This document shows positions 1-64,000 of a stretch of DNA of 64,000 nucleotides, piece after piece. The translations under genes were made by a program, and so were the position numbers. The notes under the pieces were generated by a model. The model saw only the letters and a program-made list of their open reading frames with translations. It did not search any database and was not told the origin of the DNA. The DNA comes from Negativicoccus succinicivorans (GTDB taxonomy: Bacteria > Bacillota > Negativicutes > Veillonellales > Negativicoccaceae), in contig NZ_JACHHI010000006.1 of NCBI RefSeq assembly GCF_014207605.1, forward strand, positions 1 to 64,000, written 5' to 3'. Position 1 is the first letter of the stretch; each line of letters starts with the position of its first letter.

Positions 1-53
1 TGTTAGGCACGCCGCCAGCGTTCGTCCTGAGCCAGGATCAAACTCTCCATGAT
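1..53 (-). rRNA. rrs: 16S ribosomal RNA, 5' end only
   Basis: Read on the minus strand, the first bases contain the universal start of 16S rRNA: AGAGTTTGATCCTGGCTCAG followed by GACGAACGCTGGCGGCGTG. The conserved AGAGTTTGATC begins at position 46, so by analogy with E. coli numbering the mature 5' end lies near position 53. The gene runs off the window edge; only about 50 nt are visible. Confidence 0.97.
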
Positions 54-193
54 AGTTTGATTGCTCATTTGTTTGCCTTGTTGCCAAGGACTTTTTGTAA
101 TTGACTCGGGTCTGTATATTCAGACCCGCACATTGGCGTTAATTCATTGCATTGTTCAGTTTTCAAAGAACCGTGTCGCTTCGTGCGACTTTT

Positions 194-299
194 ATAGTAT
201 ACCAAACACTTGGCATTATTGTCAAGCATTTACTATATTCTATTTCGTCGCCGTTCCTTGCGGCTTGATTATCATAGCATTGCGATTATATCTTGTCAA
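194..299 (-). promoter_or_regulatory. Tandem rRNA promoters P1 and P2
   Basis: Two near-consensus sigma-A-type promoters face the 16S gene. The distal one has TTGACA at 299-294, a 17-bp spacer and TATGAT at 276-271. The proximal one has TTGACA at 225-220, an 18-bp spacer and TATACT at 201-196. Predicted starts are near 264 and 189, giving a pre-rRNA leader of about 135-210 nt. Paired promoters before rrn operons are the usual arrangement. Positions 300-481 hold nothing recognisable. Confidence 0.8.
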
Positions 300-481
300 G
301 AATATTTTACGGATATTTGAGTAGATTTTTGCAAACTCATATATATGTATTTAAGTGTATGTAAATCATGTAGCGTAAGCCAATGCTTTTGTCTTTTCTA
401 AAACCAATTGTAATGTAAAGTTTCCACCATAAATTTCATTGCAAATGACGCCAGCAACGCCTATCGTATATGTACCTGACG

Positions 482-514
482 AAAAAGCGCCGCCTCGATA
501 AGGCAACGCTTTTT
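482..514 (-). terminator. Terminator downstream of potE
   Basis: The outer arms AAAAAGCG and CGCTTTTT enclose an inner GCC/GGC pairing. The A-tract on the plus strand gives a U-run for minus-strand transcripts, and a T-run exists in the other direction too, so it may work both ways. Confidence 0.6.
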
Positions 515-578
515 ATGTTTTTATATTTATAGTATTTATAGTATTGTGTGGCAATGCGAGATACGTGAAACCGATCAT

Positions 579-1910
579 TCATTTCCAAGCGGGCAGACTG
601 TATTGGACCCGTTCGGGACGACGAGCCACGGTACCGCGATAAAGCAGGTAACCGATAAAAAGCACAATTACGGCACCGCGAATCGCTCCCAGACCTGCCG
701 CATATATGGCGTACATGGAATACGCAAGCGCCAAAGCGGAGATCCCGCGCATCCACCGGATCTGTTTGATCGGCAAACCGGCGGCCCGCAAAAGTGTCGG
801 CGCGGCGAGGCAGCAGTACAGATAGGGTACGACATTGGTTACCACAGCGAGATTGACCAATCTTTCAAATTGCGCAAACAGGTATTCGTCCATGGTCATC
901 AATGCCAGCAGCGATTGAAGGACCAGCAGAATCAACGTGCCGTTAACAGGCACGCCCTGTTTGGAAAGGCGGCCGAATATTTTCGGAAACACGCCGCTTT
1001 GCGCGCTGCTTTTAAATACCTGCGCGAGCGTAAATTGCCAGCAAAGGAGCGCACCCATGCAGGAAACAACCATCATCGCCATAACGATTTTTCCAACGGT
1101 GCCGCCAAACAACACGGCGAAAGTCAAACCGAACGGCGCATTGGAATGCAACAAATCAAGATTCGGCACAATGCCCGCCATCACATTGGTTGAAGCAATG
1201 TAAACAACGGCGACGGCAAGCGTACCGAAAAAGGTGGCGCGCGGTACATCCCGCTGCGGATTTTCAATCGCGTCCATATTCACGGCCGCGGATTCAAAAC
1301 CGAGGAACGCCCAAAGAGTCAACGTGACGGATTCACTGACCGCGGAAAAGAACGGCGTCTCGGACGGATTCCACGACTCGATATAGAGCGTGGAATCAAA
1401 CCAAAACCAACCGGCGACGGTTAAGAAAAGAACGGGAAAAAGCGATCCCCAAACCGTCACGGAACTGATGCTCCCCGTCCAGCGGCTGCCGCCGAAATTG
1501 AGTACCCCCGCCACCCACAAAAGCAACATGGTCGCGGCGGCAATTTGGCCGGGATGCGGTTGCCAGCCGAAAAGAGTGGCCCCGTATCCGACCGCCGATA
1601 CGGCAATCGCCACATTGGCAATAATAAGGGAAACCGAATACGCGAAATTCGTCATGAAATAACCGGGCAAGCCGAAGCGATACGCGGCATAACCGCCCAT
1701 GCCGCCACTGTGCCGCGTGAACATGCCGCACTGGGCAAAAACGTGTGCCAAAAGCAATGAGCCGACCGCGGTCACCAACCAGGACAGAACGGAAATAGTC
1801 CCCACCTGCGCCAGCTTGGTAGGAAGCATAATGATCCCCGCACCCAACATATTCGCGGCGGTCAACATCGTCAGTTGCCACACATTCATTTTTTTCGTTA
1901 CTTTTGCCAA
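579..1910 (-). CDS. potE: PotE-type putrescine:ornithine antiporter (APC family)
   Basis: About 443 residues, matching the usual ~440 of E. coli PotE, and recognisably similar along its whole length: the first helix with GAGIIMLPTKLAQVGT, then GGMGGYAAY, then a segment resembling PotE around WAFLGFESA. It is an inner-membrane amino-acid/polyamine exchanger with about 12 helices and would swap putrescine for ornithine or a related pair. The TTG at 1910 is chosen as start because GAGGTGAG lies 5 nt upstream; a longer frame to 1955 would bury that ribosome site. No ornithine decarboxylase gene lies beside it, so the substrate is inferred from similarity only. It stands alone, with a 10-bp repeat array upstream. 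Confidence 0.88.
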   Translation of the reverse strand: MAKVTKKMNVWQLTMLTAANMLGAGIIMLPTKLAQVGTISVLSWLVTAVGSLLLAHVFAQCGMFTRHSGGMGGYAAYRFGLPGYFMTNFAYSVSLIIANVAIAVSAVGYGATLFGWQPHPGQIAAATMLLLWVAGVLNFGGSRWTGSISSVTVWGSLFPVLFLTVAGWFWFDSTLYIESWNPSETPFFSAVSESVTLTLWAFLGFESAAVNMDAIENPQRDVPRATFFGTLAVAVVYIASTNVMAGIVPNLDLLHSNAPFGLTFAVLFGGTVGKIVMAMMVVSCMGALLCWQFTLAQVFKSSAQSGVFPKIFGRLSKQGVPVNGTLILLVLQSLLALMTMDEYLFAQFERLVNLAVVTNVVPYLYCCLAAPTLLRAAGLPIKQIRWMRGISALALAYSMYAIYAAGLGAIRGAVIVLFIGYLLYRGTVARRPERVQYSLPAWK

Positions 1911-2030
1911 TGTACTCACCTCGCTTTGAATGTACCGTGGAGCGTTACGAGTCAAGTTCTTCGAAGCAATCGCAGACTCGTTGCGACTTGCCGACTATCG
2001 TATCAATAATAGAGCTAATTCGTGCGCGAT

Positions 2031-2090
2031 AGATCACGATAGATAATGATAGATAACGATAGATAACGATAGGTAATGATAGATATGAAT
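2031..2090. repeat. 10-bp tandem repeat array upstream of potE
   Basis: Six consecutive 10-bp units follow AGATAACGAT or close variants: AGATCACGAT, AGATAATGAT, AGATAACGAT twice, AGGTAATGAT, AGATATGAAT. The period equals one helical turn, so equivalent bases face the same side. A possible -10 for potE (TATTAT on the minus strand, 2011-2006) lies about 20 bp from the array, which fits an upstream binding array. The rest of 1911-2230 contains no gene. Confidence 0.75.
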
Positions 2091-2231
2091 AAATCATATT
2101 TTTGCTCGATTTTTCTCTTTGGTGCAGTTATTTTAACACCTATTCTCCTCTTTGCATAGTACTTTACAAAATTTATTTTCCGTTTTTAAAACGAATAGAA
2201 AACGCCCCGTTTTAGGGCTTTGGCCCTTACC

Positions 2232-2261
2232 TTGATAACCTCTTTTTATATTTGGTATAAT
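2232..2261 (+). promoter_or_regulatory. Promoter for the terC leader
   Basis: TTGATA at 2232-2237, an 18-bp spacer and TATAAT at 2256-2261. The predicted start near 2267 coincides with the first base of the aptamer stem. Confidence 0.7.
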
Positions 2262-2268
2262 AGTTTTC

Positions 2269-2390
2269 GTAAAAGGGAGTAACTAATTCGTCGTCGTCAA
2301 CAACCCTGCTGATAAAAAAGCTGGCGCGACCATCCGCAGGATGCAGTGAGACTTTTACTTGCAGCATGCAAGATAAAAGTCTCTTTCTTT
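2269..2390 (+). ncRNA. yybP-ykoY (Mn2+) riboswitch with terminator platform
   Basis: The element has the family signatures: a GGGAGTAAC-type loop near 2275-2283, a GTCGTCAACA segment, and the closing GTGAGAC near 2347. The aptamer base stem pairs GTAAAAG (2269-2275) with CTTTTAC (2352-2358). The same 3' strand also belongs to a terminator whose arms are 2348-2357 and 2374-2383, followed by TTTCTTT. The two structures exclude each other, so ligand binding should break the terminator and switch expression on. This family senses Mn2+ and commonly precedes TerC-type genes, as here. Confidence 0.85.
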
Positions 2391-2428
2391 ATGTTAAAAC
2401 GTCTCACGTTAGCCTGAAAGGTAGTGTC

Positions 2429-3151
2429 ATGGATTTTTTATCCCCTTCATTTTTACTTTCCCTCGGATCCATCATCCTTTTGGATTTGGTGCTCGCAGGT
2501 GATAACGCGGTCGTGATTGCGATGGCGGCTCGCCAATTGCCGCCGCATTTACAAAAGCGGGCGATTTTTATCGGTACGGCCGGCGCGATCATCGTTCGCG
2601 CGCTGATGACCGTAATCGCCACATGGTTATTAGGCGTGCCTCTGATCCAGGCGATCGGCGGTCTGATTTTAATTCCGATCGCGATCAAGCTACTGCATCA
2701 GACGGGCAAGGATTCCGATACGGTCGTCGCCGCCACGTCACTCGGCGGCGCGATTCGTACGATTATCGTGGCCGATGTCGCGATGGGAATTGATAATGTG
2801 CTTGCCATCGCCGGCGTTGCCCAAGGTAATATTATCCTCGTAATAATCGGCCTTTTGGTCAGCATCCCGTTGGTGGTTTGGGGCAGTCAACTGATCGCCC
2901 GACTGATGGATCAATATCCGATCCTGGTGCCCGCGGGGGCGGCCTTGCTCGGTTACGCGGCCGGTACGATGATCGTGCACGATTCGATCGTCGGTCGCTA
3001 CCTGCTCAACATTTCGCCGCTCATGGAATACTTCGTTCCCGCCGCGATCATTCTGTTCATTCTCGGTTTACCGCGCCTGCTGAGCAAAAAATCATCTGCA
3101 TCGACAGATACGACAGTTACCGAAGACAAGATGAATAACGAACAAAAATAA
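2429..3151 (+). CDS. TerC family membrane protein, riboswitch-controlled copy
   Basis: 240 residues, almost entirely hydrophobic, with the TerC/YkoY signature DLVLAGDNAVVIAMAAR near residues 17-33 and a second acidic motif around IIVADVAMGIDNVLAIAG. These paired Asp/Asn motifs inside helices are the conserved metal-site candidates of the family. TerC proteins are polytopic inner-membrane proteins linked to Mn2+ export or supply of Mn2+ to exported enzymes. The ATG at 2429 follows GAAAGGTAG; the frame is open further upstream but that part overlaps the riboswitch terminator. A second TerC gene follows after 21 bp. The leader makes Mn2+ the likely physiological metal. Confidence 0.88.
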   Translation: MDFLSPSFLLSLGSIILLDLVLAGDNAVVIAMAARQLPPHLQKRAIFIGTAGAIIVRALMTVIATWLLGVPLIQAIGGLILIPIAIKLLHQTGKDSDTVVAATSLGGAIRTIIVADVAMGIDNVLAIAGVAQGNIILVIIGLLVSIPLVVWGSQLIARLMDQYPILVPAGAALLGYAAGTMIVHDSIVGRYLLNISPLMEYFVPAAIILFILGLPRLLSKKSSASTDTTVTEDKMNNEQK

Positions 3152-3172
3152 TTTTTAAGTGAGGTCCTGGTA

Positions 3173-3853
3173 TTGGAAATTTTAACGTTACAATTTTGGC
3201 TCTCCGTAGCGTCCATTATTGTTTTAGATTTAGTATTGGCCGGCGATAACGCTGTCGTCATCGCGATGGCGGCGCGGCAGTTGCCGGCGCGTTTGCAAAA
3301 TAAGGCCATCATTATCGGCGCGGCCGGTGCCATCCTGGTGCGGGCGTCGCTGACTCTGGTCGCGGTCAAGCTGCTAACGATACCTCTTTTGCAGGTCATC
3401 GGTGCGTTGATTTTAATTCCGATCGCCATCAAACTTTTGCTGCCGCAGGAAAATTCGTCAACCGGCGTAAAAAAAGTCGCCTCGCTCGGCTCGGCCGTGC
3501 GTACGATTATCATTGCCGACGTGGTCATGAGTTTGGATAATGTGTTGGCCGTCGCAGGCGCGGCGCAGGGTGATCCGCTACTCGTCATCATCGGTTTGCT
3601 CATCAGTATCCCGCTGATTATCGGCGGCAGTAAACTGATCGCCCATTTCATGGAACGTTTCCCGCTGCTGATTCCGCTCGGGGCCGCGATCCTCGGTCAT
3701 ACATCAGGCGTTATGCTGCTGCACGACGGCATCGTCGGTCCATATCTTACGGCCTATATTCCGTACGCCGCCTATGCGGTTCCCGCACTGACGATTGCCA
3801 TTGTGCTACTCGTACCGTATGCGCTCGTGCATTGGTCCAAAGGGCAACGCTGA
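3173..3853 (+). CDS. TerC family membrane protein, second copy
   Basis: 226 residues with the same motifs as the preceding gene: DLVLAGDNAVVIAMAAR near the N-terminus and IIIADVVMSLDNVLAVAG in the middle. The two proteins are clear paralogues, differing mainly at the N-terminus and in the C-terminal tail, which is shorter here. The start is TTG at 3173, 4-5 nt after GTGAGGTCC. Co-transcription with the first copy, and so control by the Mn2+ riboswitch, follows from the 21-bp gap and the lack of any terminator between them. Tandem copies suggest a hetero-oligomer or two related metal roles; that is inference. Confidence 0.87.
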   Translation: MEILTLQFWLSVASIIVLDLVLAGDNAVVIAMAARQLPARLQNKAIIIGAAGAILVRASLTLVAVKLLTIPLLQVIGALILIPIAIKLLLPQENSSTGVKKVASLGSAVRTIIIADVVMSLDNVLAVAGAAQGDPLLVIIGLLISIPLIIGGSKLIAHFMERFPLLIPLGAAILGHTSGVMLLHDGIVGPYLTAYIPYAAYAVPALTIAIVLLVPYALVHWSKGQR

Positions 3854-3858
3854 CAATA

Positions 3859-3889
3859 AAAAAACACCGCTTTGAGCGGTGTTTTTTTT
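3859..3889. terminator. Bidirectional terminator between terC and the SDR gene
   Basis: AAAAACACCGCT and AGCGGTGTTTTT form a perfect stem with T-runs in both directions between two convergent genes. Confidence 0.9.
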
Positions 3890-3895
3890 ATTACT

Positions 3896-4660
3896 TTATT
3901 TGCTTTTGTGAATCATCGATCCGGTCGCCTGTTGGTTCGCCAAGATCGTCACATCACTGATCTGCACGCGTCGCGGTCGGGAAATGACGAACGCAATGAT
4001 TTCAGCGATATCCCCCGGCGTCAACGCTTCCACACCAGCATAAACCGCCGCCGCGCGGTCGCTATCCCCTTTAAACCGAACTTTTGAAAACGGTGTTTCG
4101 ACAATGCCGGGCATGATCGTCGTCACTTTAATGTCGGTGGCGATCGTTTCAATACGAATCGCATCGCCGAGCATTTTGACGGCGGCTTTTGTGGCGCAGT
4201 ACACGGCGCCGCCGGCGTACGCGCCTTGCCCCGCGGTCGAGCCGAGGTTCACGATATGACCTTGGCCGCGCTCGATCATCGCGGGCAGCATCGCTCGCGT
4301 CACGTACAATAAACCTTTCACATTTGTATTGACCACCTCATCGACATCATCGAGATCATTTTCCGCATAAGGCTTCAATTCTCTCGCCAGGCCGGCGTTA
4401 TTGATCAAAACGTCGGGCACAAGACCCTCTTCCACAAGCTGCTGACCGACGCGTTCCACCATAGCACGCTTAGTCACGTCCAGCGGAAAAATATGCGCTT
4501 TCGTGCCGTATTTTTGTCCCCATGCGGCGGCCGCTTGCACCATCGGTTCGGTGCGTCGAGCGAGCAATACTAATGTATAGTTGTTCTGTGCCAAGAGTTC
4601 GGCGGTAGCCATGCCTATGCCGGAGCTCGCTCCGGTAATCATTACGATAGGTTGCGTCAT
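3896..4660 (-). CDS. Short-chain dehydrogenase/reductase, YdfG-like
   Basis: 254 residues of classical SDR type. It has the Rossmann glycine motif TGASSGIG near residues 9-16, the ADP-ribose-site NNAG near residue 85, and the catalytic Tyr-Lys pair in YCATK. The stretch GSTAGQGAYAGGAVYCATK and the C-terminal part resemble YdfG/serine dehydrogenase-type enzymes that oxidise 3-hydroxy acids with NADP+. The ATG at 4660 follows GGGAGGG; the codons upstream of it are the ribosome binding site itself. It is a single-gene unit divergent from yjiH. The substrate cannot be decided from sequence. Confidence 0.85.
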   Translation of the reverse strand: MTQPIVMITGASSGIGMATAELLAQNNYTLVLLARRTEPMVQAAAAWGQKYGTKAHIFPLDVTKRAMVERVGQQLVEEGLVPDVLINNAGLARELKPYAENDLDDVDEVVNTNVKGLLYVTRAMLPAMIERGQGHIVNLGSTAGQGAYAGGAVYCATKAAVKMLGDAIRIETIATDIKVTTIMPGIVETPFSKVRFKGDSDRAAAVYAGVEALTPGDIAEIIAFVISRPRRVQISDVTILANQQATGSMIHKSK

Positions 4661-4752
4661 GGTTTTTCCCTCCCTGATCATTTCTATTTGCAGTATACCA
4701 TAGCATTTTTAGCAAAATACAGACACCTTATTGAGAAAAAATGAAAAGTATA

Positions 4753-4781
4753 TTGCAAATGGATTTTTGTTTGTGTACAAT
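4753..4781 (+). promoter_or_regulatory. Promoter for yjiH-yjiG
   Basis: TTGCAA at 4753-4758, a 17-bp spacer and TACAAT at 4776-4781; the start codon of yjiH is 30 bp downstream, after AAAGGAGG. Confidence 0.7.
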
Positions 4782-4810
4782 GGACTAAATAAATTAAAAG
4801 GAGGCTGAGT

Positions 4811-5602
4811 ATGGCTCAAACAAATGAAGAAGTTCGCGATACCGAACTTCACCAAGAAGAGATTCGTCCTGACGCCACTGCGACGGATCCTGTAGTGACA
4901 AACCCTGCCCCCCGGCCGGCGACGCCTCAAGAAGAGGGCCCCGCGATTACCTGGGGAAGCTATGTGGCATTTTTCGGAGCATTGCTGTTTTTCTCCGGTC
5001 TTTTTGCCGAGGCGGCCGGCTGGTGGAAAGTGTTTGACTTTTCGGTCCTCAACGGCAGTTTCGGTACCTGGGAAACAGCGGCCGGTAAGATGGCTTCGTT
5101 CCGCGGTTCCGGCGGCACCGGTGCGCGCGACGGTTTTGTGTTTGCGCTGACGTTGCTTCCGGCTTTGATTTTCGCGATCGCTCTCATCCATGTGGTCGAA
5201 GGCTACGGCGGCTTGAAGGTCGCTCAAAAAATGCTTTCGCCGTTACTGCGTCCGCTCTTGGGCATCCCGGGCGTGTGCGGTCTGGCGATGATCGCGAACT
5301 TGCAGACGACCGATGCGGCGGCCGGCATGACCAAAGTGCTCTATGAAGACGGCTTGATTACCAGCCGTGAACGTTCCATTTTCTGCGGCTATCAGATTTC
5401 CGGCTCCGCGCCGCTTTCGAATTATTTCTCTTCGGGCGTAGCCGTGTTTTCCATCCTCTTGGTACCGATCGGCTTGCCGATACTGGTCATTATGATTTTC
5501 AAATTTATCGGTGGCAATATCGTTCGCTTCTATCTGCGCGCCACGGAAGGCCGTGACCCGAAAGGACAGATCACCGAAGGAAAGGCGGGTGACGTCGCAT
5601 GA
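4811..5602 (+). CDS. yjiH: YjiH-like inner-membrane protein (nucleoside-recognition/gate domain)
   Basis: 263 residues with a charged, proline-rich N-terminal tail of about 45 residues and then about six hydrophobic segments. It matches the YjiH family, which carries the nucleoside-recognition 'gate' domain also seen in nucleoside transporters and spore-maturation proteins SpmA/SpmB. The family's substrate is not established. The gene overlaps yjiG by 4 bp (ATGA) and iadA follows, the same three-gene order found in E. coli, so it may import or export a peptide or amino-acid product linked to isoaspartyl dipeptide turnover; that link is inference from synteny. Confidence 0.82.
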   Translation: MAQTNEEVRDTELHQEEIRPDATATDPVVTNPAPRPATPQEEGPAITWGSYVAFFGALLFFSGLFAEAAGWWKVFDFSVLNGSFGTWETAAGKMASFRGSGGTGARDGFVFALTLLPALIFAIALIHVVEGYGGLKVAQKMLSPLLRPLLGIPGVCGLAMIANLQTTDAAAGMTKVLYEDGLITSRERSIFCGYQISGSAPLSNYFSSGVAVFSILLVPIGLPILVIMIFKFIGGNIVRFYLRATEGRDPKGQITEGKAGDVA

Positions 5603-6084
5603 GTGAAGTACGTACTGTCAAAGTAAAACGCAAAGGCTTCATTGAGCTCTTCACTGAAGGCGCGTACAACGGTCTGATGATCGGTATTCGCAACATGCTG
5701 CCGAACGTCATGCTCGCTTTCATCCTGATTCACGCGTTAAAAATCACGGGGCTTTTGGATTGGATCGGCTCGATCGCAGGTCCGATCATGTCGCTCTGGC
5801 TTCTGCCGGGTGTCGCGATCACCGTGATCATGGCGTCATTGCTTTCAATGGGCGGCGCTATCGGCATCATGGCGGCCCTCTTAGCCGCCGGCGCTATCAG
5901 CCCGTACGAAGCGACCGTAATGGTACCGGCCTGCTACCTGATGGGCAATCCGGTGCAAAACGTTGGCCGCGTATTGGGTACGGCGGAAGTTCCGGGAAAA
6001 CATTATCCCATCATCATTTTCATCTGCGTATTTAACGCAATGGCTTCCATCTGGGCCATGGAATTGATCATGACATTATTCTAA
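5599..6084 (+). CDS. yjiG: YjiG-like inner-membrane protein
   Basis: 161 residues with several hydrophobic helices, including a glycine-rich MGGAIGIMAALLAAGAIS segment and the conserved ending around CYLMGNPVQNVGRVLGTAEV. It belongs to the same gate-domain superfamily as YjiH and most likely forms one complex with it, in the way SpmA pairs with SpmB. Its start codon overlaps the yjiH stop, indicating translational coupling. A short hairpin terminator follows before iadA. Confidence 0.83.
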   Translation: MSEVRTVKVKRKGFIELFTEGAYNGLMIGIRNMLPNVMLAFILIHALKITGLLDWIGSIAGPIMSLWLLPGVAITVIMASLLSMGGAIGIMAALLAAGAISPYEATVMVPACYLMGNPVQNVGRVLGTAEVPGKHYPIIIFICVFNAMASIWAMELIMTLF

Positions 6085-6111
6085 AACGCCGCCCTTCGGG
6101 GCGGTTTTTGC
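6085..6111 (+). terminator. Intra-operon terminator between yjiG and iadA
   Basis: CCGCCC-TTCG-GGGCGG stem followed by TTTTT, in a 42-bp gap between two genes of the same unit. It probably reduces rather than abolishes iadA transcription, since no separate promoter is evident. Confidence 0.75.
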
Positions 6112-6126
6112 TGAAAGGATACCTTT

Positions 6127-7296
6127 ATGCTGACCTTATTAAAGAATGCGCATGTATTTGCGCCGGAAGACCTCGGAACGAAAGATATTTTAATCGCCAA
6201 CGGCGTCATCGAAGCCATCGATGACCAACTTGATGTGCAAGGCGTGGAAGTGGAAATAATCGACTGCGAAGGTATGCGGTTGATTCCCGGTTTTATCGAC
6301 GGCCACGTTCATATCACGGGCGGCGGCGGCGAAGGCGGCTTTCATACCCGCACGCCGGAAATGCCGTTATCCGGCGCGACACGCTGCGGCGTGACCACCA
6401 TTTGCGGCCTGTGCGGTACCGACGGCGTGACCCGTTCGCAGGAAAACTTACTCGCCAAAGCGTATGCGTTGGAAAATGAGGGCCTCACCGCCTACATGTA
6501 TGTCGGTTCGTACGAAGTACCGACACCGACCATCACCGGCAGCATTCGTTCCGATATCATGCTGATCGATAAATGTATCGGCGCCGGCGAAATCGCCGTT
6601 TCCGATCACCGTTCGTCGCAACCGAATTACGATCTCTACCGCGATATCGTCGCGCAGGTGCGCGTTGGCGGCATGCTTGCGGGCAAAGCGGGCATCGTCA
6701 ATTTCCACATGGGCGACGGCGAGCGCGGACTCGAGCCGCTGCGTCAGATCGCCAACGAAACGGAAATTCCTTATACCAACATGCTGCCGACCCACACCAA
6801 CCGCAACGAACATCTGTTTAACGAGGCGGTCCAATATGTTAAAGACGGCGGCTATATCGACCTCACATCCTGCGTCAGTCCGGAATTAGGGAGCAAACAT
6901 GCCGTCAAACCGTCCAACGCAATCCGCCGCTTAATCGATGAGGGTTGCGACATGTCGCACGTCCTGATGAGTTCGGACGGCTACGGTTCGGTGCCGCTTT
7001 TTGATGATCACGGCAACAACATTGGCGTCGGTATCGGCGATCAGTCCTCACTGATGACCGAATTCCGCGATGCGGTCGAAACGGAAGGCTGCGACTTTTC
7101 GACGGCCCTTTCCATTCTCACCAAAAACGTCGCCGACCTCTTCCGCTTCAAGAATAAAGGCGAAATCGCCGTCGGCAAAGATGCCGACTTCATGACGATC
7201 AACGACCGGTTTGAACTGCAAAAACTGTGGGCCAAAGGCCGTCTCATGGTCGATAAAGGTGAACCGATCGTCTTTGGCACATTTCAAAAGCATTGA
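6127..7296 (+). CDS. iadA: Isoaspartyl dipeptidase (beta-aspartyl-peptidase)
   Basis: 389 residues, the normal length for IadA, a zinc-dependent amidohydrolase that splits beta-aspartyl dipeptides arising from damaged proteins. Visible features are the metal motif GHVHITGGGGEGG near residues 60-72 (first two His ligands), an SDHRSSQP segment, a GKAGIVNFHMGDG segment carrying a later His, and the ASP-ligand region MSSDGYGS. The start ATG lies 7 nt after GAAAGGA. It is the third gene of the yjiH-yjiG-iadA unit. Confidence 0.93.
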   Translation: MLTLLKNAHVFAPEDLGTKDILIANGVIEAIDDQLDVQGVEVEIIDCEGMRLIPGFIDGHVHITGGGGEGGFHTRTPEMPLSGATRCGVTTICGLCGTDGVTRSQENLLAKAYALENEGLTAYMYVGSYEVPTPTITGSIRSDIMLIDKCIGAGEIAVSDHRSSQPNYDLYRDIVAQVRVGGMLAGKAGIVNFHMGDGERGLEPLRQIANETEIPYTNMLPTHTNRNEHLFNEAVQYVKDGGYIDLTSCVSPELGSKHAVKPSNAIRRLIDEGCDMSHVLMSSDGYGSVPLFDDHGNNIGVGIGDQSSLMTEFRDAVETEGCDFSTALSILTKNVADLFRFKNKGEIAVGKDADFMTINDRFELQKLWAKGRLMVDKGEPIVFGTFQKH

Positions 7297-7320
7297 GCTT
7301 TTCGCACCGGCACGGCAATA

Positions 7321-7350
7321 AAAAAGAACCGCAAGCGCGGTTCTTTTTTG
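7321..7350. terminator. Bidirectional terminator after iadA
   Basis: AAAAAAGAACCGC and GCGGTTCTTTTTT form a stem with T-runs in both directions, between convergent genes. Confidence 0.9.
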
Positions 7351-7359
7351 ATTGGTTTT

Positions 7360-7794
7360 TTACGCCCAGATTTTTTTCATCAGACCGGAGTAATTCTCCG
7401 TCAGGTGACCGACCATAACATCCAAAATCACACGGATTAATTCCGGATTGAAGTCATCATCCGTTGTCGGTACGCAGGCGTCCAGGAAAATATTTCCTTC
7501 TTCATCGAGAAAATATTTGAAGACTTTGTACGAACGGTTTTGTTCGTTCAGGTAGGTCAATACCTGTTCTTCATTTTTCTCTTTGAGCGCGCCCGTCGCC
7601 ACCTGGACACGAATCATAACGTAGATGGTGTCATCGACGAAAAGCGCCGTCGGCAGGCTTTGACCTTCCGTTTGGATATGGGAACGGAACACATGCGTGT
7701 GGATTTCATCACCGATCTCTTCCACCTGGAAGATACCCGGATGATTTGCTTCAAAATACTCTTTCAGTGCTTTTGCTTTTGTTGCCTCGGCCAT
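7360..7794 (-). CDS. YbjN-like protein (type III secretion chaperone-like fold)
   Basis: 144 residues, no membrane segment or signal peptide. The pattern of short strands followed by NEQNRSYKVFKYFLDEEGNIFLDACVP and a C-terminal helix is typical of YbjN/sensory-domain proteins related in fold to type III secretion chaperones. Function in this family is poorly known, and no secretion genes lie nearby. The start follows GAGGAGG by 7 nt. It is a monocistronic gene sharing a terminator with iadA. Confidence 0.55.
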   Translation of the reverse strand: MAEATKAKALKEYFEANHPGIFQVEEIGDEIHTHVFRSHIQTEGQSLPTALFVDDTIYVMIRVQVATGALKEKNEEQVLTYLNEQNRSYKVFKYFLDEEGNIFLDACVPTTDDDFNPELIRVILDVMVGHLTENYSGLMKKIWA

Positions 7795-8008
7795 ATTGAT
7801 GCCTCCTCTGTAGTGGTCATATAATAATTTTATTATAAACTAAAAAACGAGCGCGGTACAGTCACAAAAGTAAAGCAACATCGTATGCATGTCTTTTTTA
7901 CATTTCATTGACAAGACAGAAACACGATGGCCAATAACCGCTGCCGTTGTTTCCTGCCGGTTTTAACACCGCTGTCGCGGGGGGGTAACTAAGTCATCAC
8001 TTTTACAC

Positions 8009-8040
8009 AAAAAAGGACAAGCATTTGCTTGTCCTTTTTA
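8009..8040. terminator. Terminator of the ribose operon
   Basis: AAAAGGACAAGC and GCTTGTCCTTTTT pair around ATTT, with T-runs in both directions, directly downstream of rbsB. The region 7795-8008 between it and the YbjN-like gene shows no gene. Confidence 0.88.
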
Positions 8041-8071
8041 TCTACCTCACCAAGTTGTCATGGAACTGCGT

Positions 8072-8989
8072 TTATTTCGTGACGAGTTTCAACGGTACCG
8101 CGATATGATCGGCAACCGCTTCTTTTTTAACCGCTTTAACGGCGGCTTCAAGCCCCTGTTCGCCCATCAGTTTCGGCTGCTGCGCGATCGTAGCTGCCAT
8201 GGAACCGTCTTTAACGGCTTTGATACCGTCTTCCGTGCCGTCAAAACCGACGATAAATACTTGTTTACCGGCGCTCTTCGCCGCTTCAATAGCACCGAGT
8301 GCCATTTCATCATTGTGCGCGAAAATAGCCTGGATTTCAGGGTTGGCTTGCAAAATGTTTTCTGCTACCGTCAGACCTTTGGTCCGATCGAATTCTGCCG
8401 TCTGTTTAGCGACAATATTCAATTTGCTGTCGGCGAGTTTGTGGAAGCCTTCGCCGCGTTCACGAGTCGCAGACGCGCCCGGGATACCTTCCATTTCGGC
8501 AACCGCTACATTGCTACCGAGTTTATCGATGATGTATTGTGCCGCCATTTCGCCGCCTTTAACATTATCGGAAGCGATCAGGGATACGACTTGTCCGCCA
8601 TCAGAAGCACGGTCTACCATCAGAACCGGGATACCGGCTTTGTTGGCTGCTTCGACCGAGTTGGCGATCGCCGCGGAGTCGACCGGGTTGATCAACAAAA
8701 CGTTTACTTTGTGTTGGATCAAGTCCGCTACATCATTGGCCTGTTTAGCCGGATCGTTCCCCGCGTCAAGCGTCTGCACGTCCACGCCCAAAGCTTTCGC
8801 TTTTTCGGTGACACCGTCGCTCAACGTAACGAAGAACGGATTGTTCAAAGTCGATACGGAGAAACCTACCGTAATTTTTTCACCGGTTTTAGCCGCCGGT
8901 GCTTCCTTTTTGTCGCTGCCGCCGCAACCGGCCATCAAAACGACCAGGCAAAGCGACATCACGACGAGTAACAACTTGCGTAATTTCAT
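8072..8989 (-). CDS. rbsB: Ribose ABC transporter, substrate-binding lipoprotein
   Basis: 305 residues. The N-terminus has a lipoprotein signal ending in LMAGCGG, so the mature protein is lipid-anchored through Cys near residue 22. The body is a periplasmic-binding protein of the ribose/LacI fold, with FSVSTLNNPFF, the hinge region with DAGNDPAKQANDVADLI, and VGFDGTEDGIKAV near the C-terminus. It delivers ribose to RbsC/RbsA. It is last in rbsKDACB, 14 bp after rbsC, with a terminator downstream. A lipoprotein form is usual in Firmicutes, whereas E. coli RbsB is soluble. Confidence 0.95.
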   Translation of the reverse strand: MKLRKLLLVVMSLCLVVLMAGCGGSDKKEAPAAKTGEKITVGFSVSTLNNPFFVTLSDGVTEKAKALGVDVQTLDAGNDPAKQANDVADLIQHKVNVLLINPVDSAAIANSVEAANKAGIPVLMVDRASDGGQVVSLIASDNVKGGEMAAQYIIDKLGSNVAVAEMEGIPGASATRERGEGFHKLADSKLNIVAKQTAEFDRTKGLTVAENILQANPEIQAIFAHNDEMALGAIEAAKSAGKQVFIVGFDGTEDGIKAVKDGSMAATIAQQPKLMGEQGLEAAVKAVKKEAVADHIAVPLKLVTK

Positions 8990-9003
8990 TCCATAACCCC
9001 CTC

Positions 9004-9936
9004 TTATTTTTTGCGATCCATCAGAACCGCCAACAAAATAACGCCGCCTTTGACAACTTGTTGGTAAAAACTGGAAACATTCAAAATATTAAGTCCGTTT
9101 GTGAGCGTAGCGATGATCAACGCACCAATCAGAGAACCCGTGATGCGGCCTTTACCACCGGCCAGACTGGTCCCGCCCAAAACGACCGCAGCGATCGCGT
9201 CAAGCTCATAACCGGTCCCTGCCGTAGGTTGGGCAGAGTTGAGGCGGCTCGTAATGATGATGCCCGCCAACGCGGTTAAAAGGCCCGTGATCGCGTACGC
9301 GAAAATTTTGACACGCGAGATATGAATACCCGCGATATACGATACTTTTTCACTGCCGCCGACCGCATACGTTTTCCGGCCGAGCGTTGTTTTATTTAAA
9401 ATAAACCAGCAAAGCGCGAACATGAGCAGCGTCGTGATCGCCGGTACCGGCACACCGAAGACATCGCCCACACCGAACGCCGTAAAAAACGGATGCGAGG
9501 TCAAGCCGCTGATCGGGCGACCGTTACTGTACACCAGCGTCGCTCCGCGGAAGATCGTCATCGTCGCCAGGGTCGCGATAAACGGTGCGACTTTGCCGTA
9601 CGTGATGATGAGTCCGTTGGCCGCGCCGAGCGCGATGCCGATCAGACAGCAGAGCGCCATGCTCATAACCGGATCCATACCGCTCTTGATCATGCCCGCC
9701 ATCAACGCGGTCGAAAGCGCCAACAGTGAACCGACGGAAAGATCAATGCCGCCGGTCAGAATGACGAAGGTCATACCGAAGGAAATCAGCGCGTTGACCG
9801 AGACTTGCCGCAGCAGGTTCGACAGGTTGGACGGATTAAGAAATGTCGGATTGAGTGCCGTCAAAATGACGAACAGCAGTACCAGACCTAAAAGCGGTCC
9901 GAGATTACGCAATAGATTTTTAACATTTGTCGACAT
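9004..9936 (-). CDS. rbsC: Ribose ABC transporter, permease
   Basis: 310 residues with 8-10 hydrophobic segments. Diagnostic stretches are GMTFVILTGGIDLSVGSLLALS near residues 53-74 and the EAA-like region ELDAIAAVVLGGTSLAGGKGRI, both typical of the BPD_transp_2 sugar permeases. It forms the membrane channel with RbsA on the cytoplasmic side. Three bases separate it from rbsA, so translation is coupled. Confidence 0.95.
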   Translation of the reverse strand: MSTNVKNLLRNLGPLLGLVLLFVILTALNPTFLNPSNLSNLLRQVSVNALISFGMTFVILTGGIDLSVGSLLALSTALMAGMIKSGMDPVMSMALCCLIGIALGAANGLIITYGKVAPFIATLATMTIFRGATLVYSNGRPISGLTSHPFFTAFGVGDVFGVPVPAITTLLMFALCWFILNKTTLGRKTYAVGGSEKVSYIAGIHISRVKIFAYAITGLLTALAGIIITSRLNSAQPTAGTGYELDAIAAVVLGGTSLAGGKGRITGSLIGALIIATLTNGLNILNVSSFYQQVVKGGVILLAVLMDRKK

Positions 9937-9939
9937 GAA

Positions 9940-11421
9940 TTACTGTCCCCCTGTAGCTAATGTAATAATTTTTTCCTGCGTGGCTTCACTGCGGTCCAGC
10001 ACGCCCGCGATCGAACCCTCGCGAATCACCATAATGCGGTCACTCATACCGATGACTTCCGGTAATTCCGAGGAGACCATGATGATGGCAACGCCGGCCG
10101 CCGTCAACTCATTCATTAAATCGTAAATATCTCGCTTGGCGCCGACATCGATACCGCGCGTCGGTTCGTCCATAATCAGAATCGCCGGTTTCATACCGAT
10201 CCATTTCGCAATGACGACTTTTTGCTGGTTGCCGCCCGAAAGCGTTCCGACCGGTTCCGTCAGCGACTGCGCCTTAACGCCGAGACGCTTGGCGAGCATT
10301 TCCGTAAATTCATTTTCCGCGCCGCGGCGCACGTATTGGTGCGAAGCAAATTTTTCAATGCTCGGCAACGAAATATTATCGCCGATGGAAAAATCTAAAA
10401 TCAGACCTTCCGTCTTACGGTTTTCGGTAATAAAACCGATCCCCGCCTTAATGGCATCCGACGGGTTATCGATCTTCATCGCCTGCCCGTGAATTTTAAT
10501 TTCACAGCTGTCTTTTTTATCGACGCCGAAAAGCGCGCGCATAATCTCGGTACGGCCAGCCCCCATCAGACCCGCAATCCCCAAGATCTCGCCTTCGCGA
10601 ATCGTAAACGAAACGTCGTGGAACACGCCCGCGCTGTTCAAATTATTAATTTCAAAAACGACTTTGCCCGGCGTTACCGTGCGCTCCGGATAGTATTCCG
10701 TCAACGAACGGCCGACCATATCGGATACGACGCGATCCATCGTCGTTTTCGCGACAGGTTGCGTGGAAATCGCCATGCCGTCGCGCATCACGGTTACCGT
10801 ATCGCAAAGTTCGAAGACTTCTTCCATGCGGTGCGAAATGTAAATGATGCCGACGCCTTTGGTCCGCATCTGACCTAGCACTCGGAACAGCACTTCGGTT
10901 TCCCGCTCACTCAAAGCGGCGGTCGGTTCGTCCATGATCACGATCTGCGCGTCAAGCATCAGCATGCGCACAATCTCCGTCAACTGTTGCTGACCGACAG
11001 AGCAGTCCTGCGCCTCTTTTTCAAGCGGCAGGGAAATATTCAGTTCGTCACATTTGGCTGCCGCCAATTCGCGCATGCGATCCCAGTCCAGCATGCCCAA
11101 TGAATTTTTAAGCGGACGCATCAGAAAAAGATTTTCCAGAATCGTCAAATTCGGCCAAATATTTAATTCCTGATGGACAAACGCAATTCCTGCGTCTTCC
11201 GCTTCCCGCGGCGACGTAAATACGCGTTCCGCGCCGTCCACCAGAATGGTGCCGTTATCGGCCTTGTGCAGACCCGTCAAAATATTCATCAGAGTCGACT
11301 TGCCCGCCCCGTTTTCACCCATTAAGGCATGAATCTCACCGGGTCGAACCGTCAGATTGACTCCTAAGAGCACTCGGTTCTGTCCGAATGCTTTGGAGAT
11401 GTCACGCATCTCAATTTGCAT
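9940..11421 (-). CDS. rbsA: Ribose ABC transporter, double ATPase subunit
   Basis: 493 residues with two ABC domains in tandem. The first has Walker A GENGAGKST near residue 35 and Walker B IVIMDEPTAALS. The second carries the degenerate Walker A typical of this family, GLMGAGRTE, with signature LSGGNQQKV and Walker B LIMDEPTRGID. It powers ribose uptake through RbsC. The length and degenerate second site match RbsA of other bacteria. Confidence 0.96.
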   Translation of the reverse strand: MQIEMRDISKAFGQNRVLLGVNLTVRPGEIHALMGENGAGKSTLMNILTGLHKADNGTILVDGAERVFTSPREAEDAGIAFVHQELNIWPNLTILENLFLMRPLKNSLGMLDWDRMRELAAAKCDELNISLPLEKEAQDCSVGQQQLTEIVRMLMLDAQIVIMDEPTAALSERETEVLFRVLGQMRTKGVGIIYISHRMEEVFELCDTVTVMRDGMAISTQPVAKTTMDRVVSDMVGRSLTEYYPERTVTPGKVVFEINNLNSAGVFHDVSFTIREGEILGIAGLMGAGRTEIMRALFGVDKKDSCEIKIHGQAMKIDNPSDAIKAGIGFITENRKTEGLILDFSIGDNISLPSIEKFASHQYVRRGAENEFTEMLAKRLGVKAQSLTEPVGTLSGGNQQKVVIAKWIGMKPAILIMDEPTRGIDVGAKRDIYDLMNELTAAGVAIIMVSSELPEVIGMSDRIMVIREGSIAGVLDRSEATQEKIITLATGGQ

Positions 11422-11438
11422 ACTGTCACTCCTTGCAG

Positions 11439-11834
11439 CTAAAAGATACAGCCGCTTTGTAAAATCACATTGGCATACGGCGTCGCCTCACCCGTACGAA
11501 TAATCGCTTTGACGTCGTGCGAATATTCCTTCAAGCGTTCATGCGTTACATACGCACCGGGGATATCTCCCATTAATTGTTGCATCTCCTGAAACAGCGG
11601 CAAATTTTGTGAATCCATTTCGCTCGCAATCAGGTACTGTTCCACTTTCATGTTATCCATGACGATGCGCAGCACGTCCAAAAAAGACGGCACACCGAAC
11701 TCCAGCGCCAGATCAATGCGTTCCACTTCGCGCGGAATCGGTAACCCGCAGTCGGCAATCATGATCCGATCGGTGTGACCGAGATCGGCAAGTACTTTCG
11801 CAATCTTGCTGTTCAAAATTCCGTGTTTCTGCAT
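11439..11834 (-). CDS. rbsD: D-ribose pyranase
   Basis: 131 residues, close to the usual ~135. RbsD converts beta-pyranose ribose to the furanose form used by ribokinase. Visible are HTDRIMIADCGLPIP near residues 19-33, with the catalytic-region His and Asp, and the C-terminal ATPYANVILQSGCIF. The ATG at 11834 is the start; the frame is open into rbsK but that part is antiphase coding. The rbsK stop lies one base upstream of this start. Confidence 0.94.
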   Translation of the reverse strand: MQKHGILNSKIAKVLADLGHTDRIMIADCGLPIPREVERIDLALEFGVPSFLDVLRIVMDNMKVEQYLIASEMDSQNLPLFQEMQQLMGDIPGAYVTHERLKEYSHDVKAIIRTGEATPYANVILQSGCIF

Positions 11835-11835
11835 G

Positions 11836-12708
11836 TCATGCCTCCATCTCGTTGCGCCACGGCATCGCGCCCTGCGCGCCGTGCGCGGTAATCGAAAGTG
11901 CGGCCGCGTGGTTGGCAAACCGAAGCGCCGTTTCAAGATCCTGCCCTTCACTGATCGCGACTGCAAACGCGCCGTTGAACGTATCTCCCGCGCCGGTCGT
12001 ATCGACGGCGGTGACCGTTTCCCCGGCGACGCGGTGAACACGTTTGCCGTCATAGTAATCGACGCCGTTTTTGCCGCGCGTCACAATCAATTTTTCCTGC
12101 CATTCCGCCGACAGTTCCAACGGATCCGCCACATCAAACAAGAGCGCCAATTCATGGTCGTTCGGCGTAATGTAGCGGCACATCGCCATAACGTCCGGCG
12201 CCAATTCACGCGCCGGTGCCGGATTCCAAAGTACCGGAATGTTCCGTTCGGCGCAAAGACGAATCGCGTCTTCGGTCACATCCTGCGGTACCTCATTTTG
12301 CAACAGCACCATATCCAATTCCCCCAGCTGATCCAGCGCCTGTTCAATATGCGCCGCCGTCAACTGAAAGTTCGCCGCCGGCACTACCAATATGCTGTTA
12401 TCTCCTTCGGTCAGCGTAATGTGCGCTGTGCCCGTGGAAACGCCGGGAAGGGTCATTAAAAAGCGGGCGTCTACGCCGTTTTTTACAAAATTTTCGCAGA
12501 GCATTTCCCCGTAGGCATCTTCGCCGATGGCTCCGATCATTGCCACGTCCGCTCCGAGTCGTGCCGCCGCTACCGCCTGATTGGCTCCTTTACCGCCGCA
12601 ACTCATAAAAAAATGTTCTGCAAACAGCGTCTCACCCGCTTGCGGACGCCGGGCCGCTTCCACGACCAAGTCTACAGAACAACTGCCGATAACCGCCAAT
12701 TTTGCCAT
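11836..12708 (-). CDS. rbsK: Ribokinase
   Basis: 290 residues, PfkB-family sugar kinase. It has the N-terminal GGKGANQAVAAARLGA signature near residues 38-53 and the C-terminal DTTGAGDTFNGAFA signature with catalytic Asp (GAGD), which together bind ribose and ATP. It phosphorylates ribose to ribose 5-phosphate. It is the first gene of the operon, with AGGAGG 8 nt before ATG. No rbsR/LacI-type repressor is encoded nearby, so control comes from elsewhere. Confidence 0.95.
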   Translation of the reverse strand: MAKLAVIGSCSVDLVVEAARRPQAGETLFAEHFFMSCGGKGANQAVAAARLGADVAMIGAIGEDAYGEMLCENFVKNGVDARFLMTLPGVSTGTAHITLTEGDNSILVVPAANFQLTAAHIEQALDQLGELDMVLLQNEVPQDVTEDAIRLCAERNIPVLWNPAPARELAPDVMAMCRYITPNDHELALLFDVADPLELSAEWQEKLIVTRGKNGVDYYDGKRVHRVAGETVTAVDTTGAGDTFNGAFAVAISEGQDLETALRFANHAAALSITAHGAQGAMPWRNEMEA

Positions 12709-12812
12709 GCCGTAACCTCCTGCCGGTATGTAGCCGTATCGATATCTTGTCCAACATATTCATAAACAGTATACATCAAAAACGGAGATTTATCAGTAAA
12801 ATTATTCATTTC

Positions 12813-12841
12813 TTGTTCTCCGCCCCGCTCTATGCTACACT
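12813..12841 (+). promoter_or_regulatory. Promoter for queT
   Basis: TTGTTC at 12813-12818, a 17-bp spacer and TACACT at 12836-12841 with an extended -10 TGC. The predicted start near 12848 is just before the hairpin of the candidate riboswitch. Confidence 0.65.
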
Positions 12842-12850
12842 ATATCGGTG

Positions 12851-12895
12851 CGAAGTGTTTTCTTGGTCCCACTTCGTAAAAACAAAAACAAGGAG
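12851..12895 (+). ncRNA. Candidate preQ1-I riboswitch before queT
   Basis: A 7-bp stem, CGAAGTG (12851-12857) with CACTTCG (12870-12876), closes a 12-nt loop. An A-rich tail follows and runs into CAAGGAGG. The loop CTTG (12862-12865) can pair with CAAG (12889-12892), giving an H-type pseudoknot that hides the ribosome binding site. Small size, A-rich tail and pseudoknot with the Shine-Dalgarno are the hallmarks of preQ1-I, and the gene downstream is a queuosine-precursor transporter. The match is by architecture, not by a covariance search. Confidence 0.65.
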
Positions 12896-12904
12896 GAATG
12901 GAAC

Positions 12905-13387
12905 ATGAATACTCGTATGCTCGTCATCAATGCGGTGTTGGCCGCAGTGTACGCGCTCCTTACGGTCGCGCTGGCGCCGTTCAGCTACGGACCCGTGCAG
13001 GTACGTTTATCGGAGGTACTGACGCTGCTCGCGTTTTACCAACCGAAAGTCGTACCGGGGTTAATTCTCGGCTGCCTGCTTGCCAACCTTGCGAGCCCGT
13101 TCGGCATGATCGACATTGTGGTCGGCACGTTCGCCACCGCGATCGCCGTCTACGGTATGCGCTACATGCCCAACATCTGGACCGCTTCGCTCTTGCCCGT
13201 TGTCTCCAACGGGGTGCTCATCGGCGCGGAGCTTGCGTACCTCGGTGCGCTCGAAGGCGAAAGCGTCGGTTTAACCATGCTCTACATTGCCGCCGGCGAA
13301 TTCGTCGCAGTCAGCGTGTTAGGCTGCGTACTGATGCCGCTTTTATGGCGCAATACCGCATTTCGACGACTCTTGCAGGACCTATAA
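12905..13387 (+). CDS. queT: QueT family queuosine-precursor transporter (ECF S component)
   Basis: 160 residues with about five membrane helices. It fits the QueT family, a substrate-binding S component of energy-coupling-factor transporters for queuine/preQ1. Typical stretches are the N-terminal AVYALLTVALAPFSYGPVQVRLSEVLTLLAFY and GLILGCLLANLASPFGMIDIVVGT. It would associate with the shared ECF A/A'/T module encoded elsewhere. The ATG at 12905 follows AAGGAGG. The upstream preQ1-type leader supports the substrate. queG, also for queuosine, lies 5.5 kb away. Confidence 0.87.
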   Translation: MNTRMLVINAVLAAVYALLTVALAPFSYGPVQVRLSEVLTLLAFYQPKVVPGLILGCLLANLASPFGMIDIVVGTFATAIAVYGMRYMPNIWTASLLPVVSNGVLIGAELAYLGALEGESVGLTMLYIAAGEFVAVSVLGCVLMPLLWRNTAFRRLLQDL

Positions 13388-13415
13388 AAATACCCGCCGC
13401 GGCGGGTATTTTTTA
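13386..13415 (+). terminator. Terminator after queT
   Basis: AATACCCGCCG and CGGCGGGTATT form a stem followed by TTTTTTATT. Confidence 0.9.
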
Positions 13416-13443
13416 TTGTCGGAACAACGGCAAATGCTATAAT
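13416..13443 (+). promoter_or_regulatory. Promoter for the membrane-fusion protein gene
   Basis: TTGTCG at 13416-13421, a 16-bp spacer and TATAAT at 13438-13443 with extended TGC; the gene starts 21 bp downstream after AGAGGTG. Confidence 0.65.
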
Positions 13444-13464
13444 ACGATAGAACAGAGGTGAATT

Positions 13465-14544
13465 ATGCAACCACGTAAAAAACTTTGGTGGGGACTCGGT
13501 GCCCTCCTTATTTTACTTATACTCGGTCTGGGCAGTTGGTGGTACATGGCGCGCAGCAAAAGCGTCGACGTAGTCATCGTCAAACCCGTCACCGAACCGC
13601 TCATGATTACGCGCGATGTGACCTTGGCGCCGTTGTACAGCGCGACCGTTTCACCGGCCGCGTCCGGGCCGATTCTCGGTCCGGTGCCTACGGTCGGCAC
13701 GAATGTCAGTGTAAATGATCACTTATTCACGATCGATGTCAGTCCGTACGAGGCGCAGCTGGCGCGAGCGCGCAACGCCACAAGCGAAGCCTCCGCCGCG
13801 CCGGCCGCGCCGCCGGTCAACACACCCGTGATCACGGAGGCGCAACAACTTTTACAACAGGGCATTATTACGCAAGCGGAGTACGCCAAAATTGTCGCGC
13901 GCGAACAGGCGAAGCAACCGTCCGTGTATACTCCGTCCGCTACCGCGGCGCCGGACACTTCGACGATTGAACGTCAGATTGCCGCCGCCAACGTTACCGC
14001 GCCGGTCGCCGGAAAAGTCACCGCGGTGTACGTTACCGCTGACGGCGTGGCCGTGCAAGACCGTCCTGCGCTGGTCATCGCCTCCCTTTCGCCATTGGTG
14101 GGTGAAATGCCTCTTCCCAATGCCCTTACGGAAGCCGTTCAACAAGCCCGCACCGCGCCTGAAACCACGCTTACGTTACGGGTCAACGGTCACGACTACT
14201 TCGGTGAAATGACCGCGCTCTCCCCAACGGGCGGCGACGTAACCGCACTGAAGTTCCGGTTTGACAATCCCGGCGAGGTGTTGCAACCCGCCACCCCCTA
14301 TCCGCTCACGTTGAAGCTGCCGACCAAGGTACCGTTGATTCATTTACCGCGCAGCAGCAATATCGGTGACGATACCGTATACATTGTCACTGCGGACGGT
14401 CTGATTGACGCCCGACACGTCACTACCGCTTATGTTGACGGTGACGATTGGGTCGTCTTGGCAGGTCTTGCGGTCGGCGAACGCGTCATCGCTGCGCCGG
14501 CACCGCATTTGGAAATCGGGATGCATGTCGATGTCCGCGCTTAA
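13465..14544 (+). CDS. HlyD/RND-type membrane-fusion protein, orphan
   Basis: 359 residues: a short cytoplasmic N-terminus, one membrane anchor (about residues 8-28), then the split barrel-sandwich (lipoyl-like) domain seen as SPAASGPILGPVPTVGTNVSVNDHLFTID and later VTAPVAGKVTAVYVTADGVAVQDRPALVIAS, followed by beta-barrel domains. Between the two lipoyl halves there is only a short Ala/Pro-rich linker with one helix pair instead of a long coiled-coil hairpin. Such proteins join an inner-membrane pump to an outer-membrane channel. No transporter gene is adjacent, so its partner is unknown. It overlaps the next gene. Confidence 0.72.
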   Translation: MQPRKKLWWGLGALLILLILGLGSWWYMARSKSVDVVIVKPVTEPLMITRDVTLAPLYSATVSPAASGPILGPVPTVGTNVSVNDHLFTIDVSPYEAQLARARNATSEASAAPAAPPVNTPVITEAQQLLQQGIITQAEYAKIVAREQAKQPSVYTPSATAAPDTSTIERQIAAANVTAPVAGKVTAVYVTADGVAVQDRPALVIASLSPLVGEMPLPNALTEAVQQARTAPETTLTLRVNGHDYFGEMTALSPTGGDVTALKFRFDNPGEVLQPATPYPLTLKLPTKVPLIHLPRSSNIGDDTVYIVTADGLIDARHVTTAYVDGDDWVVLAGLAVGERVIAAPAPHLEIGMHVDVRA

Positions 14545-15148
14545 TTGGTTTCGCCGCCCGCGATTTACACAGGAAGAACTTACGACCGATGCCGTGACGG
14601 CGGCGCGTCGCCTTTTGGGCGCAACCCTTTGGCACCGCAGTCCCGAGGGACTGGTCGGCATCCGACTCACGGAAACGGAAGCCTACGGCGGCACCTATCG
14701 CGGCCATCCGGACGATGCGTCGCACGCGTATCGCGGCGAAACGAATCGCAATCGTCCCATGTTCGGTCCCGCCGGTCATATGTATGTGTATCTTGTTTAC
14801 GGCTTGCACCACTGCGCCAACATTGTCGTCGATGTGGACGGCATGCCGGCCGCCGTGCTCTTGCGCGCGGGTAAAATCATTTACGGCGACGATTTGGTGC
14901 GTGTACGCCGCGCCGGCATCCGACCGGAGCACTGGGCCGACGGTCCCGGAAAACTGGCGCGCGCGTTGGGGATAAGCACCGCGCTTTCCGGCAAAACCGT
15001 CTTGTCTGGCTATTTGCAATTGCGGCACGGCAAAATCGCCAACGATGAAAGGATCGTACGCAATGTCCGCCGCGGCATTGATTATGCGACTTACGGAAAA
15101 TCATTCCCCTGGCAATTCAAGCTGATCAAAAAACGAAAAAATGACTGA
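14525..15148 (+). CDS. 3-methyladenine/alkyladenine DNA glycosylase (AAG/MPG family)
   Basis: About 205-207 residues. It matches the AAG fold: AARRLLGATLW near the N-terminus, then RLTETEAYGG with the catalytic Glu (TEAY), DDASHAYRGET, and the aromatic base-flipping region MYVYLVYGLHHCANIV. The enzyme removes alkylated purines and hypoxanthine by base excision. The start is ATG at 14525 or 14531; both overlap the end of the previous gene by 14-20 bp, so translation is probably coupled. The C-terminal part with the RRGIDYA(T)YG-like ending matches other bacterial members. Confidence 0.9.
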   Translation: MSMSALNWFRRPRFTQEELTTDAVTAARRLLGATLWHRSPEGLVGIRLTETEAYGGTYRGHPDDASHAYRGETNRNRPMFGPAGHMYVYLVYGLHHCANIVVDVDGMPAAVLLRAGKIIYGDDLVRVRRAGIRPEHWADGPGKLARALGISTALSGKTVLSGYLQLRHGKIANDERIVRNVRRGIDYATYGKSFPWQFKLIKKRKND

Positions 15149-15173
15149 CAAAACATCTTCATTTTGTTATACT
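15145..15173 (+). promoter_or_regulatory. Promoter for transporter-nucleoside phosphorylase unit
   Basis: CTGACA at 15145-15150 (inside the end of the glycosylase gene), a 17-bp spacer and TATACT at 15168-15173 with extended TGT. A GGCGC/GCGCC hairpin followed by GTTTTG sits at 15186-15212, early in the predicted leader, and could act as an attenuator. Confidence 0.65.
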
Positions 15174-15240
15174 GTTATAGTTAATGGCGCTGTCGGAGAA
15201 CGGCGCCGTTTTGTGTGGAATGATTGCTTAGGAGGCATGT

Positions 15241-16452
15241 ATGAGTTATCGAAATCGTATTTTGTGGTCATCTATTTTCGGCCTGGGGCTGGAAAGTATC
15301 GACATCATGATGCTGTCATTCACCTTGACATCCATTATGGCGACATTCGGCTTGAGCGGCGCGCAGGGCGGCATGATCTCGACCGTCACTAATATTGGCA
15401 TGCTGCTGGGCGGAATTATGTTCGGTTTGCTCGCCGACAAATACGGGCGCATTAAGATTTTTTCCTATTCGATTCTGCTGTTTTCAATCGCCACTGCGGT
15501 AATCGGCTTCGCGCCCAACATTTGGTGGGTAGCGGCTTGCCGTTTCCTCGCCGGTGTAGGCGGCGGCGGTGAGTTCGGTGTGGGCATGGCGATGCTCGTG
15601 GAAGCGTTTCCGCGCCACGAACGCGGCAAGGCCAATTCCTACGTCACGATCGGCGGCCAAGTAGGCGCCATCATTGCGGCGCTGCTGGCGTACTTCCTGC
15701 TGCCTGTCGTCGGTTGGCGCGGTCTTTTCATCTTCGGTATCATACCGGTTTTTCTGGCGGTTGCGGTTCGTTACCACTTGCCGGAAACTCCCCAATGGCT
15801 CGCTGCTAAAGAAGCGGCGGAAGCGCAGGGAAAATCCTTAAATGTTTCTTTGTCGGAGCTGGTAAAAACGCCGCGCCTCGCGTGGACTACGGTGACGCTT
15901 ATCATTATGTCGTCCGTGCAGGTCAGCGGCTACTTCGGCTTGATGACTTGGTTGCCTTCGATTTTGCAAAAACAGTTGGGGCTGACGATTTCCGGTTCCG
16001 CGCTTTGGACCATCAGCACCATCGTCGGCATGTGTCTGGGCATGCTTTTATTCGGACGTTTCATGGACAGCCTTGGCGCCAAAAAATCGTACGGCATCTT
16101 TCTTTTGTGCTCGGCCGTTTCGGTTCTGCTTTACGCTTATGCCAACAGCGGTATCGCCATCTTACTCGGCGGCGCGGTAGTCGGGTTCTTCGCCAACGGC
16201 ATGAATGCGGGCTACGGCACCTTGATTTCAAGCTTTTATCCGCCCAATATTCGCGCTACTGCCAATAATACAATCTTTAATATCGGACGCGCGATCGGCG
16301 GTTTCTCACCGATCGCCATCGGTTATTTGTTGCAATACTATACCATTGGATACGCGATGCTCTACTTCACGGTGCTCTATTTGATCTCGTTCGCGGTGAT
16401 GTTGACTTTGAAACGCGATCCGTCCGTCGTTGACGCGGAGGAAATGTTATGA
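15241..16452 (+). CDS. MFS transporter, probable nucleoside or related solute importer
   Basis: 403 residues with 12 hydrophobic segments. The MFS loop 2-3 motif appears as GLLADKYGRIK near residues 61-71, and GVGGGGEFGVGMAMLVEAFPRHERGKA is typical of the AAHS/sugar-transporter-like branch. The start ATG follows TTAGGAGG. It overlaps the nucleoside phosphorylase gene by 4 bp, so the transported compound is probably a nucleoside or a product of its cleavage; that is inference from coupling. Confidence 0.8.
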   Translation: MSYRNRILWSSIFGLGLESIDIMMLSFTLTSIMATFGLSGAQGGMISTVTNIGMLLGGIMFGLLADKYGRIKIFSYSILLFSIATAVIGFAPNIWWVAACRFLAGVGGGGEFGVGMAMLVEAFPRHERGKANSYVTIGGQVGAIIAALLAYFLLPVVGWRGLFIFGIIPVFLAVAVRYHLPETPQWLAAKEAAEAQGKSLNVSLSELVKTPRLAWTTVTLIIMSSVQVSGYFGLMTWLPSILQKQLGLTISGSALWTISTIVGMCLGMLLFGRFMDSLGAKKSYGIFLLCSAVSVLLYAYANSGIAILLGGAVVGFFANGMNAGYGTLISSFYPPNIRATANNTIFNIGRAIGGFSPIAIGYLLQYYTIGYAMLYFTVLYLISFAVMLTLKRDPSVVDAEEML

Positions 16453-17195
16453 GCATTCACTTGCAAGGCGTTACGCCCGGCTCTTTAGGCGAGGCGACAT
16501 TGCTCGTTGGCGATCCCGGTCGCATTCCGCTGGTCACCGATCATTGGCAAAATGTCACCGAACTTTGCCGAAATCGCGAGTTCGTCGTCTGTTCCGGTAC
16601 GTACGAAGACAAATTGTTTTCGGTCTGCTCGACCGGTATCGGCCTGGGATCGACGGAAATCGCCGTGATGGAGCTTATCGAAAACGGCGCGCAAGCATTT
16701 GTGCGCGTCGGCGGTTGCGGCAGCTGGCGGGAGGATATTCCCGCCGGCGCGCTGCTATTCAATCACGCTATGATCCGTGACAAATCTCTTTTGCACGCGT
16801 ACGTCGACGACAATTATCCCGCCGCGGCCGATCCTCTGCTATGGCACGCTTTGTATCAGGAAGCTTGTCGGCAAAAAAAGCAAGCCTTTTACGGTATCGG
16901 CTTTACGGCAGGCACGTACTATCTCGGTCAGGGCCGCTCTGTCCCCTGGTCCGAAACTCCTGCGGAAAGCAAGCTGATGGCGGATCTTAAAACGCGCGGC
17001 ATCATCAACTGCGATATGGAAACGGCGATCATTTATACTCTTGCCTCTCTGTATAATATTCCCGCCGCCAATTGTTTGGTCTGCCATGTAAATCGGGATG
17101 AAAATGTTTTCGTCAGCCAAGAAGACTATCAGGAGATGCACCGCGAAGCGGCCGGTCTTGTCCTGAAGGCGCTCACAAGCCGCACCCGCGCGTAA
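16449..17195 (+). CDS. Nucleoside phosphorylase (uridine phosphorylase-like, PNP/UDP family)
   Basis: 248 residues. It has the PNP/UDP-1 family elements LLVGDPGRIP (phosphate loop) near residues 18-27, STGIGLGSTEIAVMELIE, RVGGCGSW, and CDMETAIIYTLA with the nucleoside-binding ME pair. It cleaves a nucleoside with phosphate to base plus ribose 1-phosphate. Whether it prefers uridine or a purine nucleoside cannot be settled by eye. Its start overlaps the transporter stop, and a terminator follows. Confidence 0.83.
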   Translation: MSIHLQGVTPGSLGEATLLVGDPGRIPLVTDHWQNVTELCRNREFVVCSGTYEDKLFSVCSTGIGLGSTEIAVMELIENGAQAFVRVGGCGSWREDIPAGALLFNHAMIRDKSLLHAYVDDNYPAAADPLLWHALYQEACRQKKQAFYGIGFTAGTYYLGQGRSVPWSETPAESKLMADLKTRGIINCDMETAIIYTLASLYNIPAANCLVCHVNRDENVFVSQEDYQEMHREAAGLVLKALTSRTRA

Positions 17196-17210
17196 ATCTA
17201 TGCGATATTT

Positions 17211-17241
17211 CACTCCTCTCCATACCGAGAGGAGTTTTTTT
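17211..17241 (+). terminator. Terminator after nucleoside phosphorylase
   Basis: ACTCCTCTC and GAGAGGAGT pair around CATACC, followed by TTTTTTT. Confidence 0.9.
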
Positions 17242-17317
17242 ATGTGACTTTTCCGCAATTATTTGCTACTATTACTACAGATATACAGGATTTATATTGA
17301 CTCAATACAGGAGTGTG

Positions 17318-18382
17318 ATGCACCGGATGCCGTATAGTCAAAAGACCTTACAGCAGCTCGAGAAAGCGGCCGACCAAGTCCCCCCCGGGATTCAGCTGGA
17401 AGTCAACGCGGAAATTTTTGTGACGGTTCGCAACATGTTGGTCGCGGACCCGCAAAGCGGTTCGCGTAAGCAGCGCCACATGGAGCGGCTGGGTGAACTG
17501 ATCCGCCGCACCGTCGCCGCGATTGCGGAAATCGAAGAGCGTCGCGGTTATGGTATTTCCGTCGAAGAACAGGTAGCCATGCTGGAAGAAGCGCTGGCCA
17601 TCATGGATGTCTACTTGCCGGAGATCTTTTTTGAAGAAATCGCCAAACCGGATATTGATTTTGTTCCGCCCGCGCCGGAATCCACCTATGATCGCGCGCA
17701 GGCCGATTTTGTATTCGCCACGCGTGTGTGGCCCATCATCGCAGGCAATAAACCGAAACATGTGGAGCGTCCGATCGCTTACCTGATCGGCGGGCAACCC
17801 GGCTCGGGCAAGTCCCGCATGGCTTCAACGGTCATTGACAACCACGAGCACCAGCTCATCCACGGCGATCCCGATACCTTGTTCGGTTTTCATCCGCATT
17901 ACCAGGAACTGCAGGAAAAATACGGTCTGTACAGTATTTACATCACGCAACATTTTGCCGATTACATGGCGGAAAAAGCGTTTCAACAGGCCGTCGCCGA
18001 ACGTCGCCACTTGCTGATCGAAAGCAATTGCACCGACCCGGAAGAAATTTTGTCCAAGCTTAAACTCCTGCAGGATAGCGGCTACTATGTCATTGTCAAA
18101 TTTCGCGCGACGCCGCGGCTGGAAAGCTGGCAGTCGCTGCAACAACTGTACCAGCAGCAACTTATCAAAGCGCCGGCGCTGGCTCGCATGATGAGTCCCG
18201 AGTATCACGACTGGGCCTGCGATAAATTCGTGGAAACCGCGTTGGCGGTGCACCATGAGCATCGCTATGATCGCCTTGTGGTGAAAAGTGAGAAAGGTCT
18301 TTTATACGACAGCGACGACAGTCCGACGGAAAGCGTCGCCGAACTTTTACGCGCACGTCTGCGTCGCGGCGAAGAAGAATAA
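17318..18382 (+). CDS. Zeta toxin-type kinase with N-terminal helical extension
   Basis: About 354 residues. The C-terminal ~220 carry a zeta-toxin P-loop domain: AYLIGGQPGSGKSRMAS (Walker A), then HGDPDTLFGFHPHY with the conserved Asp that activates the sugar hydroxyl, and a downstream ESNCTDPEEIL segment. Zeta toxins phosphorylate UDP-N-acetylglucosamine and block cell-wall synthesis. The N-terminal ~125 residues are mainly helical and unrecognised. No separate epsilon-type antitoxin gene lies upstream or downstream. Start is uncertain: ATG 17318, ATG 17327 or TTG 17297 are all in frame, the first 4 nt from AGGAG. It is monocistronic with an extended -10 TGCTACTAT upstream. Confidence 0.75.
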   Translation: MHRMPYSQKTLQQLEKAADQVPPGIQLEVNAEIFVTVRNMLVADPQSGSRKQRHMERLGELIRRTVAAIAEIEERRGYGISVEEQVAMLEEALAIMDVYLPEIFFEEIAKPDIDFVPPAPESTYDRAQADFVFATRVWPIIAGNKPKHVERPIAYLIGGQPGSGKSRMASTVIDNHEHQLIHGDPDTLFGFHPHYQELQEKYGLYSIYITQHFADYMAEKAFQQAVAERRHLLIESNCTDPEEILSKLKLLQDSGYYVIVKFRATPRLESWQSLQQLYQQQLIKAPALARMMSPEYHDWACDKFVETALAVHHEHRYDRLVVKSEKGLLYDSDDSPTESVAELLRARLRRGEEE

Positions 18383-18386
18383 ATAC

Positions 18387-18417
18387 ACCGTGCTGCGTAT
18401 CACGGCACGGTTTTTGT
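18387..18417 (+). terminator. Terminator after the zeta toxin gene
   Basis: ACCGTGC and GCACGGT stem around TGCGTATCACG, followed by TTTTTG. Confidence 0.85.
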
Positions 18418-18442
18418 TTACATGAAAACGGAAAGGAGCGAC

Positions 18443-19378
18443 ATGGACAAAAATAAAATCATCATCACGCAAGCAAACCACCTCGGTCTTACCGAAGTCG
18501 GCTTCGTGCGTCTGCCGCTCCCCGAGACGCTTGCCGCGACACTCCACGCGGCCGGCGAACCGTCGCCCTTCACGCCGTCGGATGTGACGACGCGTCTGGA
18601 TCCGGCCGCCTTGTTGCCCGGCGCGCAGAGCGTGATCGTTTGTCTCTTTCCGTATCGTCCCGCCTCAGCCACTGCGGAAAACGCCGCCGAACCTCCCGCG
18701 AACTTGCCGGAATACGCGCGGGCGCGTGATTACCATATCATTGTGCAACACTATTTAACGCGCTTACAGACCCGCCTTCAAGCGCATTTTTCCGATGCCG
18801 ATTTCTTCTCTTTTGTCGACACGTCGCCGCTTCCGGATCGAGCCCTGGCGTATCTCGCGGGGTTGGGCTTTTTCGGCTGGAACAAGGCGCTCATTAATGA
18901 TCGCTACGGCACCCACACCATGATCGGCGGGCTTGTCACGACGCTTGCGCTGGCGCCGAGCGAACCGCTGCAAAAAACATGTCTGCAGTGCGGACGTTGT
19001 CGCCGCTTTTGCCCCGGTCAGGCGCTGACGCCGGAACGATTTATTTGGCCGCGTTGCAAATCGTACATCACACAGAAAAAAGGCGATCTGACCGCCGCTG
19101 AAGCCGCCATCATCGCGAAAAATCATTATATTTTCGGCTGCGACGTCTGTCAGGAGGTCTGCCCGCATAACACCGCGGCCGAGCCGACGCCGCTCCCCGA
19201 ATTTCAGAATGATCGCATCACGCACATCACCGCGGCGGAAATTGCCTGCCATTCGAACCGCACGTTCCAAGCCGCTTACGGCGATCGCGCCTGGGCCTGG
19301 CGCGGCAAAAAAATTTTGTTGCGCAACGCGGCTCTATTGGCAGAAAGCTCCGCCCATCGCAACGACGACAATCACTAA
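18443..19378 (+). CDS. queG: Epoxyqueuosine reductase
   Basis: 311 residues. It performs the last step of queuosine synthesis in tRNA, reducing epoxyqueuosine with cobalamin and two 4Fe-4S clusters. Cluster Cys motifs are CLQCGRCRRFCPG and CDVCQEVCPHN, with a further Cys in WPRCKSY. The catalytic Asp region is DTSPLPDRALA. The protein lacks the C-terminal HEAT-repeat extension found in some longer homologues. ATG at 18443 follows GAAAGGAG. With queT in the same window, this suggests the cell imports preQ1/queuine and finishes queuosine itself. Use of cobalamin fits the B12-dependent mutase operon downstream. Confidence 0.92.
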   Translation: MDKNKIIITQANHLGLTEVGFVRLPLPETLAATLHAAGEPSPFTPSDVTTRLDPAALLPGAQSVIVCLFPYRPASATAENAAEPPANLPEYARARDYHIIVQHYLTRLQTRLQAHFSDADFFSFVDTSPLPDRALAYLAGLGFFGWNKALINDRYGTHTMIGGLVTTLALAPSEPLQKTCLQCGRCRRFCPGQALTPERFIWPRCKSYITQKKGDLTAAEAAIIAKNHYIFGCDVCQEVCPHNTAAEPTPLPEFQNDRITHITAAEIACHSNRTFQAAYGDRAWAWRGKKILLRNAALLAESSAHRNDDNH

Positions 19379-19413
19379 AAAGAACCGCCACGAAAAAATG
19401 GCGGTTCTTTTTT
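19377..19413. terminator. Bidirectional terminator after queG
   Basis: AAAAAGAACCGCCA and TGGCGGTTCTTTTTT form a long stem around CGAAAAAA between convergent genes. Confidence 0.92.
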
Positions 19414-19454
19414 ATTGCGCGGAAAGCGCAGCGGCTTTTTGCGATGAAATTTTT

Positions 19455-20177
19455 TTATAAACGCTCAATCAAATGCGCCCAGTAGCGTTTGGGCATATTG
19501 CTTTGGCGCAGTTTCGGATTGGCGCGCTCGGGGATCGAAACAGTTTTATAAAACAGTCGCCAGGCGTCCTGGTACGCGCTTTCCTCCGCCGTTTCGACGA
19601 CGGACAAGGCCGTGGCGGAAAAATATTCCGTGCGCCCGTCCTCATAGAGCACGGCGCAACCGCGCGGACAATCATGAATGACGAAATGCTCGCCGTTGAG
19701 TCGGCGGGCAAAATGCGCGGTCAGCAATTCGATGACATCATGCTTGGGCGCAAACGGCGCGTACCAGTAGCCGTCCTGCACCTCACGAAAACGCAGTAAA
19801 CCCTTCCAACTGTGCGCTTCGCTGTAGACCGCGCGCACGATCCGATCAAACGCTACCGCGTCCCGATCGGCGCTCGCCAAAACGCCTTTGCCGTGGCGAA
19901 TACATTTTTTGATCGTTCGCGCGGTCACCGTTTCATGGCGCGCTTCGACCGAAAGCAACGCGGCATAGCAACGGCGCAGGAAATCGGCGCCGAATTGGGC
20001 GCGCAAATACCTTGCGACGCGCGCCGCTTTCGCCGGGTCGGTCGCGACCCGATCATGCGCCACCAAAAAATCCATTTGCGGTGTCAGCGGTTCGATTTCA
20101 ATCGTTTCCAACGTTCGGTACCGCGCGAAAATCACCGTTAAAAATCCCGGATAGGTTCCGTCATAGTGCGTCAGCAT
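19455..20177 (-). CDS. Putative DNA repair protein, TIGR03915 family
   Basis: 240 residues, no membrane segment. The sequence MLTHYDGTYPGFLTVIFARY at the start and LLRFREVQDGYWYAPFAPKHDVIELLTAHFARRL in the second half are characteristic of the TIGR03915/DUF4130 family. These proteins are nearly always encoded with the radical SAM protein found directly upstream here, and are sometimes fused to a uracil-DNA glycosylase domain. No enzymatic activity has been established to my knowledge. The gene overlaps its partner by 7 bp, so the pair is translationally coupled. Confidence 0.85.
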   Translation of the reverse strand: MLTHYDGTYPGFLTVIFARYRTLETIEIEPLTPQMDFLVAHDRVATDPAKAARVARYLRAQFGADFLRRCYAALLSVEARHETVTARTIKKCIRHGKGVLASADRDAVAFDRIVRAVYSEAHSWKGLLRFREVQDGYWYAPFAPKHDVIELLTAHFARRLNGEHFVIHDCPRGCAVLYEDGRTEYFSATALSVVETAEESAYQDAWRLFYKTVSIPERANPKLRQSNMPKRYWAHLIERL

Positions 20178-21424
20178 GGCGCAAACAAGTCCATCTGCTC
20201 ATAGCGCGGCGCGCCTTCGAGCAATTTCATGCGTTGCCGCAAGTCGTGGCGCGAATGGATCGCCGCGCCGCGGTATACACCCGCGACCGTCATGAAGTGG
20301 CGCGCCCGCTTGGTGGAAATTTTCAGCGTTCGTAAGTCGTCGTATTTCAACTTGGCGAAACGACGCGCGCGAATAATGCGTTTCGCGCCGGTGATGCCGA
20401 TCCCCGGGATACGGATCAGCTCCTCCAGATCGGCGCGGTTGATTTCCACCGGAAAACGATCCAAGTGACGAATCGCCCAGCTCATTTTCGGATCCAACTC
20501 CAAGTCAAAAAAAGGCTCTTTGGCCGTTAAAATTTCATCGGCCGTGAAATCATAGTAGCGCATCAGAAAATCCGCCTGATAAATGCGATGTTCGCGCAAA
20601 AGTGGCGGTTTCACGATGCCTTCCGTGAAGCGCGACGACACCACCGGCACGAAACTCGAATAGTACACCCGCTTCAAGTCAAACGAATGGTACAAGGCTT
20701 GCGCCCGCTGAATGATCGTGCGATCGTCCTCGCGGCTCGCGCCGACAATCATTTGCGTACTTTGCCCCGCCGGCGCGAAAAGCGGCGCGTGCCGTGATGT
20801 TTTGCGCTCGCTGTGGCTTTCCAGAATATGTTGGCGAATGGTCGCCATCGGTTGAAAGATCTTGCCGAAGCTTTTTTGCGGCGCCAAAAGCGCCAGCGCC
20901 GATTCTGTCGGCAGTTCGATATTCACACTCAACCGATCCACCAATCGTCCCAGTTCTTCCACCAGTGCGGGCGATGCTCCGGGAATCGCTTTCATGTGAA
21001 TATAGCCATTAAAGTTCTCCCGGTAGCGCAAGAGGCGCGCGACACGGATCAGTTTTTCCATCGTGTGATCGGCATTACCGACAATCCCGCTCGAAAGGAA
21101 CAGCCCTTCGATATAGTTGCGTTTATAAAAATTAAGCGTGAGTTCGCAGACCTCTTCGGGCGTGAACTCCGCCCGTTCCACATCGTTGCTGCTGCGATTG
21201 ACGCAATATTCGCAGTTGTAAATGCACTTATTGGTGAGGAGAATTTTCAGCAACGAAATGCAGCGTCCGTCCTCGCTCCAGCTGTGGCAAATTCCCGACT
21301 CGGCGGCATTGCCCACGCCCCCTTTGCGATGCGACCGACGGGACCCGCTTGAACTGCAGCTGGCGTCGTACTTCGCGGCGTCGGTTAAAATTTTCAGTTT
21401 ATGTTGCAGCGTGTCAAATTCCAT
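20171..21424 (-). CDS. Putative DNA modification/repair radical SAM protein, TIGR03916 family
   Basis: 417 residues. The radical SAM cluster motif CIYNCEYC (CxxxCxxC) lies near residues 67-74, preceded by SLLKILLTNK. The SAM-binding region and a GLFLSSGIVGNADHTMEKL segment follow. Near the C-terminus IRIPGIGITGAKRIIRAR is a helix-hairpin-helix DNA-binding motif. This combination defines the TIGR03916 family, suspected to act on DNA lesions with a radical mechanism, by analogy with spore photoproduct lyase. It is first in a two-gene operon with the TIGR03915 protein. Confidence 0.88.
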   Translation of the reverse strand: MEFDTLQHKLKILTDAAKYDASCSSSGSRRSHRKGGVGNAAESGICHSWSEDGRCISLLKILLTNKCIYNCEYCVNRSSNDVERAEFTPEEVCELTLNFYKRNYIEGLFLSSGIVGNADHTMEKLIRVARLLRYRENFNGYIHMKAIPGASPALVEELGRLVDRLSVNIELPTESALALLAPQKSFGKIFQPMATIRQHILESHSERKTSRHAPLFAPAGQSTQMIVGASREDDRTIIQRAQALYHSFDLKRVYYSSFVPVVSSRFTEGIVKPPLLREHRIYQADFLMRYYDFTADEILTAKEPFFDLELDPKMSWAIRHLDRFPVEINRADLEELIRIPGIGITGAKRIIRARRFAKLKYDDLRTLKISTKRARHFMTVAGVYRGAAIHSRHDLRQRMKLLEGAPRYEQMDLFAPC

Positions 21425-21534
21425 AATTTTACCCCGAACAAATGTTCTTTTTCTGTATTATAGCATGGAATGAATGCGGCTGCCATTTTGTCGTTCCCTT
21501 TTTCTCGGCGGCATGTATTTTTCATTTCGCGCAA

Positions 21535-21564
21535 CAAAAAAAGACGCTCGCGCGTCTTTTTTTG
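21535..21564. terminator. Terminator after csaA
   Basis: AAAAAAAGACGC and GCGTCTTTTTTT form a stem around TCGC, between csaA and the upstream end of the radical SAM gene. Confidence 0.9.
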
Positions 21565-21565
21565 A

Positions 21566-21922
21566 TTAGCCCAATACTATACCGTTATCCGTTTTTTGTT
21601 TCGGCGCGATGAGAACAACACCCTGCTCCGTATACACGCCGAGTACGAGCACTTCCGAACGCCAACCGGCGATATGCATCGGCGGGAAATTGACCACGCC
21701 GAGCACCTGCTCACCGATCAGACCTTCCGGCGTATAAAGATCCGTGATTTGCGCCGATGATTGCTTGATGCCGATCACGGGCCCGAAATCCACCTTCAAC
21801 CGGTACGCGGGCACGCGCGCCCCCTTGAGTGGGCTCGCTTCCACAATCGTCCCCGTGCGAATATCTAATTGAGCGAAAGTGTCAAACGTGACTTCTTCTT
21901 TAGGTTGAGCATCTTGCGTCAT
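21566..21922 (-). CDS. csaA: CsaA-like tRNA-binding domain protein
   Basis: 118 residues, consisting of a single OB-fold tRNA-binding domain of the EMAPII/Trbp111 type: DTFAQLDIRTGTIVEASPLKGARVPAYRLKVDFG, then IKQSSAQIT and GVVNFPPMHIAGWRSEVLVLG. CsaA binds tRNA and was described as an export-related chaperone in Bacillus. The ATG overlaps the TAA of the crotonase gene by one base, so it is translated by coupling. An upstream in-frame extension lies within the crotonase gene and is unlikely. Confidence 0.88.
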   Translation of the reverse strand: MTQDAQPKEEVTFDTFAQLDIRTGTIVEASPLKGARVPAYRLKVDFGPVIGIKQSSAQITDLYTPEGLIGEQVLGVVNFPPMHIAGWRSEVLVLGVYTEQGVVLIAPKQKTDNGIVLG

Positions 21923-22689
21923 TATTTTTTCTTTCCGAACGACTGCATGCGTTTCGTTTGGTCCCCAGTCGCGAAACAAATTCCGAAGTATTGCGCTTCC
22001 AATTCGATCGCATTACGCTGATCCAAATCCTGTCCCGCCAGCACCGAACGCTTCGTGGCGCGCACCGCGACTTTGGCGTTCTTTTGAATGCGTTTCGCCG
22101 TCGCCAGCGCCGTTTCCAACAAGTCTTTTTGCGGTACTACGCGATTGACCAAACCGATCCGCAACGCTTCCTGCGCGTCAATGAAATCGGCGGTATATAA
22201 AAGTTCTTTCGCCATCGCGGGACCGACCGCGCGCGTCAAGCGTTGGCTCGCGCCGAACCCGGCGCAAATGCCCCACTTTACTTCCGGCTGACCGAATTGC
22301 GCGTTTTCGCTCGCGTACCGAAAATCGCAGGCGAGAGAAAGTTCACAACCGCCGCCCAACGCGTAACCGTTTACCGCGGCGATGACCGGCTGCGGCGCGT
22401 CTTCGAGTTGCTGCGTGACCGCTTGACCGAAACGGCCCCAATCGCGACCGGAGAGTGTATCCATAGCCGCCATTTCTTTAATATCCGCGCCCGCTACGAA
22501 GGCCTTTTCACCGGCGCCGGTCAAAATAATGACATCCACCGTTTCATCGTGTGCCGCTTCGGCGAAAAGCGCGTGCAATTCTTTCATCGTCGCCATATTG
22601 AGCGCATTCAACGCTTTGGGGCGATCAATGGTAATGATGGCGATGCCGTCACGATTTTCCCAATGCACATTTTCATACTTCGCAGTCAT
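21922..22689 (-). CDS. Enoyl-CoA hydratase/crotonase
   Basis: 255 residues, the normal length of bacterial crotonases. The oxyanion-hole segment AFVAGADIKEMA is near residues 63-74, and the two catalytic Glu are present, in ALGGGCELSLACD and in GQPEVKWGI. It hydrates short-chain enoyl-CoA, probably crotonyl-CoA, to 3-hydroxyacyl-CoA. No other beta-oxidation or butyrate genes are adjacent in the window, so the pathway is open. It is second in a unit with the small protein upstream and csaA downstream. Confidence 0.87.
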   Translation of the reverse strand: MTAKYENVHWENRDGIAIITIDRPKALNALNMATMKELHALFAEAAHDETVDVIILTGAGEKAFVAGADIKEMAAMDTLSGRDWGRFGQAVTQQLEDAPQPVIAAVNGYALGGGCELSLACDFRYASENAQFGQPEVKWGICAGFGASQRLTRAVGPAMAKELLYTADFIDAQEALRIGLVNRVVPQKDLLETALATAKRIQKNAKVAVRATKRSVLAGQDLDQRNAIELEAQYFGICFATGDQTKRMQSFGKKK

Positions 22690-22700
22690 TTTCTCTCCTC

Positions 22701-23027
22701 CTACTGTCGGTTTAAAAATTCTTCCGTGTTTTTCGCGCGCAAATCGCTCATGCGCGTAATCAAATCTTCATCGCCGGCGCCGGCCGCGAGCAGGTCCGCC
22801 AACGCCGCGCCGTCTTGGATCGTCACCGTCCATAAAAATTCACCGTCGTCAGCGTACAATGTCCAATACAACTCTTCGGCGAATGTTTCCGGCGCGCGTC
22901 CTTCCGAGTCGGTGATCACCGCGTACCGTCCGTCGGCGAAATCCTGCACCAAAAGCACTTCGTCTTCCGCTTCCGTTTCGACGACCCCGAGTTCCGCGAG
23001 TCGCTCTTTTACCTCCGTATCGTTCAT
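22701..23027 (-). CDS. Hypothetical acidic protein
   Basis: 108 residues, strongly acidic, no signal peptide or membrane helix. It appears to be one small alpha/beta domain with strands around EVLLVQDFADGRYAVITDSEG and LYWTLYADDGEFLWTVTI. I recognise no family. A strong AAGGAGG lies 7 nt before ATG, and the gene is 11 bp upstream of the crotonase gene, so it is probably the first gene of that operon. Confidence 0.65.
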   Translation of the reverse strand: MNDTEVKERLAELGVVETEAEDEVLLVQDFADGRYAVITDSEGRAPETFAEELYWTLYADDGEFLWTVTIQDGAALADLLAAGAGDEDLITRMSDLRAKNTEEFLNRQ

Positions 23028-23061
23028 AAGCGTTCCTCCTTGTCACTATTGTACACCATTT

Positions 23062-23097
23062 TAAAAAAATCCCCCGTAACGGGGGATTTCATTTTTT
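23062..23097. terminator. Hairpin terminator upstream of the crotonase unit
   Basis: ATCCCCCG and CGGGGGAT pair around TAA, with an A-run on one side and TTCATTTTTT on the other. It lies between copA (minus) and the small acidic protein gene (minus); the T-run favours plus-strand transcripts, the A-run minus-strand ones. Confidence 0.65.
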
Positions 23098-23166
23098 GTA
23101 AAATAGCGATGCGCCTTGATCTTGTAAGGTGCGTGACCACGCTAAAACGCATCGGCGCGGACCGCT

Positions 23167-25293
23167 TCACTGTAATCGCACGTATTGCAAACGCAACGCG
23201 TTGAGCACAACGGACACGGAGCTGAGCGCCATCGCGGCGCCCGCGAGGAGCGGTGAAAGGTAACCGAGTGCGGCCAGCGGGATACCGATCATGTTGTAGA
23301 TAAGCGCCCAGAAAAGATTTTGACGAATATTTTTTAGCGTCGCTTGCGCCAGCGTGACGGAGCGAGCCACATCACGCACGCGACTGCGGAGTAAAACGAT
23401 ATCCGCGGCATCAATCGCGACCGCCGTGCCGGAACCGATCGCGATGCCCAAATCCGCCGTCGCCAACGCCGGCGCGTCATTGATGCCGTCGCCGACCATC
23501 GCAACCAATCGGCCTGCGCCTTTGCGCGCGGCGACATGGTCCGCTTTTTCGATTGGTTTTACTTCCGCCGTCACGGTGTCAATCCCGAGACTTTGCGCAA
23601 TCGCCGTGGCGGTGGGACGATTGTCGCCGCTTAAAAGTTCCGTTTCGATGCCCTGCGCGTGCAAATCGCGAATGGCCTCCGCCGCGTCCTCACGCAACGC
23701 ATCTGCGACTGCGATCATCCCGAGCACTTCCGCTTCGCGACGCACGGCCAATACCGTACGGCCCTGCGCCTCCCATGCGGCGGCCGTCGGGTCGTCGGAC
23801 GCGGCGCGACCGATTGTATACGTCGCGCCTTCATATTGACCGCTCATGCCCTTCCCGACGGTTTCCGTCAAATCCGTAAAGTGACGCGCCGGAATTGCGC
23901 GCGCTTGCCCCGCGGCCATAATCGCTCCGGCCAAACGGTGACCGGAACCGCTTTCCAAACCTTGCGCCAACGCGAGCAGTTCCGTTTCCGTCGTCGTTCC
24001 TTGCGGTGCCAGCGCCACTACTTCCGGTTCCCCTTTGGTGAGTGTACCGGTTTTATCAAAAATAATATGGGTAAGTTTACCGGCCGCTTCCAAATCGGCA
24101 GCGCTCTTAAAAAGAATACCCGAACGCGCGCCCACGCCGGAACCGACCATAATGGATGTCGGTGTCGCGAGTCCCAAGGCGCACGGGCAAGCGATGACAA
24201 GCACCGCCACGGTACGCAGCAGCGCGGTTTCCAACGTGGCGTCGAAAAAAGCGTAGTAAACGATGCCCGTCAGCGCCGCAATCGAAATCACCGCGGGCAC
24301 GAACCGAGCGGAAACGGTATCCGCCAGTCGCTGAATGGGCGCTTTGGATTCCTGCGCCGCCGCTACAACGCGAATAATTTGGGAAAGCACCGTATCGGCG
24401 CCGACCGCTTGCGCCGTCATCGTAAACGGCGTGGCGCCGTTCACCGTGCCGCCGGTCACCGTATCACCAACCGTTTTTTGTACCGGCATGCTTTCGCCGG
24501 TCAACATCGCTTCATTGACCTCCGGCGCGCCTTCGCTGACTTGACCGTCCACCGGAACTTGCTCGCCCGCTTTGACCCAAAGCGTCATACCGACTGTCAC
24601 GTCATGCGCGTCAATGGTTGTTATTTCTTCCCCGTCTTTGCGATGGGCTCGCGCGGGCGCCGCGGCAAGCAATGTTTCCAGCGCTTGTCCGGTACGGCGT
24701 TTCGCGGCCGCCTCCAAGTATTTACCGAGTAAAATAAAGGTAATCAGCCACGCGGACGTTTCAAAATATAAATGCCCGGCGCCGCCAAAAAGTTCATACA
24801 GCGAGTAAAGATACGCCGTCGTCGTTCCCAAGACCACAAGCACGTCCATATTGAGCGAACCGCCGCGCAATGCGCCCCACGCGCCGCGATAAAAATAAAG
24901 TCCCGGTCCGAATTGCACGACCGTCGCCAAAACGAGCTCCGCGACGCCCGGCAACATCGGCCACCAGCCGGTAAGCGCGCCGACCATGCCGATCATCAGC
25001 GGCAAAGCGAAAACGAATGCGATGAGCAAACGCCGTTTGGCCGCTCGCACCTCCGCCCCCGGATCTTCCCAAGCGGCATCGGCGATATGCGCGCCGTAAC
25101 CGCTTTTTTCAATTTTAGCTATGATATCGGCGGCGGTTACCGTCTGATCATCGTACGCCATACGGGCGCGACCGGTAATCAGATTGACCGCCACTTCCTG
25201 CACTCCCGCCATTCGCCCGACGACTTTTTCGATTCGCGCGGAACAGGCCGCGCAATGCATGCCGGTAATGGCAAGTCGTAAAGTTTGTTTCAT
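23167..25293 (-). CDS. copA: Copper-translocating P1B-type ATPase
   Basis: 708 residues with one N-terminal heavy-metal-associated domain (GMHCAACSARIEKVV, metal Cys pair at CAAC), eight predicted membrane helices with the intramembrane CPC motif in VIACPCALGLATPTSIM, the phosphorylation motif DKTGTLTKG, and the hinge GDGINDAPALA. This set defines Cu+-exporting CopA. It protects the cell from copper. The start at 25293 follows AGAAGGT; the frame extends a few codons upstream through the ribosome site. No CopY/CsoR regulator or CopZ chaperone is adjacent. Confidence 0.93.
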   Translation of the reverse strand: MKQTLRLAITGMHCAACSARIEKVVGRMAGVQEVAVNLITGRARMAYDDQTVTAADIIAKIEKSGYGAHIADAAWEDPGAEVRAAKRRLLIAFVFALPLMIGMVGALTGWWPMLPGVAELVLATVVQFGPGLYFYRGAWGALRGGSLNMDVLVVLGTTTAYLYSLYELFGGAGHLYFETSAWLITFILLGKYLEAAAKRRTGQALETLLAAAPARAHRKDGEEITTIDAHDVTVGMTLWVKAGEQVPVDGQVSEGAPEVNEAMLTGESMPVQKTVGDTVTGGTVNGATPFTMTAQAVGADTVLSQIIRVVAAAQESKAPIQRLADTVSARFVPAVISIAALTGIVYYAFFDATLETALLRTVAVLVIACPCALGLATPTSIMVGSGVGARSGILFKSAADLEAAGKLTHIIFDKTGTLTKGEPEVVALAPQGTTTETELLALAQGLESGSGHRLAGAIMAAGQARAIPARHFTDLTETVGKGMSGQYEGATYTIGRAASDDPTAAAWEAQGRTVLAVRREAEVLGMIAVADALREDAAEAIRDLHAQGIETELLSGDNRPTATAIAQSLGIDTVTAEVKPIEKADHVAARKGAGRLVAMVGDGINDAPALATADLGIAIGSGTAVAIDAADIVLLRSRVRDVARSVTLAQATLKNIRQNLFWALIYNMIGIPLAALGYLSPLLAGAAMALSSVSVVLNALRLQYVRLQ

Positions 25294-25421
25294 TCTATAC
25301 CTTCTTTCCGTCAACTCACGGTTGTCCTTATATCGAATATTTTCTATGTATTTTCAGTATAACACTTTTGTCAAGAGTTGCCTACATGGTAAAATGCAGT
25401 TACTCTAATAGCGGAGGTCAT

Positions 25422-26060
25422 ATGTATTTTTCCATCAAAGAACCTTTTCATTACGAAACGGTCATCAAAAAATCGCGCTTTATCTGTGATCTGATTCCCG
25501 TCAATGATGCGGAGGAAGCCAAAGACGCGTTGGCGACCATTCGCAAACGCTACTACGATGCGACGCATCACTGTTCGGCGCTTCGCCTCGGCACCACCGG
25601 CACTTTGCAGGAGCAATCCAATGACGACGGCGAACCGGCCGGCACGGCAGGTCGTCCCATGCTGCATGTGTTGCAACAACGGGACCTGACCAATTTGCTC
25701 GCCGTAGTGACTCGCTATTTCGGCGGCATCAAACTCGGCACCGGCGGCCTGACCCGCGCGTACGGGGGAACTCTCGCCGAAAGCGTAAGCGCCGCGCCGA
25801 TCGTCGCGTACGTCGCCCACCATCGCTATTCTGTCCAAATCCCCTACGATCTTCTGGGCGCGCTGGAAAACGCCTGGAAAGACATGCCTTACATCATTAT
25901 CGATCGCCAATTTACGGATAACGTCCGCTTCACGATGGATGTACCGGCAACGACGGCCGTAGCCTTTGAACAAAATCTGACGGAACTGACCGCGGCGCGA
26001 GCCGTTTGGCAAAAAGATCCCGAACGCCTTTTAATGATTGATTATGATTTAATAAAATAA
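25422..26060 (+). CDS. yigZ: YigZ/IMPACT family protein
   Basis: 212 residues: an N-terminal UPF0029 domain (SIKEPFHYETVIKKSRFICDLIPV, then SNDDGEPAGTAGRPMLHVL and VVTRYFGGIKLGTGGLTRAYG) and a smaller C-terminal domain of elongation-factor-like fold. The family is related to eukaryotic IMPACT and is thought to act in translation control; exact biochemistry in bacteria is unclear. ATG at 25422 follows GCGGAGGTC. It is a monocistronic gene divergent from copA. Confidence 0.9.
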   Translation: MYFSIKEPFHYETVIKKSRFICDLIPVNDAEEAKDALATIRKRYYDATHHCSALRLGTTGTLQEQSNDDGEPAGTAGRPMLHVLQQRDLTNLLAVVTRYFGGIKLGTGGLTRAYGGTLAESVSAAPIVAYVAHHRYSVQIPYDLLGALENAWKDMPYIIIDRQFTDNVRFTMDVPATTAVAFEQNLTELTAARAVWQKDPERLLMIDYDLIK

Positions 26061-26188
26061 ATCAATTTTTTTATTAATTATTCGTATTTATTTGGTTATC
26101 AATAAAACACTTTCATTTTACATCGCTCTCCATTCCTCGTATCCTGTAAATAGAAAATTCCGTTAAGGAAGGGAAAGGAGATGATTTT

Positions 26189-26404
26189 ATGTCGAGATTT
26201 TGGCAGCATTACGCGAACCATCGTTTGGCGGCGGCTACCGGTCTGAATACCGAAGTAGCGGAAAGTTCCGTGATGGTAGCACCGCGTTTGGCGCGCAAAG
26301 AAGTATTTTCATTGCAAGGCGTGTGGCGCTACCTCGCCAAAAAACGGCTGGCGACCGCGGATGCGCTTTACTACCACAATGCATTCCCGGTCGCGCATTG
26401 TTGA
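26189..26404 (+). CDS. Hypothetical small basic protein
   Basis: 71 residues with no membrane segment. Basic and aromatic residues are spread through it (FWQHYANHR at the start, WRYLAKKRLATADALYYHN near the end). A good AAAGGAG lies 8 nt before ATG, and a terminator follows within 100 bp, so it looks like a real single-gene unit. No family recognised. The preceding 128 bp after yigZ hold only AT-rich sequence. Confidence 0.6.
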   Translation: MSRFWQHYANHRLAAATGLNTEVAESSVMVAPRLARKEVFSLQGVWRYLAKKRLATADALYYHNAFPVAHC

Positions 26405-26462
26405 CATACTCTTTTTTCTCCGCTTAAAACACTCGGGCCTGCCCGCTCGAGTAATCTGCCCA

Positions 26463-26497
26463 TAAAAATAACGGCGTCATGACGCCGTTATTTTTTT
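26463..26497. terminator. Bidirectional terminator
   Basis: AAAAATAACGGCGTC and GACGCCGTTATTTTTT form a nearly perfect inverted repeat between convergent genes. Confidence 0.92.
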
Positions 26498-26507
26498 ATA
26501 TCAAATC

Positions 26508-27458
26508 TCAGACCGACTCGCGGACCGAAGTACTAACCGCATTGGCAAGCGCAGAAGCGGCGGTTTCTTCCGCCTTTTTTTCCGCCGCCAAGACGCTTGC
26601 GTAGTAATGTAAAAACACTTGTGCGGTGTGCGAAAGCGGTCGATTGCGCGGTCGTACGATCGCTTTTTTCAACATAATACCGCTCAAACGTCGGGAGTCC
26701 AGCCCCGGCCAAAATTCTTCCTCCGCCTCCGCCGGAATGAGCGCCGCTATATTTTCTGTGCGCGCCCAAGCCAGCGCTGATGCCTTTGTCGTACAGACGG
26801 CCACCAATTGAAAAAGCGTCTGTACGTCGCCGATTTCCTGTCGCAAAATGGCGGCCGCGCTGCCTGACGCGGCAATCGCCATGCCGCGTAAATCGGCAAA
26901 GCTCGCCCCCTGCTTCGGCACCTGACGCAATAAATCTTTTGCGCCGACAACGGTCAATGATTCGGCGCTGGTAAATAAAAATTCAAACTGCTCCGGCTGC
27001 GCAAACATCGTGTGGCATACGCCGAGATCCGTCTCGCCGGCGAGAAGATCTTCTTGCTGTACACTTGTAATGCCTTCTTTCAGTTCAAAGCGCACATGAG
27101 GATACTCCTTGTGAAACCCCGCCAGCACCCGTTGGATAAAGCGCGGAGACCGTCCCGGCGAAATGCTGAAACGTAACGTGCCGCGCACTTCCTGCGTGGC
27201 GGTTGCCATTTCATCGTCCGCCAAGTCCTCCAAAGCACAAATCTCTTTTGCACGCTGATAGAAGATTTCCCCGGCTTCCGTCAGGTGCAAGCGGCGGCGG
27301 CCGCGCGCGACAACGACCAGTTTTGTTTCGAACCGTTTTTCCAAAAGCTGCAGCTGCTTACTCAACGTCGGTTGCGTAATATGCAGATATTCCGCAGCGT
27401 TGGTCATATTGCCCGCGTCCACCATCGCCATAAAATTACGATAATACTCGGTGTCCAT
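26508..27458 (-). CDS. LysR family transcriptional regulator
   Basis: 316 residues. The N-terminal winged helix-turn-helix is clear: MDTEYYRNFMAMVDAGNMTNAAEYLHITQPTLSKQLQLLEKRFETKL, followed by a linker helix and a periplasmic-binding-protein-like effector domain (LRFSISPGRSPRFIQRVLAGFHKEYPHVRFEL). The effector is unknown. Neighbours are a small basic protein (convergent) and the feo leader (divergent, over 200 bp away), so its targets may lie elsewhere. It is similar in layout to the LysR protein at 52522-53403. Confidence 0.9.
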   Translation of the reverse strand: MDTEYYRNFMAMVDAGNMTNAAEYLHITQPTLSKQLQLLEKRFETKLVVVARGRRRLHLTEAGEIFYQRAKEICALEDLADDEMATATQEVRGTLRFSISPGRSPRFIQRVLAGFHKEYPHVRFELKEGITSVQQEDLLAGETDLGVCHTMFAQPEQFEFLFTSAESLTVVGAKDLLRQVPKQGASFADLRGMAIAASGSAAAILRQEIGDVQTLFQLVAVCTTKASALAWARTENIAALIPAEAEEEFWPGLDSRRLSGIMLKKAIVRPRNRPLSHTAQVFLHYYASVLAAEKKAEETAASALANAVSTSVRESV

Positions 27459-27684
27459 GATTTCCTTTCCGCGCTAACTTTTATATTTAGCACTAAAAAT
27501 ATATATTTTTTTGATGGCGATTTTTTTATGTCGGTTTACATTGTATAGTATATATTGTAGCATATAATTGTTTATAGATTATGCATTTTTTAGCACCTTA
27601 CGATCACGCTGAATTTTCCACACAGTAGTGTTTTACCGCGTACGGGAAAAACCTTTGATCCTTCCTCAAAAAGGATAAGTATGT

Positions 27685-27715
27685 TATAATGCCATTACAT
27701 TGAGAATGAAAATCA
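27685..27715 (+). promoter_or_regulatory. feo promoter with overlapping Fur-type box
   Basis: An extended -10, TGTTATAAT, ends at 27690 with only a weak -35. The sequence TGAGAATGAAAATCA at 27701-27715 matches 11 of the 14 defined positions of the Fur 7-1-7 core TGATAATNATTATCA and covers the first transcribed bases, a position where bound Fur would block initiation. It faces feoA/feoB. The stretch 27459-27684 otherwise holds the LysR leader and no gene. Confidence 0.6.
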
Positions 27716-27856
27716 AAATTCAACCTTTATCCATCATCATTACCAAATGGTTCGCCTACGTATGCGTTGTTCTGATGAAAGGCTTATCGCGGCACCGACT
27801 CCTTGCTTTTTATTATGCCGTTTTTTCTGTTGTTTTTTGTATCCGTCGGCCGGATG

Positions 27857-27890
27857 ACCCGGTAGCGACTTCGGCTGCCGGGTATTTTTC
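27857..27890 (+). terminator. Intrinsic terminator inside the feoAB leader
   Basis: ACCCGGTAGC (27857-27866) and GCTGCCGGGT (27874-27883) pair over 10 bp with one G-U, followed by ATTTTTC. It lies between the Fur-type promoter and feoA, 84 bp before the start codon. A second hairpin (TGTCC/GGACA, 27891-27919) follows. Confidence 0.75.
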
Positions 27891-27973
27891 TGTCCGTTCC
27901 CGCGCGGTACGCGAGGACAGCATTAAATTGATATATTTTTTACTTATATACATATAAATTTTCGGAGGAAAGC

Positions 27974-28195
27974 ATGACACTGGCTGACTTACGCCCGGGC
28001 GATATCGCTATCGTCACGGGACTTGCGCAAACGAGCATGAAACGTCGTTTGCAGGATTTGGGGCTGATCGAGGGCACGCGCGTCACCTGCATCGGCATCA
28101 GCCCGCTCGGCGACCCCAAAGCATTTGCGGTGCGCGGCACCGTCATCGCGATTCGCGCGACCGACAGCCGCCACATCGCGGTAAGGAGTTGTTGA
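27974..28195 (+). CDS. feoA: FeoA ferrous iron transport protein
   Basis: 73 residues, an SH3-like domain: LADLRPGDIAIVTGLAQTSMKRRLQDLGLIEGTRVTCIGISPLGDPKAFAVRGTVIAIR. FeoA is a small cytoplasmic protein needed for FeoB-mediated Fe2+ uptake. ATG follows GGAGGAAAGC. One base separates its stop from the feoB start. Confidence 0.93.
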   Translation: MTLADLRPGDIAIVTGLAQTSMKRRLQDLGLIEGTRVTCIGISPLGDPKAFAVRGTVIAIRATDSRHIAVRSC

Positions 28196-28196
28196 G

Positions 28197-30269
28197 ATGA
28201 CTCCCGCCATCGCCCTCGCCGGCAATCCGAATGTCGGCAAAAGCACCGTTTTCAATGCCTTGACCGGATTGCATCAACACACCGGAAATTGGCCCGGTAA
28301 AACGGTGGAGACCGCGCACGGCTACTACGAAGATGCCGACGGCCGACTGGAGCTTGTCGATCTGCCCGGCTGCTATTCCCTTTTAGCGCATTCCGAAGAA
28401 GAGGAAGTCGCTCGCGATTACATTTGTTTTGAACAACCCGCCTGCGTGATCGCCGTGTGTGACGCGACCGCGTTGGAACGCAATTTAAATCTTGTCTTGC
28501 AAATTATGGAGACCACGCCGCAGGTGGTCGTCTGCGTGAATTTACTGGACGAAGCGGCGAAAAAAGAAATTTCTGTCGACTTGGCGCAACTGGCCCGTCG
28601 TCTGGGCGTTCCCGTTATCGGTACGGCGGCCCGCTCCAAGAAGGGGCTCGATGATTTGATCGCCACGGTCAAACAGCGTCATGTCGCCTGCCGGCAACCG
28701 CAAAAACACGCTTACCCTGAAGCGATGGAAGCGGCAATCGCCAAACTGGAACCAGAACTCGTTCCGTACGTCGGCCACAAAGTGAGCCCGCGCTGGCTCG
28801 CCATACGTCTTTTGGAGCGCGCCGCCGGCATGTCACAGGCCATGGAACGATACCTCGGCATCAACTTGTATAAAATTCCCGCCATCGCGCAGGCGCTTAC
28901 CGCGGCGCAACGGGATTTGGTGCTGGCGGGATATCCCCAAGAGAAACTGCGGGACGCGATCAGCGAAAGTTTCATTCGTCGCGCGGAAGCCGTCAGTCGA
29001 GAGGTCGTTACCTTTCACAATCCGCATTACGCGCAACGGGATCGCAAACTCGATCAATACTTCACCGGTCCGTATAGCGGATTCGCCATTATGTTTCTTT
29101 TGCTTTTAGGCGTCTTTTGGCTGACGATTACCGGTTCCAACTATCCTTCCGAAATTCTCGCGCGGATTCTTTTCGCCGGTCAGGATTGGTTAGTCGACCG
29201 CGCCGTCGCTCTGGGGATATCCGAGGCGATCTACGGTCCGCTTTTATTCGGCGTGTATCGCGTCATGGCCTGGGTCGTTTCGGTCATGTTGCCGCCGATG
29301 GCGATCTTTTTCCCGCTGTTCACCCTGCTCGAAGACCTCGGTTATTTGCCGCGTGTCGCGTATAACTTGGACCGTTGCTTTCAATACTGTAAAGCCTGCG
29401 GCAAACAGGCTCTCACGATGTGCATGGGCTTCGGTTGCAACGCGGCGGGCGTGACCGGCTGTCGGATCATTGATTCGCCGCGCGAGCAGCTGATTGCCAT
29501 CATCACGAACAATTTCGTTCCCTGTAACGGCCGTTTTCCGACGATAATCGCGATGATTTCCATGTTTTGGATCGGGACATCGGGCGGACTTTTAGACTCG
29601 CTGGGAGCCGCCTTTTTGCTCGCCATGGTCATTGTCATCGGCATCATCGCCACGCTGGTGGCTTCCAAGCTGCTTTCCATGACCGCGCTGAAGGGAATTC
29701 CCTCCTCGTTTACGCTCGAACTGCCGCCATTTCGCCGACCGCAGATCGGCACCGTCATCGTGCGCTCGCTCTTGGATCGAACGCTCTTTGTACTGTGGCG
29801 CGCCGTCAGCGTCGCCGCGCCCGCCGGACTCGTGATTTGGTGCTTGGCCAATCTGCAATATCAGGGCGTCAGCTTAGTCCGCCACATGGTGAACGCGTTG
29901 GAGCCGCTCGGCTACCTCATGGGTCTGGACGGCACGATTTTGACCGCGTTTATTTTAGGCCTGCCGGCGAATGAAATCATTTTCCCCTGCATGATTATGA
30001 TTTATCTCGCCGAAGGCGCTTTGCTCGACATCGATAATCTCTCCACCTTGAAAACGCTTTTGCTTGACCACGGTTGGACCTGGCTCACCGCCCTGTGCGT
30101 GATTTTATTTTCACTGATGCATTGGCCCTGCGGCACGACCCTGCTCACGATTCAAAATGAAACGAAAAGCTGGCGTTGGACAATGCTTGCCGCATTGCTT
30201 CCTACCGCCATGGGCATCCTCACCTGCATGGCCGTCACCGCTATCGTTCGAAGCGTAGGCGGCACATAA
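28197..30269 (+). CDS. feoB: FeoB ferrous iron transporter, GTPase-permease
   Basis: 690 residues. The N-terminal G domain has G1 GNPNVGKST near residues 8-16, a G2-like threonine in NWPGKTVE, G3 DLPG and G4 NLLD, followed by the helical GDI-like domain. About eight membrane helices follow, with gate motifs including GFGCNAAGVTGCR and a second NFVPCNGRFPTI. It imports Fe2+ through the inner membrane. AAGGAG lies 8 nt before ATG. The Fur-type site upstream of feoA predicts repression in high iron. Confidence 0.95.
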   Translation: MTPAIALAGNPNVGKSTVFNALTGLHQHTGNWPGKTVETAHGYYEDADGRLELVDLPGCYSLLAHSEEEEVARDYICFEQPACVIAVCDATALERNLNLVLQIMETTPQVVVCVNLLDEAAKKEISVDLAQLARRLGVPVIGTAARSKKGLDDLIATVKQRHVACRQPQKHAYPEAMEAAIAKLEPELVPYVGHKVSPRWLAIRLLERAAGMSQAMERYLGINLYKIPAIAQALTAAQRDLVLAGYPQEKLRDAISESFIRRAEAVSREVVTFHNPHYAQRDRKLDQYFTGPYSGFAIMFLLLLGVFWLTITGSNYPSEILARILFAGQDWLVDRAVALGISEAIYGPLLFGVYRVMAWVVSVMLPPMAIFFPLFTLLEDLGYLPRVAYNLDRCFQYCKACGKQALTMCMGFGCNAAGVTGCRIIDSPREQLIAIITNNFVPCNGRFPTIIAMISMFWIGTSGGLLDSLGAAFLLAMVIVIGIIATLVASKLLSMTALKGIPSSFTLELPPFRRPQIGTVIVRSLLDRTLFVLWRAVSVAAPAGLVIWCLANLQYQGVSLVRHMVNALEPLGYLMGLDGTILTAFILGLPANEIIFPCMIMIYLAEGALLDIDNLSTLKTLLLDHGWTWLTALCVILFSLMHWPCGTTLLTIQNETKSWRWTMLAALLPTAMGILTCMAVTAIVRSVGGT

Positions 30270-30299
30270 AAAAAGACCTCTGCAGAGGTCTTTTTTTTA
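30268..30299. terminator. Bidirectional terminator after feoB
   Basis: AAAAAAAGACCTCTGC and GCAGAGGTCTTTTTTT form a perfect stem between convergent genes. Confidence 0.92.
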
Positions 30300-30313
30300 T
30301 GTCATTCAGCAGC

Positions 30314-31591
30314 TCACGGGAAGAACGGCCAAACGATCGGAATCACAATCATCGAAACAACGAAGCCGACAATACAGAGCGGAATACCGACTTTCAGGTA
30401 ATCGTTGAAGCTGTATTGGCCCGGTCCGAGAACCAAGGTGTTCGGCGGTGTCGCAACCGGCGTCGCAAAGGCGGCGGAAGCAGCGATCGCGATCGCGACC
30501 AAGACGGCTTTCGGATCCGCATGCAAGGATTGCGCCATCGAAATGCCGAGCGGTGCCAAGAGCGCCGCCGTCGCCGTGTTGTTCATAAACTGCGTCATAA
30601 TGTTGCTCAAGAGGTACATAACCGCCGCGATAACGAGCGGGTTCGGGCTGTCGCCGAGCCAGCCGACAACAGTATCGGCAATCAATTTGCCGGCACCCGA
30701 TTTATCCAAAGCAGTCGCGATCGGCATCATGCCGGCGAAGAGGAAAATCGTTACCCAGTCAATCGAGGCATACGCCTGTTTTTCTGTCATACATCCGGTC
30801 AAGACGGCCACCAGCGCGCCGATTACGGCCGCGGTCGTCAGCGAAACGCCGAGCTGTTTGGAGAAGACCATCGTCAGTACAACACCGATCAAAATCAAGA
30901 GCGAAATCATCTGCTTCGATTTGCTGTGGTTGACGGTCGACGGATCGACTTCCTGTTCCACTTCGACTTCCGCATCCAGTTCATGCGAAGGCAGCAAACG
31001 TTTGCCGACCGTCAGCGTGAACGCGATGGTGGCGAGCGAAAGCGGAATACCCATCCAGGCAAATTCGAAGAAGCCGAATGTCGGCAAGCCCGCGTTGGCC
31101 AATGCGCCGGTAACGATAATATTCGGCGGCGTACCGACCATGGTGAGCGTACCGCCGACGTTCGCGGCGATCGCCATCGGCATCAGGAAGCGCGAGCCTT
31201 TCAATTTCGCCGCCGCGCAGATGCCGGTAACTACCGGAATCAAAGATGCGGCCGTACCGGTGTTGGACAATACCGCACTCATGATAATCGTAACGAGCAT
31301 AACGCCGCCCATCAGGCGCGTTTCACCCGTGCCCGCCATGCGGACAACGCTTTCACCGATTTTTTGCGCCATACCGGTATGGAACAACGCCGCACCGATA
31401 ACGAACATGCCGGCGAACAAAACAACCGTCGAGTTCGAAAGACCCGAGAAAATTTGTTTTTCAGAAATAACGCCTAACAAACCCAGCGCAATCGATCCGC
31501 CCATGGAAGTAATCGCAAGCGGAATCAGTTCGGTAATGAACAGCACCGCGACGACGCCCAGGACGCAAAGAGTAATAATAGCAGGACTCAA
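30314..31591 (-). CDS. SLC13/DASS-family dicarboxylate permease, second copy
   Basis: 425 residues and 11 or so membrane helices. It has the DASS substrate/sodium-site motifs: SNTGTAASLIPVV in the first half (SNT), GTPPNIIVTG, and in the second half FMNNTATAALLAPLG and ATPPNTLVLGPG. Characterised relatives (for example VcINDY) are Na+-coupled succinate carriers. It follows a decarboxylase beta subunit gene at an 82-bp distance and is strikingly similar to the permease at 34954-36231, including the same gene order. Likely role: Na+-driven succinate uptake using the gradient made by the decarboxylase. Substrate is inferred. Confidence 0.85.
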   Translation of the reverse strand: MSPAIITLCVLGVVAVLFITELIPLAITSMGGSIALGLLGVISEKQIFSGLSNSTVVLFAGMFVIGAALFHTGMAQKIGESVVRMAGTGETRLMGGVMLVTIIMSAVLSNTGTAASLIPVVTGICAAAKLKGSRFLMPMAIAANVGGTLTMVGTPPNIIVTGALANAGLPTFGFFEFAWMGIPLSLATIAFTLTVGKRLLPSHELDAEVEVEQEVDPSTVNHSKSKQMISLLILIGVVLTMVFSKQLGVSLTTAAVIGALVAVLTGCMTEKQAYASIDWVTIFLFAGMMPIATALDKSGAGKLIADTVVGWLGDSPNPLVIAAVMYLLSNIMTQFMNNTATAALLAPLGISMAQSLHADPKAVLVAIAIAASAAFATPVATPPNTLVLGPGQYSFNDYLKVGIPLCIVGFVVSMIVIPIVWPFFP

Positions 31592-31673
31592 ATCAATACC
31601 TTCTTCCTATAACAACTGTAACATTTGAAAAATAGGTAAGTGGTTCGGGCAAGAAAGTAAGTGGGAAAAAAGT

Positions 31674-32810
31674 TTATTGCATGGCTTGCAACATGGCAAG
31701 CATCGTGCCGGCCGCAACCGCCGTGCCGATAACACCGGCTACGTTCGGTCCCATCGCGTGCATCAGAAGGAAGTTCGACGGATTCGCCTTCGAACCGACC
31801 ACCTGCGATACGCGCGCCGCCATCGGTACAGCCGATACGCCCGCCGAGCCGATCAGCGGATTGGTCTTGCCGCCATCCAACATCGTCATTAACTGGCCGA
31901 AAAGTACACCGGCCGCCGTGCCGCCGATAAAGGCCACCAAGCCGAGACCGATAATTTCCAGCGTTTGCACGTTCAGGAAACTTTCGGCCGACATCGTGAT
32001 ACCGGTACCGAGCGCGAGGAAAATCGTAACCGTATTCATCAACGCGTTCTGCGCCGTATCCGACAAACGATGCGTAACGCCCGACTCGTTGATCAGGTTA
32101 CCGAACATCAGCATGCCGAGCAGTGCCGTGATCGAGGGCAAAATCAACGAAATCAGAATCGTCGCGGCGATCGGAAATACTACCTTTTCAAAATGCGTCA
32201 CATGACGCAGCTGGCCCATGACAATTTTCCGCTGTTTTTTCGTGGTGAACAATTTCATAATCGGCGGCTGGATCAAAGGAACCAACGACATGTACGAATA
32301 CGCCGCTACCGCGATCGCGCCCAAGAGTTCCGGTGCGAGTTTGGAAGCGAGGTAAATCGATGTCGGGCCGTCCGCTCCGCCGATAATACCGATGGCCGCC
32401 GCCTGCGGTGCCGTAAAGCCCAGGAACATGGCGCCCCCGAGCGCGACAAACACGCCGATCTGTGCGGCCGCTCCTAAAAGAAGCGTTTTGGGATTCGCGA
32501 GCAGCGGACCGAAGTCCGTCATCGCGCCAACCCCCATAAAAATAAGTGGCGGAAAAATTTCATAATGAATGCCCGCGCTGATAAGTGCAAAAACCCCTTC
32601 TTCAAAACCGTTTTTCGGTAAGTTCGCCAAAATACAGCCGAAGGCGATCGGTCCTAAGAGTAAAGGTTCATACTCTTTGACAAATGCCATGTACAGCAAT
32701 AAGATGCCGACAAAAATCATCAGGCCATGACCCAGGGAAAAAGCAATCATGCCGCTGTCATGCCATACTGATGTAATCGCTACCACAAAATCTGTTGCAA
32801 AGCTTCCCAA
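31674..32810 (-). CDS. Na+-translocating decarboxylase beta subunit, second copy
   Basis: 378 residues with about nine membrane helices, closely matching the beta subunit at 36329-37456. Conserved sodium-site stretches include [23 protein letters not shown] (the GGADGPT motif with the essential Asp) and [20 protein letters not shown]. The TTG at 32810 is the best start: AGGAGAGAGG lies upstream and the protein then aligns end to end with its paralogue. It has its own promoter and a leader of about 330 nt. There are no alpha, delta or biotin-carrier genes with this copy, so it must work with the subunits of the main operon or be an alternative pump module. Confidence 0.87.
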
Positions 32811-32836
32811 CTGACCTCTCTCCTTTCTTCTAAAGG

Positions 32837-32854
32837 GGGCGGAAATTTCCGCCC
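32837..32854 (-). repeat. Perfect 18-bp palindrome before the beta-subunit start
   Basis: GGGCGGAAATTTCCGCCC is perfectly self-complementary and lies 26 bp before the TTG codon, directly ahead of the ribosome binding site. No T-run follows on the minus strand, so it is a leader hairpin or protein site rather than a simple terminator. Confidence 0.7.
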
Positions 32855-33148
32855 GTTGCCAATGTCCGATCGCTGTTTGGTCCGAAGGACAAATCCTTTG
32901 CCATGGCTGAAAACGTGTGCCGCATGACGAGGTAGCTGCTCGTCGCACAATTGACACTTCGTCATCGAAGTCAGGAGATACTTGGTCAATTTCGTTTCTT
33001 ACAGTTTCATGCTCAGGATGCTCTGCAAGCTTTTTCGCAGAAAACTTGCTCGCAAGCGATCATGGGTGCGCTCTTCCTACGCACGCCGGATAAGTACGAG
33101 AGACCAACTTAAAAGTGGACAGAAGGTCATACCCTACTTACGTTCTCA

Positions 33149-33177
33149 GTATTACACACTTTTTAAGCGTTCGTCAA
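33149..33177 (-). promoter_or_regulatory. Promoter of the second beta-permease unit
   Basis: TTGACG at 33177-33172, a 17-bp spacer and TAATAC at 33154-33149. The predicted start near 33142 leaves about 330 nt of leader before the TTG at 32810. The leader can fold into several consecutive hairpins, including GACTTCG/CGAAGTGTC, GACGAG/CTCGTC, TTTGTCC/GGACCAAA and the palindrome at 32837-32854. Confidence 0.7.
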
Positions 33178-34556
33178 TATTTGTGCAATTCATAAATCTC
33201 TTTAAATCATTCTTTAAATTCGCTATATAGCCTTTATTTACAGTGATTTATAGGTTGCTTGGCGGTGTGATATTCTAAATTTTTTCTGCTACTATTACTA
33301 AGGAGTATTATCAATATGCTAAATCGTAATTATATTCATGTATATAATTATATATATACATATTTATATATACCATTTTGCATATATCCGTATTATCATT
33401 TCTAATGTTTTCTTTCTTTCATGATCCATAAACAGATCATGAAAAAATAATCTGTTTATGCCACCCTAAAATAATGGGCTAAAACAGGCTGCGGTTTGTG
33501 TGTACATCGGCTTGGAACATGTATTTTGCCACTCGTCATTGGTATTTTTTAGCGTATCTATAGTATTAGCGCCCATAAAACGGCAGAACCGTTCTTGTCG
33601 TACGAGTAGACGACATTACGCTCACCCCGACGGCAGTACACCGCGCGACATTTGTCATTCCTTTAACTACCTGCTGCCGCGGTAAGTCCCGCGACAGCAA
33701 GTACGTCGGTTCCATCGCCAAGATCGTCAAACGCATCAGCCACTCTTTACGACTACATTTGACCCTTCCGGATATGTCCATTTTTCATTTTTTTCGCGCA
33801 TTAGGAGATCCGCTTTCGGGGAAATGCGACATACAGGATATACCGGCGGCGTTTCACGGGCCGATTCAAACAGGTATCCGTGACGGTGGTCGTGCATCGA
33901 GCAGTTCGACCGACGGGGAATACTTCGCGCATGCGATGCGGCCTGCATTTTTCGATCAGTACGTCTTTTATACGATACATACTTCGTCGCGTCATCCTCC
34001 TATTTATCTCATTGCATTTCATCCGCGGACGGCAACTGCTTTTGCCTACATCCGCGATTTTGGATGCTTCTCGCTTGCTTGCGCTCTTTACTTCATTCTC
34101 TGTATCCTGCTCACCGGGGTTGCTGCGATATTTTTCTAACGATCGCGGTATGTTTCCGGGAGGCATTCTGACCGCGTTACTATGACGCTGCCATGTATTA
34201 AAACAATACCGTTCCTACGGCGACTGCTGCCCGATCATTTTATTCGCTTTTATTTTGCTAAAAACACCTCAAATCATGAAAAAATATGAAATCAGGTCAT
34301 CTTTTTATGAGCAGATCTATAAATTTCTAAAATGCCCAAAAATATTGATTTTTGACAAAACATAGTTGTCCGATGGTATTCGCTCGCGTGAAAATACAAA
34401 ACGCCAAATTTACCTATTTTTTTCGCGTTTGAGTCCACTTGCATTTGGCGATCACATCCTCTTTTACCAAAATCTATATTTTACTCTTATATTTCTTTAT
34501 TTAGCATTTTTCTGACTTTTATCGGTATATGCTTTTCTGTGACTGTTTTAAGGCAC
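33178..34556. other. 1.4-kb stretch without a recognisable gene
   Basis: The part 33180-33480 is very AT-rich. An 11-bp perfect inverted repeat, CATAAACAGAT at 33427-33437 and ATCTGTTTATG at 33450-33460, surrounds a 12-bp spacer. From about 33570 to 34190 base composition returns to that of coding DNA, but every frame is broken by stops and no good ribosome site precedes any short frame; a strong hairpin (CGCGG/CCGCG core) lies at about 33671-33700. The part 34200-34556 is AT-rich again. It may hold a decayed gene. Confidence 0.5.
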
Positions 34557-34588
34557 TAAAAAAGACCGGAAGTTTCCGGTCTTTTTTG
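34557..34588. terminator. Terminator of the succinate operon
   Basis: AAAAAAGACCGGAA and TTCCGGTCTTTTTT form a stem directly after the last small gene. Confidence 0.92.
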
Positions 34589-34882
34589 CTAGTTCAATAA
34601 CGGTGTCGTAAAAATAAACACCGATGCCAGTCCGATGACAATACACATCGCTAAAAACACACCGATTCCTTCCAATGTACGCGGATAACCGAAGTGAAAT
34701 TTTTCCCCCAGCGGACCGCGACGCAAAAAGAAAGAAAAACGGGTGCGCTTTTTGAACCAGCGCGCCTTACGCTCTTCCCCGATCCATTCGGCTGCGATGC
34801 CAACCACGACCATCGCCGCCAGCATGCATAAAAACAAACGATAGAGGAATTGCGTCGGGCTCATTTGTTCCAAAATTTCCAT
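34589..34882 (-). CDS. Small membrane protein at the end of the succinate operon
   Basis: 97 residues with two hydrophobic segments, around FLYRLFLCMLAAMVVVGIAAEWI (residues ~10-32) and GIGVFLAMCIVIGLASVFIF near the C-terminus, joined by a strongly basic loop (GEERKARWFKKRTRFSFFLRRG). ATG at 34882 follows TTGAGGT. It lies 72 bp after the permease, beyond an internal terminator. I do not recognise the family. The location suggests an accessory role for the permease or decarboxylase, but that is only inference. Confidence 0.7.
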   Translation of the reverse strand: MEILEQMSPTQFLYRLFLCMLAAMVVVGIAAEWIGEERKARWFKKRTRFSFFLRRGPLGEKFHFGYPRTLEGIGVFLAMCIVIGLASVFIFTTPLLN

Positions 34883-34905
34883 ACGAACCTCAATCAAAAG
34901 GTAAA

Positions 34906-34933
34906 GAAAAGGCCTCGCAAGCGAGGCCTTTTC
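34906..34933 (-). terminator. Internal terminator between permease and small membrane protein genes
   Basis: AAAAGGCCTCGC and GCGAGGCCTTTT form a stem with A- and T-runs on either side; read-through would be needed to express the downstream gene from the operon promoter. Confidence 0.85.
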
Positions 34934-34953
34934 ATACATACGCTACATTCCTG

Positions 34954-36231
34954 TTATTTGCCCGGGAAGAACGGCCAAACAATCGGAATTACGATCATCA
35001 TAACGACGAAGCCTACGATACAAAGCGGAATACCGATCTTGAGGTAATCGTTGAAGCTGTATTGGCCAGGGCCAAGTACCAGCGTGTTCGGAGGCGTTGC
35101 AACCGGCGTCGCAAATGCGGCGGAGGCTGCGATCGCAATGCTCACGAGAACGGCCTTCGGGTCCGCATGTAAGGATTGCGCCATCGAAATGCCCAACGGT
35201 GCCAACAGAGCCGCCGTTGCCGTGTTGTTCATGAACTGCGTCAGGATGTTGCTCAAAAGGTACATCGCCGCGCAGACGATCAACGGGTTCGGGCTTGCAC
35301 CCAACGAGCCAACAACCGTATCCGCAATCAATTTGCCGGCGCCCGATTTATCCAATGCGGTCGCGATCGGCATCATGCCTGCGAACAAGAAAATCGTTAC
35401 CCAGTCAATCGAAGCATACGCTTGTTTTTCTGTCATACAACCAGTCAGTACGCAGATGAGAGCGCCGATAACGGCCGCGGTCGTCAGCGATACGTGCAAG
35501 GTTTTCGAGAAGATCATGACGATAACTACGCCGATTAAAATCAAGAGCGAAATTATCTGTTTCGTCTTATTGCCCGATACTTCGGAAACTTCCTGTTCTA
35601 CTTCCGCGGAAGTGTCGATATCATGGTTCGGCAGTAAGCGTTTGCCGATCGTCAAAGTGAACAGGACAGTCGCAATACAAAGCGGAATACCGGCAAATGC
35701 GAATTCGAAGAAGCCGAAAGTCGGCAAATGCGCGTTAGACAGTGCACCGGTAACGATAATGTTCGGCGGCGTACCGACCATGGTCAGCGTACCACCGGCG
35801 TTAGCGGCGATCGCCATCGGCATCATGAAACGCGAACCTTTCAGATGAGCTGCCGCGCAGATACCGGTAACAACCGGGATCAGGGATGCGGCGGTACCGG
35901 TGTTGGACAGTACCGAGCTCATGATAATCGTAATGGCCATAACGCCAAACATCAAGCCGGTTTCACTTTTACCGGCCATACGTACAACTTTTTCACCGAT
36001 AAGTTGCGCCATGCCGGTGTGGAACAAAGCCGCGCCGATAACGAACATGCCGGCGAACAAAACAACTGTTGAGTTAGACAGACCGGAGAAAATCATTTTT
36101 TCCGGGATAACACCCAACAAACCCAGCGCAATCGCGCCACCCATCGAAGTAATCGCCAAAGGGATAATTTCAGTAATAAAACAGATGGCGACCACTGCAA
36201 GTACCGATAATGTGATCATTGCAGGACTCAT
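34954..36231 (-). CDS. SLC13/DASS-family dicarboxylate permease, operon copy
   Basis: 425 residues with the DASS motifs SNTGTAASLIPVV, GTPPNIIVTG, FMNNTATAALLAPLG and ATPPNTLVLGPG. It is a Na+-coupled carrier candidate for succinate. It lies 97 bp downstream of the decarboxylase beta gene in the same transcription unit that encodes every enzyme from succinyl-CoA to propionyl-CoA, which supports succinate as substrate. The protein is a near twin of that at 30314-31591. Confidence 0.87.
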   Translation of the reverse strand: MSPAMITLSVLAVVAICFITEIIPLAITSMGGAIALGLLGVIPEKMIFSGLSNSTVVLFAGMFVIGAALFHTGMAQLIGEKVVRMAGKSETGLMFGVMAITIIMSSVLSNTGTAASLIPVVTGICAAAHLKGSRFMMPMAIAANAGGTLTMVGTPPNIIVTGALSNAHLPTFGFFEFAFAGIPLCIATVLFTLTIGKRLLPNHDIDTSAEVEQEVSEVSGNKTKQIISLLILIGVVIVMIFSKTLHVSLTTAAVIGALICVLTGCMTEKQAYASIDWVTIFLFAGMMPIATALDKSGAGKLIADTVVGSLGASPNPLIVCAAMYLLSNILTQFMNNTATAALLAPLGISMAQSLHADPKAVLVSIAIAASAAFATPVATPPNTLVLGPGQYSFNDYLKIGIPLCIVGFVVMMIVIPIVWPFFPGK

Positions 36232-36328
36232 AAGAGTACACCTTCTTTTTTGTAATAACTAGCAAATAGTCATTGGGCAAAGGTATAAAAGAAGGGCTCG
36301 AGGTAAGGGAATAAGTTGCGGATGCTAA

Positions 36329-37456
36329 TTAATGAGCACCTGTTGCGCTCAACATGGCAAGCATGGTGCCGGCCGCTACCGCCGTACCGATTACGCCTGC
36401 AACGTTCGGACCCATGGCGTGCATCAGAAGGAAGTTAGCCGGGTTCGCTTTCGAACCGACTACCTGCGATACACGAGCTGCCATCGGAACGGCGGAAACG
36501 CCTGCCGAACCGATCAACGGGTTCGTCTTGCCGTCGACCATCAACATGATCTTACCGAAGATGACGCCGCCTGCTGTACCGGCGATGAAAGCAACGAGAC
36601 CCAAACCGATGATTTCCAAGGTTTGAACGTTCAGGAAGCTTTCTGCCGACATGGTACAACCGGTACCCAATGCCAGGAAGATCGTGACGGTGTTCATCAA
36701 CGCGTTCTGCGCCGTATCGGACAGACGGTGCGTAACACCGGATTCATTGATCAGGTTACCGAACATCAGCATACCTAAAAGTGCGGTAATAGACGGAAGT
36801 AATAAGCTGATGAAGATCGTGGATGCGATCGGGAACACCACTTTTTCAAAGTGCGATACGTGACGCAACTGTTCCATGACAATTTGACGATCTTTTTTGG
36901 TCGTGAACAATTTCATGATCGGAGGCTGGATCAACGGAACCAGGGACATGTACGAATACGCCGCTACCGCGATCGCGCCCAAGAGTTCCGGAGCCAATTT
37001 CGAAGCCAGGTAAATCGAAGTCGGGCCGTCGGCGCCGCCGATAATACCGATCGCAGCTGCCTGCGGAGCGGTAAAGCCCAAGAACATCGCGCCACCCAAG
37101 GCAACGAATACGCCGATTTGTGCCGCCGCGCCGAGCAAGAGAGTTTTCGGGTTCGCAATCAGCGGACCGAAGTCCGTCATCGCGCCGACACCCATAAAGA
37201 TCAACGGCGGGAAAATTTCAAACTGAATGCCCGCATGAATGAGGGCAAAAACGCCTTCTTCAAAACCGTTTTTCGGCAAGTTGGCAAGGATACAACCGAA
37301 TGCGATCGGTCCGAGCAACAACGGCTCAAATTCCTTGACAAATGCCAGGTAGAGCAACAGTATGCCGACAAAGATCATGATCGCATTACCAATACTGAAT
37401 ACGATAATGCCGCTGTCATGCCATACCGAAGTCACAGCTACTATGAAATCACTCAT
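36329..37456 (-). CDS. mmdB: Methylmalonyl-CoA decarboxylase beta subunit (Na+ channel)
   Basis: 375 residues, polytopic membrane protein. It carries out the decarboxylation of carboxybiotin coupled to Na+ export. The [23 protein letters not shown] segment (intramembrane Asp) and [20 protein letters not shown] are the conserved ion-path regions of OadB/MmdB/GcdB proteins. ATG follows AGAGGAGAT. It is 40 bp downstream of the biotin-carrier gene. Assignment to methylmalonyl-CoA rather than oxaloacetate or glutaconyl-CoA rests on the mutase and epimerase genes in the operon. Confidence 0.93.
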
Positions 37457-37496
37457 ACTGTATCTCCTCTTCTATGTTTTCTGGTAAGTTGAGGTT

Positions 37497-37889
37497 TTAG
37501 CCCAACGCGATCAAATCGTCGCCCGCTTGTACGGTAGCATTGGCTGCGACCAAGATACTTTTTACCGTACCGTCACTCGGAGCATAGATTTCGTTGGCCA
37601 TTTTCATCGCTTCCAGGACACAGAGGAGATCGCCGGCTTTAACAGCCTGACCTTCTTTTACGTCGACGGAAAGGATTTTGCCCGGCATCGGAGCTTTTAC
37701 CGTTTCCGCGCCGGCCGGAGCCGCTTTCGCTGCCGGAGCCGGAGCTGCTGCCGGAGCCGGAGCTGCTACCGGAGCCGCTTTCGGAGCCGGAGCCGCTTTC
37801 GGAGCCGCTTTCGGGGCTGCGCCTGCGCCGAGTTCGTTCACTTCTACATCGTATTCTTGACCGTTAACGGTTACAGAAAATTTTCTCAT
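37497..37889 (-). CDS. mmdC: Decarboxylase biotin carrier (gamma) subunit
   Basis: 130 residues: a short N-terminal domain, a long Ala/Pro-rich flexible linker (residues ~30-60, repeated AAPKAAP units), and a C-terminal biotinyl domain with the biotin-attachment motif EAMKM and lysine at about residue 96. It carries CO2 from the alpha to the beta subunit. The start ATG at 37889 follows AGGAGG by 7 nt. The linker's repetitive DNA explains the low-complexity stretch at 37700-37830. Confidence 0.94.
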   Translation of the reverse strand: MRKFSVTVNGQEYDVEVNELGAGAAPKAAPKAAPAPKAAPVAAPAPAAAPAPAAKAAPAGAETVKAPMPGKILSVDVKEGQAVKAGDLLCVLEAMKMANEIYAPSDGTVKSILVAANATVQAGDDLIALG

Positions 37890-37935
37890 TGTACATCCTC
37901 CTACTAAAAAGTAATTCTCCAAAACAAGGTATTGC

Positions 37936-38283
37936 TTAGTAATTGTCTACTCCAGACAGACGCGCCGCTGCTGTCCAACCGGTATTTTTGGCCGGTCGAA
38001 TGGACGCAATTTGCGAGCTCGAGTAGCCCATTGCTGCTACTGCTGCGGTAATCACCGCAACCACTTCATCATTATCGGACGCAGTCGACGTTGCTGCCGG
38101 AGCTGCAGCTGCTGCCGCGGCGGCAGGTGCCGCTTTCGCTACCGGTTTAGGAGACGACTTTTTTTTTCCGGTCGGATCCACAAGTCGAATGATCGTCATG
38201 AGCACCCACAGCATAATCAACACAAAGAATACAATAAACATGTTGATCAGCATAAATACCCAAGGATTCAATTCACTTCCCAT
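37936..38283 (-). CDS. mmdD: Decarboxylase delta subunit (OadG family)
   Basis: 115 residues: one N-terminal membrane helix (about residues 8-34, VFMLINMFIVFFVLIMLWVLMTIIRLV), an Ala-rich linker, and a C-terminal tail rich in small residues with TAAARLSG. Delta/OadG subunits hold the alpha and beta subunits together. No separate epsilon gene, as known in Veillonella, is seen. It lies between the alpha and biotin-carrier genes, as in other sodium decarboxylase operons. Confidence 0.88.
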   Translation of the reverse strand: MGSELNPWVFMLINMFIVFFVLIMLWVLMTIIRLVDPTGKKKSSPKPVAKAAPAAAAAAAAPAATSTASDNDEVVAVITAAVAAMGYSSSQIASIRPAKNTGWTAAARLSGVDNY

Positions 38284-38339
38284 TCACACCCATCCTTTCT
38301 CTTTAGATTTTTCCTATACTACGTTATGCCGCTAAGAGA

Positions 38340-39869
38340 TTATAACGGAATATTGGCGTGTTTTTTCGCAGGACGGGCTTCGCGTTTGCTGGCGAGCATG
38401 GCCAACGCGTTGATAACGTACGGACGCGTTTGTTTCGGTTCGATAACTGCGTCAACAAAGCCGCGTTCGGCTGCTTTGTACGGAGTCGCGAACTCTTCCA
38501 CATATTCTGCCGTCTTCTGTTCTTTATCCGGATCTTTCCGGAAGATGATGTTGGCAGCGCCTGCCGGTCCCATAACCGCAATTTCCGAAGTCGGCCAAGC
38601 GAATACCTGGTCCGCGCCCAAGTCCTGGGAGCACATCGCGAGGTACGATCCGCCGTAAGCTTTACGGGTAATTACCGTTACTTTCGGCACGGTCGCTTCC
38701 GAGTACGCAAACAGCATTTTCGCACCGTGGCGAATGATGCCGCCGTATTCCTGCTGTACGCCCGGCAAGAAGCCCGGTACGTCAACCAAGTTTACGAGCG
38801 GAATGTTGAAAGCGTCGCAGAAACGGATGAAACGGCTGGATTTGTCGGATGCATTGATGTCCAAGCAGCCGGCCATAAATTTCGGCTGGTTGGCAATGAT
38901 GCCGACGGTTTGTCCGTCAAAGCGGGCAAAGCAGGTAATGATATTTTTCGCGTAGTGAGCGAGTACATCATAGTATTCACCGTTGTCGACAATGCTCTTG
39001 ATAACATCGTACATATCATACGCTGCGTTGGAGTTGTCCGGCAACAAGGCGTTGAGGCTTTCGTCCATACGCATCGGGTCATCACCCGTGTCAACAATCG
39101 GAGCTTCTTCCATGTTATTGCTCGGCAGGAAGCCCAAGAGATAGCGGATCTGGTTCAAGCAGTCTTCGTCGTCTTTCGCGATGAAGTGCGATACGCCCGA
39201 AATGCTGTTGTGGGTCATAGCGCCGCCCAGTTTTTCCGCCGTTACGTCTTCACCGGTGACCGATTTAACAACGGCCGGACCCGTGATGAACATTTGGCTG
39301 GTGCCTTCGACCATGTAGATGAAGTCCGTCAATGCAGGCGAGTAAACCGCGCCGCCGGCCGACGGTCCCATGATGGCCGAAATCTGCGGAACGACACCGG
39401 ATGCAATCGTATTTTCAAAGAAAATACGGCCGTAACCGGACAATGCGTCAACCGCTTCCTGAATACGAGCGCCGCCCGAATCGTTCAGGCCGACACACGG
39501 TGCGCCCATTTTGAGCGAAAGCTGCAGGACACGGACGATTTTGCTGGCGTGCATTTCGCCGAGCGAGCCGCCTTCTACCGTGAAGTCTTGCGCAAATGCG
39601 TAAACGAGTTTGCCGTCAACGGTACCATAACCGGTAACAACACCTTCGCCCGGAAGATCTTTTTTATCTTGGCCGAAGTTTACGCAACGATGTTTTACCA
39701 AAGCGCCGATTTCAACGAAGGAGCCTTCGTCAAAAAGGATTTCCAAACGTTCACGCGCAGTCATCTTTCCTTTTGCGTGCTGTTTGTCGATACGGCTTTG
39801 GCCACCGCCCATGCGGACGTGTTCCAAATTTTTATGAAGCAATTCAACTTTTTGTTGGTTTACCGACAT
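38340..39869 (-). CDS. mmdA: Methylmalonyl-CoA decarboxylase alpha subunit (carboxyltransferase)
   Basis: 509 residues, acyl-CoA carboxyltransferase with two crotonase-like halves. Recognisable are KMTARERLEILFDEGSF, the first oxyanion region SGGARIQEAV, MGPSAGGAVYSPALTDF, and in the second half LVDVPGFLPGVQQEYGGIIRHGAKMLFAYSEATVPKVTVI. It transfers the carboxyl group of methylmalonyl-CoA to biotin. ATG at 39869 follows CGGAGGTG; the frame is open 13 codons further but without a ribosome site. Confidence 0.95.
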   Translation of the reverse strand: MSVNQQKVELLHKNLEHVRMGGGQSRIDKQHAKGKMTARERLEILFDEGSFVEIGALVKHRCVNFGQDKKDLPGEGVVTGYGTVDGKLVYAFAQDFTVEGGSLGEMHASKIVRVLQLSLKMGAPCVGLNDSGGARIQEAVDALSGYGRIFFENTIASGVVPQISAIMGPSAGGAVYSPALTDFIYMVEGTSQMFITGPAVVKSVTGEDVTAEKLGGAMTHNSISGVSHFIAKDDEDCLNQIRYLLGFLPSNNMEEAPIVDTGDDPMRMDESLNALLPDNSNAAYDMYDVIKSIVDNGEYYDVLAHYAKNIITCFARFDGQTVGIIANQPKFMAGCLDINASDKSSRFIRFCDAFNIPLVNLVDVPGFLPGVQQEYGGIIRHGAKMLFAYSEATVPKVTVITRKAYGGSYLAMCSQDLGADQVFAWPTSEIAVMGPAGAANIIFRKDPDKEQKTAEYVEEFATPYKAAERGFVDAVIEPKQTRPYVINALAMLASKREARPAKKHANIPL

Positions 39870-39926
39870 TCTTACACCTCCGAATAATGGTAGGGAAGGC
39901 CGCCTCATCGAGGCGGCATACTCCTA

Positions 39927-40343
39927 TTATTGACGCTCCGTAAGTTCGATCAAAAGACCGTTCGTAGCTTTCGGATGTAAGAACGCGATGCGGCAGCCGC
40001 CGGCACCGTAGCGAGGTTTTTCATCCAACAGACGAACACCGCGAGCTTTCAAGTCTTCGAGAGCTGCGTCGATGCTGTCAACACGCAAAGCAACGTGTTG
40101 GAAGCCGTTACGATGTTTTTCAATGTAACGGGCGATCGGGCCATCCGGGCTGGTGGATTCCAAGAATTCGAGTTCCGCATCCCCCAGTTTGAAGAAGCTT
40201 ACGTTAACTTTCTGTTCTTCCACCGTTTCGTCTGCTGCGGTCGGATGAACGTTCAACGTTTCCTGGAAAACTTGTTTCGTTTTCTGCAGGTCATCCACTG
40301 CAATACCGATATGGTCGATGTTCATAACTTTCCAATTCGCCAT
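39927..40343 (-). CDS. mce: Methylmalonyl-CoA epimerase
   Basis: 138 residues of the vicinal-oxygen-chelate fold: metal-site His in IDHIGIAVDDL near residue 11, His in FQHVALRVDSID near residue 82, and Glu in NGLLIELTE near the C-terminus. It converts (R)- to (S)-methylmalonyl-CoA, linking the mutase product to the decarboxylase substrate. It lies between meaB and the alpha subunit with short gaps. Confidence 0.95.
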   Translation of the reverse strand: MANWKVMNIDHIGIAVDDLQKTKQVFQETLNVHPTAADETVEEQKVNVSFFKLGDAELEFLESTSPDGPIARYIEKHRNGFQHVALRVDSIDAALEDLKARGVRLLDEKPRYGAGGCRIAFLHPKATNGLLIELTERQ

Positions 40344-40375
40344 GCTTACTCCTCCTTTTGCAATAAAAAATAAAA

Positions 40376-41314
40376 TTATTTAATAGCTTTTGCTACGATG
40401 GACTCAACGACTGTGTAAGGATCCACTTTCCTTGCATAGACTTGTTCCACGTAGTTATCAAATTCACCCGAGGACGTAACTTTTTCCATTACGTGACGGG
40501 AGATTTGCTCTTTGACCATCGCGATAATCTCGTTGACTGTCCGTTCGTGTCTGCGTTCCTGCAGAAGACCGGACTCTTCCAAGAATTCACGATGTTCGTC
40601 CATTGCCTCAATGACGTCTTCCACGCCTTCGTCACGACTGGCAATGGTGCGTTTGATCGGCGGACGCCAATCCACCTCTTCCGAGTTCAAATCGAGCATC
40701 ATTTCGATTTCAACGTTCAAACGGTCCGCGCCGTCGCGATCACATTTGTTGATCGCAAATACGTCGCCGATTTCCAGAATGCCCGCCTTAATCGCCTGAA
40801 TATCATCGCCCAAACCGGGTACCAGTACAACCAATGTGGTGTCCGCATTCTTGACGATATCGACTTCGGATTGGCCGACGCCAACCGTTTCAATCAAGAC
40901 GACATCCATGCCGAATGCATCCATCAGCTTGACTGTATCCGCGGTTTTCTTGGAGAGTCCCCCCAAGCTACCGCGCGTACCCATACTCCGAATAAATACG
41001 CCTTCATCCAATGTCAAATCATTCATGCGAATTCGGTCACCCAAGATCGCACCGCCGCTAAACGGGCTCGTCGGGTCGACTGCGACAATGCCGACAGTCT
41101 TACCTTGTTTACGGAAATATTTTACCAGCTTGTCGGTCAGGGTCGATTTGCCTGCGCCCGGCGCACCGGTAATACCGATAATCCGCGCATTACCTGTATG
41201 ACTATAGATTTCTCGAAGTATATCGACATATCCGTCTGCTTCGTTCTCGACTGCAGAGATAGACCTCGCCAAGGCCAGCCTGGATCCATTCCAGAATTCC
41301 TTCATTAAATCCAT
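40376..41314 (-). CDS. meaB: MeaB-type GTPase chaperone of methylmalonyl-CoA mutase
   Basis: 312 residues, G3E-family GTPase with Walker A GAPGAGKST near residue 50, AVDPTSPFSGGAILGDRIRM (switch I region), ETVGVGQSE (switch II) and NKCD for guanine. It protects and reloads the cobalamin of the mutase. ATG at 41314 follows AAGGGGGG; codons before it are the ribosome site. It sits right after the mutase genes. Confidence 0.95.
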   Translation of the reverse strand: MDLMKEFWNGSRLALARSISAVENEADGYVDILREIYSHTGNARIIGITGAPGAGKSTLTDKLVKYFRKQGKTVGIVAVDPTSPFSGGAILGDRIRMNDLTLDEGVFIRSMGTRGSLGGLSKKTADTVKLMDAFGMDVVLIETVGVGQSEVDIVKNADTTLVVLVPGLGDDIQAIKAGILEIGDVFAINKCDRDGADRLNVEIEMMLDLNSEEVDWRPPIKRTIASRDEGVEDVIEAMDEHREFLEESGLLQERRHERTVNEIIAMVKEQISRHVMEKVTSSGEFDNYVEQVYARKVDPYTVVESIVAKAIK

Positions 41315-41386
41315 GGTTTTGCCCCCCTTGGTCAATTACGGACCTGTGCTCCCGCCGTAGCGGGAGCCGGTACCGTCTATCAGTTC

Positions 41387-41782
41387 TTAATGAACGTTTT
41401 CTTTGATGAATTCGATGATCTTCGTGGTCGGAGTGCCCGGTGTGAAGACAGCTTTTACGCCGGCTTCTTTCAGTGCCGGGATATCGCCTTCCGGAATAAC
41501 GCCGCCGCCGATAACGAGCACGTCATTCAATCCCTTTTCTTTCAAGAGTTCGATAACGCGCGGGAACAGCGTGCCGTGCGCGCCGGAGAGCAAGCTCAAC
41601 GCAACTACGTCAACGTCTTCAGAAAGAGCCGCTTCCGCGATCTGTTCCGGAGTCTGACGAAGACCGGTATAAATAACTTCAAAGCCCGCATCGCGCAACG
41701 CACGAGCGACTACTTTAGCACCGCGGTCGTGACCATCCAGACCCGGTTTTGCAACAATTACACGAATTAATTTTTCTGCCAT
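41387..41782 (-). CDS. Methylmalonyl-CoA mutase, cobalamin-binding subunit
   Basis: 131 residues forming one B12-binding domain with the base-off/His-on signature [25 protein letters not shown] (DxHxxG, His near residue 17) and later [13 protein letters not shown] and GGGVIPEGD. Here the domain is a separate polypeptide, as in archaeal and some Firmicute mutases, and associates with the large subunit encoded just upstream. Confidence 0.94.
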
Positions 41783-41821
41783 GATTGGTTACCTCCCGTA
41801 TCCTTTCAGCAATAGCGTATC

Positions 41822-43468
41822 TTAAACCGTAGCGTGCGCCTGGTATTCACCAAATACGCCGCGCAGTACGTTGCAGATTTCACCCAAAGATGCATATGTG
41901 CGTACGCAGTCGAGGATCAACGGCATCAAGTTGACGCTTTCATCTTCGGCGCCTTTGCGCAATGCTTCCAAAGTGGCCTTGACAGCTTCCTGATCGCGAC
42001 CGGCTTTAACTTTAGCCAATTTCTTAGCCTGCAGTTCGCCAACCGAAGTGTCGACTTTCAGCAAGCCTTCGACCGGTTTTTCTTCGACTTGGAATTTGTT
42101 GACGCCAACGATAATACGGTCGCCGGATTCAACTTCCATCTGCCAACGATATGCCGATTCCTGAATTTCTTTCTGGATGTAACCTTTTTCAATCGCGACT
42201 ACCGCGCCGCCCATTTCGTCGATCTTACGGATGTAGTCTTCCGCTTCTTTTTCGATCGCATTGGTCAACGCTTCTACATAGTACGAGCCGCCCAGCGGAT
42301 CGACTACGTCAGCCAAACCGGATTCGTACGCAACGATCTGCTGCGTGCGCAACGCGATTTGTACGGATTCCGTCGTCGGCAATGCCAACGCTTCGTCGCG
42401 GGAGTTAGTGTGCAAGGACTGCGTGCCGCCGAGAACAGCCGCCGCGGTCTGCAACGCTACACGAACGATGTTGTTGTCGACCTGTTGCGCCGTCAACATC
42501 GAGCCTGCGGTCTGCGTGTGTACACGCAATTTCATGGATTTGTCTTTCTTCGCGCCGAAACGGTCTTTCAGGATGCGCGCCCAAAGACGACGGGATGCAC
42601 GGAATTTTGCAACTTCTTCGAGTACGTTGTTGTGCGCGTTCCAGAAGAAGGACAGACGACCTGCAAATTCGTCGATTTCCATGCCGGCTTTCAGTGCCGC
42701 TTCGATGTATGCAATACCGTCAGCGATCGTGAAAGCGATTTCCTGCGCTGCTGTCGAACCCGCTTCACGAATGTGGTAGCCGGAGATCGAAATCGTGTTC
42801 CATTTCGGAACGTTCTGCGAGCAGTATTCAAAAATATTGGTGATCAAACGCATCGACGGTTTCGGCGGGAAAATGTAAGTGCCGCGAGCCGCATATTCTT
42901 TCAGGATGTCGTTTTGGATCGTGCCGCGCAGCTGGTCAGCGGATACGCCTTGTTTTTCCGCAACGGCAATGTACATCGCCAAGAGGACGGACGCCGGAGC
43001 GTTGATCGTCATCGAGGTCGAAACTTTACCCAAGTCGATCTGGTCGAACAGGATTTCCATGTCGGCGAGCGTATCGATCGCAACGCCTACTTTACCAACT
43101 TCGCCGGCACTCATCGGATCATCCGAATCGTAACCGATCTGCGTCGGCAAGTCGAATGCGCAGGAAAGGCCCGTCGCACCGTTTTCAATCAGGTAACGGT
43201 AACGTTGGTTTGATTCTTCGGCCGTAGCGAAACCGGCATACATACGCATCGTCCAGAGACGGCCACGGTACATCGTCGGCTGTACGCCGCGGGTGTACGG
43301 GTAGCTGCCCGGCAGAGCCAGATCGCGTTCATAGTCAAACCCTTCGATATCGAGCGGGGTGTAGACTTTGTTGTGCTTCATGTTCGGACGTTCCGGGTGT
43401 TTGGCATACATCTTAGCGACTGTTTCTTCGTATGCCTCCAATTTGGCCTTCAAGGATTCGTTAGCCAT
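41822..43468 (-). CDS. Methylmalonyl-CoA mutase, catalytic large subunit
   Basis: 548 residues, TIM-barrel part of the mutase without the B12 domain. Typical segments are [41 protein letters not shown] (here with [12 protein letters not shown]), [22 protein letters not shown] and [19 protein letters not shown]. It interconverts succinyl-CoA and (R)-methylmalonyl-CoA. The start follows AGGAGGATG. The 126-bp gap to the CoA transferase gene upstream contains a small GTCTC/GAGAC hairpin but no clear terminator. Confidence 0.95.
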
Positions 43469-43594
43469 GTGTTCATCATCCTCCTAAAAAATATAAATAT
43501 ATATCGGTCTCTTGCGAGACTGACTAACCACAACGCAGCCGCAGCTTAAGCTGTCTTTTCAACGATGCGGGTAAGTCCAAAAAAGGATCGGGTC

Positions 43595-45106
43595 TTACTG
43601 TTTTTTCATGCTCTTGTTATCGGCTAAGCGCTGATGGAAATCAAATGCTTCTTTGAGAATATGCGGGGTTTGCGAGTAGCCGCAAGCTTTTTCCGCACGT
43701 TCCAGATAGTCCATCAATTCCGGACGGTAATCCGGATGCGCAATGTTTTCGATAATCACGCGAGCGCGTTCTTTCGGCGAGAGGCCGCGAACGTCGGCAA
43801 CGCCCATTTCGGAAATGTAGACGTGTACGTCGTGTTCCGTATGGTCGATGTGCGAGCAGAACGGTACGACACAGGAGATGTCGCCGTTTTTCGCGATCGA
43901 GTTCGTGAAGAAAATGCTCAGGCCGCCGTTACGAGCGAAGTCGCCCGAACCGCCGATACCGTTCATCATCTTCGTGCCCGATACGTGCGTCGAGTTGATG
44001 TTGCCGTAGATGTCCATTTCGAGCGCGGTGTTCATCGCGATAACGCCTAAGCGACGGATGACTTCCGGGTTGTTCGAAATTTCTTGCGGACGCAAAACGA
44101 TTTTATCGCGGTACCCTTTGATACCTTTGTAGAACCGTTTCAGTCCGTCCGGCGACGGCGAAAGGCTCGTGCCCGAAGCCATCGTCAATTTGCCGGCATC
44201 AATCAGGTCGAACATGCCGTCCTGGATAACTTCCGTGTATACGGTCAGGTTTTCATACGGAGAATCAACCAAGCCGCTGATTACGGCGTTTGCTACGTTA
44301 CCTACACCGGATTGCAACGGGAGCAGGTTTTCCGGCAAGCGACCGTGTTTTACTTCGTTTTGCAAGAAGTCGATGAGGTTGCCGCTCATCTTCTTCGCGT
44401 CGTCACCAATCGGGGCGAATGCGCGTGTTTTGTCGGTGATGTCGCACGGTACGATCGCAGCGATTTTGCTGTGGTCCACTTCGATGTACGGAGTACCGAT
44501 GCGGTCGCCGGCTGCTTCGATCGGAATCGGTTTGCGATGCGGCGGGTTAGCCGGCTGATAAATATCATGCATACCTTCCAATTCGAGCGGTTGCGAAGTG
44601 TTCACTTCGATGATTACTTTTTTGGCTTCCGTGACGTATACCGGCGAGTTGCCCAAGGCGGTCGTCGGAATCAGGTGACCTTCTTCAGTAATCGCGCATA
44701 CTTCAATGATGCACCAGTCTAATTCGCCGAAAAAGCCCGCGCGTACCTGTTGCGCTACGTGGCTCAAGTGCATATCGATGTAGTGCACTTTGCCGGCGTT
44801 GATGGCTTTACGCAATACAGAGTTTGTCTGGTACGGGAAGCGGCGGTTCATACCGTCACATTCAACCAGAGCTTGGTCTGCTTCCGGGCCGACCGAGGCG
44901 CCGGTCCACAGATCAATTTTGAATTGCTCTTTCTTAATCCGTTCTTCCAATGCGAGTGGTACTGCTTTCGGGTAACCGGACGGTGTAAATCCGCTGATAC
45001 CGATATGATCATTCGGGTGAATCATGGCGGCCGCTTCTTCTGCGGTCATGACTTTGCCGAGCAGATCTTTACACCGAATTCTGTCGCGAATGTCGTTAAT
45101 ATCCAT
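43595..45106 (-). CDS. Succinyl-CoA:carboxylate (probably propionyl-CoA:succinate) CoA transferase
   Basis: 503 residues, acetyl-CoA hydrolase/transferase family (Cat1/ScpC type). The catalytic Glu lies in LTVYTEVIQDGMFDLI, and the CoA-binding loops appear as QSGVGNVANAV and GIGGSGDFARNGGLS. It moves CoA from propionyl-CoA to succinate, closing the fermentative cycle. It is first in the operon; ATG follows AAGGAGATGG. Its 230-nt leader contains an attenuator terminator. Confidence 0.93.
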   Translation of the reverse strand: MDINDIRDRIRCKDLLGKVMTAEEAAAMIHPNDHIGISGFTPSGYPKAVPLALEERIKKEQFKIDLWTGASVGPEADQALVECDGMNRRFPYQTNSVLRKAINAGKVHYIDMHLSHVAQQVRAGFFGELDWCIIEVCAITEEGHLIPTTALGNSPVYVTEAKKVIIEVNTSQPLELEGMHDIYQPANPPHRKPIPIEAAGDRIGTPYIEVDHSKIAAIVPCDITDKTRAFAPIGDDAKKMSGNLIDFLQNEVKHGRLPENLLPLQSGVGNVANAVISGLVDSPYENLTVYTEVIQDGMFDLIDAGKLTMASGTSLSPSPDGLKRFYKGIKGYRDKIVLRPQEISNNPEVIRRLGVIAMNTALEMDIYGNINSTHVSGTKMMNGIGGSGDFARNGGLSIFFTNSIAKNGDISCVVPFCSHIDHTEHDVHVYISEMGVADVRGLSPKERARVIIENIAHPDYRPELMDYLERAEKACGYSQTPHILKEAFDFHQRLADNKSMKKQ

Positions 45107-45166
45107 TCCTTTACCATCTCCTTAAAAAACAACGGAACACGCTATGCCGTACATAGTTCCGAGAAA

Positions 45167-45203
45167 CAAAAAAGGATATCGCCGCCGTCGACGATATCCT
45201 TTT
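45167..45203 (-). terminator. Attenuator-like terminator in the leader of the succinate operon
   Basis: On the minus strand AAAAGGATATCGTC pairs with GGCGATATCCTTTT around GACG, followed by TTTTTTGTTT. It sits between the operon promoter (45373-45345) and the CoA transferase start (45106), so transcription must pass it to reach the pathway genes. Confidence 0.8.
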
Positions 45204-45337
45204 CGAGGGAAGAGAAATAGTCAACGGTACCGCAATGCGATAAATCTGGCGTCTCCTAAATTCTTGAATCCCCTCCCTTGTGGACCAACTCCGTATTTTT
45301 GCAAAGAGCCTTGTAAATCAGCCCTTCACATATTGTT

Positions 45338-45373
45338 CGTCTATATGATAGACGATGGGTTTTGCCTTGTCAA
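45338..45373 (-). promoter_or_regulatory. Promoter of the succinate operon with dyad over the -10
   Basis: TTGACA at 45373-45368, a 17-bp spacer and TATCAT at 45350-45345. The -10 lies inside a perfect inverted repeat, TCGTCTATATGATAGACGA (arms of 8 bp, 3-bp centre) at 45337-45355. A dimeric regulator bound there would cover the -10 box. The remainder of 45374-45533 shows no gene. Confidence 0.8.
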
Positions 45374-45533
45374 TCATTACTATTCGGTTTCTAATCTTTC
45401 TAAGATACCTAAAAATGCCACTCGACGGTTGTTGTAAAACACCGGTGATTAATTGTAAACCTTGTTATTCTGTTTAAGCATAATGCATATTCAGCTAATC
45501 TTCAACGTTTGTTAAGCTTTCTAATTTTTCTTT

Positions 45534-46754
45534 TCAGCGTTGTCCCAAACGACTCAGCGCACTTTGCAATGCACATAATGTCCAAAACGTGAGTGCCACT
45601 GTCCGGTGGAAGAAATTGTAATCGAACAGTCCGTTGATGCTCATAGCGACCACGGCCAATAGCACTCCCAAAGACAGCGCCCGCGCAAGGTGGCTGTCGC
45701 TTATCCGGTAGCTGCGCCAGGCCAAAACGCCATGCCCCCAAAAGGCCAGCATGTATAGCGCGAAGCCGATGATTCCGGTCTCCGCCAAGACCGTCAGGTA
45801 TAAATTATGTGCGTGGTAAATCACAATCGACGGATCCTGAATATAGTAATCATAGTGGGGATACACAAGCGGAAAAGCCGCCCAACCGATCCCGCTCGAC
45901 CAGTGATCGCCGATCATTTGCCAGGTGCTGCGCCAAAATGCAAAGCGCAGATCCACGGACGTATCGCCGCCGCGGAAAAGAGAAATAAAGCGCTCCGTAA
46001 TTTGTCCATGATGCAACCAAAGAAATGCGGGGACAGCCAACAAGCCCCAGGCGACCCTTCGATCATAGATAATGGCGGTGACGGTGAGTACCACCAGCAT
46101 ACTCACCCACGCCCCCCGTGAATACGTCAGCAATAACACCAACAATATCAGCAGCAAAAACGCTGCCAGAAGCAAGCGCTTATATCCGCGCTCATAAATC
46201 GCAGTAAAACTCGCGAGCACGCTCGCGATAATCAACAAATACGCCCCCAGCAAGTTGGGATTGCCCAGCGTACTGTACATCCGCCGCAGCAGTAGCGGAA
46301 AACGTTCGCGATCCACCCATTCCATAGTAAAGCCGTCAAACCCGCCGAAGAAATACTGATACACGCCGATGACACATACAATGACCGCGCCGGCCAATAA
46401 GTAGCTTAAAAAATGCACGCATTGCTCGCGCGTGCGTAACTGCCAGGTCACCAGTAAATACATCGCCGCATAGGTGCCGCAGCGATAAAAAAAGTTGTAT
46501 GCGCTGGCGGAAGGTTCCGGCGCCAACCAGGTGGTGCAATACGCCCAAGCGGCAAACAACATGAGCGCCACTCCCGGCCAACGCAAGGCGCGCAAACGAG
46601 CCGGCTCACGCCAAAGCAACACCGCCATAACGGCGCATGCCGAAAACAGCGAAAGCTCCAATCCCATTTGCCACCAGGGCATAAAAAAAGCCGCCGCGTA
46701 TAATAACCCGCTGCACCATTGCGATAATAATCGGGAATGCGTCTGTACCTGCAT
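45534..46754 (-). CDS. O-antigen ligase family protein (WaaL/Wzy-like)
   Basis: 406 residues with about 10-12 membrane helices and one large extracytoplasmic loop near the C-terminal half. The conserved Wzy_C region is seen around LLLLTYSRGAWVSMLVVLTV, and WRSTWQMIGDHWSSGIGWAAF with YHAHNLYLTVLAETGIIGF, including the loop His typical of the family. It joins O-antigen or another polymer to a carrier in the outer membrane pathway, or polymerises it. Its presence supports a diderm envelope. ATG at 46754 follows AAAGGAACG. It is monocistronic. Confidence 0.82.
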   Translation of the reverse strand: MQVQTHSRLLSQWCSGLLYAAAFFMPWWQMGLELSLFSACAVMAVLLWREPARLRALRWPGVALMLFAAWAYCTTWLAPEPSASAYNFFYRCGTYAAMYLLVTWQLRTREQCVHFLSYLLAGAVIVCVIGVYQYFFGGFDGFTMEWVDRERFPLLLRRMYSTLGNPNLLGAYLLIIASVLASFTAIYERGYKRLLLAAFLLLILLVLLLTYSRGAWVSMLVVLTVTAIIYDRRVAWGLLAVPAFLWLHHGQITERFISLFRGGDTSVDLRFAFWRSTWQMIGDHWSSGIGWAAFPLVYPHYDYYIQDPSIVIYHAHNLYLTVLAETGIIGFALYMLAFWGHGVLAWRSYRISDSHLARALSLGVLLAVVAMSINGLFDYNFFHRTVALTFWTLCALQSALSRLGQR

Positions 46755-47127
46755 GCAGATTCGTTCCTTTCGTAATAACACTAAGCTTATTATAATGCGC
46801 GGTATGCGTTCTGTCCACGCAGACAGCGCGAAGGCCTTATGTTGTTCCTTTCTCTGCTCTGTAAAGTTATCAATGGTCGATAAATAACTTCTTTTTCATT
46901 TATTCATCATGTTTATTTATATTTCGTAAAGAAAACATTCTTTCCAAACGATATTTCATTTTTCTATTTTTGTGAATTCTTCCATTTACTATATATAAAT
47001 GTTTTTATATATAAAGATAATATAATCCATATTATCATCAAAATTGATACTTATCAGAAAATCACCTTCTCTTTCCTTGCCACATGATGGTTTTAGGTAT
47101 GCTACAATAGCAAAAGGAGGAATGCAC
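46755..47127. other. AT-rich gap between O-antigen ligase and small membrane protein genes
   Basis: No gene seen. Most of 46880-47090 is very AT-rich with poly-A/T runs. An extended -10, TGCTACAAT, ends at 47108 and probably serves the small gene starting at 47128. Confidence 0.6.
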
Positions 47128-47316
47128 ATGAACAAAGTCAAAATTGGTACAATGGCGATTGCCTTTATGTACACGATTTACCATATCAACAGCGTCGGTT
47201 TGAACATCGGTAACGGTCTGGTCCTCGCCGTGGTTTTGTTTTGCATCGCGATCGATTGCTACCGCTATGCCAAACGGCGTACCACCGAAGATAAACACGA
47301 TTTGTACCGTAAATAA
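47128..47316 (+). CDS. Small membrane protein
   Basis: 62 residues: two short hydrophobic segments (IGTMAIAFMYTIYHIN and NGLVLAVVLFCIAIDCYRYA) and a basic, charged tail. AAAGGAGG lies 7 nt before ATG. No family recognised. It is just upstream of ahpC, which has its own promoter. Confidence 0.68.
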   Translation: MNKVKIGTMAIAFMYTIYHINSVGLNIGNGLVLAVVLFCIAIDCYRYAKRRTTEDKHDLYRK

Positions 47317-47339
47317 ATCAAAATGTTTGCCGAACTATA

Positions 47340-47368
47340 TTGATTTATTTGCATATAATGACTATACT
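47340..47368 (+). promoter_or_regulatory. ahpC promoter with PerR-like box
   Basis: TTGATT at 47340-47345, a 17-bp spacer and TATACT at 47363-47368. The sequence ATATAATGACTATAC at 47353-47367 matches 11 of 14 defined positions of the Per box TTATAATNATTATAA and covers the -10, where PerR would repress until peroxide is sensed. Confidence 0.5.
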
Positions 47369-47412
47369 ATAAGTAAGAATCATTCATATTAACAACAAGG
47401 AGGAATGTAACA

Positions 47413-47976
47413 ATGAGCATGATCGGAAAAAAACTGCCGGAGTTCAAGGCAGATTATTATCAGGCGGGCGAATTAAAGCAACTCACCCATGAGGATGTTT
47501 TGGGAAAATGGGCGGTATTCTTCTTTTACCCTGCCGATTTCACGTTTGTATGCCCGACAGAATTAGCTGACTTGGCGGATCACTATGAAAAACTGCAGGA
47601 ATTAGGCTGCGAAGTTTACAGTGTTTCGACCGATACGCATTTCGTTCACATGGCTTGGGCGAAAGAATCCCCGAGCATTCAGAAAGTCCAATACAAAATG
47701 ATCGGTGATCCGACCGGTCAATTAGCCCGTTACTTTGATGTCATGAACGAAGCGGAAGGTAGCGCGCAACGCGGTTCCTTCGTCATCGATCCCGAAGGCG
47801 TCATCCAGGCCCTGGAAATTCACGCGGACGGCATCGGCCGTAATGCGGATGAATTGGTTCGCAAAGTGGAAGCGGCGCAATTCGTTGCCGAACACGGCGA
47901 CCAGGTTTGCCCCGCGCGCTGGCACAAAGGTGCGGAAACCTTGAAACCGGGTAAAGATTTAGTCGGTACGATTTAA
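47413..47976 (+). CDS. ahpC: Peroxiredoxin AhpC
   Basis: 187 residues, typical 2-Cys peroxiredoxin of the AhpC type. The peroxidatic Cys is in FYPADFTFVCPTEL near residue 47, and the resolving Cys is in GDQVCPARW near residue 167. It reduces hydrogen peroxide and organic peroxides. No AhpF reductase gene follows; a terminator comes directly after, so the electron donor is encoded elsewhere. ATG follows AAGGAGGAATG. Confidence 0.95.
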   Translation: MSMIGKKLPEFKADYYQAGELKQLTHEDVLGKWAVFFFYPADFTFVCPTELADLADHYEKLQELGCEVYSVSTDTHFVHMAWAKESPSIQKVQYKMIGDPTGQLARYFDVMNEAEGSAQRGSFVIDPEGVIQALEIHADGIGRNADELVRKVEAAQFVAEHGDQVCPARWHKGAETLKPGKDLVGTI

Positions 47977-47979
47977 CTT

Positions 47980-48010
47980 TAAAAAGCCACCCTAAGGGTG
48001 GCTTTTTTGT
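47980..48010 (+). terminator. Terminator after ahpC
   Basis: AAAAAGCCACCC and GGGTGGCTTTTTT form a stem around TAA. Confidence 0.92.
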
Positions 48011-48075
48011 GTCGTGCAGTAAGCGCGATCGCGCGACAGCAAAATAACTTTTTTGTATTCCGATACAGAATAAAA

Positions 48076-48104
48076 TTGACAATCGCCTCTAAATTCGCTA
48101 CACT
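48076..48104 (+). promoter_or_regulatory. Promoter for tRNA-Ser
   Basis: TTGACA at 48076-48081, a 17-bp spacer and TACACT at 48099-48104, 20 bp before the tRNA. Confidence 0.8.
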
Positions 48105-48124
48105 AGGAGAGTATTCATGCACGC

Positions 48125-48216
<92 letters not shown>

Positions 48217-48265
48217 TTTACTTTCGATCAACATAATGCCAAGTAAATGAATTACGGATAACATT

Positions 48266-48296
48266 AAAAGGCCCGCGATATCGCGGGCCTTTTTCA
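48266..48296 (+). terminator. Terminator after tRNA-Ser
   Basis: AAAAGGCCCGCGAT and ATCGCGGGCCTTTTT form a perfect inverted repeat. Confidence 0.92.
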
Positions 48297-48500
48297 TGCC
48301 CGTCGGTGTCCGTGCAACGCCAAGCGCGATCATTTTCCGAATCATCGCAGCGCCCGACAAAAGCATGTATTCTGAGCGTAAAAAAAGAGTTGCCCATGAT
48401 AGGCCCCGGCATCGTAGCCGAACGCACATGGAAACTTTTTCTATGTTCCTAATCGCAAAAGCCGCAAACCAACAACTTGATGAGCGAAACGCATTGCATT

Positions 48501-48531
48501 GCCGCCCCGATACATTCGGCGGCGTTTTTTA
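48501..48531 (+). terminator. Terminator with no upstream gene
   Basis: GCCGCC and GGCGGC pair around CCGATACATTC, followed by GTTTTTTATTT. No protein gene ends here; 48297-48500 holds no open frame with a ribosome site. It could end a small RNA or prevent read-through. Confidence 0.65.
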
Positions 48532-48589
48532 TTTCGTCCCGCGCATCGCCGTGATGTAATCGTCATTTTACCGCGCTTTACACGAGCGC

Positions 48590-49090
48590 TTATTCCTTCA
48601 CAAGGACTTTTTCTATTTCGCCGATGTATATTTCATGGAAATCGCGGTCGGGGTAATGCTCGTTAATGATCCTCGTATCAATAAATCCGGCGGGAAGCAG
48701 CGGCGCCTGATACAATTTGCGGCAAACGATCACGATCTCGGCTTCCGCAAAATAGGTATAGTCTTCTTCAAACACAGGAGTAAGACCGACTTTGGCGACT
48801 TTATCCCCATCGCGACCCGAATGACTACCCAAGTAACCCATCTCTTTTTTATAGTCGCTGCCGAAAAGAGAGAGCGTGTACCGATCCGCGCGATCCATAA
48901 ATTCTTTGGTGTAACGTTGCGGGCGGATATACACGATCGCCGTCGGGCGCTGCCAAATGACACCGACATGTCCCCAGCTCGCGGTCATCGTATTGTAGCC
49001 TTTCATCGTATCGCCGGCGGTCACCAGCCACCACTCATTACCGATCATTTGCGGGGTGACTTGCAGTTCTGTTACGGAAATTTCACGCAT
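48590..49090 (-). CDS. Flavin reductase family protein (FMN-binding split barrel)
   Basis: 166 residues. The pattern NEWWLVTAGDTMKGYNTMTASWGHVGVIWQRPTAIVYIRPQRYTKEFMD, with the following LSLFGSDYKKEMGYLGSHSGRDGDKVAK, is characteristic of small flavin reductase-like proteins in anaerobic Firmicutes. It binds FMN and would reduce flavin or an unknown acceptor with NAD(P)H. It is monocistronic. Confidence 0.85.
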   Translation of the reverse strand: MREISVTELQVTPQMIGNEWWLVTAGDTMKGYNTMTASWGHVGVIWQRPTAIVYIRPQRYTKEFMDRADRYTLSLFGSDYKKEMGYLGSHSGRDGDKVAKVGLTPVFEEDYTYFAEAEIVIVCRKLYQAPLLPAGFIDTRIINEHYPDRDFHEIYIGEIEKVLVKE

Positions 49091-49277
49091 AATAGACCTC
49101 CTTCAAGCAATATTCCCCTTTTCTTTCATTATACGCTCTGATGCAAGCACGGAAAAATCCAATCGATTTTAATGACACTGAAGTTGGCCGCTTGTTTAGG
49201 CGCGAGGAACGGCGTTTTTCCGGTGCGCATGCTATAATGGATACAAATACATCATAAAGTAGCAGAGGAGGAGTGCT

Positions 49278-49562
49278 ATGAGTTGTCCGCACAGTAAATA
49301 CGATGTTACCAAAATGGATCCGCATGAACGCGCCCGCTATGAGTCGGCGATGCGGCATGTCGAGGCCGCCAAGGCGGCGGGAAAATCGACGGATGAGTGC
49401 CATGCGATTTTCCAAACGATCATGAACCGCAAATGGGATGATCCCGTGCCGAATGACGAGGCGCACCGCGAATACGCGGAACGGGTGGAGCGCGCGAAAA
49501 AAGCGCGTGACAACGGCGCCGGTTGTAAGGAAATCGCCGCGATTTTGCACGGCGAAAAGTAA
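49278..49562 (+). CDS. Hypothetical helical protein
   Basis: 94 residues, charged and predicted mainly helical (DPHERARYESAMRHVEAAKAAGKSTDECHAIFQTIM, then AHREYAERVERAKKARDNGAGCKEIAAIL). Two similar helical halves each end with a Cys near a Gly-containing turn, suggesting an internal repeat. No signal or membrane segment. GAGGAGGAG lies 7 nt before ATG. The next gene starts 53 bp downstream, so both may form a small operon. No family recognised. Confidence 0.7.
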   Translation: MSCPHSKYDVTKMDPHERARYESAMRHVEAAKAAGKSTDECHAIFQTIMNRKWDDPVPNDEAHREYAERVERAKKARDNGAGCKEIAAILHGEK

Positions 49563-49615
49563 AAATATAACTTTTTCCATATAGCGGCGGAACGATTCCG
49601 CCCGAAAGGATCAGC

Positions 49616-49831
49616 ATGCATTGTGAACACCATGATCACGATATCGCGCCGGTGACCTCTGCCGAGAAGGCTCGTTCGGAACGCGCGACGCGCGAAGACG
49701 ACGCGTATTTTGACGGCGTGGTCCGCAACGACCCGCCGGAAACGATCGTTCGCCATGATGATGTCCGCCATGAGGAAAGCGAAGATGATGCGCATCAGGA
49801 AGGCGTCGTCGTTCGTCATGACGATGCCTGA
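49616..49831 (+). CDS. Small His/Asp-rich hydrophilic protein
   Basis: 71 residues with no hydrophobic segment. It starts MHCEHHDHD and ends with repeated VRHDD units (IVRHDDVRHEE, VVVRHDDA), giving about ten His and many Asp/Glu. The composition suggests a disordered metal-binding (for example Ni, Zn or Cu) protein, but no family is recognised. AAAGGA lies 8 nt before ATG. Terminator about 100 bp downstream. Confidence 0.55.
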   Translation: MHCEHHDHDIAPVTSAEKARSERATREDDAYFDGVVRNDPPETIVRHDDVRHEESEDDAHQEGVVVRHDDA

Positions 49832-49933
49832 GCAGGCGACATCGACACGAACGGGCCGGGCATTCGGGAAAATGCGCGCGCCCACTACGCGCGCGGACCG
49901 GTGAGAGCGTCGGTCGCATCGTAAATAAAAAAA

Positions 49934-49966
49934 CAAAGGGCCCCGGTTCGCTTGGGACCTTTTTGC
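49934..49966 (+). terminator. Terminator after the small protein pair
   Basis: AAAGG-G-CCC and GGG-A-CCTTT pair with one mismatch around CGGTTCGCTT, followed by TTTTGCTTTC. Confidence 0.75.
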
Positions 49967-50060
49967 TTTCTTACTCCTCCCATGTCGCGGGAAAGCCGCG
50001 CATGCCCCAAACGCTGTGAATTTGGTATAATAAGGTAAACTTATGCAAAGGAGACCGTTT

Positions 50061-51113
50061 ATGTATACAGAACGTGAAATCAACTTACAAGACGCTGCCA
50101 TGCACCAGCGCCTGATGGATTTTCTGGCCGGTTTTGAATTGACTTTTTCGGGGAATATCGACTATTCCATGGGGATCTTTGACGATGATCGCCTGATCGC
50201 GACCGGCTCGCTGAGCGGGCGTGTTTTACGCAATATCGCCATTGATCCGGAGTACCAGGGAAAAGGTCTGACGCACCGCATTCTCGACCATCTGATGGCG
50301 GAAGCGAAACGGCGCGGGATCACCAGCTACCAGATCTTTACGAAACCGGAAAAAGTACCGGTTTTCGAACACTCCGGCTTTACCTGCGTCGCGAAAGCGG
50401 AGCCGTATGCCGCGCTGCTGGAGTACGGCGATGATACACTGGCGGAATTTTTAGAAAAAACGAAAAAAATCGTCGGTGAACCGGCCGGTCCGGTGCGCGG
50501 GTCCATTGTCATGAACTGTAACCCGTTTACCAAAGGCCACCGCGCTTTGATCGAGTACACATCCCAACAGTGTGATGATGTCGTATTATTCGCCGTGCAA
50601 GAAGACCGTTCGCTCTTCCCGTTTGCGGATCGTTTAGAATTGATTCGCAAAGGAACCGCCGATCTCGGCAATGTCAAAGTAGTTTCAGGCGGTGATTATA
50701 TCATTTCGAACGCCACATTCCCGACCTACTTTATCAAAGGCACAGAGGCGCTCGATGCGCAGACGAAACTCGACGCGACCGTGTTCGCGGAGCAGATCGC
50801 GCCGGCGCTCGGCATCACCGTTCGTTTCGTCGGTGAAGAACCGACCGACAACACAACCAGCGCGTATAATTCGGCGCTCGGTAAAGTCTTGCCGATGAAT
50901 GATATGGATTTCAAGATCATTCCCCGTATCCAAAAATCGGGTACTATCGTCAGCGCCTCTAAGGTGCGTGCCGCACTTGCCAACGATGATTGGGAAACGG
51001 TCGCGACGATGGTTCCGCAAACCACGTTGGACTACCTGCATTCGGAACGCGGCGCCGCCGTCATTGAAAAAATCAAAAAAGACGCTGCGGCTAAAGCTAA
51101 GCTTTCAAAGTAA
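50061..51113 (+). CDS. citC: [Citrate (pro-3S)-lyase] ligase, CitC
   Basis: 350 residues. The N-terminal ~130 are a GNAT-like domain (IAIDPEYQGKGLTHRILDHLMAEAKRRG with the acetyl-CoA loop), and the C-terminal part is a nucleotidyltransferase domain with SIVMNCNPFTKGHRALIEY (HxGH-like motif in the form KGHR) and GTIVSASKVRAAL. CitC acetylates the prosthetic group of citrate lyase to activate it. ATG at 50061 follows AAAGGAGACC. No citDEFXG genes are adjacent; the gene stands alone between terminators. Confidence 0.88.
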   Translation: MYTEREINLQDAAMHQRLMDFLAGFELTFSGNIDYSMGIFDDDRLIATGSLSGRVLRNIAIDPEYQGKGLTHRILDHLMAEAKRRGITSYQIFTKPEKVPVFEHSGFTCVAKAEPYAALLEYGDDTLAEFLEKTKKIVGEPAGPVRGSIVMNCNPFTKGHRALIEYTSQQCDDVVLFAVQEDRSLFPFADRLELIRKGTADLGNVKVVSGGDYIISNATFPTYFIKGTEALDAQTKLDATVFAEQIAPALGITVRFVGEEPTDNTTSAYNSALGKVLPMNDMDFKIIPRIQKSGTIVSASKVRAALANDDWETVATMVPQTTLDYLHSERGAAVIEKIKKDAAAKAKLSK

Positions 51114-51123
51114 AACAAATACT

Positions 51124-51155
51124 AAAAAAAGACGTCCGTACGGACGTCTTTTTTA
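51124..51155. terminator. Bidirectional terminator after citC
   Basis: AAAAAAAGACGTCCGTA and TACGGACGTCTTTTTT form a perfect inverted repeat. Confidence 0.92.
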
Positions 51156-51191
51156 TTTAATGACTACGCCGAGGTTGGCAAAGCAGCGTAT

Positions 51192-52439
51192 TTACTCCTG
51201 CTCTGTCATGGGCGATGCAGTCGGCGTCGATGACGACACCGGCTGATAGTTTTTCAGATATTCGACGGCATCCGCGTAAATGCGCTGCACTTCGTCACGC
51301 GTCAAGACCTTAAAGCTGCCGAGCTGCGGACGACCCGCCATCGCGCGATCGGTCAGCTCTTCCAAATTGAATTCGATATCTCGAACTTCCTGCGAAGCGA
51401 CCGGACCGAGCATATCGATTTGGGCAAAGAATTCTTCCGTAAAACGAATTCCTTCCAGCGCGATTTCTTCCTGCGTGCCGAAATCGCGTTCAATGTTCCA
51501 GACGGTTCTGCCGTACCGATAGAAACGATGCACATCGGCAGTGTAAACGTATCTCGCCCATGCGCACCAAACGGCCGCCATGCCGACGCCCGAAGAAATA
51601 TTGTACAAACCCAGCAATTCCTTTTGCAATTCATGAACGGTAATATCCGCCTCGCCGTTGCCGGAACCGGTCAAGTCGTTATGCGCCAGCGCGCTCGCCC
51701 ACATGACATTGGCTCTGGCGTCATAATTATTCATTTCCGTCAGGATGGTCTGCGAGTTGCGAATCAATACGCGCAGCAGCGCTTCGCAGATATTATCCGT
51801 CAGTTCCATCGTCGAATTGTGCGTAAAGTAGTGTTCCATCGTCATAATCATAATTTCGGAAATGCCGCTGTACAGTTCCGCTTTGGAAAGCGGATACGTC
51901 AGCATCGGATTCATGATCGCAAAGCGCGGCCGTGCGCCGACCACATTGATAATGCGGCTGACGCGCTGCACCTTATTGGTCAAATGAGTTACCGCACTCA
52001 TTTCGCCGGAACCCGCCATGGTGGTAGAAATAACGCCTACCGGCAAAACCTCTTCGGCGACGCGTTCGCGGGTAAAATAATCCCAGATATCGCCGTCGTT
52101 GACGATACCGATCGCAATGACTTTCGCAAGATTGACGACCGCAGGACCGCCCAGAGCAAGTATAAAATCCACATCTTCAATCCGACCGAGAGCAATCCCC
52201 TCATTCGCTTTACGGCGTATCGGCGGCGGGTATACTCCGCCGATATCGTTGTATAAAATGCCCGCTTCATCCAACGATACCTGCACGCGCTCCAATAGGC
52301 CGTGGCATTGGCTACATTGTCGGCCATGAATAATCAAGACCTTATGTGCGCCTTCTTTGCGCAACAGCTGACCGACTTCACGCTCACGATCCGATCCGAA
52401 AACAACCTTTGTCGGAACGTGATAAGTAAAGTTCTTCAT
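51192..52439 (-). CDS. Iron-containing alcohol dehydrogenase homologue lacking the metal ligands
   Basis: 415 residues, recognisably of the YqhD/butanol dehydrogenase branch: FTYHVPTKVVFGSDRE at the start, NYDARANVMWASALAHNDLTGSG in the middle, TVWNIERDFGTQEEIALEGI near the end. Compared with YqhD, all four metal ligands are changed. The Asp and His of VVDAFVH become Glu and Met in ISEIMIM; the His of GHEL becomes Lys in QKELL; the His after GLD becomes Ser in NISSGVG. The nucleotide motif GGGSxxD is GGPAVVN. It is therefore unlikely to be a normal metal-dependent dehydrogenase. The reading frame is intact and well expressed-looking (AAGGAGAATTCC before ATG). A LysR gene lies 82 bp upstream on the same strand. 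Confidence 0.85.
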   Translation of the reverse strand: MKNFTYHVPTKVVFGSDREREVGQLLRKEGAHKVLIIHGRQCSQCHGLLERVQVSLDEAGILYNDIGGVYPPPIRRKANEGIALGRIEDVDFILALGGPAVVNLAKVIAIGIVNDGDIWDYFTRERVAEEVLPVGVISTTMAGSGEMSAVTHLTNKVQRVSRIINVVGARPRFAIMNPMLTYPLSKAELYSGISEIMIMTMEHYFTHNSTMELTDNICEALLRVLIRNSQTILTEMNNYDARANVMWASALAHNDLTGSGNGEADITVHELQKELLGLYNISSGVGMAAVWCAWARYVYTADVHRFYRYGRTVWNIERDFGTQEEIALEGIRFTEEFFAQIDMLGPVASQEVRDIEFNLEELTDRAMAGRPQLGSFKVLTRDEVQRIYADAVEYLKNYQPVSSSTPTASPMTEQE

Positions 52440-52521
52440 GGAATTCTCCTTTAAAAATACTATTAAGTGATAATAATCTAACTCTATTATATGCTTGTCC
52501 TATGGGAGCGTCAAACAAGGT

Positions 52522-53403
52522 CTAATTTCGCTCGCGAATAAAATCGCAGAACTTCTGCGCAATTGTCGTCAATTTGCGATCTTTGACCGTATAGATATGT
52601 TCCGCACCCATGATCTCTTCCGTCGCAATCGGCATGGTGGTAAGACCGATGCCCGTATCCTCATCCGGTTCGCCCATAATCACCGCGATCCCCATGTTGC
52701 GCCGCGCCCAATGCATCGCAAACAGATTCGTACTGCAGACAGCACGAATGTCCTGATGCAAACCGCGTTCCCGGAAAAAGCTTTCCAGACGGGGCGCCAG
52801 ACTGCGCGTCACGCAAAGCGGAACCCCGGCGAGATCCTCAATGGTCAAAGGCTGCAACGGTTTTTTGAGCCATTGCTGCTGATTACTCATCACGGCGGAA
52901 AGCGACCGGTAGCGAATGGTGAGCAACTCAAATAAATACCCGCGCGGAATCGGCTCGTTCATAACACCGATGTCGGATACTCCGTTTAACAGCGCTTCCG
53001 CCTGCTGATCCACATTGCCCTCGGAAAAAATGGAACGAAACTGCGGATTCTCTTTCGTAAAGGGCTGCAAATAGGTGTCGATAAAGCCGTTGACCGCGCC
53101 CGGCGTAATCGAGATGCGCAAAGTACCTTCCTCGCCCTGCGCCACACCTTGCACCTCATGCTTGAGTTCGTCCGCCAAACGGACAATGTCTTTGGCGCGG
53201 CGATAGAAAAGTTGCCCCGCTTCGGTGAGTTCGATGCGTCGACCGCCGCGGTGCGTGATGATCAAATCCGCTTTGTAATTCGTCTCAATTTGCTTCAATT
53301 GCGCGCTTAACGCAGGCTGTACCATGTTCAGTCGCTTCGCCGCCTCGGTCAATGTCTGCGAGTCGACCATCATAATAAAATTGCGAAAATATTCGATATC
53401 CAT
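52522..53403 (-). CDS. LysR family transcriptional regulator
   Basis: 293 residues with the winged helix-turn-helix MDIEYFRNFIMMVDSQTLTEAAKRLNMVQPALSAQLKQIETNYKADL and a C-terminal effector domain (LRISITPGAVNGFIDTYLQPFTKENPQFRSIFSEG). It precedes the dehydrogenase homologue on the same strand at an 82-bp distance, so it may control that gene or be co-transcribed with it. ATG follows GGAAAGGAGC. Effector unknown. Confidence 0.9.
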   Translation of the reverse strand: MDIEYFRNFIMMVDSQTLTEAAKRLNMVQPALSAQLKQIETNYKADLIITHRGGRRIELTEAGQLFYRRAKDIVRLADELKHEVQGVAQGEEGTLRISITPGAVNGFIDTYLQPFTKENPQFRSIFSEGNVDQQAEALLNGVSDIGVMNEPIPRGYLFELLTIRYRSLSAVMSNQQQWLKKPLQPLTIEDLAGVPLCVTRSLAPRLESFFRERGLHQDIRAVCSTNLFAMHWARRNMGIAVIMGEPDEDTGIGLTTMPIATEEIMGAEHIYTVKDRKLTTIAQKFCDFIRERN

Positions 53404-53440
53404 GCGCGTGCTCCTTTCCCATTGCTTTCCCCGACAATGG

Positions 53441-54142
53441 TCACACAGAAGGCCGGAATAAATGTTCCCGACGCAAGCTTACAAATGTTCCCGCACCGAT
53501 GACCACATGATCGAGCACCGGTATATTTAAGACTTCACCGGCGGCGTTAAACCGCTCGGTTAATGTGATATCCGCCCCGGAAGGAGTCGGATCACCGCTC
53601 GGATGGTTATGCACCAGGATCATTGCCGCCGCGTTCCAACGGATCGCATCTTTCATCGCCAGTCGCACATCGGCGACGCTTTGATCCAAACTGCCACGCG
53701 ATTGTTCCACCGCGGCGAGCAAACCGTTTTTCGTGTTCAGATAGCAACAGTAAAACACTTCCTGCGGCAAATCTCGCAACTGCGGCAGAAAATACCGCGC
53801 GACCGCCTCCGGATCGGAAAAATCGCTGCGCGTTTGCGGTTTACGTTGCGCCAGACGTTTCCCCAATTCAATCGCCGCGCAGAGGGTCGCCGCTTTACTG
53901 ACGCCGATGCCTTTGACCGTCAGCAGGTCTCGCCAATGGAGTGAGCCGTAGCGCGACGGATCGCCTCCGATCCACTGGTCTTCGACCGCTCGCGCGAGCT
54001 CAATCACCGACTGACCGGGAATCCCGCTTTTTAAGATCAAAGCGATCAGCTCCACTTCGGTCAGTTGTTCCGGCCCCTGCGTCAAAAGTTTCTCGCGCGG
54101 CCGCTCCGCCTCTGTCAAATCGCAAATGCGTGCCATTACCAT
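53441..54142 (-). CDS. radC: RadC family JAB-domain protein
   Basis: 233 residues: an N-terminal helix-hairpin-helix region (LHWRDLLTVKGIGVSKAATLCAAIELGKRL) and a C-terminal JAB1/MPN metalloprotease-like domain with VHNHPSGDPTPSGAD (HxHx7SxxD). The family is called DNA repair protein RadC, but its biochemical role is uncertain. It overlaps the maf gene by 7 bp at its start, in a cluster with maf and a DUF4321-type gene. Confidence 0.92.
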   Translation of the reverse strand: MVMARICDLTEAERPREKLLTQGPEQLTEVELIALILKSGIPGQSVIELARAVEDQWIGGDPSRYGSLHWRDLLTVKGIGVSKAATLCAAIELGKRLAQRKPQTRSDFSDPEAVARYFLPQLRDLPQEVFYCCYLNTKNGLLAAVEQSRGSLDQSVADVRLAMKDAIRWNAAAMILVHNHPSGDPTPSGADITLTERFNAAGEVLNIPVLDHVVIGAGTFVSLRREHLFRPSV

Positions 54143-54705
54143 TCCACTCCGTTTTCCGTGAGCAGCCGATACGTCGCATGCAAGGGCAAACCGACCACAT
54201 TGGTGTAACTTCCGGCGATGGCGGAGATCATCAATGCCGCCGTTCCCTGGATGGCGTAAGCGCCGGCCTTATCCGTCCATTCGATGCCGGCCAAATACGT
54301 TTCCAGCAACGCTTGCGGCCAAGGCTCCATTTTGACCTCAGTGGTCACCGACCGCGTGATCGCCTCGCCCGACGGAAGAAGCAACGCCAGTCCCGTAACG
54401 ACATAGTGTGTCCGACCGCCGAGCGAGGTAAGCATAGCCTTCGCCATCTCCCGATCGCGCGGCTTGCCGAACACCGCATCATCGCAAACCACCAGCGTAT
54501 CCGCGCCCAACACCGCCAACTGCGGCATGTGAGAGATCGCCGCGCCGGCGCGCGCTTTGCCAAGCGCCTGTTCTTGCACCAAGGCCGCCGGGGCATGCTC
54601 GCTTTGGTTGCGTTCCCGGTACTCCGGCGTAATCACGGTAAAATGAGCGCCCGCTTTTGTCAGCAGCTGTTTACGGCGCGGTGATGCCGATGCCAAAATC
54701 CACAT
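54136..54705 (-). CDS. maf: Maf-like nucleoside triphosphate pyrophosphatase
   Basis: 189 residues with the Maf signatures LASASPRRKQLL at residues 4-15 and LGADTLVVCDDAVFGKPRDREMAKAML around residue 68, and the C-terminal AYAIQG. It hydrolyses dTTP/UTP or modified nucleotides and is linked to septum control. ATG at 54705 follows GGAGG; its first base overlaps the stop of the preceding gene. Confidence 0.93.
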   Translation of the reverse strand: MWILASASPRRKQLLTKAGAHFTVITPEYRERNQSEHAPAALVQEQALGKARAGAAISHMPQLAVLGADTLVVCDDAVFGKPRDREMAKAMLTSLGGRTHYVVTGLALLLPSGEAITRSVTTEVKMEPWPQALLETYLAGIEWTDKAGAYAIQGTAALMISAIAGSYTNVVGLPLHATYRLLTENGVEW

Positions 54706-54974
54706 CAGATCCTCCGAAATACCCATACGGCAATAATCATGCCGATTACGCTTAATAAGTTCGGCGCAAATCGAATGCCGAAATCAATTTCAAGTATCAA
54801 GAGATTTAAATGAATATTTTGCAGATCAAGCAAGGTATACTGCCGAACTAAGTACGGCATGATGCCGGAGAAGGAGACCGACCCCAGAAGATCCGCCAAA
54901 ATCCCGCCCAAAAGCGCTCCGACAAAAAGGAACAAAAGCAGCATTAAGATGCCGCGAGTACCGCTCCAACGCAT
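54705..54974 (-). CDS. Small membrane protein, DUF4321-like
   Basis: 89 residues with two hydrophobic segments, GILMLLLFLFVGALLGGILADLLG near the start and a C-terminal LLSVIGMIIAVWVF. The second half contains LDLQNIHLNLLILEIDFGIRFAPNLLS. Small proteins of this kind (DUF4321) are common just upstream of maf in Firmicutes; function unknown. Start and stop overlap those of its neighbours, so all three are coupled. Confidence 0.68.
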   Translation of the reverse strand: MRWSGTRGILMLLLFLFVGALLGGILADLLGSVSFSGIMPYLVRQYTLLDLQNIHLNLLILEIDFGIRFAPNLLSVIGMIIAVWVFRRI

Positions 54975-55681
54975 CACTTCGCCTGCTTTCTTGCGGCTTT
55001 CAAACGCTCGACTTCATCCATACGTTTGCTTTCGTCCAAAAGCACATGGTAGGTGGTTTCCTCTTCGGTGATCCCCACCCGCCCCGGCAAGTATTCATTC
55101 AAGCCGAGCAAAAATTGCGGTTCCGCTTTGAACAACGCGCGACCGAATTGCGGTTTTTTACCCGGCCGCGGAATTTTACAGAATAGAGCGTACAACGGGC
55201 GGGAATCCAAAAGCGAATACCAACGCCATTTGTAGCGGAACTTCACGTTATTCGCGACCCGCGCTTTGTGCGTATGTACCCCGTAAAGACAGTCGTACGG
55301 AATTTCCGTGCGATGCGTGCGAAACCAGGTGCGATATTCACAAATCAGCGCCGTATCGGTCAAACGCAAATGGTAACTGGTAAGCGCCTGCCCCAGCAAA
55401 TAGTAGATCGCGAACAACACGAAAATAATGCTCGCGTAATCGATGCTCCCCCAGAAACTTTGCGTCGCCTGATAATGATCCATCATGCGCCCCAGATCCC
55501 AGATGAAAAATACCGCCACCAAAAAAGCGACGCCGAGCACCGGCCAACGACTGCCCGAATTGTCCGACTCATCTTCATAAATAGGATCACCTACCACCGA
55601 TAATATCTGTTTGGGAAAAACGGGATTGGCCGTCGTCCCGCGACGTTCTTCCGTCATTTCCGGTTCCCCATTTTGATTCAT
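54974..55681 (-). CDS. Hypothetical membrane protein with PH-like C-terminal domain
   Basis: 235 residues. About 45 N-terminal polar residues precede two membrane helices (WPVLGVAFLVAVFFIWDLG and YASIIFVLFAIYYLLGQAL), then a cytoplasmic domain with strands such as YHLRLTDTALICEYRTWFRTHRTEIPYDCLYGVHTHKA, which recalls bacterial PH-like domains. The C-terminus is charged and helical. ATG at 55681 follows AAAGGAG. It is coupled to the HAD gene upstream and the DUF4321-like gene downstream. Confidence 0.7.
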   Translation of the reverse strand: MNQNGEPEMTEERRGTTANPVFPKQILSVVGDPIYEDESDNSGSRWPVLGVAFLVAVFFIWDLGRMMDHYQATQSFWGSIDYASIIFVLFAIYYLLGQALTSYHLRLTDTALICEYRTWFRTHRTEIPYDCLYGVHTHKARVANNVKFRYKWRWYSLLDSRPLYALFCKIPRPGKKPQFGRALFKAEPQFLLGLNEYLPGRVGITEEETTYHVLLDESKRMDEVERLKAARKQAK

Positions 55682-55682
55682 G

Positions 55683-56411
55683 CTATTCTCCTTTTCCCGC
55701 TGCCGGGTGCATAGGCGGCTCTTCCGTATCCGCTTCATCTAACAGTTGTTGAAATGCATCCGCCGGGATTAATTCCGGCAACGCCCGCCACGGCTCATAC
55801 CCTTGCAGTTTTTCCAAACTGCGTGAACCGGTAGCAACCGCAATCGTATACGCGCCGATTTTTTTGCCGCATTGAATATCGTGCTCCGTGTCACCGATGA
55901 TAAATATTTTTTCCAGTTCCGCGCCCCACTTGGACCGCGCCAACGCGCCGGCGCGCCGCGCGACATCAATACGATTGAAATCATCGCCGGCGAAGCCGCT
56001 GTGATCGAAATCGAAATAGCTCGCCAAACCGTAATGGGTGAGCTTGAGTTCCGCGCCGCGACGACTGTTGCCCGTCAAGAGCAACTGATCATAATTGGGC
56101 ATGCCGCTGAAATACGCCAGCAATTCTTTGACATACGGCAGAGTTTTTCCTTTCGTTTCCTGCATATAGTAGAGCAGCGTTTCTTCGTATTGACGGCTGA
56201 ATTGATGTACGTCGTCAAGCGTCGGTTCTTTTTGCAGCGCGTGCCGCAAAATTTCACGACAGATAAAATTATCCGTGCGTCCCCCCGCATCAAATCGCGG
56301 TAACGTCGCATCCGGTCCCATCATTTCCGTCAACGTATGCTCAATCGCAAGAAAGCCGGCATGGCCGGTATACACAAGCGTCTGGTCAATATCCCAAAAA
56401 AGTACGTTCAT
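55683..56411 (-). CDS. HAD-superfamily hydrolase
   Basis: 242 residues. Motif I is FWDIDQTLVYTG with the nucleophile Asp at residue 7 (DxDxT form), motif II is LLLTGNSRRG, and motif III/IV lies in IFIIGDTEHDIQCGKKIGA. It belongs to the phosphoglycolate-phosphatase-like branch and removes phosphate from a small metabolite that cannot be identified here. ATG at 56411 follows GGGGAGGAATGG. It heads a five-gene run toward radC. Confidence 0.87.
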   Translation of the reverse strand: MNVLFWDIDQTLVYTGHAGFLAIEHTLTEMMGPDATLPRFDAGGRTDNFICREILRHALQKEPTLDDVHQFSRQYEETLLYYMQETKGKTLPYVKELLAYFSGMPNYDQLLLTGNSRRGAELKLTHYGLASYFDFDHSGFAGDDFNRIDVARRAGALARSKWGAELEKIFIIGDTEHDIQCGKKIGAYTIAVATGSRSLEKLQGYEPWRALPELIPADAFQQLLDEADTEEPPMHPAAGKGE

Positions 56412-56551
56412 GCCATTCCTCCCCATCGATTGGTGGTGTTACGGAAGATAATATCTCATTTATTTATTATATCATACTTAAATACCGATCATCGCCCGTG
56501 AATCGGCAAAAATAAAGGTGCACAATGTGAATTTACGACGCGGATACGATC

Positions 56552-56585
56552 AAAAAAAGACATGCGGATGCATGTCTTTTTTTAT
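56552..56585. terminator. Terminator after the HutP-like gene
   Basis: AAAAAAAGACATGC and GCATGTCTTTTTTT form a stem around GGAT. Confidence 0.92.
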
Positions 56586-56587
56586 TT

Positions 56588-57019
56588 TCAGATATTGTCA
56601 TACACGGCGCGATGCCCGATGCCCGCCACCACTTCGTTAAAGTGCAGCACGCCGACGGTGCCGTAAATAGCGACAACGAGATGATCGCCTTTGCGGGCAA
56701 TGGCGATTTTACCACCGATATTTTGGCCGAGCGCTTTCATTTTAATCGCCTCGACCGCCGACTGGACCGCGCCGACGACCGCTCCTTCACCGACGTGGGT
56801 ATCGGAAACAATACCCGTACGCTGGGCGGCTACCACCGTATGCTCAATCAGTTTGGGTAAAATCGTGATAAACACGCCGCCGAAATCCACCGCCGCCGTT
56901 TTAAACCCGGCCTCGGAAAATTCTTTACGCAATGTGTTTTCTTCCGCGCGCGAAGACGTGAGCGCCAACTTCATGGCCACACGACCGACGTCACTGCTGG
57001 AATATTCATGGGTACCCAT
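56588..57019 (-). CDS. HutP family RNA-binding regulator
   Basis: 143 residues. It resembles HutP in GRVAMKLALTSSRAEENTL near the N-terminus and in the closing region VVAIYGTVGVLHFNEVVAGIGHRAV, the part that forms the Mg2+/ligand site in Bacillus HutP (a hexameric RNA-binding antiterminator activated by histidine). No histidine-use genes are in the window. The gene starts 9 bp after thrS, so both are under the thrS T-box. Which amino acid and RNA it recognises is open. Confidence 0.72.
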   Translation of the reverse strand: MGTHEYSSSDVGRVAMKLALTSSRAEENTLRKEFSEAGFKTAAVDFGGVFITILPKLIEHTVVAAQRTGIVSDTHVGEGAVVGAVQSAVEAIKMKALGQNIGGKIAIARKGDHLVVAIYGTVGVLHFNEVVAGIGHRAVYDNI

Positions 57020-57027
57020 AAGCGACC

Positions 57028-58935
57028 TCAGCCTTGCCGTTCGCGAACCGCTTTCTGCAAGTCCGCGATAAAATCTTGCAGCGCCACATCGTTGGTTTCT
57101 TCGCCCGCGCGGTTGCGGATCGAAATCGACTGCGCTTCCACTTCTTTATCGCCCAGGATCAACATGTACGGTACTTTTTCCAGTTGCGCGCCGCGGATTT
57201 TGTAACCGAGTTTTTCGTTGCGTGCATCCGCCTGCGCCCGCAATCCCGCCTGATTGAGTTGACGAGCTACTTCGTTGGCGTATTCCAGATGACGCTCCGC
57301 GACCGGAATGACCTTCACCTGTACCGGCGCGAGCCAAACCGGGAATTTGCCGGCGTAGTGTTCAATCAAAATGCCGATGAAGCGTTCGATACTTCCGAAA
57401 CCGGCGCGGTGAATCATGACCGGACGATGTTTTTCGCCATCTTCGCCGATATAGGTCATGTCAAAACGTTCCGGCATCTGCATATCTAACTGGATCGTGC
57501 CGCACTGCCAGGTACGTCCGAGCGAATCTTGAATGTGGAAGTCCAGTTTCGGTCCGTAGAACGCGCCGTCGCCGGGGTTGATCTTGTACGATACGCCCGC
57601 GGATTCGATCGCATCATGCAACACGGTCGTCGCTAGCTCCCACAGATCATCATCGCCCATCGAATCTTCCGGACGCGTGGAGAGTTCCACGTGGTATTCC
57701 AAACCGAAAGCGGAGTAAATCCGATCAAAAAGTTCGAGGACTTTCAGTACTTCTTCTTTCATCTGGCTCGGCAAAATGAACAAATGCGCATCGTCCTGCG
57801 TGAAGCAGCGAACGCGGAACAGACCGTGCAACGCGCCGCTCATTTCATGACGATGAACCAAGCCGAGCTCGGCGACCCGCAACGGGAAATCGCGGTAGCT
57901 CTTCGGCGAATCCTTGTAGTACAGGATACCGCCCGGGCAGTTCATCGGTTTGATCGCGTAATCTTCTTCATCAATCTGCGTGAAGTACATGTTGTCACGG
58001 TAATGATCCCAGTGACCGGAGCGCACCCACAGATCGCGATTCAAAATCACCGGAGTGGAAATTTCATCGTAGCCGTATTCGTGATGCAGCTCCCGCCAAA
58101 AGGCCAGCAGCTCGTTGCGCAAAACCATTCCTTTCGGATGGAAAAACGGGAAGCCCGGGCCTTCCGGCTGGAAGCTGAACAAATCAAGTTCTTTGCCCAA
58201 TTTACGATGATCACGGCGTTCCGCTTCCGCCAACACGAACAGGTAGTGATCCAATTCTTCCTGGCTGCCGAAGGCGGTACCGTAGACACGCTGCAGCATT
58301 TTATTTTTTTCATCGCCGCGCCAGTAGGCGCCCGCGACGCTCATCAGTTTGAACGCTTTGACCTTGCCGGTCGAAACGACGTGCGGGCCCGCGCAAAGGT
58401 CGGTAAATTCGCCCTGCGTGTAGAAGGTAATGGTTTCGTTCGCCGGCAGATCGCGGATCAGTTCTTCTTTATAAATTTCTCCCTCGGCTTTGAAATGTTC
58501 CATCGCCGCGTCGCGTTTCATCACTTCACGCACGAGTTTGTGGTTTTCTTTCACGATCTTTTTCATTTCTTTTTCGATCGCGGGGAAATCTTCCGGCGAG
58601 AACACATGCTCGGTGTCCATGTCGTAGTAAAAGCCGTTATCGATCGCCGGTCCGATCGCGAGTTTCGTATCCGGCCACAGGCGCAAAATCGCCTGCGCCA
58701 TAATATGCGCCGCCGTATGACGGATCGCGTGCAGGCCTTCGGGGCTCGCACCGTCAAAAAATTCGACGTGCGCGCCGTCGACGACCGGACGCGATAAGTC
58801 CGTCAACTCACCGTCGACTTTCGCGACAACCATTTTTTTCGCCATGCTGTTGCTGATCGCTTTCGCGACATCCAGCCAGCTGCTTTCGTTTGCTACCTCG
58901 CGCACGCTGCCGTCCGCCAAATGGATTTTTGCCAT
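57028..58935 (-). CDS. thrS: Threonyl-tRNA synthetase
   Basis: 635 residues, the standard length. Domain order: TGS domain (residues 1-60), editing domain with HTAAHIMAQAIL near residue 73, class II catalytic core with motif 2 region FRVRCFTQDDAHLF and zinc ligands in MNCPGG and RHEMSGALHGL, and a C-terminal anticodon-binding domain (WLAPVQVKVIPV). It charges tRNA-Thr. ATG at 58935 follows AAAGGAGC. The leader is a T-box riboswitch and the next gene is HutP-like. Confidence 0.97.
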   Translation of the reverse strand: MAKIHLADGSVREVANESSWLDVAKAISNSMAKKMVVAKVDGELTDLSRPVVDGAHVEFFDGASPEGLHAIRHTAAHIMAQAILRLWPDTKLAIGPAIDNGFYYDMDTEHVFSPEDFPAIEKEMKKIVKENHKLVREVMKRDAAMEHFKAEGEIYKEELIRDLPANETITFYTQGEFTDLCAGPHVVSTGKVKAFKLMSVAGAYWRGDEKNKMLQRVYGTAFGSQEELDHYLFVLAEAERRDHRKLGKELDLFSFQPEGPGFPFFHPKGMVLRNELLAFWRELHHEYGYDEISTPVILNRDLWVRSGHWDHYRDNMYFTQIDEEDYAIKPMNCPGGILYYKDSPKSYRDFPLRVAELGLVHRHEMSGALHGLFRVRCFTQDDAHLFILPSQMKEEVLKVLELFDRIYSAFGLEYHVELSTRPEDSMGDDDLWELATTVLHDAIESAGVSYKINPGDGAFYGPKLDFHIQDSLGRTWQCGTIQLDMQMPERFDMTYIGEDGEKHRPVMIHRAGFGSIERFIGILIEHYAGKFPVWLAPVQVKVIPVAERHLEYANEVARQLNQAGLRAQADARNEKLGYKIRGAQLEKVPYMLILGDKEVEAQSISIRNRAGEETNDVALQDFIADLQKAVRERQG

Positions 58936-58954
58936 AGTATCTGCTCCTTTTGCA

Positions 58955-59193
58955 ATAAAAAAACTTTCGCCCCTAATGGGACGAAAGTTAATTCGCGGTT
59001 CCACCCAAGTTAATCCGTACGGATTCTCTCGATCGTGATAACGGGTCAGCCCGGCCGTTCATTTCCGAACGGCGACTCCAAGGCGGTAACAATCACTGTG
59101 GTAACGAGCGCTTGCAGCCGTGACGCTCTTCTCTTGAGTTACCTGGCAATGACGGTCATGTCCTTTTCGTGGTCATTGAAATCTTTTGATATT
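58955..59193 (-). ncRNA. T-box riboswitch before thrS
   Basis: On the minus strand the T-box sequence GGGTGGAACCGCG occupies 59006-58994. It is followed by a terminator with arms AACTTTCGTCCC and GGGGCGAAAGTT (58989-58962) and a run of seven T. Upstream about 180 nt of structured leader form stem I, with a candidate specifier ACC (threonine codon) in GTTACCACAG. Uncharged tRNA-Thr would stabilise the antiterminator and turn on thrS. Confidence 0.93.
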
Positions 59194-59199
59194 GTCAGT

Positions 59200-59228
59200 A
59201 TTGTACGTCTATTTCTGTGATTTGTCAA
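59200..59228 (-). promoter_or_regulatory. thrS promoter
   Basis: TTGACA at 59228-59223 (inside the end of the CofE-like gene), a 17-bp spacer and TACAAT at 59205-59200. Confidence 0.85.
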
Positions 59229-59934
59229 GCGGCGGCAATGGCGGCGGTAATGTATCGGTGAACGAATCTTGCGGAAGTGTCGGACGTGCTTTGCCGCCGG
59301 AGTAGTTTTGAATGACGACAATCGGTGTTTTTTGGCTGGCGTTGCCGAACGGATTATCAATCAAAAGTTGCGCGATTTCCTGCGCGTCGATGCCTTTGCT
59401 CGTGCCCAGTACCGCGCTTCTTTTCAAATCATTCACATCCGCAATCACGGCGCCGTGGCAACCGAGGCGGTCAGCGATTTCATCGCAAACCTCATCCGTT
59501 TCATCCGGACCGTACACGATGCATTTGTCAAACGGAGGCATCGTTCCCGTGACATCGTCAACCAGGGACGCCTGCCGGCAGTGCGCATACCATACGCCGC
59601 GTTTGCCGAACAGTTTCGCGATAAAGCCGACGATGAACCAAAAAAGCATGCGCCATTCGCCTTCCGCGTTCATCGCGGCCTGCATACCGTAAATCGTCGA
59701 CATCGAACCTTCCGCCGGCACAAAGCGATTCATCAGTCGCGCCTGCCAGGAAACTTTCAAATCTTCCGGACGTACATAGCGGCCCTGCGTGATCGCGACT
59801 ACGCTTTCCGCCACGCACACCACATCATGCGGCCCGATCAAAAAATGTCCGTACTCATATACGGCATCGACAATGTCGTCCGCCGCCGTCAAAATACGCG
59901 TCGGGATCGGGATGAGTTTCATCTGTTCGTTCAT
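59209..59934 (-). CDS. CofE-like (coenzyme F420-0:L-glutamate ligase family) protein
   Basis: 241 residues. Family features include IPIPTRILTAADDIVDAVYEYGHFLIGPHDVVCVAESVVAITQGR at the start, GVWYAHCRQASLVDDVTGTMPPFDKCIVYGPDETDEVCDEIADRLGCHGAVIADVNDLKR, with an Asp-rich metal site. Canonical CofE adds glutamate to F420-0. Firmicutes of this kind are not known to make F420, so the protein may ligate an amino acid to another substrate. A proline-rich tail (PPPLPPL) ends it. Start overlaps the stop of the preceding gene (TGATGA). Confidence 0.75.
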   Translation of the reverse strand: MNEQMKLIPIPTRILTAADDIVDAVYEYGHFLIGPHDVVCVAESVVAITQGRYVRPEDLKVSWQARLMNRFVPAEGSMSTIYGMQAAMNAEGEWRMLFWFIVGFIAKLFGKRGVWYAHCRQASLVDDVTGTMPPFDKCIVYGPDETDEVCDEIADRLGCHGAVIADVNDLKRSAVLGTSKGIDAQEIAQLLIDNPFGNASQKTPIVVIQNYSGGKARPTLPQDSFTDTLPPPLPPLDKSQK

Positions 59935-60530
59935 CAGCGTACCCCTTTCTCCTGCAACAGCGCCTGGCGCAAATGCGTGCCGGAAACAAGGAAGCGGGTG
60001 CGTTCATAACGGGCATCGCTGCGTCCGTACACGTAGTAAAGTACATCGATCGGAAATTCTCCAAGATCACCGATGGCGGTAGCGATCGGACCCTCCAATG
60101 AACGTAAAGTAACGACAATGGTCAAGAGAGCGTCTTTTTTACGCGGCACAAGGTACGCTTCCCAATATCCATCATCGCGAGGTTCATCCGCTCGCGATAA
60201 GCAGGCGTCGACGCGTAATGACGGATACTGTTCTCGCGGCAAGTAGGCGCGCGGAAAGCAATCCATCACGGTCCCCTGTTGACGACCGATATTGCGCAAT
60301 GCCGCTTCGATCGTAAACGTCACTTCCGTCGGCGTCACCTTCGTAACGACCAGCGGCGGCTGCGGAACGGCGCGACGATAGCCTTTGCGTTCACCGCGAC
60401 GCGCGCCGGGGAAGAACACCTTCCACTTCGCATCGCCCTGCCGCGCCGCATGCAGCGCCGCCAGCAGCTGCACGACGGCGATAATAACAAGAACGGCAAT
60501 AATTACATTTAATAAATAATAGCCCCACAT
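59934..60530 (-). CDS. Hypothetical membrane-anchored protein
   Basis: 198 residues: one N-terminal membrane helix (YLLNVIIAVLVIIAVVQLLAALHA), then a soluble part with many strands (PPLVVTKVTPTEVTFTIEAALRN...TIVVTLRS). No signal cleavage site, so it is probably anchored. No family recognised. It lies between murI and the CofE-like gene and is coupled to the latter. Confidence 0.65.
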   Translation of the reverse strand: MWGYYLLNVIIAVLVIIAVVQLLAALHAARQGDAKWKVFFPGARRGERKGYRRAVPQPPLVVTKVTPTEVTFTIEAALRNIGRQQGTVMDCFPRAYLPREQYPSLRVDACLSRADEPRDDGYWEAYLVPRKKDALLTIVVTLRSLEGPIATAIGDLGEFPIDVLYYVYGRSDARYERTRFLVSGTHLRQALLQEKGVR

Positions 60531-60537
60531 TTTTGCT

Positions 60538-61281
60538 TCACTCCTCGATCGTCACTTGACGGGCCGTGGCGTTCGGTCCGAATAAGCGGAAAACCCACAT
60601 GGCCGCACAGCCTTCCTGCGTAAATGTATACTCCGTTCGACCGTCACCTTGCGACTGCTCGCCCAACGCGTGACGAGCCGCTTTCGCTGTCGCCTGCGCC
60701 GGGTCAATGAATCGGCACGCCGGCGAAAGTTTCTGCCAATCGTTTAGGACCAGCGGATAATGCGTGCAGCCGAGAATCGCCGCGTCACATTCAGAAAGCA
60801 ACGAACGGCATTCTTCCAGCAGCTGTTCGATCTCTTCACGGCGATAGTGTTCAATGGCCGAGGCCAAGCCGGGACAGGCGTGCGTCACCACATCCACCGC
60901 CGGATAACGTTCGGCTAACGATTGTTGGTACGTTCCCTTGGCGATCGTCGCCGGCGTCGCCAACACAGCCACGCGTTTTTCCGTAGGTAACAACGCCACG
61001 TCCGTCTGCATGCCGATCACCGGTATGGGCAGCTCGTGTCGCAGCAAATCCAGCGCCTGTACCGTAATCGTATTGCAAGCTACCACCAGTCCCGTCACTT
61101 CATGCGCCAACAACCATTTCCCCAACTGCAGAGAGTACTTTTTAATTTCCTCCGGCGATCGTGTACCGTAGGGATTGCGCGCGGTATCGCCCAAGTAGAA
61201 AAAATCCGCCTGCGGCATCGCCTGACGCAGCTCTTTCAATACGGAAAGGCCGCCCACGCCGGAGTCGATAACGCCGATCAT
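60538..61281 (-). CDS. murI: Glutamate racemase
   Basis: 247 residues. IGVIDSGVGGLSVLKEL begins the protein with the first catalytic-region Asp and Ser, VVACNTITVQALD holds catalytic Cys 1, and AILGCTHYPLVLNDWQ holds catalytic Cys 2 with the following His. It makes D-glutamate for peptidoglycan. The gene overlaps the thioesterase gene by 4 bp. Confidence 0.95.
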   Translation of the reverse strand: MIGVIDSGVGGLSVLKELRQAMPQADFFYLGDTARNPYGTRSPEEIKKYSLQLGKWLLAHEVTGLVVACNTITVQALDLLRHELPIPVIGMQTDVALLPTEKRVAVLATPATIAKGTYQQSLAERYPAVDVVTHACPGLASAIEHYRREEIEQLLEECRSLLSECDAAILGCTHYPLVLNDWQKLSPACRFIDPAQATAKAARHALGEQSQGDGRTEYTFTQEGCAAMWVFRLFGPNATARQVTIEE

Positions 61282-61697
61282 TCGGAATCTCCCGGTTCCA
61301 TCATCGCCCGCAAACGATCATAGTATTTCATCGGCAGGCGCAAAATTTTGCCGGTTTGTACCGACGTAAAGGTGCCTTTCGTCTTGCCCGTGACGATCAA
61401 CGTGCCGTCTTTCGGACGCACGATTTCATACGCGAAGACAATTTGCGCCCGCGTCAGCTTGATGAGTTTCGCATGAACTTCAAGCTCATCATCATAATAC
61501 GATGAATGGTGGTAATCGACTTCCACATGTAAAATCGGAAAAACGATTTCATCACGCATCATGTCGCCGAGCGGAATGCCCGCCTGACGAAAAAATTCCA
61601 CACGCGCGGCTTCAAACCACAAAATATAATTGGCATGGTGTGTGACCTGCATGCCGTCCGTGTGATAAAAACGTACCCGTACGGGGTAGGAAAACAT
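61278..61697 (-). CDS. YbgC-like acyl-CoA thioesterase (hotdog fold)
   Basis: 139 residues. The 4-hydroxybenzoyl-CoA thioesterase signature is in VRVRFYHTDGMQVTHHANYILWFEAARVEFFRQAG, with the catalytic Asp in HTDGMQ. It hydrolyses short acyl-CoA or acyl-ACP thioesters. Of three nearby ATG codons, 61697 has the best spacing from AAAGGA. It is first in a unit with murI and two further genes. Confidence 0.87.
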   Translation of the reverse strand: MFSYPVRVRFYHTDGMQVTHHANYILWFEAARVEFFRQAGIPLGDMMRDEIVFPILHVEVDYHHSSYYDDELEVHAKLIKLTRAQIVFAYEIVRPKDGTLIVTGKTKGTFTSVQTGKILRLPMKYYDRLRAMMEPGDSE

Positions 61698-61828
61698 AAT
61701 CATCATCCTTTATTTCATATTCACATTCATAATACTATTTATTGTAGTCTCGCGCCCGCGTAATGTCAAAGCGGCTTGCCGTTTTGACGGCGCTTGCGTA
61801 TACTAAAAACAAAAACGAGGAACTTGCC

Positions 61829-61981
61829 ATGATCATTATTTGCCCGTATTGCAAAAAAGAGCTAACCCTGTTTCAAAGCCAGGTAGAACGTCGACGCGGA
61901 CGCATTCGCTGCGTCGGTTGCAGCGCCGTGATCCCCTATGATCTCGATAAGAAGAACAGATTAAAAAAAAACCACAAATAG
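61829..61981 (+). CDS. Small zinc-ribbon protein
   Basis: 50 residues with two CxxC knuckles, ICPYCKK and RCVGCSA, spaced as in a zinc ribbon, and a basic C-terminal tail (DLDKKNRLKKNHK). It probably binds zinc and possibly nucleic acid. GAGGAAC lies 6-8 nt before ATG. It is the last host-type gene before the prophage. Confidence 0.65.
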   Translation: MIIICPYCKKELTLFQSQVERRRGRIRCVGCSAVIPYDLDKKNRLKKNHK

Positions 61982-62009
61982 GCGTTTGTTGCGTATGGAT
62001 CTTTCTTGT

Positions 62010-62031
62010 GGGGGAAAATTGGGGGAAAATT
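62010..62031. repeat. 11-bp tandem repeat at the prophage edge
   Basis: GGGGGAAAATT occurs twice in direct succession (62010-62020 and 62021-62031), 30 bp after the last host gene. It could be part of an attachment site, but the second end of the prophage is outside the window. Confidence 0.7.
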
Positions 62032-62048
62032 ATTTCAAATAAAAAAGC

Positions 62049-62076
62049 GGAGCAGGTAAAAATCCTGCTCCTTTTT
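62049..62076 (+). terminator. Terminator after the zinc-ribbon gene
   Basis: GGAGCAGG and CCTGCTCC pair around TAAAAAT, followed by TTTTTG. Confidence 0.88.
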
Positions 62077-62124
62077 GATTTTGCACATCTCTAAATCAAG
62101 CTCTACTTTACCGCCTGCTTGTAT

Positions 62125-62237
62125 TTGACAACACTTATATATTCTGGTACTCTGGCTACCGATGGAGCTGGGGCGTGTACGTTACAAACCAGACCGAGAC
62201 AAGCCATGATACAAATGTGTCATGGCTTGTTTTCTTT
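62125..62237 (+). ncRNA. Candidate small RNA with promoter and terminator
   Basis: A promoter with TTGACA (62125-62130), a 17-bp spacer and TACTCT (62148-62153, extended TGG) is followed, with no open frame in between, by a strong terminator: ACAAGCCATGA (62199-62209) pairs with TCATGGCTTGT (62220-62230), then TTTCTTT. The transcript would be about 75 nt, starting near 62160. It lies between the host zinc-ribbon gene and the prophage lysis genes. No known RNA family is recognised. Confidence 0.5.
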
Positions 62238-62241
62238 ATGC

Positions 62242-62285
62242 GCTTTCAAGTAACTTTCGAGTAGCTTTCAAGTAACTTTCGAGTA
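62242..62285. repeat. 22-bp perfect tandem repeat
   Basis: A 22-bp unit beginning GCTTTCAAGT and ending ACTTTCGAGTA occurs twice without a gap (62242-62263 and 62264-62285). Each unit is itself two near-identical 11-bp halves. It lies just downstream of the last lysis gene and does not fall in a gene. Confidence 0.85.
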
Positions 62286-62290
62286 ACGGC

Positions 62291-62719
62291 TTATTTAACC
62301 GCCGCCGCAATTACCGCGGCTACGGCAATAATCTGCCACGCCCGCTTTTTATACTCAAGGCTCGTTCGCTTTTTCAGCTCTTCTTTTTTCCACTGAATTA
62401 ACGACTGCTCTGATTCTTTCAATGCTGTTTCTGTCTGCATCAAGGACCGCCGCTGCTCGATCTGCAACATCTTCAACCGTTCCAACTCCGCTTTCAAGTT
62501 GTTGTTGCTCTTGTTCAAGCCGCCCGACGCTGCTTTCAATTCGTTTATTAATTGTTGCCGCTCGTTCGTTCTCATCTCGAGCGCGCTCAATTCTGATGTT
62601 AGTGTCTGCCATTCCTCCGCCGTCAATGTCACCGGCGCCGCTTTCACCGAAAATCCACCAAATAAAAAAGCCGCCAACAAAAGCGGCAAGTAAATATATA
62701 ACAATCTTTTTCTTTGCAA
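62291..62719 (-). CDS. Prophage exported coiled-coil protein, possible spanin component
   Basis: 142 residues. An N-terminal signal peptide (LLYIYLPLLLAAFLFGGFSVKA, likely cut before APV) is followed by about 80 residues of Gln/Leu/Glu-rich coiled coil and a hydrophobic C-terminal segment (AWQIIAVAAVIAAAV). The TTG start follows AAGGGG by 9-10 nt, a good ribosome site. It has no lipobox Cys, so it is not a typical outer-membrane lipoprotein. It overlaps the gene at 62355-62759 for 365 bp in another frame. Position next to amidase and holin points to lysis. Confidence 0.6.
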   Translation of the reverse strand: MQRKRLLYIYLPLLLAAFLFGGFSVKAAPVTLTAEEWQTLTSELSALEMRTNERQQLINELKAASGGLNKSNNNLKAELERLKMLQIEQRRSLMQTETALKESEQSLIQWKKEELKKRTSLEYKKRAWQIIAVAAVIAAAVK

Positions 62720-62759
62720 TCGTTCTCACCCCTTCATGTAGTACGTGAATAAATTTCAC
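62355..62759 (-). CDS. Prophage N-terminally anchored coiled-coil protein, possible Rz-like inner-membrane spanin
   Basis: 134 residues. One membrane helix near residues 17-37 (KKKIVIYLLAAFVGGFFIWWIFG) follows a basic N-terminus, then a long charged region with heptads (TNIRIERARDENERAATINKRIESS and so on to EKRRAEKANEP). This is the topology of the lambda Rz inner-membrane spanin. It is read in a different frame from 62291-62719, and its start (GTG at 62759) has no clear ribosome site; another GTG at 62729 is possible. The clean hydrophobic and coiled-coil pattern argues that it is not a chance frame. Confidence 0.5.
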   Translation of the reverse strand: MKFIHVLHEGVRTIAKKKIVIYLLAAFVGGFFIWWIFGESGAGDIDGGGMADTNIRIERARDENERAATINKRIESSVGRLEQEQQQLESGVGTVEDVADRAAAVLDADRNSIERIRAVVNSVEKRRAEKANEP

Positions 62760-62884
62760 ATACTATATATAGATCAGGATATAAACAAGCCACCACAACC
62801 GCCACAACCGTCGTATTTATATCCAAATCAACGAAAAACCGCCCAAATCGGCGCTGTTTTTGTTTTTAGGTATAAATACATGCG

Positions 62885-63418
62885 TTACTTTAACAATACG
62901 CCCCATTGTTGCGCGTACCATACCGCTTTTCCGACGATTATGTCCCTGCCGCTTTTTCCCGCCTCTTGTGGTAGTGACATCATGTCAACGCGTTCGCTTC
63001 CGTACCCGTCAACCTCCGCCCAATAATGGTGGTCGTGTATGTCCGCCGTTTGCACGCCTAAGCCAACGGCTAAATACGCAACTACACGCGCCATTGCCTC
63101 CACTTGTTTGTCCGTCGGTGGATAGTCGCCCCAATTCGTTACAGTCCCGTCTGCCCATACGTCGCCCAAACCGTAACAACAAGCTATTGCAATACCTAAA
63201 TTGCCGGTATTGCGCCGCCAAGTATGCGCGCCGCGTTCGTCAAAATTACAAGTAATGTAAATCTGCCCCGACCCGTCAATCACAACATGATAGGCGGAGT
63301 GGTCCACATCGTAATACGTTCCGGCCGTCCAATGTAGAGTAATTTTATCCACGTAACCGCGCCCGCGCATGATATGCGGATCAAAGGCGGACAAGTCGAG
63401 AATTTTTTCAATAATCAT
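62885..63418 (-). CDS. Prophage N-acetylmuramoyl-L-alanine amidase (endolysin)
   Basis: 177 residues, amidase_2-type zinc enzyme. A His lies in ITLHWTAGTYYDVDHSAYHVVIDGSGQIY near residue 28, followed by a NLGIAIACCYG segment, and DIHDHHYWAEVDGYG holds further His ligands. It cleaves the peptide from N-acetylmuramic acid in the cell wall at the end of phage growth. No signal peptide, so it needs the holin. It overlaps the holin gene by 4 bp. Confidence 0.87.
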   Translation of the reverse strand: MIIEKILDLSAFDPHIMRGRGYVDKITLHWTAGTYYDVDHSAYHVVIDGSGQIYITCNFDERGAHTWRRNTGNLGIAIACCYGLGDVWADGTVTNWGDYPPTDKQVEAMARVVAYLAVGLGVQTADIHDHHYWAEVDGYGSERVDMMSLPQEAGKSGRDIIVGKAVWYAQQWGVLLK

Positions 63419-63954
63419 AATTTTACTCTTTTCTCGATTTTATCCTTGACCAAGTCAAGAAAATGACCCATTGCCACATTGCCGCCGTCGCGCATGTTTT
63501 CCAAAATGGATAAAAATTCAGATGCGCCGAGATACAACCACACGAGATTAACGGCGAACCCTGCTCCGGTCATAAAGTCCCAACAGAAGCCCGCCGCCGT
63601 TGCTATTGTGTAGGTTATGACTTTGTAAATAAAGCCCTTTCGACAAAAACGCGACGTGATTCGCTTTTCAGCAAACGCAACAGGGATTGCCAGCCACTTG
63701 TCCGCTCCGGATATGTTTTCCGGCTTTGCGCCTTTCTCGATGAGCATCTGATACGTAATAGCGCTCCACTTGGTAGTAAGGTCAATCAGTACCAACAAAA
63801 TAAACACGCCCAAGACTTGAATGTGTTTAATCTGTATTAAGCAGACGGCCGCGCCACCAATAGCGGAAAAAGCCGACTTCACCCACCAAGCGTCGGCAAG
63901 CCGCGTCATTGCCTCCGCCACGCCATGAATAATTTCGTTTATTTCTTTCAACAT
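63415..63954 (-). CDS. Phage holin family protein
   Basis: 179 residues with hydrophobic segments around SAFSAIGGAAVCLIQI, VLGVFILLVLIDLTTKW and YKVITYTIATAAGFCWDFM plus VNLVWLYLGASEFLSIL, matching the Cph1/TcdE-like holin family. It forms the membrane lesion that releases or activates the endolysin. ATG at 63954 follows GGGGCG. A terminator lies just upstream, separating it from late genes beyond the window. Confidence 0.82.
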   Translation of the reverse strand: MLKEINEIIHGVAEAMTRLADAWWVKSAFSAIGGAAVCLIQIKHIQVLGVFILLVLIDLTTKWSAITYQMLIEKGAKPENISGADKWLAIPVAFAEKRITSRFCRKGFIYKVITYTIATAAGFCWDFMTGAGFAVNLVWLYLGASEFLSILENMRDGGNVAMGHFLDLVKDKIEKRVKL

Positions 63955-63965
63955 AATTCGCCCCA

Positions 63966-63991
63966 TTAAAAAAGCACCCTCAAAAGGTGCT
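63966..63991 (-). terminator. Terminator upstream of the holin gene
   Basis: On the minus strand AGCACC pairs with GGTGCT around TTTTGAGG, followed by TTTTTT. It would end a minus-strand transcript entering from beyond the window. Confidence 0.8.
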
Positions 63992-64000
63992 GATAAATTA

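Follow-up and report, generated by a model that had tools for sequence, protein, structure and literature searches.

Overlapping reading frames and the lysis cassette

The window (the whole stretch of DNA that was analysed, 64,000 nucleotides from Negativicoccus succinicivorans) contains at its right end two open reading frames on the minus strand, here called i and o. Their features and those of the neighbouring genes are presented in Table 1. An earlier note on this DNA had described two same-strand frames with a 365-bp overlap, and this is exactly the length that i and o share (62355-62719), with o read in the +1 frame relative to i. The longest i ORF (62355-62759 including the stop codon) has 134 amino acids counted from its first GTG. 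The likely starts in the window are TTG 62719 for o and, with more uncertainty, the internal GTG 62729 for i, which seems more likely than the first GTG because it is conserved among the relatives.

Table 1. Features of the i/o gene pair and its neighbours in the window
Feature	Positions	Strand	Details and evidence
i protein, candidate inner-membrane subunit, Rz-like topology	62358..62729	-	Likely coding part from GTG 62729; VRTI start region conserved in relatives
i transmembrane helix (predicted)	62646..62723	-	Residues 3-28 from GTG 62729; AlphaFold2 model; family hydrophobic run, median 21
i periplasmic helix (predicted)	62367..62615	-	Residues 39-121 (83 residues); AlphaFold2, mean pLDDT 80.5
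o protein: signal peptide, one long helix, hydrophobic C-terminal tail, no lipobox	62291..62719	-	142 aa, TTG start
o signal peptide (predicted)	62639..62719	-	About residues 1-27, ending ...SVKA/A, signal-peptidase-I type, no lipobox Cys; sequence
o helix (predicted), single and continuous, running into the tail	62297..62620	-	Residues 34-141; AlphaFold2, mean pLDDT 91.5
o hydrophobic C-terminal tail, RAWQIIAVAAVIAAAVK	62294..62344	-	Encoded past the i stop codon; sequence, stop spacing
Shine-Dalgarno-like sequence, GAAGGGG	62729..62735	-	9 nt before the o TTG, abuts the i GTG; from sequence
Endolysin, Amidase_2, upstream of the pair	62885..63418	-	Pfam PF01510, E=1.2e-13
Holin, Phage_holin_4_1, lysis cassette neighbour	63415..63966	-	Pfam PF05105, E=1.1e-6; PHROG 199 holin

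Based on 119 loci, the commonest position of the o stop codon is 64 nt past the i stop codon (36 loci), as in the window, and the remaining loci mostly deviate from this spacing by about 20 nt or less; the stretch of o beyond the i stop is the hydrophobic tail. Concerning the starts, 64 of the 119 loci have an i-frame start codon at a distance of exactly 4 nt upstream of the o start, typically as ATGTATG with one Shine-Dalgarno sequence ahead of both; in 15 further loci the i-frame start overlaps the o start at +2 (ATGTG), against a background of 5.3%. Since the two starts are staggered or overlapping behind one Shine-Dalgarno sequence, a single ribosome-binding site probably serves both genes.

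The amidase and the holin beside which the pair had been placed were both identified by their Pfam domains (Table 1). Prophage genes for tail and internal virion proteins are found beyond the window; a 3068-aa ORF of the same prophage (L185:5492-14698) lies between the tail and the internal-virion-like genes. A 29,979-bp IMG/VR provirus holds a 99%-identical copy of the pair, and single-protein scans of viral contigs gave no match except the window's own prophage. A second, diverged copy (71% identity) is present on a different contig of the same 1.4 Mb genome and also adjoins an amidase. When two prophages of one genome are compared (L003 and L004, on G000:C6 and G000:C1), the amidases are 95% identical and the o proteins only about 70%; the spanin-like pair diverges much faster than the neighbouring amidase gene. 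In most of the relatives examined, the upstream gene encodes an Amidase_3, Amidase_2, GH25 or VgrG3-like hydrolase. These endolysins belong to unrelated families and, since the pair is found behind chemically different enzymes, it would have no specificity for one of them. One 4-Mb Negativicute genome (G081:C6) contains at least four copies of the pair (L007, L028, L031 and L032), each in a cassette of its own and preceded by an amidase gene.

Repeats are also found in the DNA next to the pair. Directly past the o stop codon (62242-62285), 11-bp units are iterated, with GCTTTCAAGTA and ACTTTCGAGTA alternating; the units are close to the end of the prophage and may be a site for an integrase or a regulator. 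On the plus strand, an inverted repeat of 15 nt precedes TTTTCTTT (62199-62230); this element is terminator-like and converges on the prophage lysis operon. Near the host-prophage border, beside the end of a short ORF (61763-61981), TGGGGGAAAAT is present in perfect tandem (62009-62030) and is possibly part of an attachment site; no tRNA was found near this tandem.

Distribution of the pair and constraint on both frames

We used a profile built from the first-round relatives of o to search the genomes of the class Negativicutes. Matches at E<=1e-4 are found in 150 of the 380 genomes, and more than 100 places match at E<1e-15. A profile scan of genome contigs, for which the query was a four-sequence alignment, added as hosts Acidaminococcus provencensis, A. 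fermentans, Acidaminococcaceae MAGs and an uncultured Selenomonadales bacterium. In the set of loci, which includes 60 further fetched loci and 25 viral contigs, an i ORF matched by the i profile (HMM A2) is present in the same register at all 154 loci where o scores above 45 bits (123 unique loci), and this match extends essentially over the full length in 122 of the 123. Between-family identities drop to 20-30%.

Outside the class, no full-length match to the i or the o profile was found in 384 Bacillota genomes (of 398 phylum-wide); the matches in these genomes are partial coiled-coil ones, mostly within larger ORFs. Within everything searched here, the pair thus appears restricted to Negativicutes. 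Long coiled-coil ORFs outside the class were excluded from the family, as were two loci (L021 and L023) that have an FtsX-like gene upstream and resemble EnvC-type cell-division hydrolase activators. The sole matches of a tblastn search of INPHARED with the window pair and other family members are coiled-coil minor head proteins of Bacillus phages, which we regard as chance. In one locus (L196, G236:C7) a very long open frame has the o domain at its C-terminus; the frame measures 649 aa on the piece that was fetched and 927 aa in the search of genomes, and it may be either a fusion or just open sequence upstream.

The coding capacity of each frame was compared with synonymous shuffles. When the o protein is fixed, the i frame is expected to be open in 9.2 of the 123 unique loci if o's own codons are shuffled and in 0.34 if local codon usage is applied, whereas it is open in all 123; in the reverse shuffle (i fixed, o free) the o frame is expected to be open in 15 or 1 of the 123. 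None of the loci has an open third sense frame. In all of these counts the loci are kin and do not stand for 123 independent trials.

Concerning substitution rates, the ratio of third-position changes in o to those at positions 1 and 2 is 1.48 in the overlap, compared with 3.92 for the genes that lie upstream in these genome pairs. Third positions are less constrained in the tail of o, which lies beyond the overlap (1.91 vs 1.49 in the overlap, same pairs). All three codon positions change about equally fast in the central part of the overlap, at 20-59 codons before the i stop; the slowest-changing block is the one 10-19 codons before this stop. As the first two codon positions vary at almost the rate of the third, both i and o evolve quickly. 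Also, the identity of i lies above the null of a strict codon-pair shuffle in 91.5% of 425 pairs, a value that gives a direction and no P value because the pairs share members. The earlier note had proposed a check for selection in each frame, and the codon-position rates indicate constraint on both. It had also named homologues with a stop-broken frame as evidence against two genes; these are rare, and i is nearly always intact. The o frame is stop-broken and i still open in L025, L043 (=L184), L191 and L193, and both frames are truncated in L189, L190 and L192. The o-broken loci are probably decaying prophages or assembly errors; they would also fit a dispensable o.

It is scarcely credible that only one of the two frames is a gene and the other is open by chance or codon bias. 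Such a reading conflicts with the number of open frames (123 of 123 against 0.3-9 expected, and none for the other sense frame), with the flattened codon-position rates and with the membrane signals and the start and stop spacing, which are conserved for both frames. Coiled-coil composition can nevertheless create cross-frame similarity: in coiled-coil genes of other Bacillota, partial i and o profile matches occur in different frames. We rejected these genes as counter-examples, as the matches are partial and one frame is broken by stops; they show what a chance resemblance looks like, and the family pairs differ from it. By these data, i and o are a conserved gene pair and no chance overlap.

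Predicted proteins and the host envelope

AlphaFold2 models of i and o were obtained from 80-member alignments, and together with the sequences they confirm the architecture previously claimed for each protein. The i model consists of a transmembrane helix, a linker and a helix (residues 39-121) about 12 nm long at 0.15 nm per residue. Both sequence and prediction give i the topology of an i-spanin (type II, N-terminal TMD, helical periplasmic domain), as in Rz. In o, a signal peptide is followed by a long helix, and the C-terminus is hydrophobic; in the o model a signal-peptide helix precedes the main helix, which is about 16 nm long at the same rise per residue.

In sequence, i is related to no known family by the searches made here. 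An hhalign comparison with lambda Rz detected no homology (probability 2.5%). The matches of i members to the Rz-like spanins of PHROG (phrog_214, phrog_89 and phrog_739) are weak and scattered, with low scores common to generic coiled coils, and we rejected them as homology. A further family, phrog_18860 (function not assigned there), is matched by 29 of the 80 i members with a best E of 5.8e-10. All four are weak matches typical of coiled coils and lead to no family assignment. No specific Pfam or NCBIfam family was found for i or o; their matches to SMC, HAUS1 and DUF3450 are scattered coiled-coil ones and were set aside.

The tail of o contains an uninterrupted hydrophobic run with a median of 14 residues (10-90% range 11-15, 123 loci), shorter than that of i (median 21), and a hydrophobic-moment analysis showed no clear amphipathicity. 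The best 19-residue insertion sums are about +9 for the o tails, -2.2 for the i helices, -3.7 for the C-terminal anchor of T1 gp11 and -2.5 for Rz; of these values the contrast alone is meaningful, not the absolute sums. By this contrast the tail of o is probably no ordinary inner-membrane helix. The last residue of o is Lys or Arg in 103 of the 123 loci, as in positive-inside anchors, which would suit a spanin-like pair with both proteins in the inner membrane. The tail would then be a C-terminal anchor (N-out, C-in), and the bundle would disrupt the outer membrane either directly on contact or through an outer-membrane protein to which it binds; a type I protein with a C-terminal TMD is explicitly listed as a conceivable i-spanin (PMC6139136). 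We consider this arrangement rather unlikely: the o run is short, its insertion sum is far from those of i and of the T1 gp11 anchor, and two inner-membrane anchors would leave no contact with the outer membrane.

The absence of a lipobox Cys from the second protein, as claimed before, was borne out in the window and in most of the family. With a six-frame lipobox rule that recovered both controls (lambda Rz1 and T1 gp11), only three of the 123 o proteins pass (L017, L026 and L029), and no lipobox ORF is found in the 30-kb window prophage. Another candidate lipoprotein ORF is present within 1.6 kb in seven loci; four of these ORFs are versions of a single short ORF, and the one at L025 is the truncated o. 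The o protein thus does not have the lipobox by which an o-spanin, an outer-membrane lipoprotein, is defined.

In many loci the signal peptide of o has the ending G/A-T-C-S-A, which is no lipobox and places a Cys at -3 relative to the predicted cut. This Cys, the three proteins that pass the rule and the known unusual lipobox AWAC (PMC6139136) would be the grounds for regarding the pair as an ordinary Rz/Rz1 spanin, in which o is a lipoprotein with an unusual lipobox (e.g. the frequent ...GTC-SA at the signal-peptide end). Such an assignment is very improbable. The Cys is not conserved (the signal peptides of the window o and of others contain no Cys), Thr is not a fitting residue at position -1 of a lipobox, and CSA fits a signal-peptidase-I site of the A-X-A type.

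The hosts also argue against a lipid anchor. LolA (PF03548) was found in none of 120 genomes of the class, with a positive E. coli control, and LolB was not found in the genome that carries the window. This genome encodes Omp85, so the host has an outer membrane. Negativicutes are described as having no Lol system and no known outer-membrane lipoproteins (PMC5007114, PMC10665443, PMC5491611, PMC11784454), and the same lack of Lol is described for the diderm Terrabacteria, with the exception of Halanaerobiales (PMC11784454).

Proposed function and comparison with known spanins

The gene layout, the predicted topologies, the position in the cassette and the host envelope fit a two-component spanin in which a protein tail replaces the lipid anchor. 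We therefore propose, with a probability of about 0.7, that the pair is a two-component, lipoprotein-free, spanin-like system that carries out the outer-membrane-disrupting step of the phage lysis cassette. The earlier note had suggested a spanin-like pair of a diderm Firmicute with a non-lipoprotein second subunit. This suggestion gains support from the comparative evidence: frames conserved across the class, a position after unrelated endolysins, restriction to the class in our sample, no LolA and no lipobox. On present evidence the pair would work like a spanin and would be no member of a known spanin family.

In the proposed mechanism, i would be anchored in the inner membrane, and o would be exported by Sec and cut by signal peptidase I. 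The o tail would insert into the inner leaflet of the outer membrane as a protein substitute for the lipid anchor, which hosts without the Lol pathway could not deliver. The i and o helices may form a heteromeric coiled coil; their lengths would be matched because indels strike both frames simultaneously. Once the endolysin has removed the peptidoglycan, the bundle would collapse and draw the membranes together, and the outer membrane would be fused or broken, as it is by Rz-Rz1. Concerning the orientation of the helices, either is conceivable: an antiparallel zipper would bring the anchors together in a SNARE-like way, and a parallel one would bridge the periplasm. More tentatively, a separate lipoprotein-free membrane-fusion machine may have evolved in phages of Lol-less diderms, with two full-length helices, the i helix N-anchored in the inner membrane and the o helix C-anchored in the outer membrane, SNARE-like zipping and an Ala/Gly-rich tail acting as anchor and fusion peptide. 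If such a class exists, similar systems would explain the 'spanin-less' phages of cyanobacteria and Thermus.

Membership of a lysis cassette, with a spanin role deduced from comparison, is also what would be seen if i and o were a lysis-timing or envelope-stress pair (an antiholin or an endolysin regulator) and no outer-membrane disruptor. This is very improbable: a separate holin is present, the variety of preceding endolysins speaks against single-enzyme specificity, and both the topology and the overlapping layout match those of spanins.

A lipobox is required of spanins both in the 2018 catalogue (PMC6139136) and in a 2025 survey (PMC12596118). The latter filtered o-spanins by lipobox and reports spanins as absent from phages of Gram-positive hosts (Bacillota) and of Cyanobacteria (PMC12596118). 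Kongari et al. state that their own criteria leave other anchors uncovered, and list spanin-less phages of cyanobacteria and Thermus (PMC6139136); these hosts belong to the diderm Terrabacteria described as without Lol (PMC11784454). In the literature covered here, outside of which lie subscription papers, we found none on spanins in Negativicutes and no published description that matches the i/o pair. As Negativicutes have an outer membrane and are reportedly without Lol or outer-membrane lipoproteins, the exit route of their phages was an open question. To this question the pair, which is encoded in two frames throughout the class and in which a protein tail would stand in for the lipid, gives a concrete and testable answer, and annotation based on the lipobox misses such systems. 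The pair also suggests where to look among phages of other diderm Terrabacteria. With more than 100 divergent examples, it offers a large natural data set on two genes that overlap over a long stretch and have a common start region and, for comparison with Rz-Rz1, an apparently unrelated, putative two-membrane fusion device.

The arrangement of the genes is one of those seen for spanin genes (embedded, overlapped or adjacent in a lysis cassette), with the 365-bp overlap and the adjoining amidase and holin. Compared with Rz/Rz1 of lambda, which belong to the embedded or overlapped classes (PMC6139136, PMC5295617), the pair shares the last step of the lysis cassette, an i subunit with an N-terminal inner-membrane helix and a periplasmic coiled coil, and an exported second subunit in the +1 frame of the first. 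The differences are in the second subunit and in the gene starts. Rz1 is a 40-residue Pro-rich lipoprotein, whereas o would have a mature helix of about 115 residues with a hydrophobic C-terminal tail and no lipobox; also, the second gene of the lambda pair is embedded downstream (starts at 45966 for Rz and 46186 for Rz1), whereas the i and o starts nearly coincide here. No sequence homology between the two systems was detected. Compared with the unimolecular spanin gp11 of T1, o is likewise exported, has hydrophobic segments at both ends and belongs to the last gene position of the lysis cassette. In the T1 protein a lipobox is found at the N-terminus and a strong TMD of 19 residues at the C-terminus, whereas o lacks the lipobox and probably also such a TMD, its hydrophobic tail being short and weak by comparison. 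Finally, gp11 acts alone and its periplasmic part is predicted to be beta (PMC6139136), whereas o is always accompanied by i and is all helix in the AlphaFold2 model.
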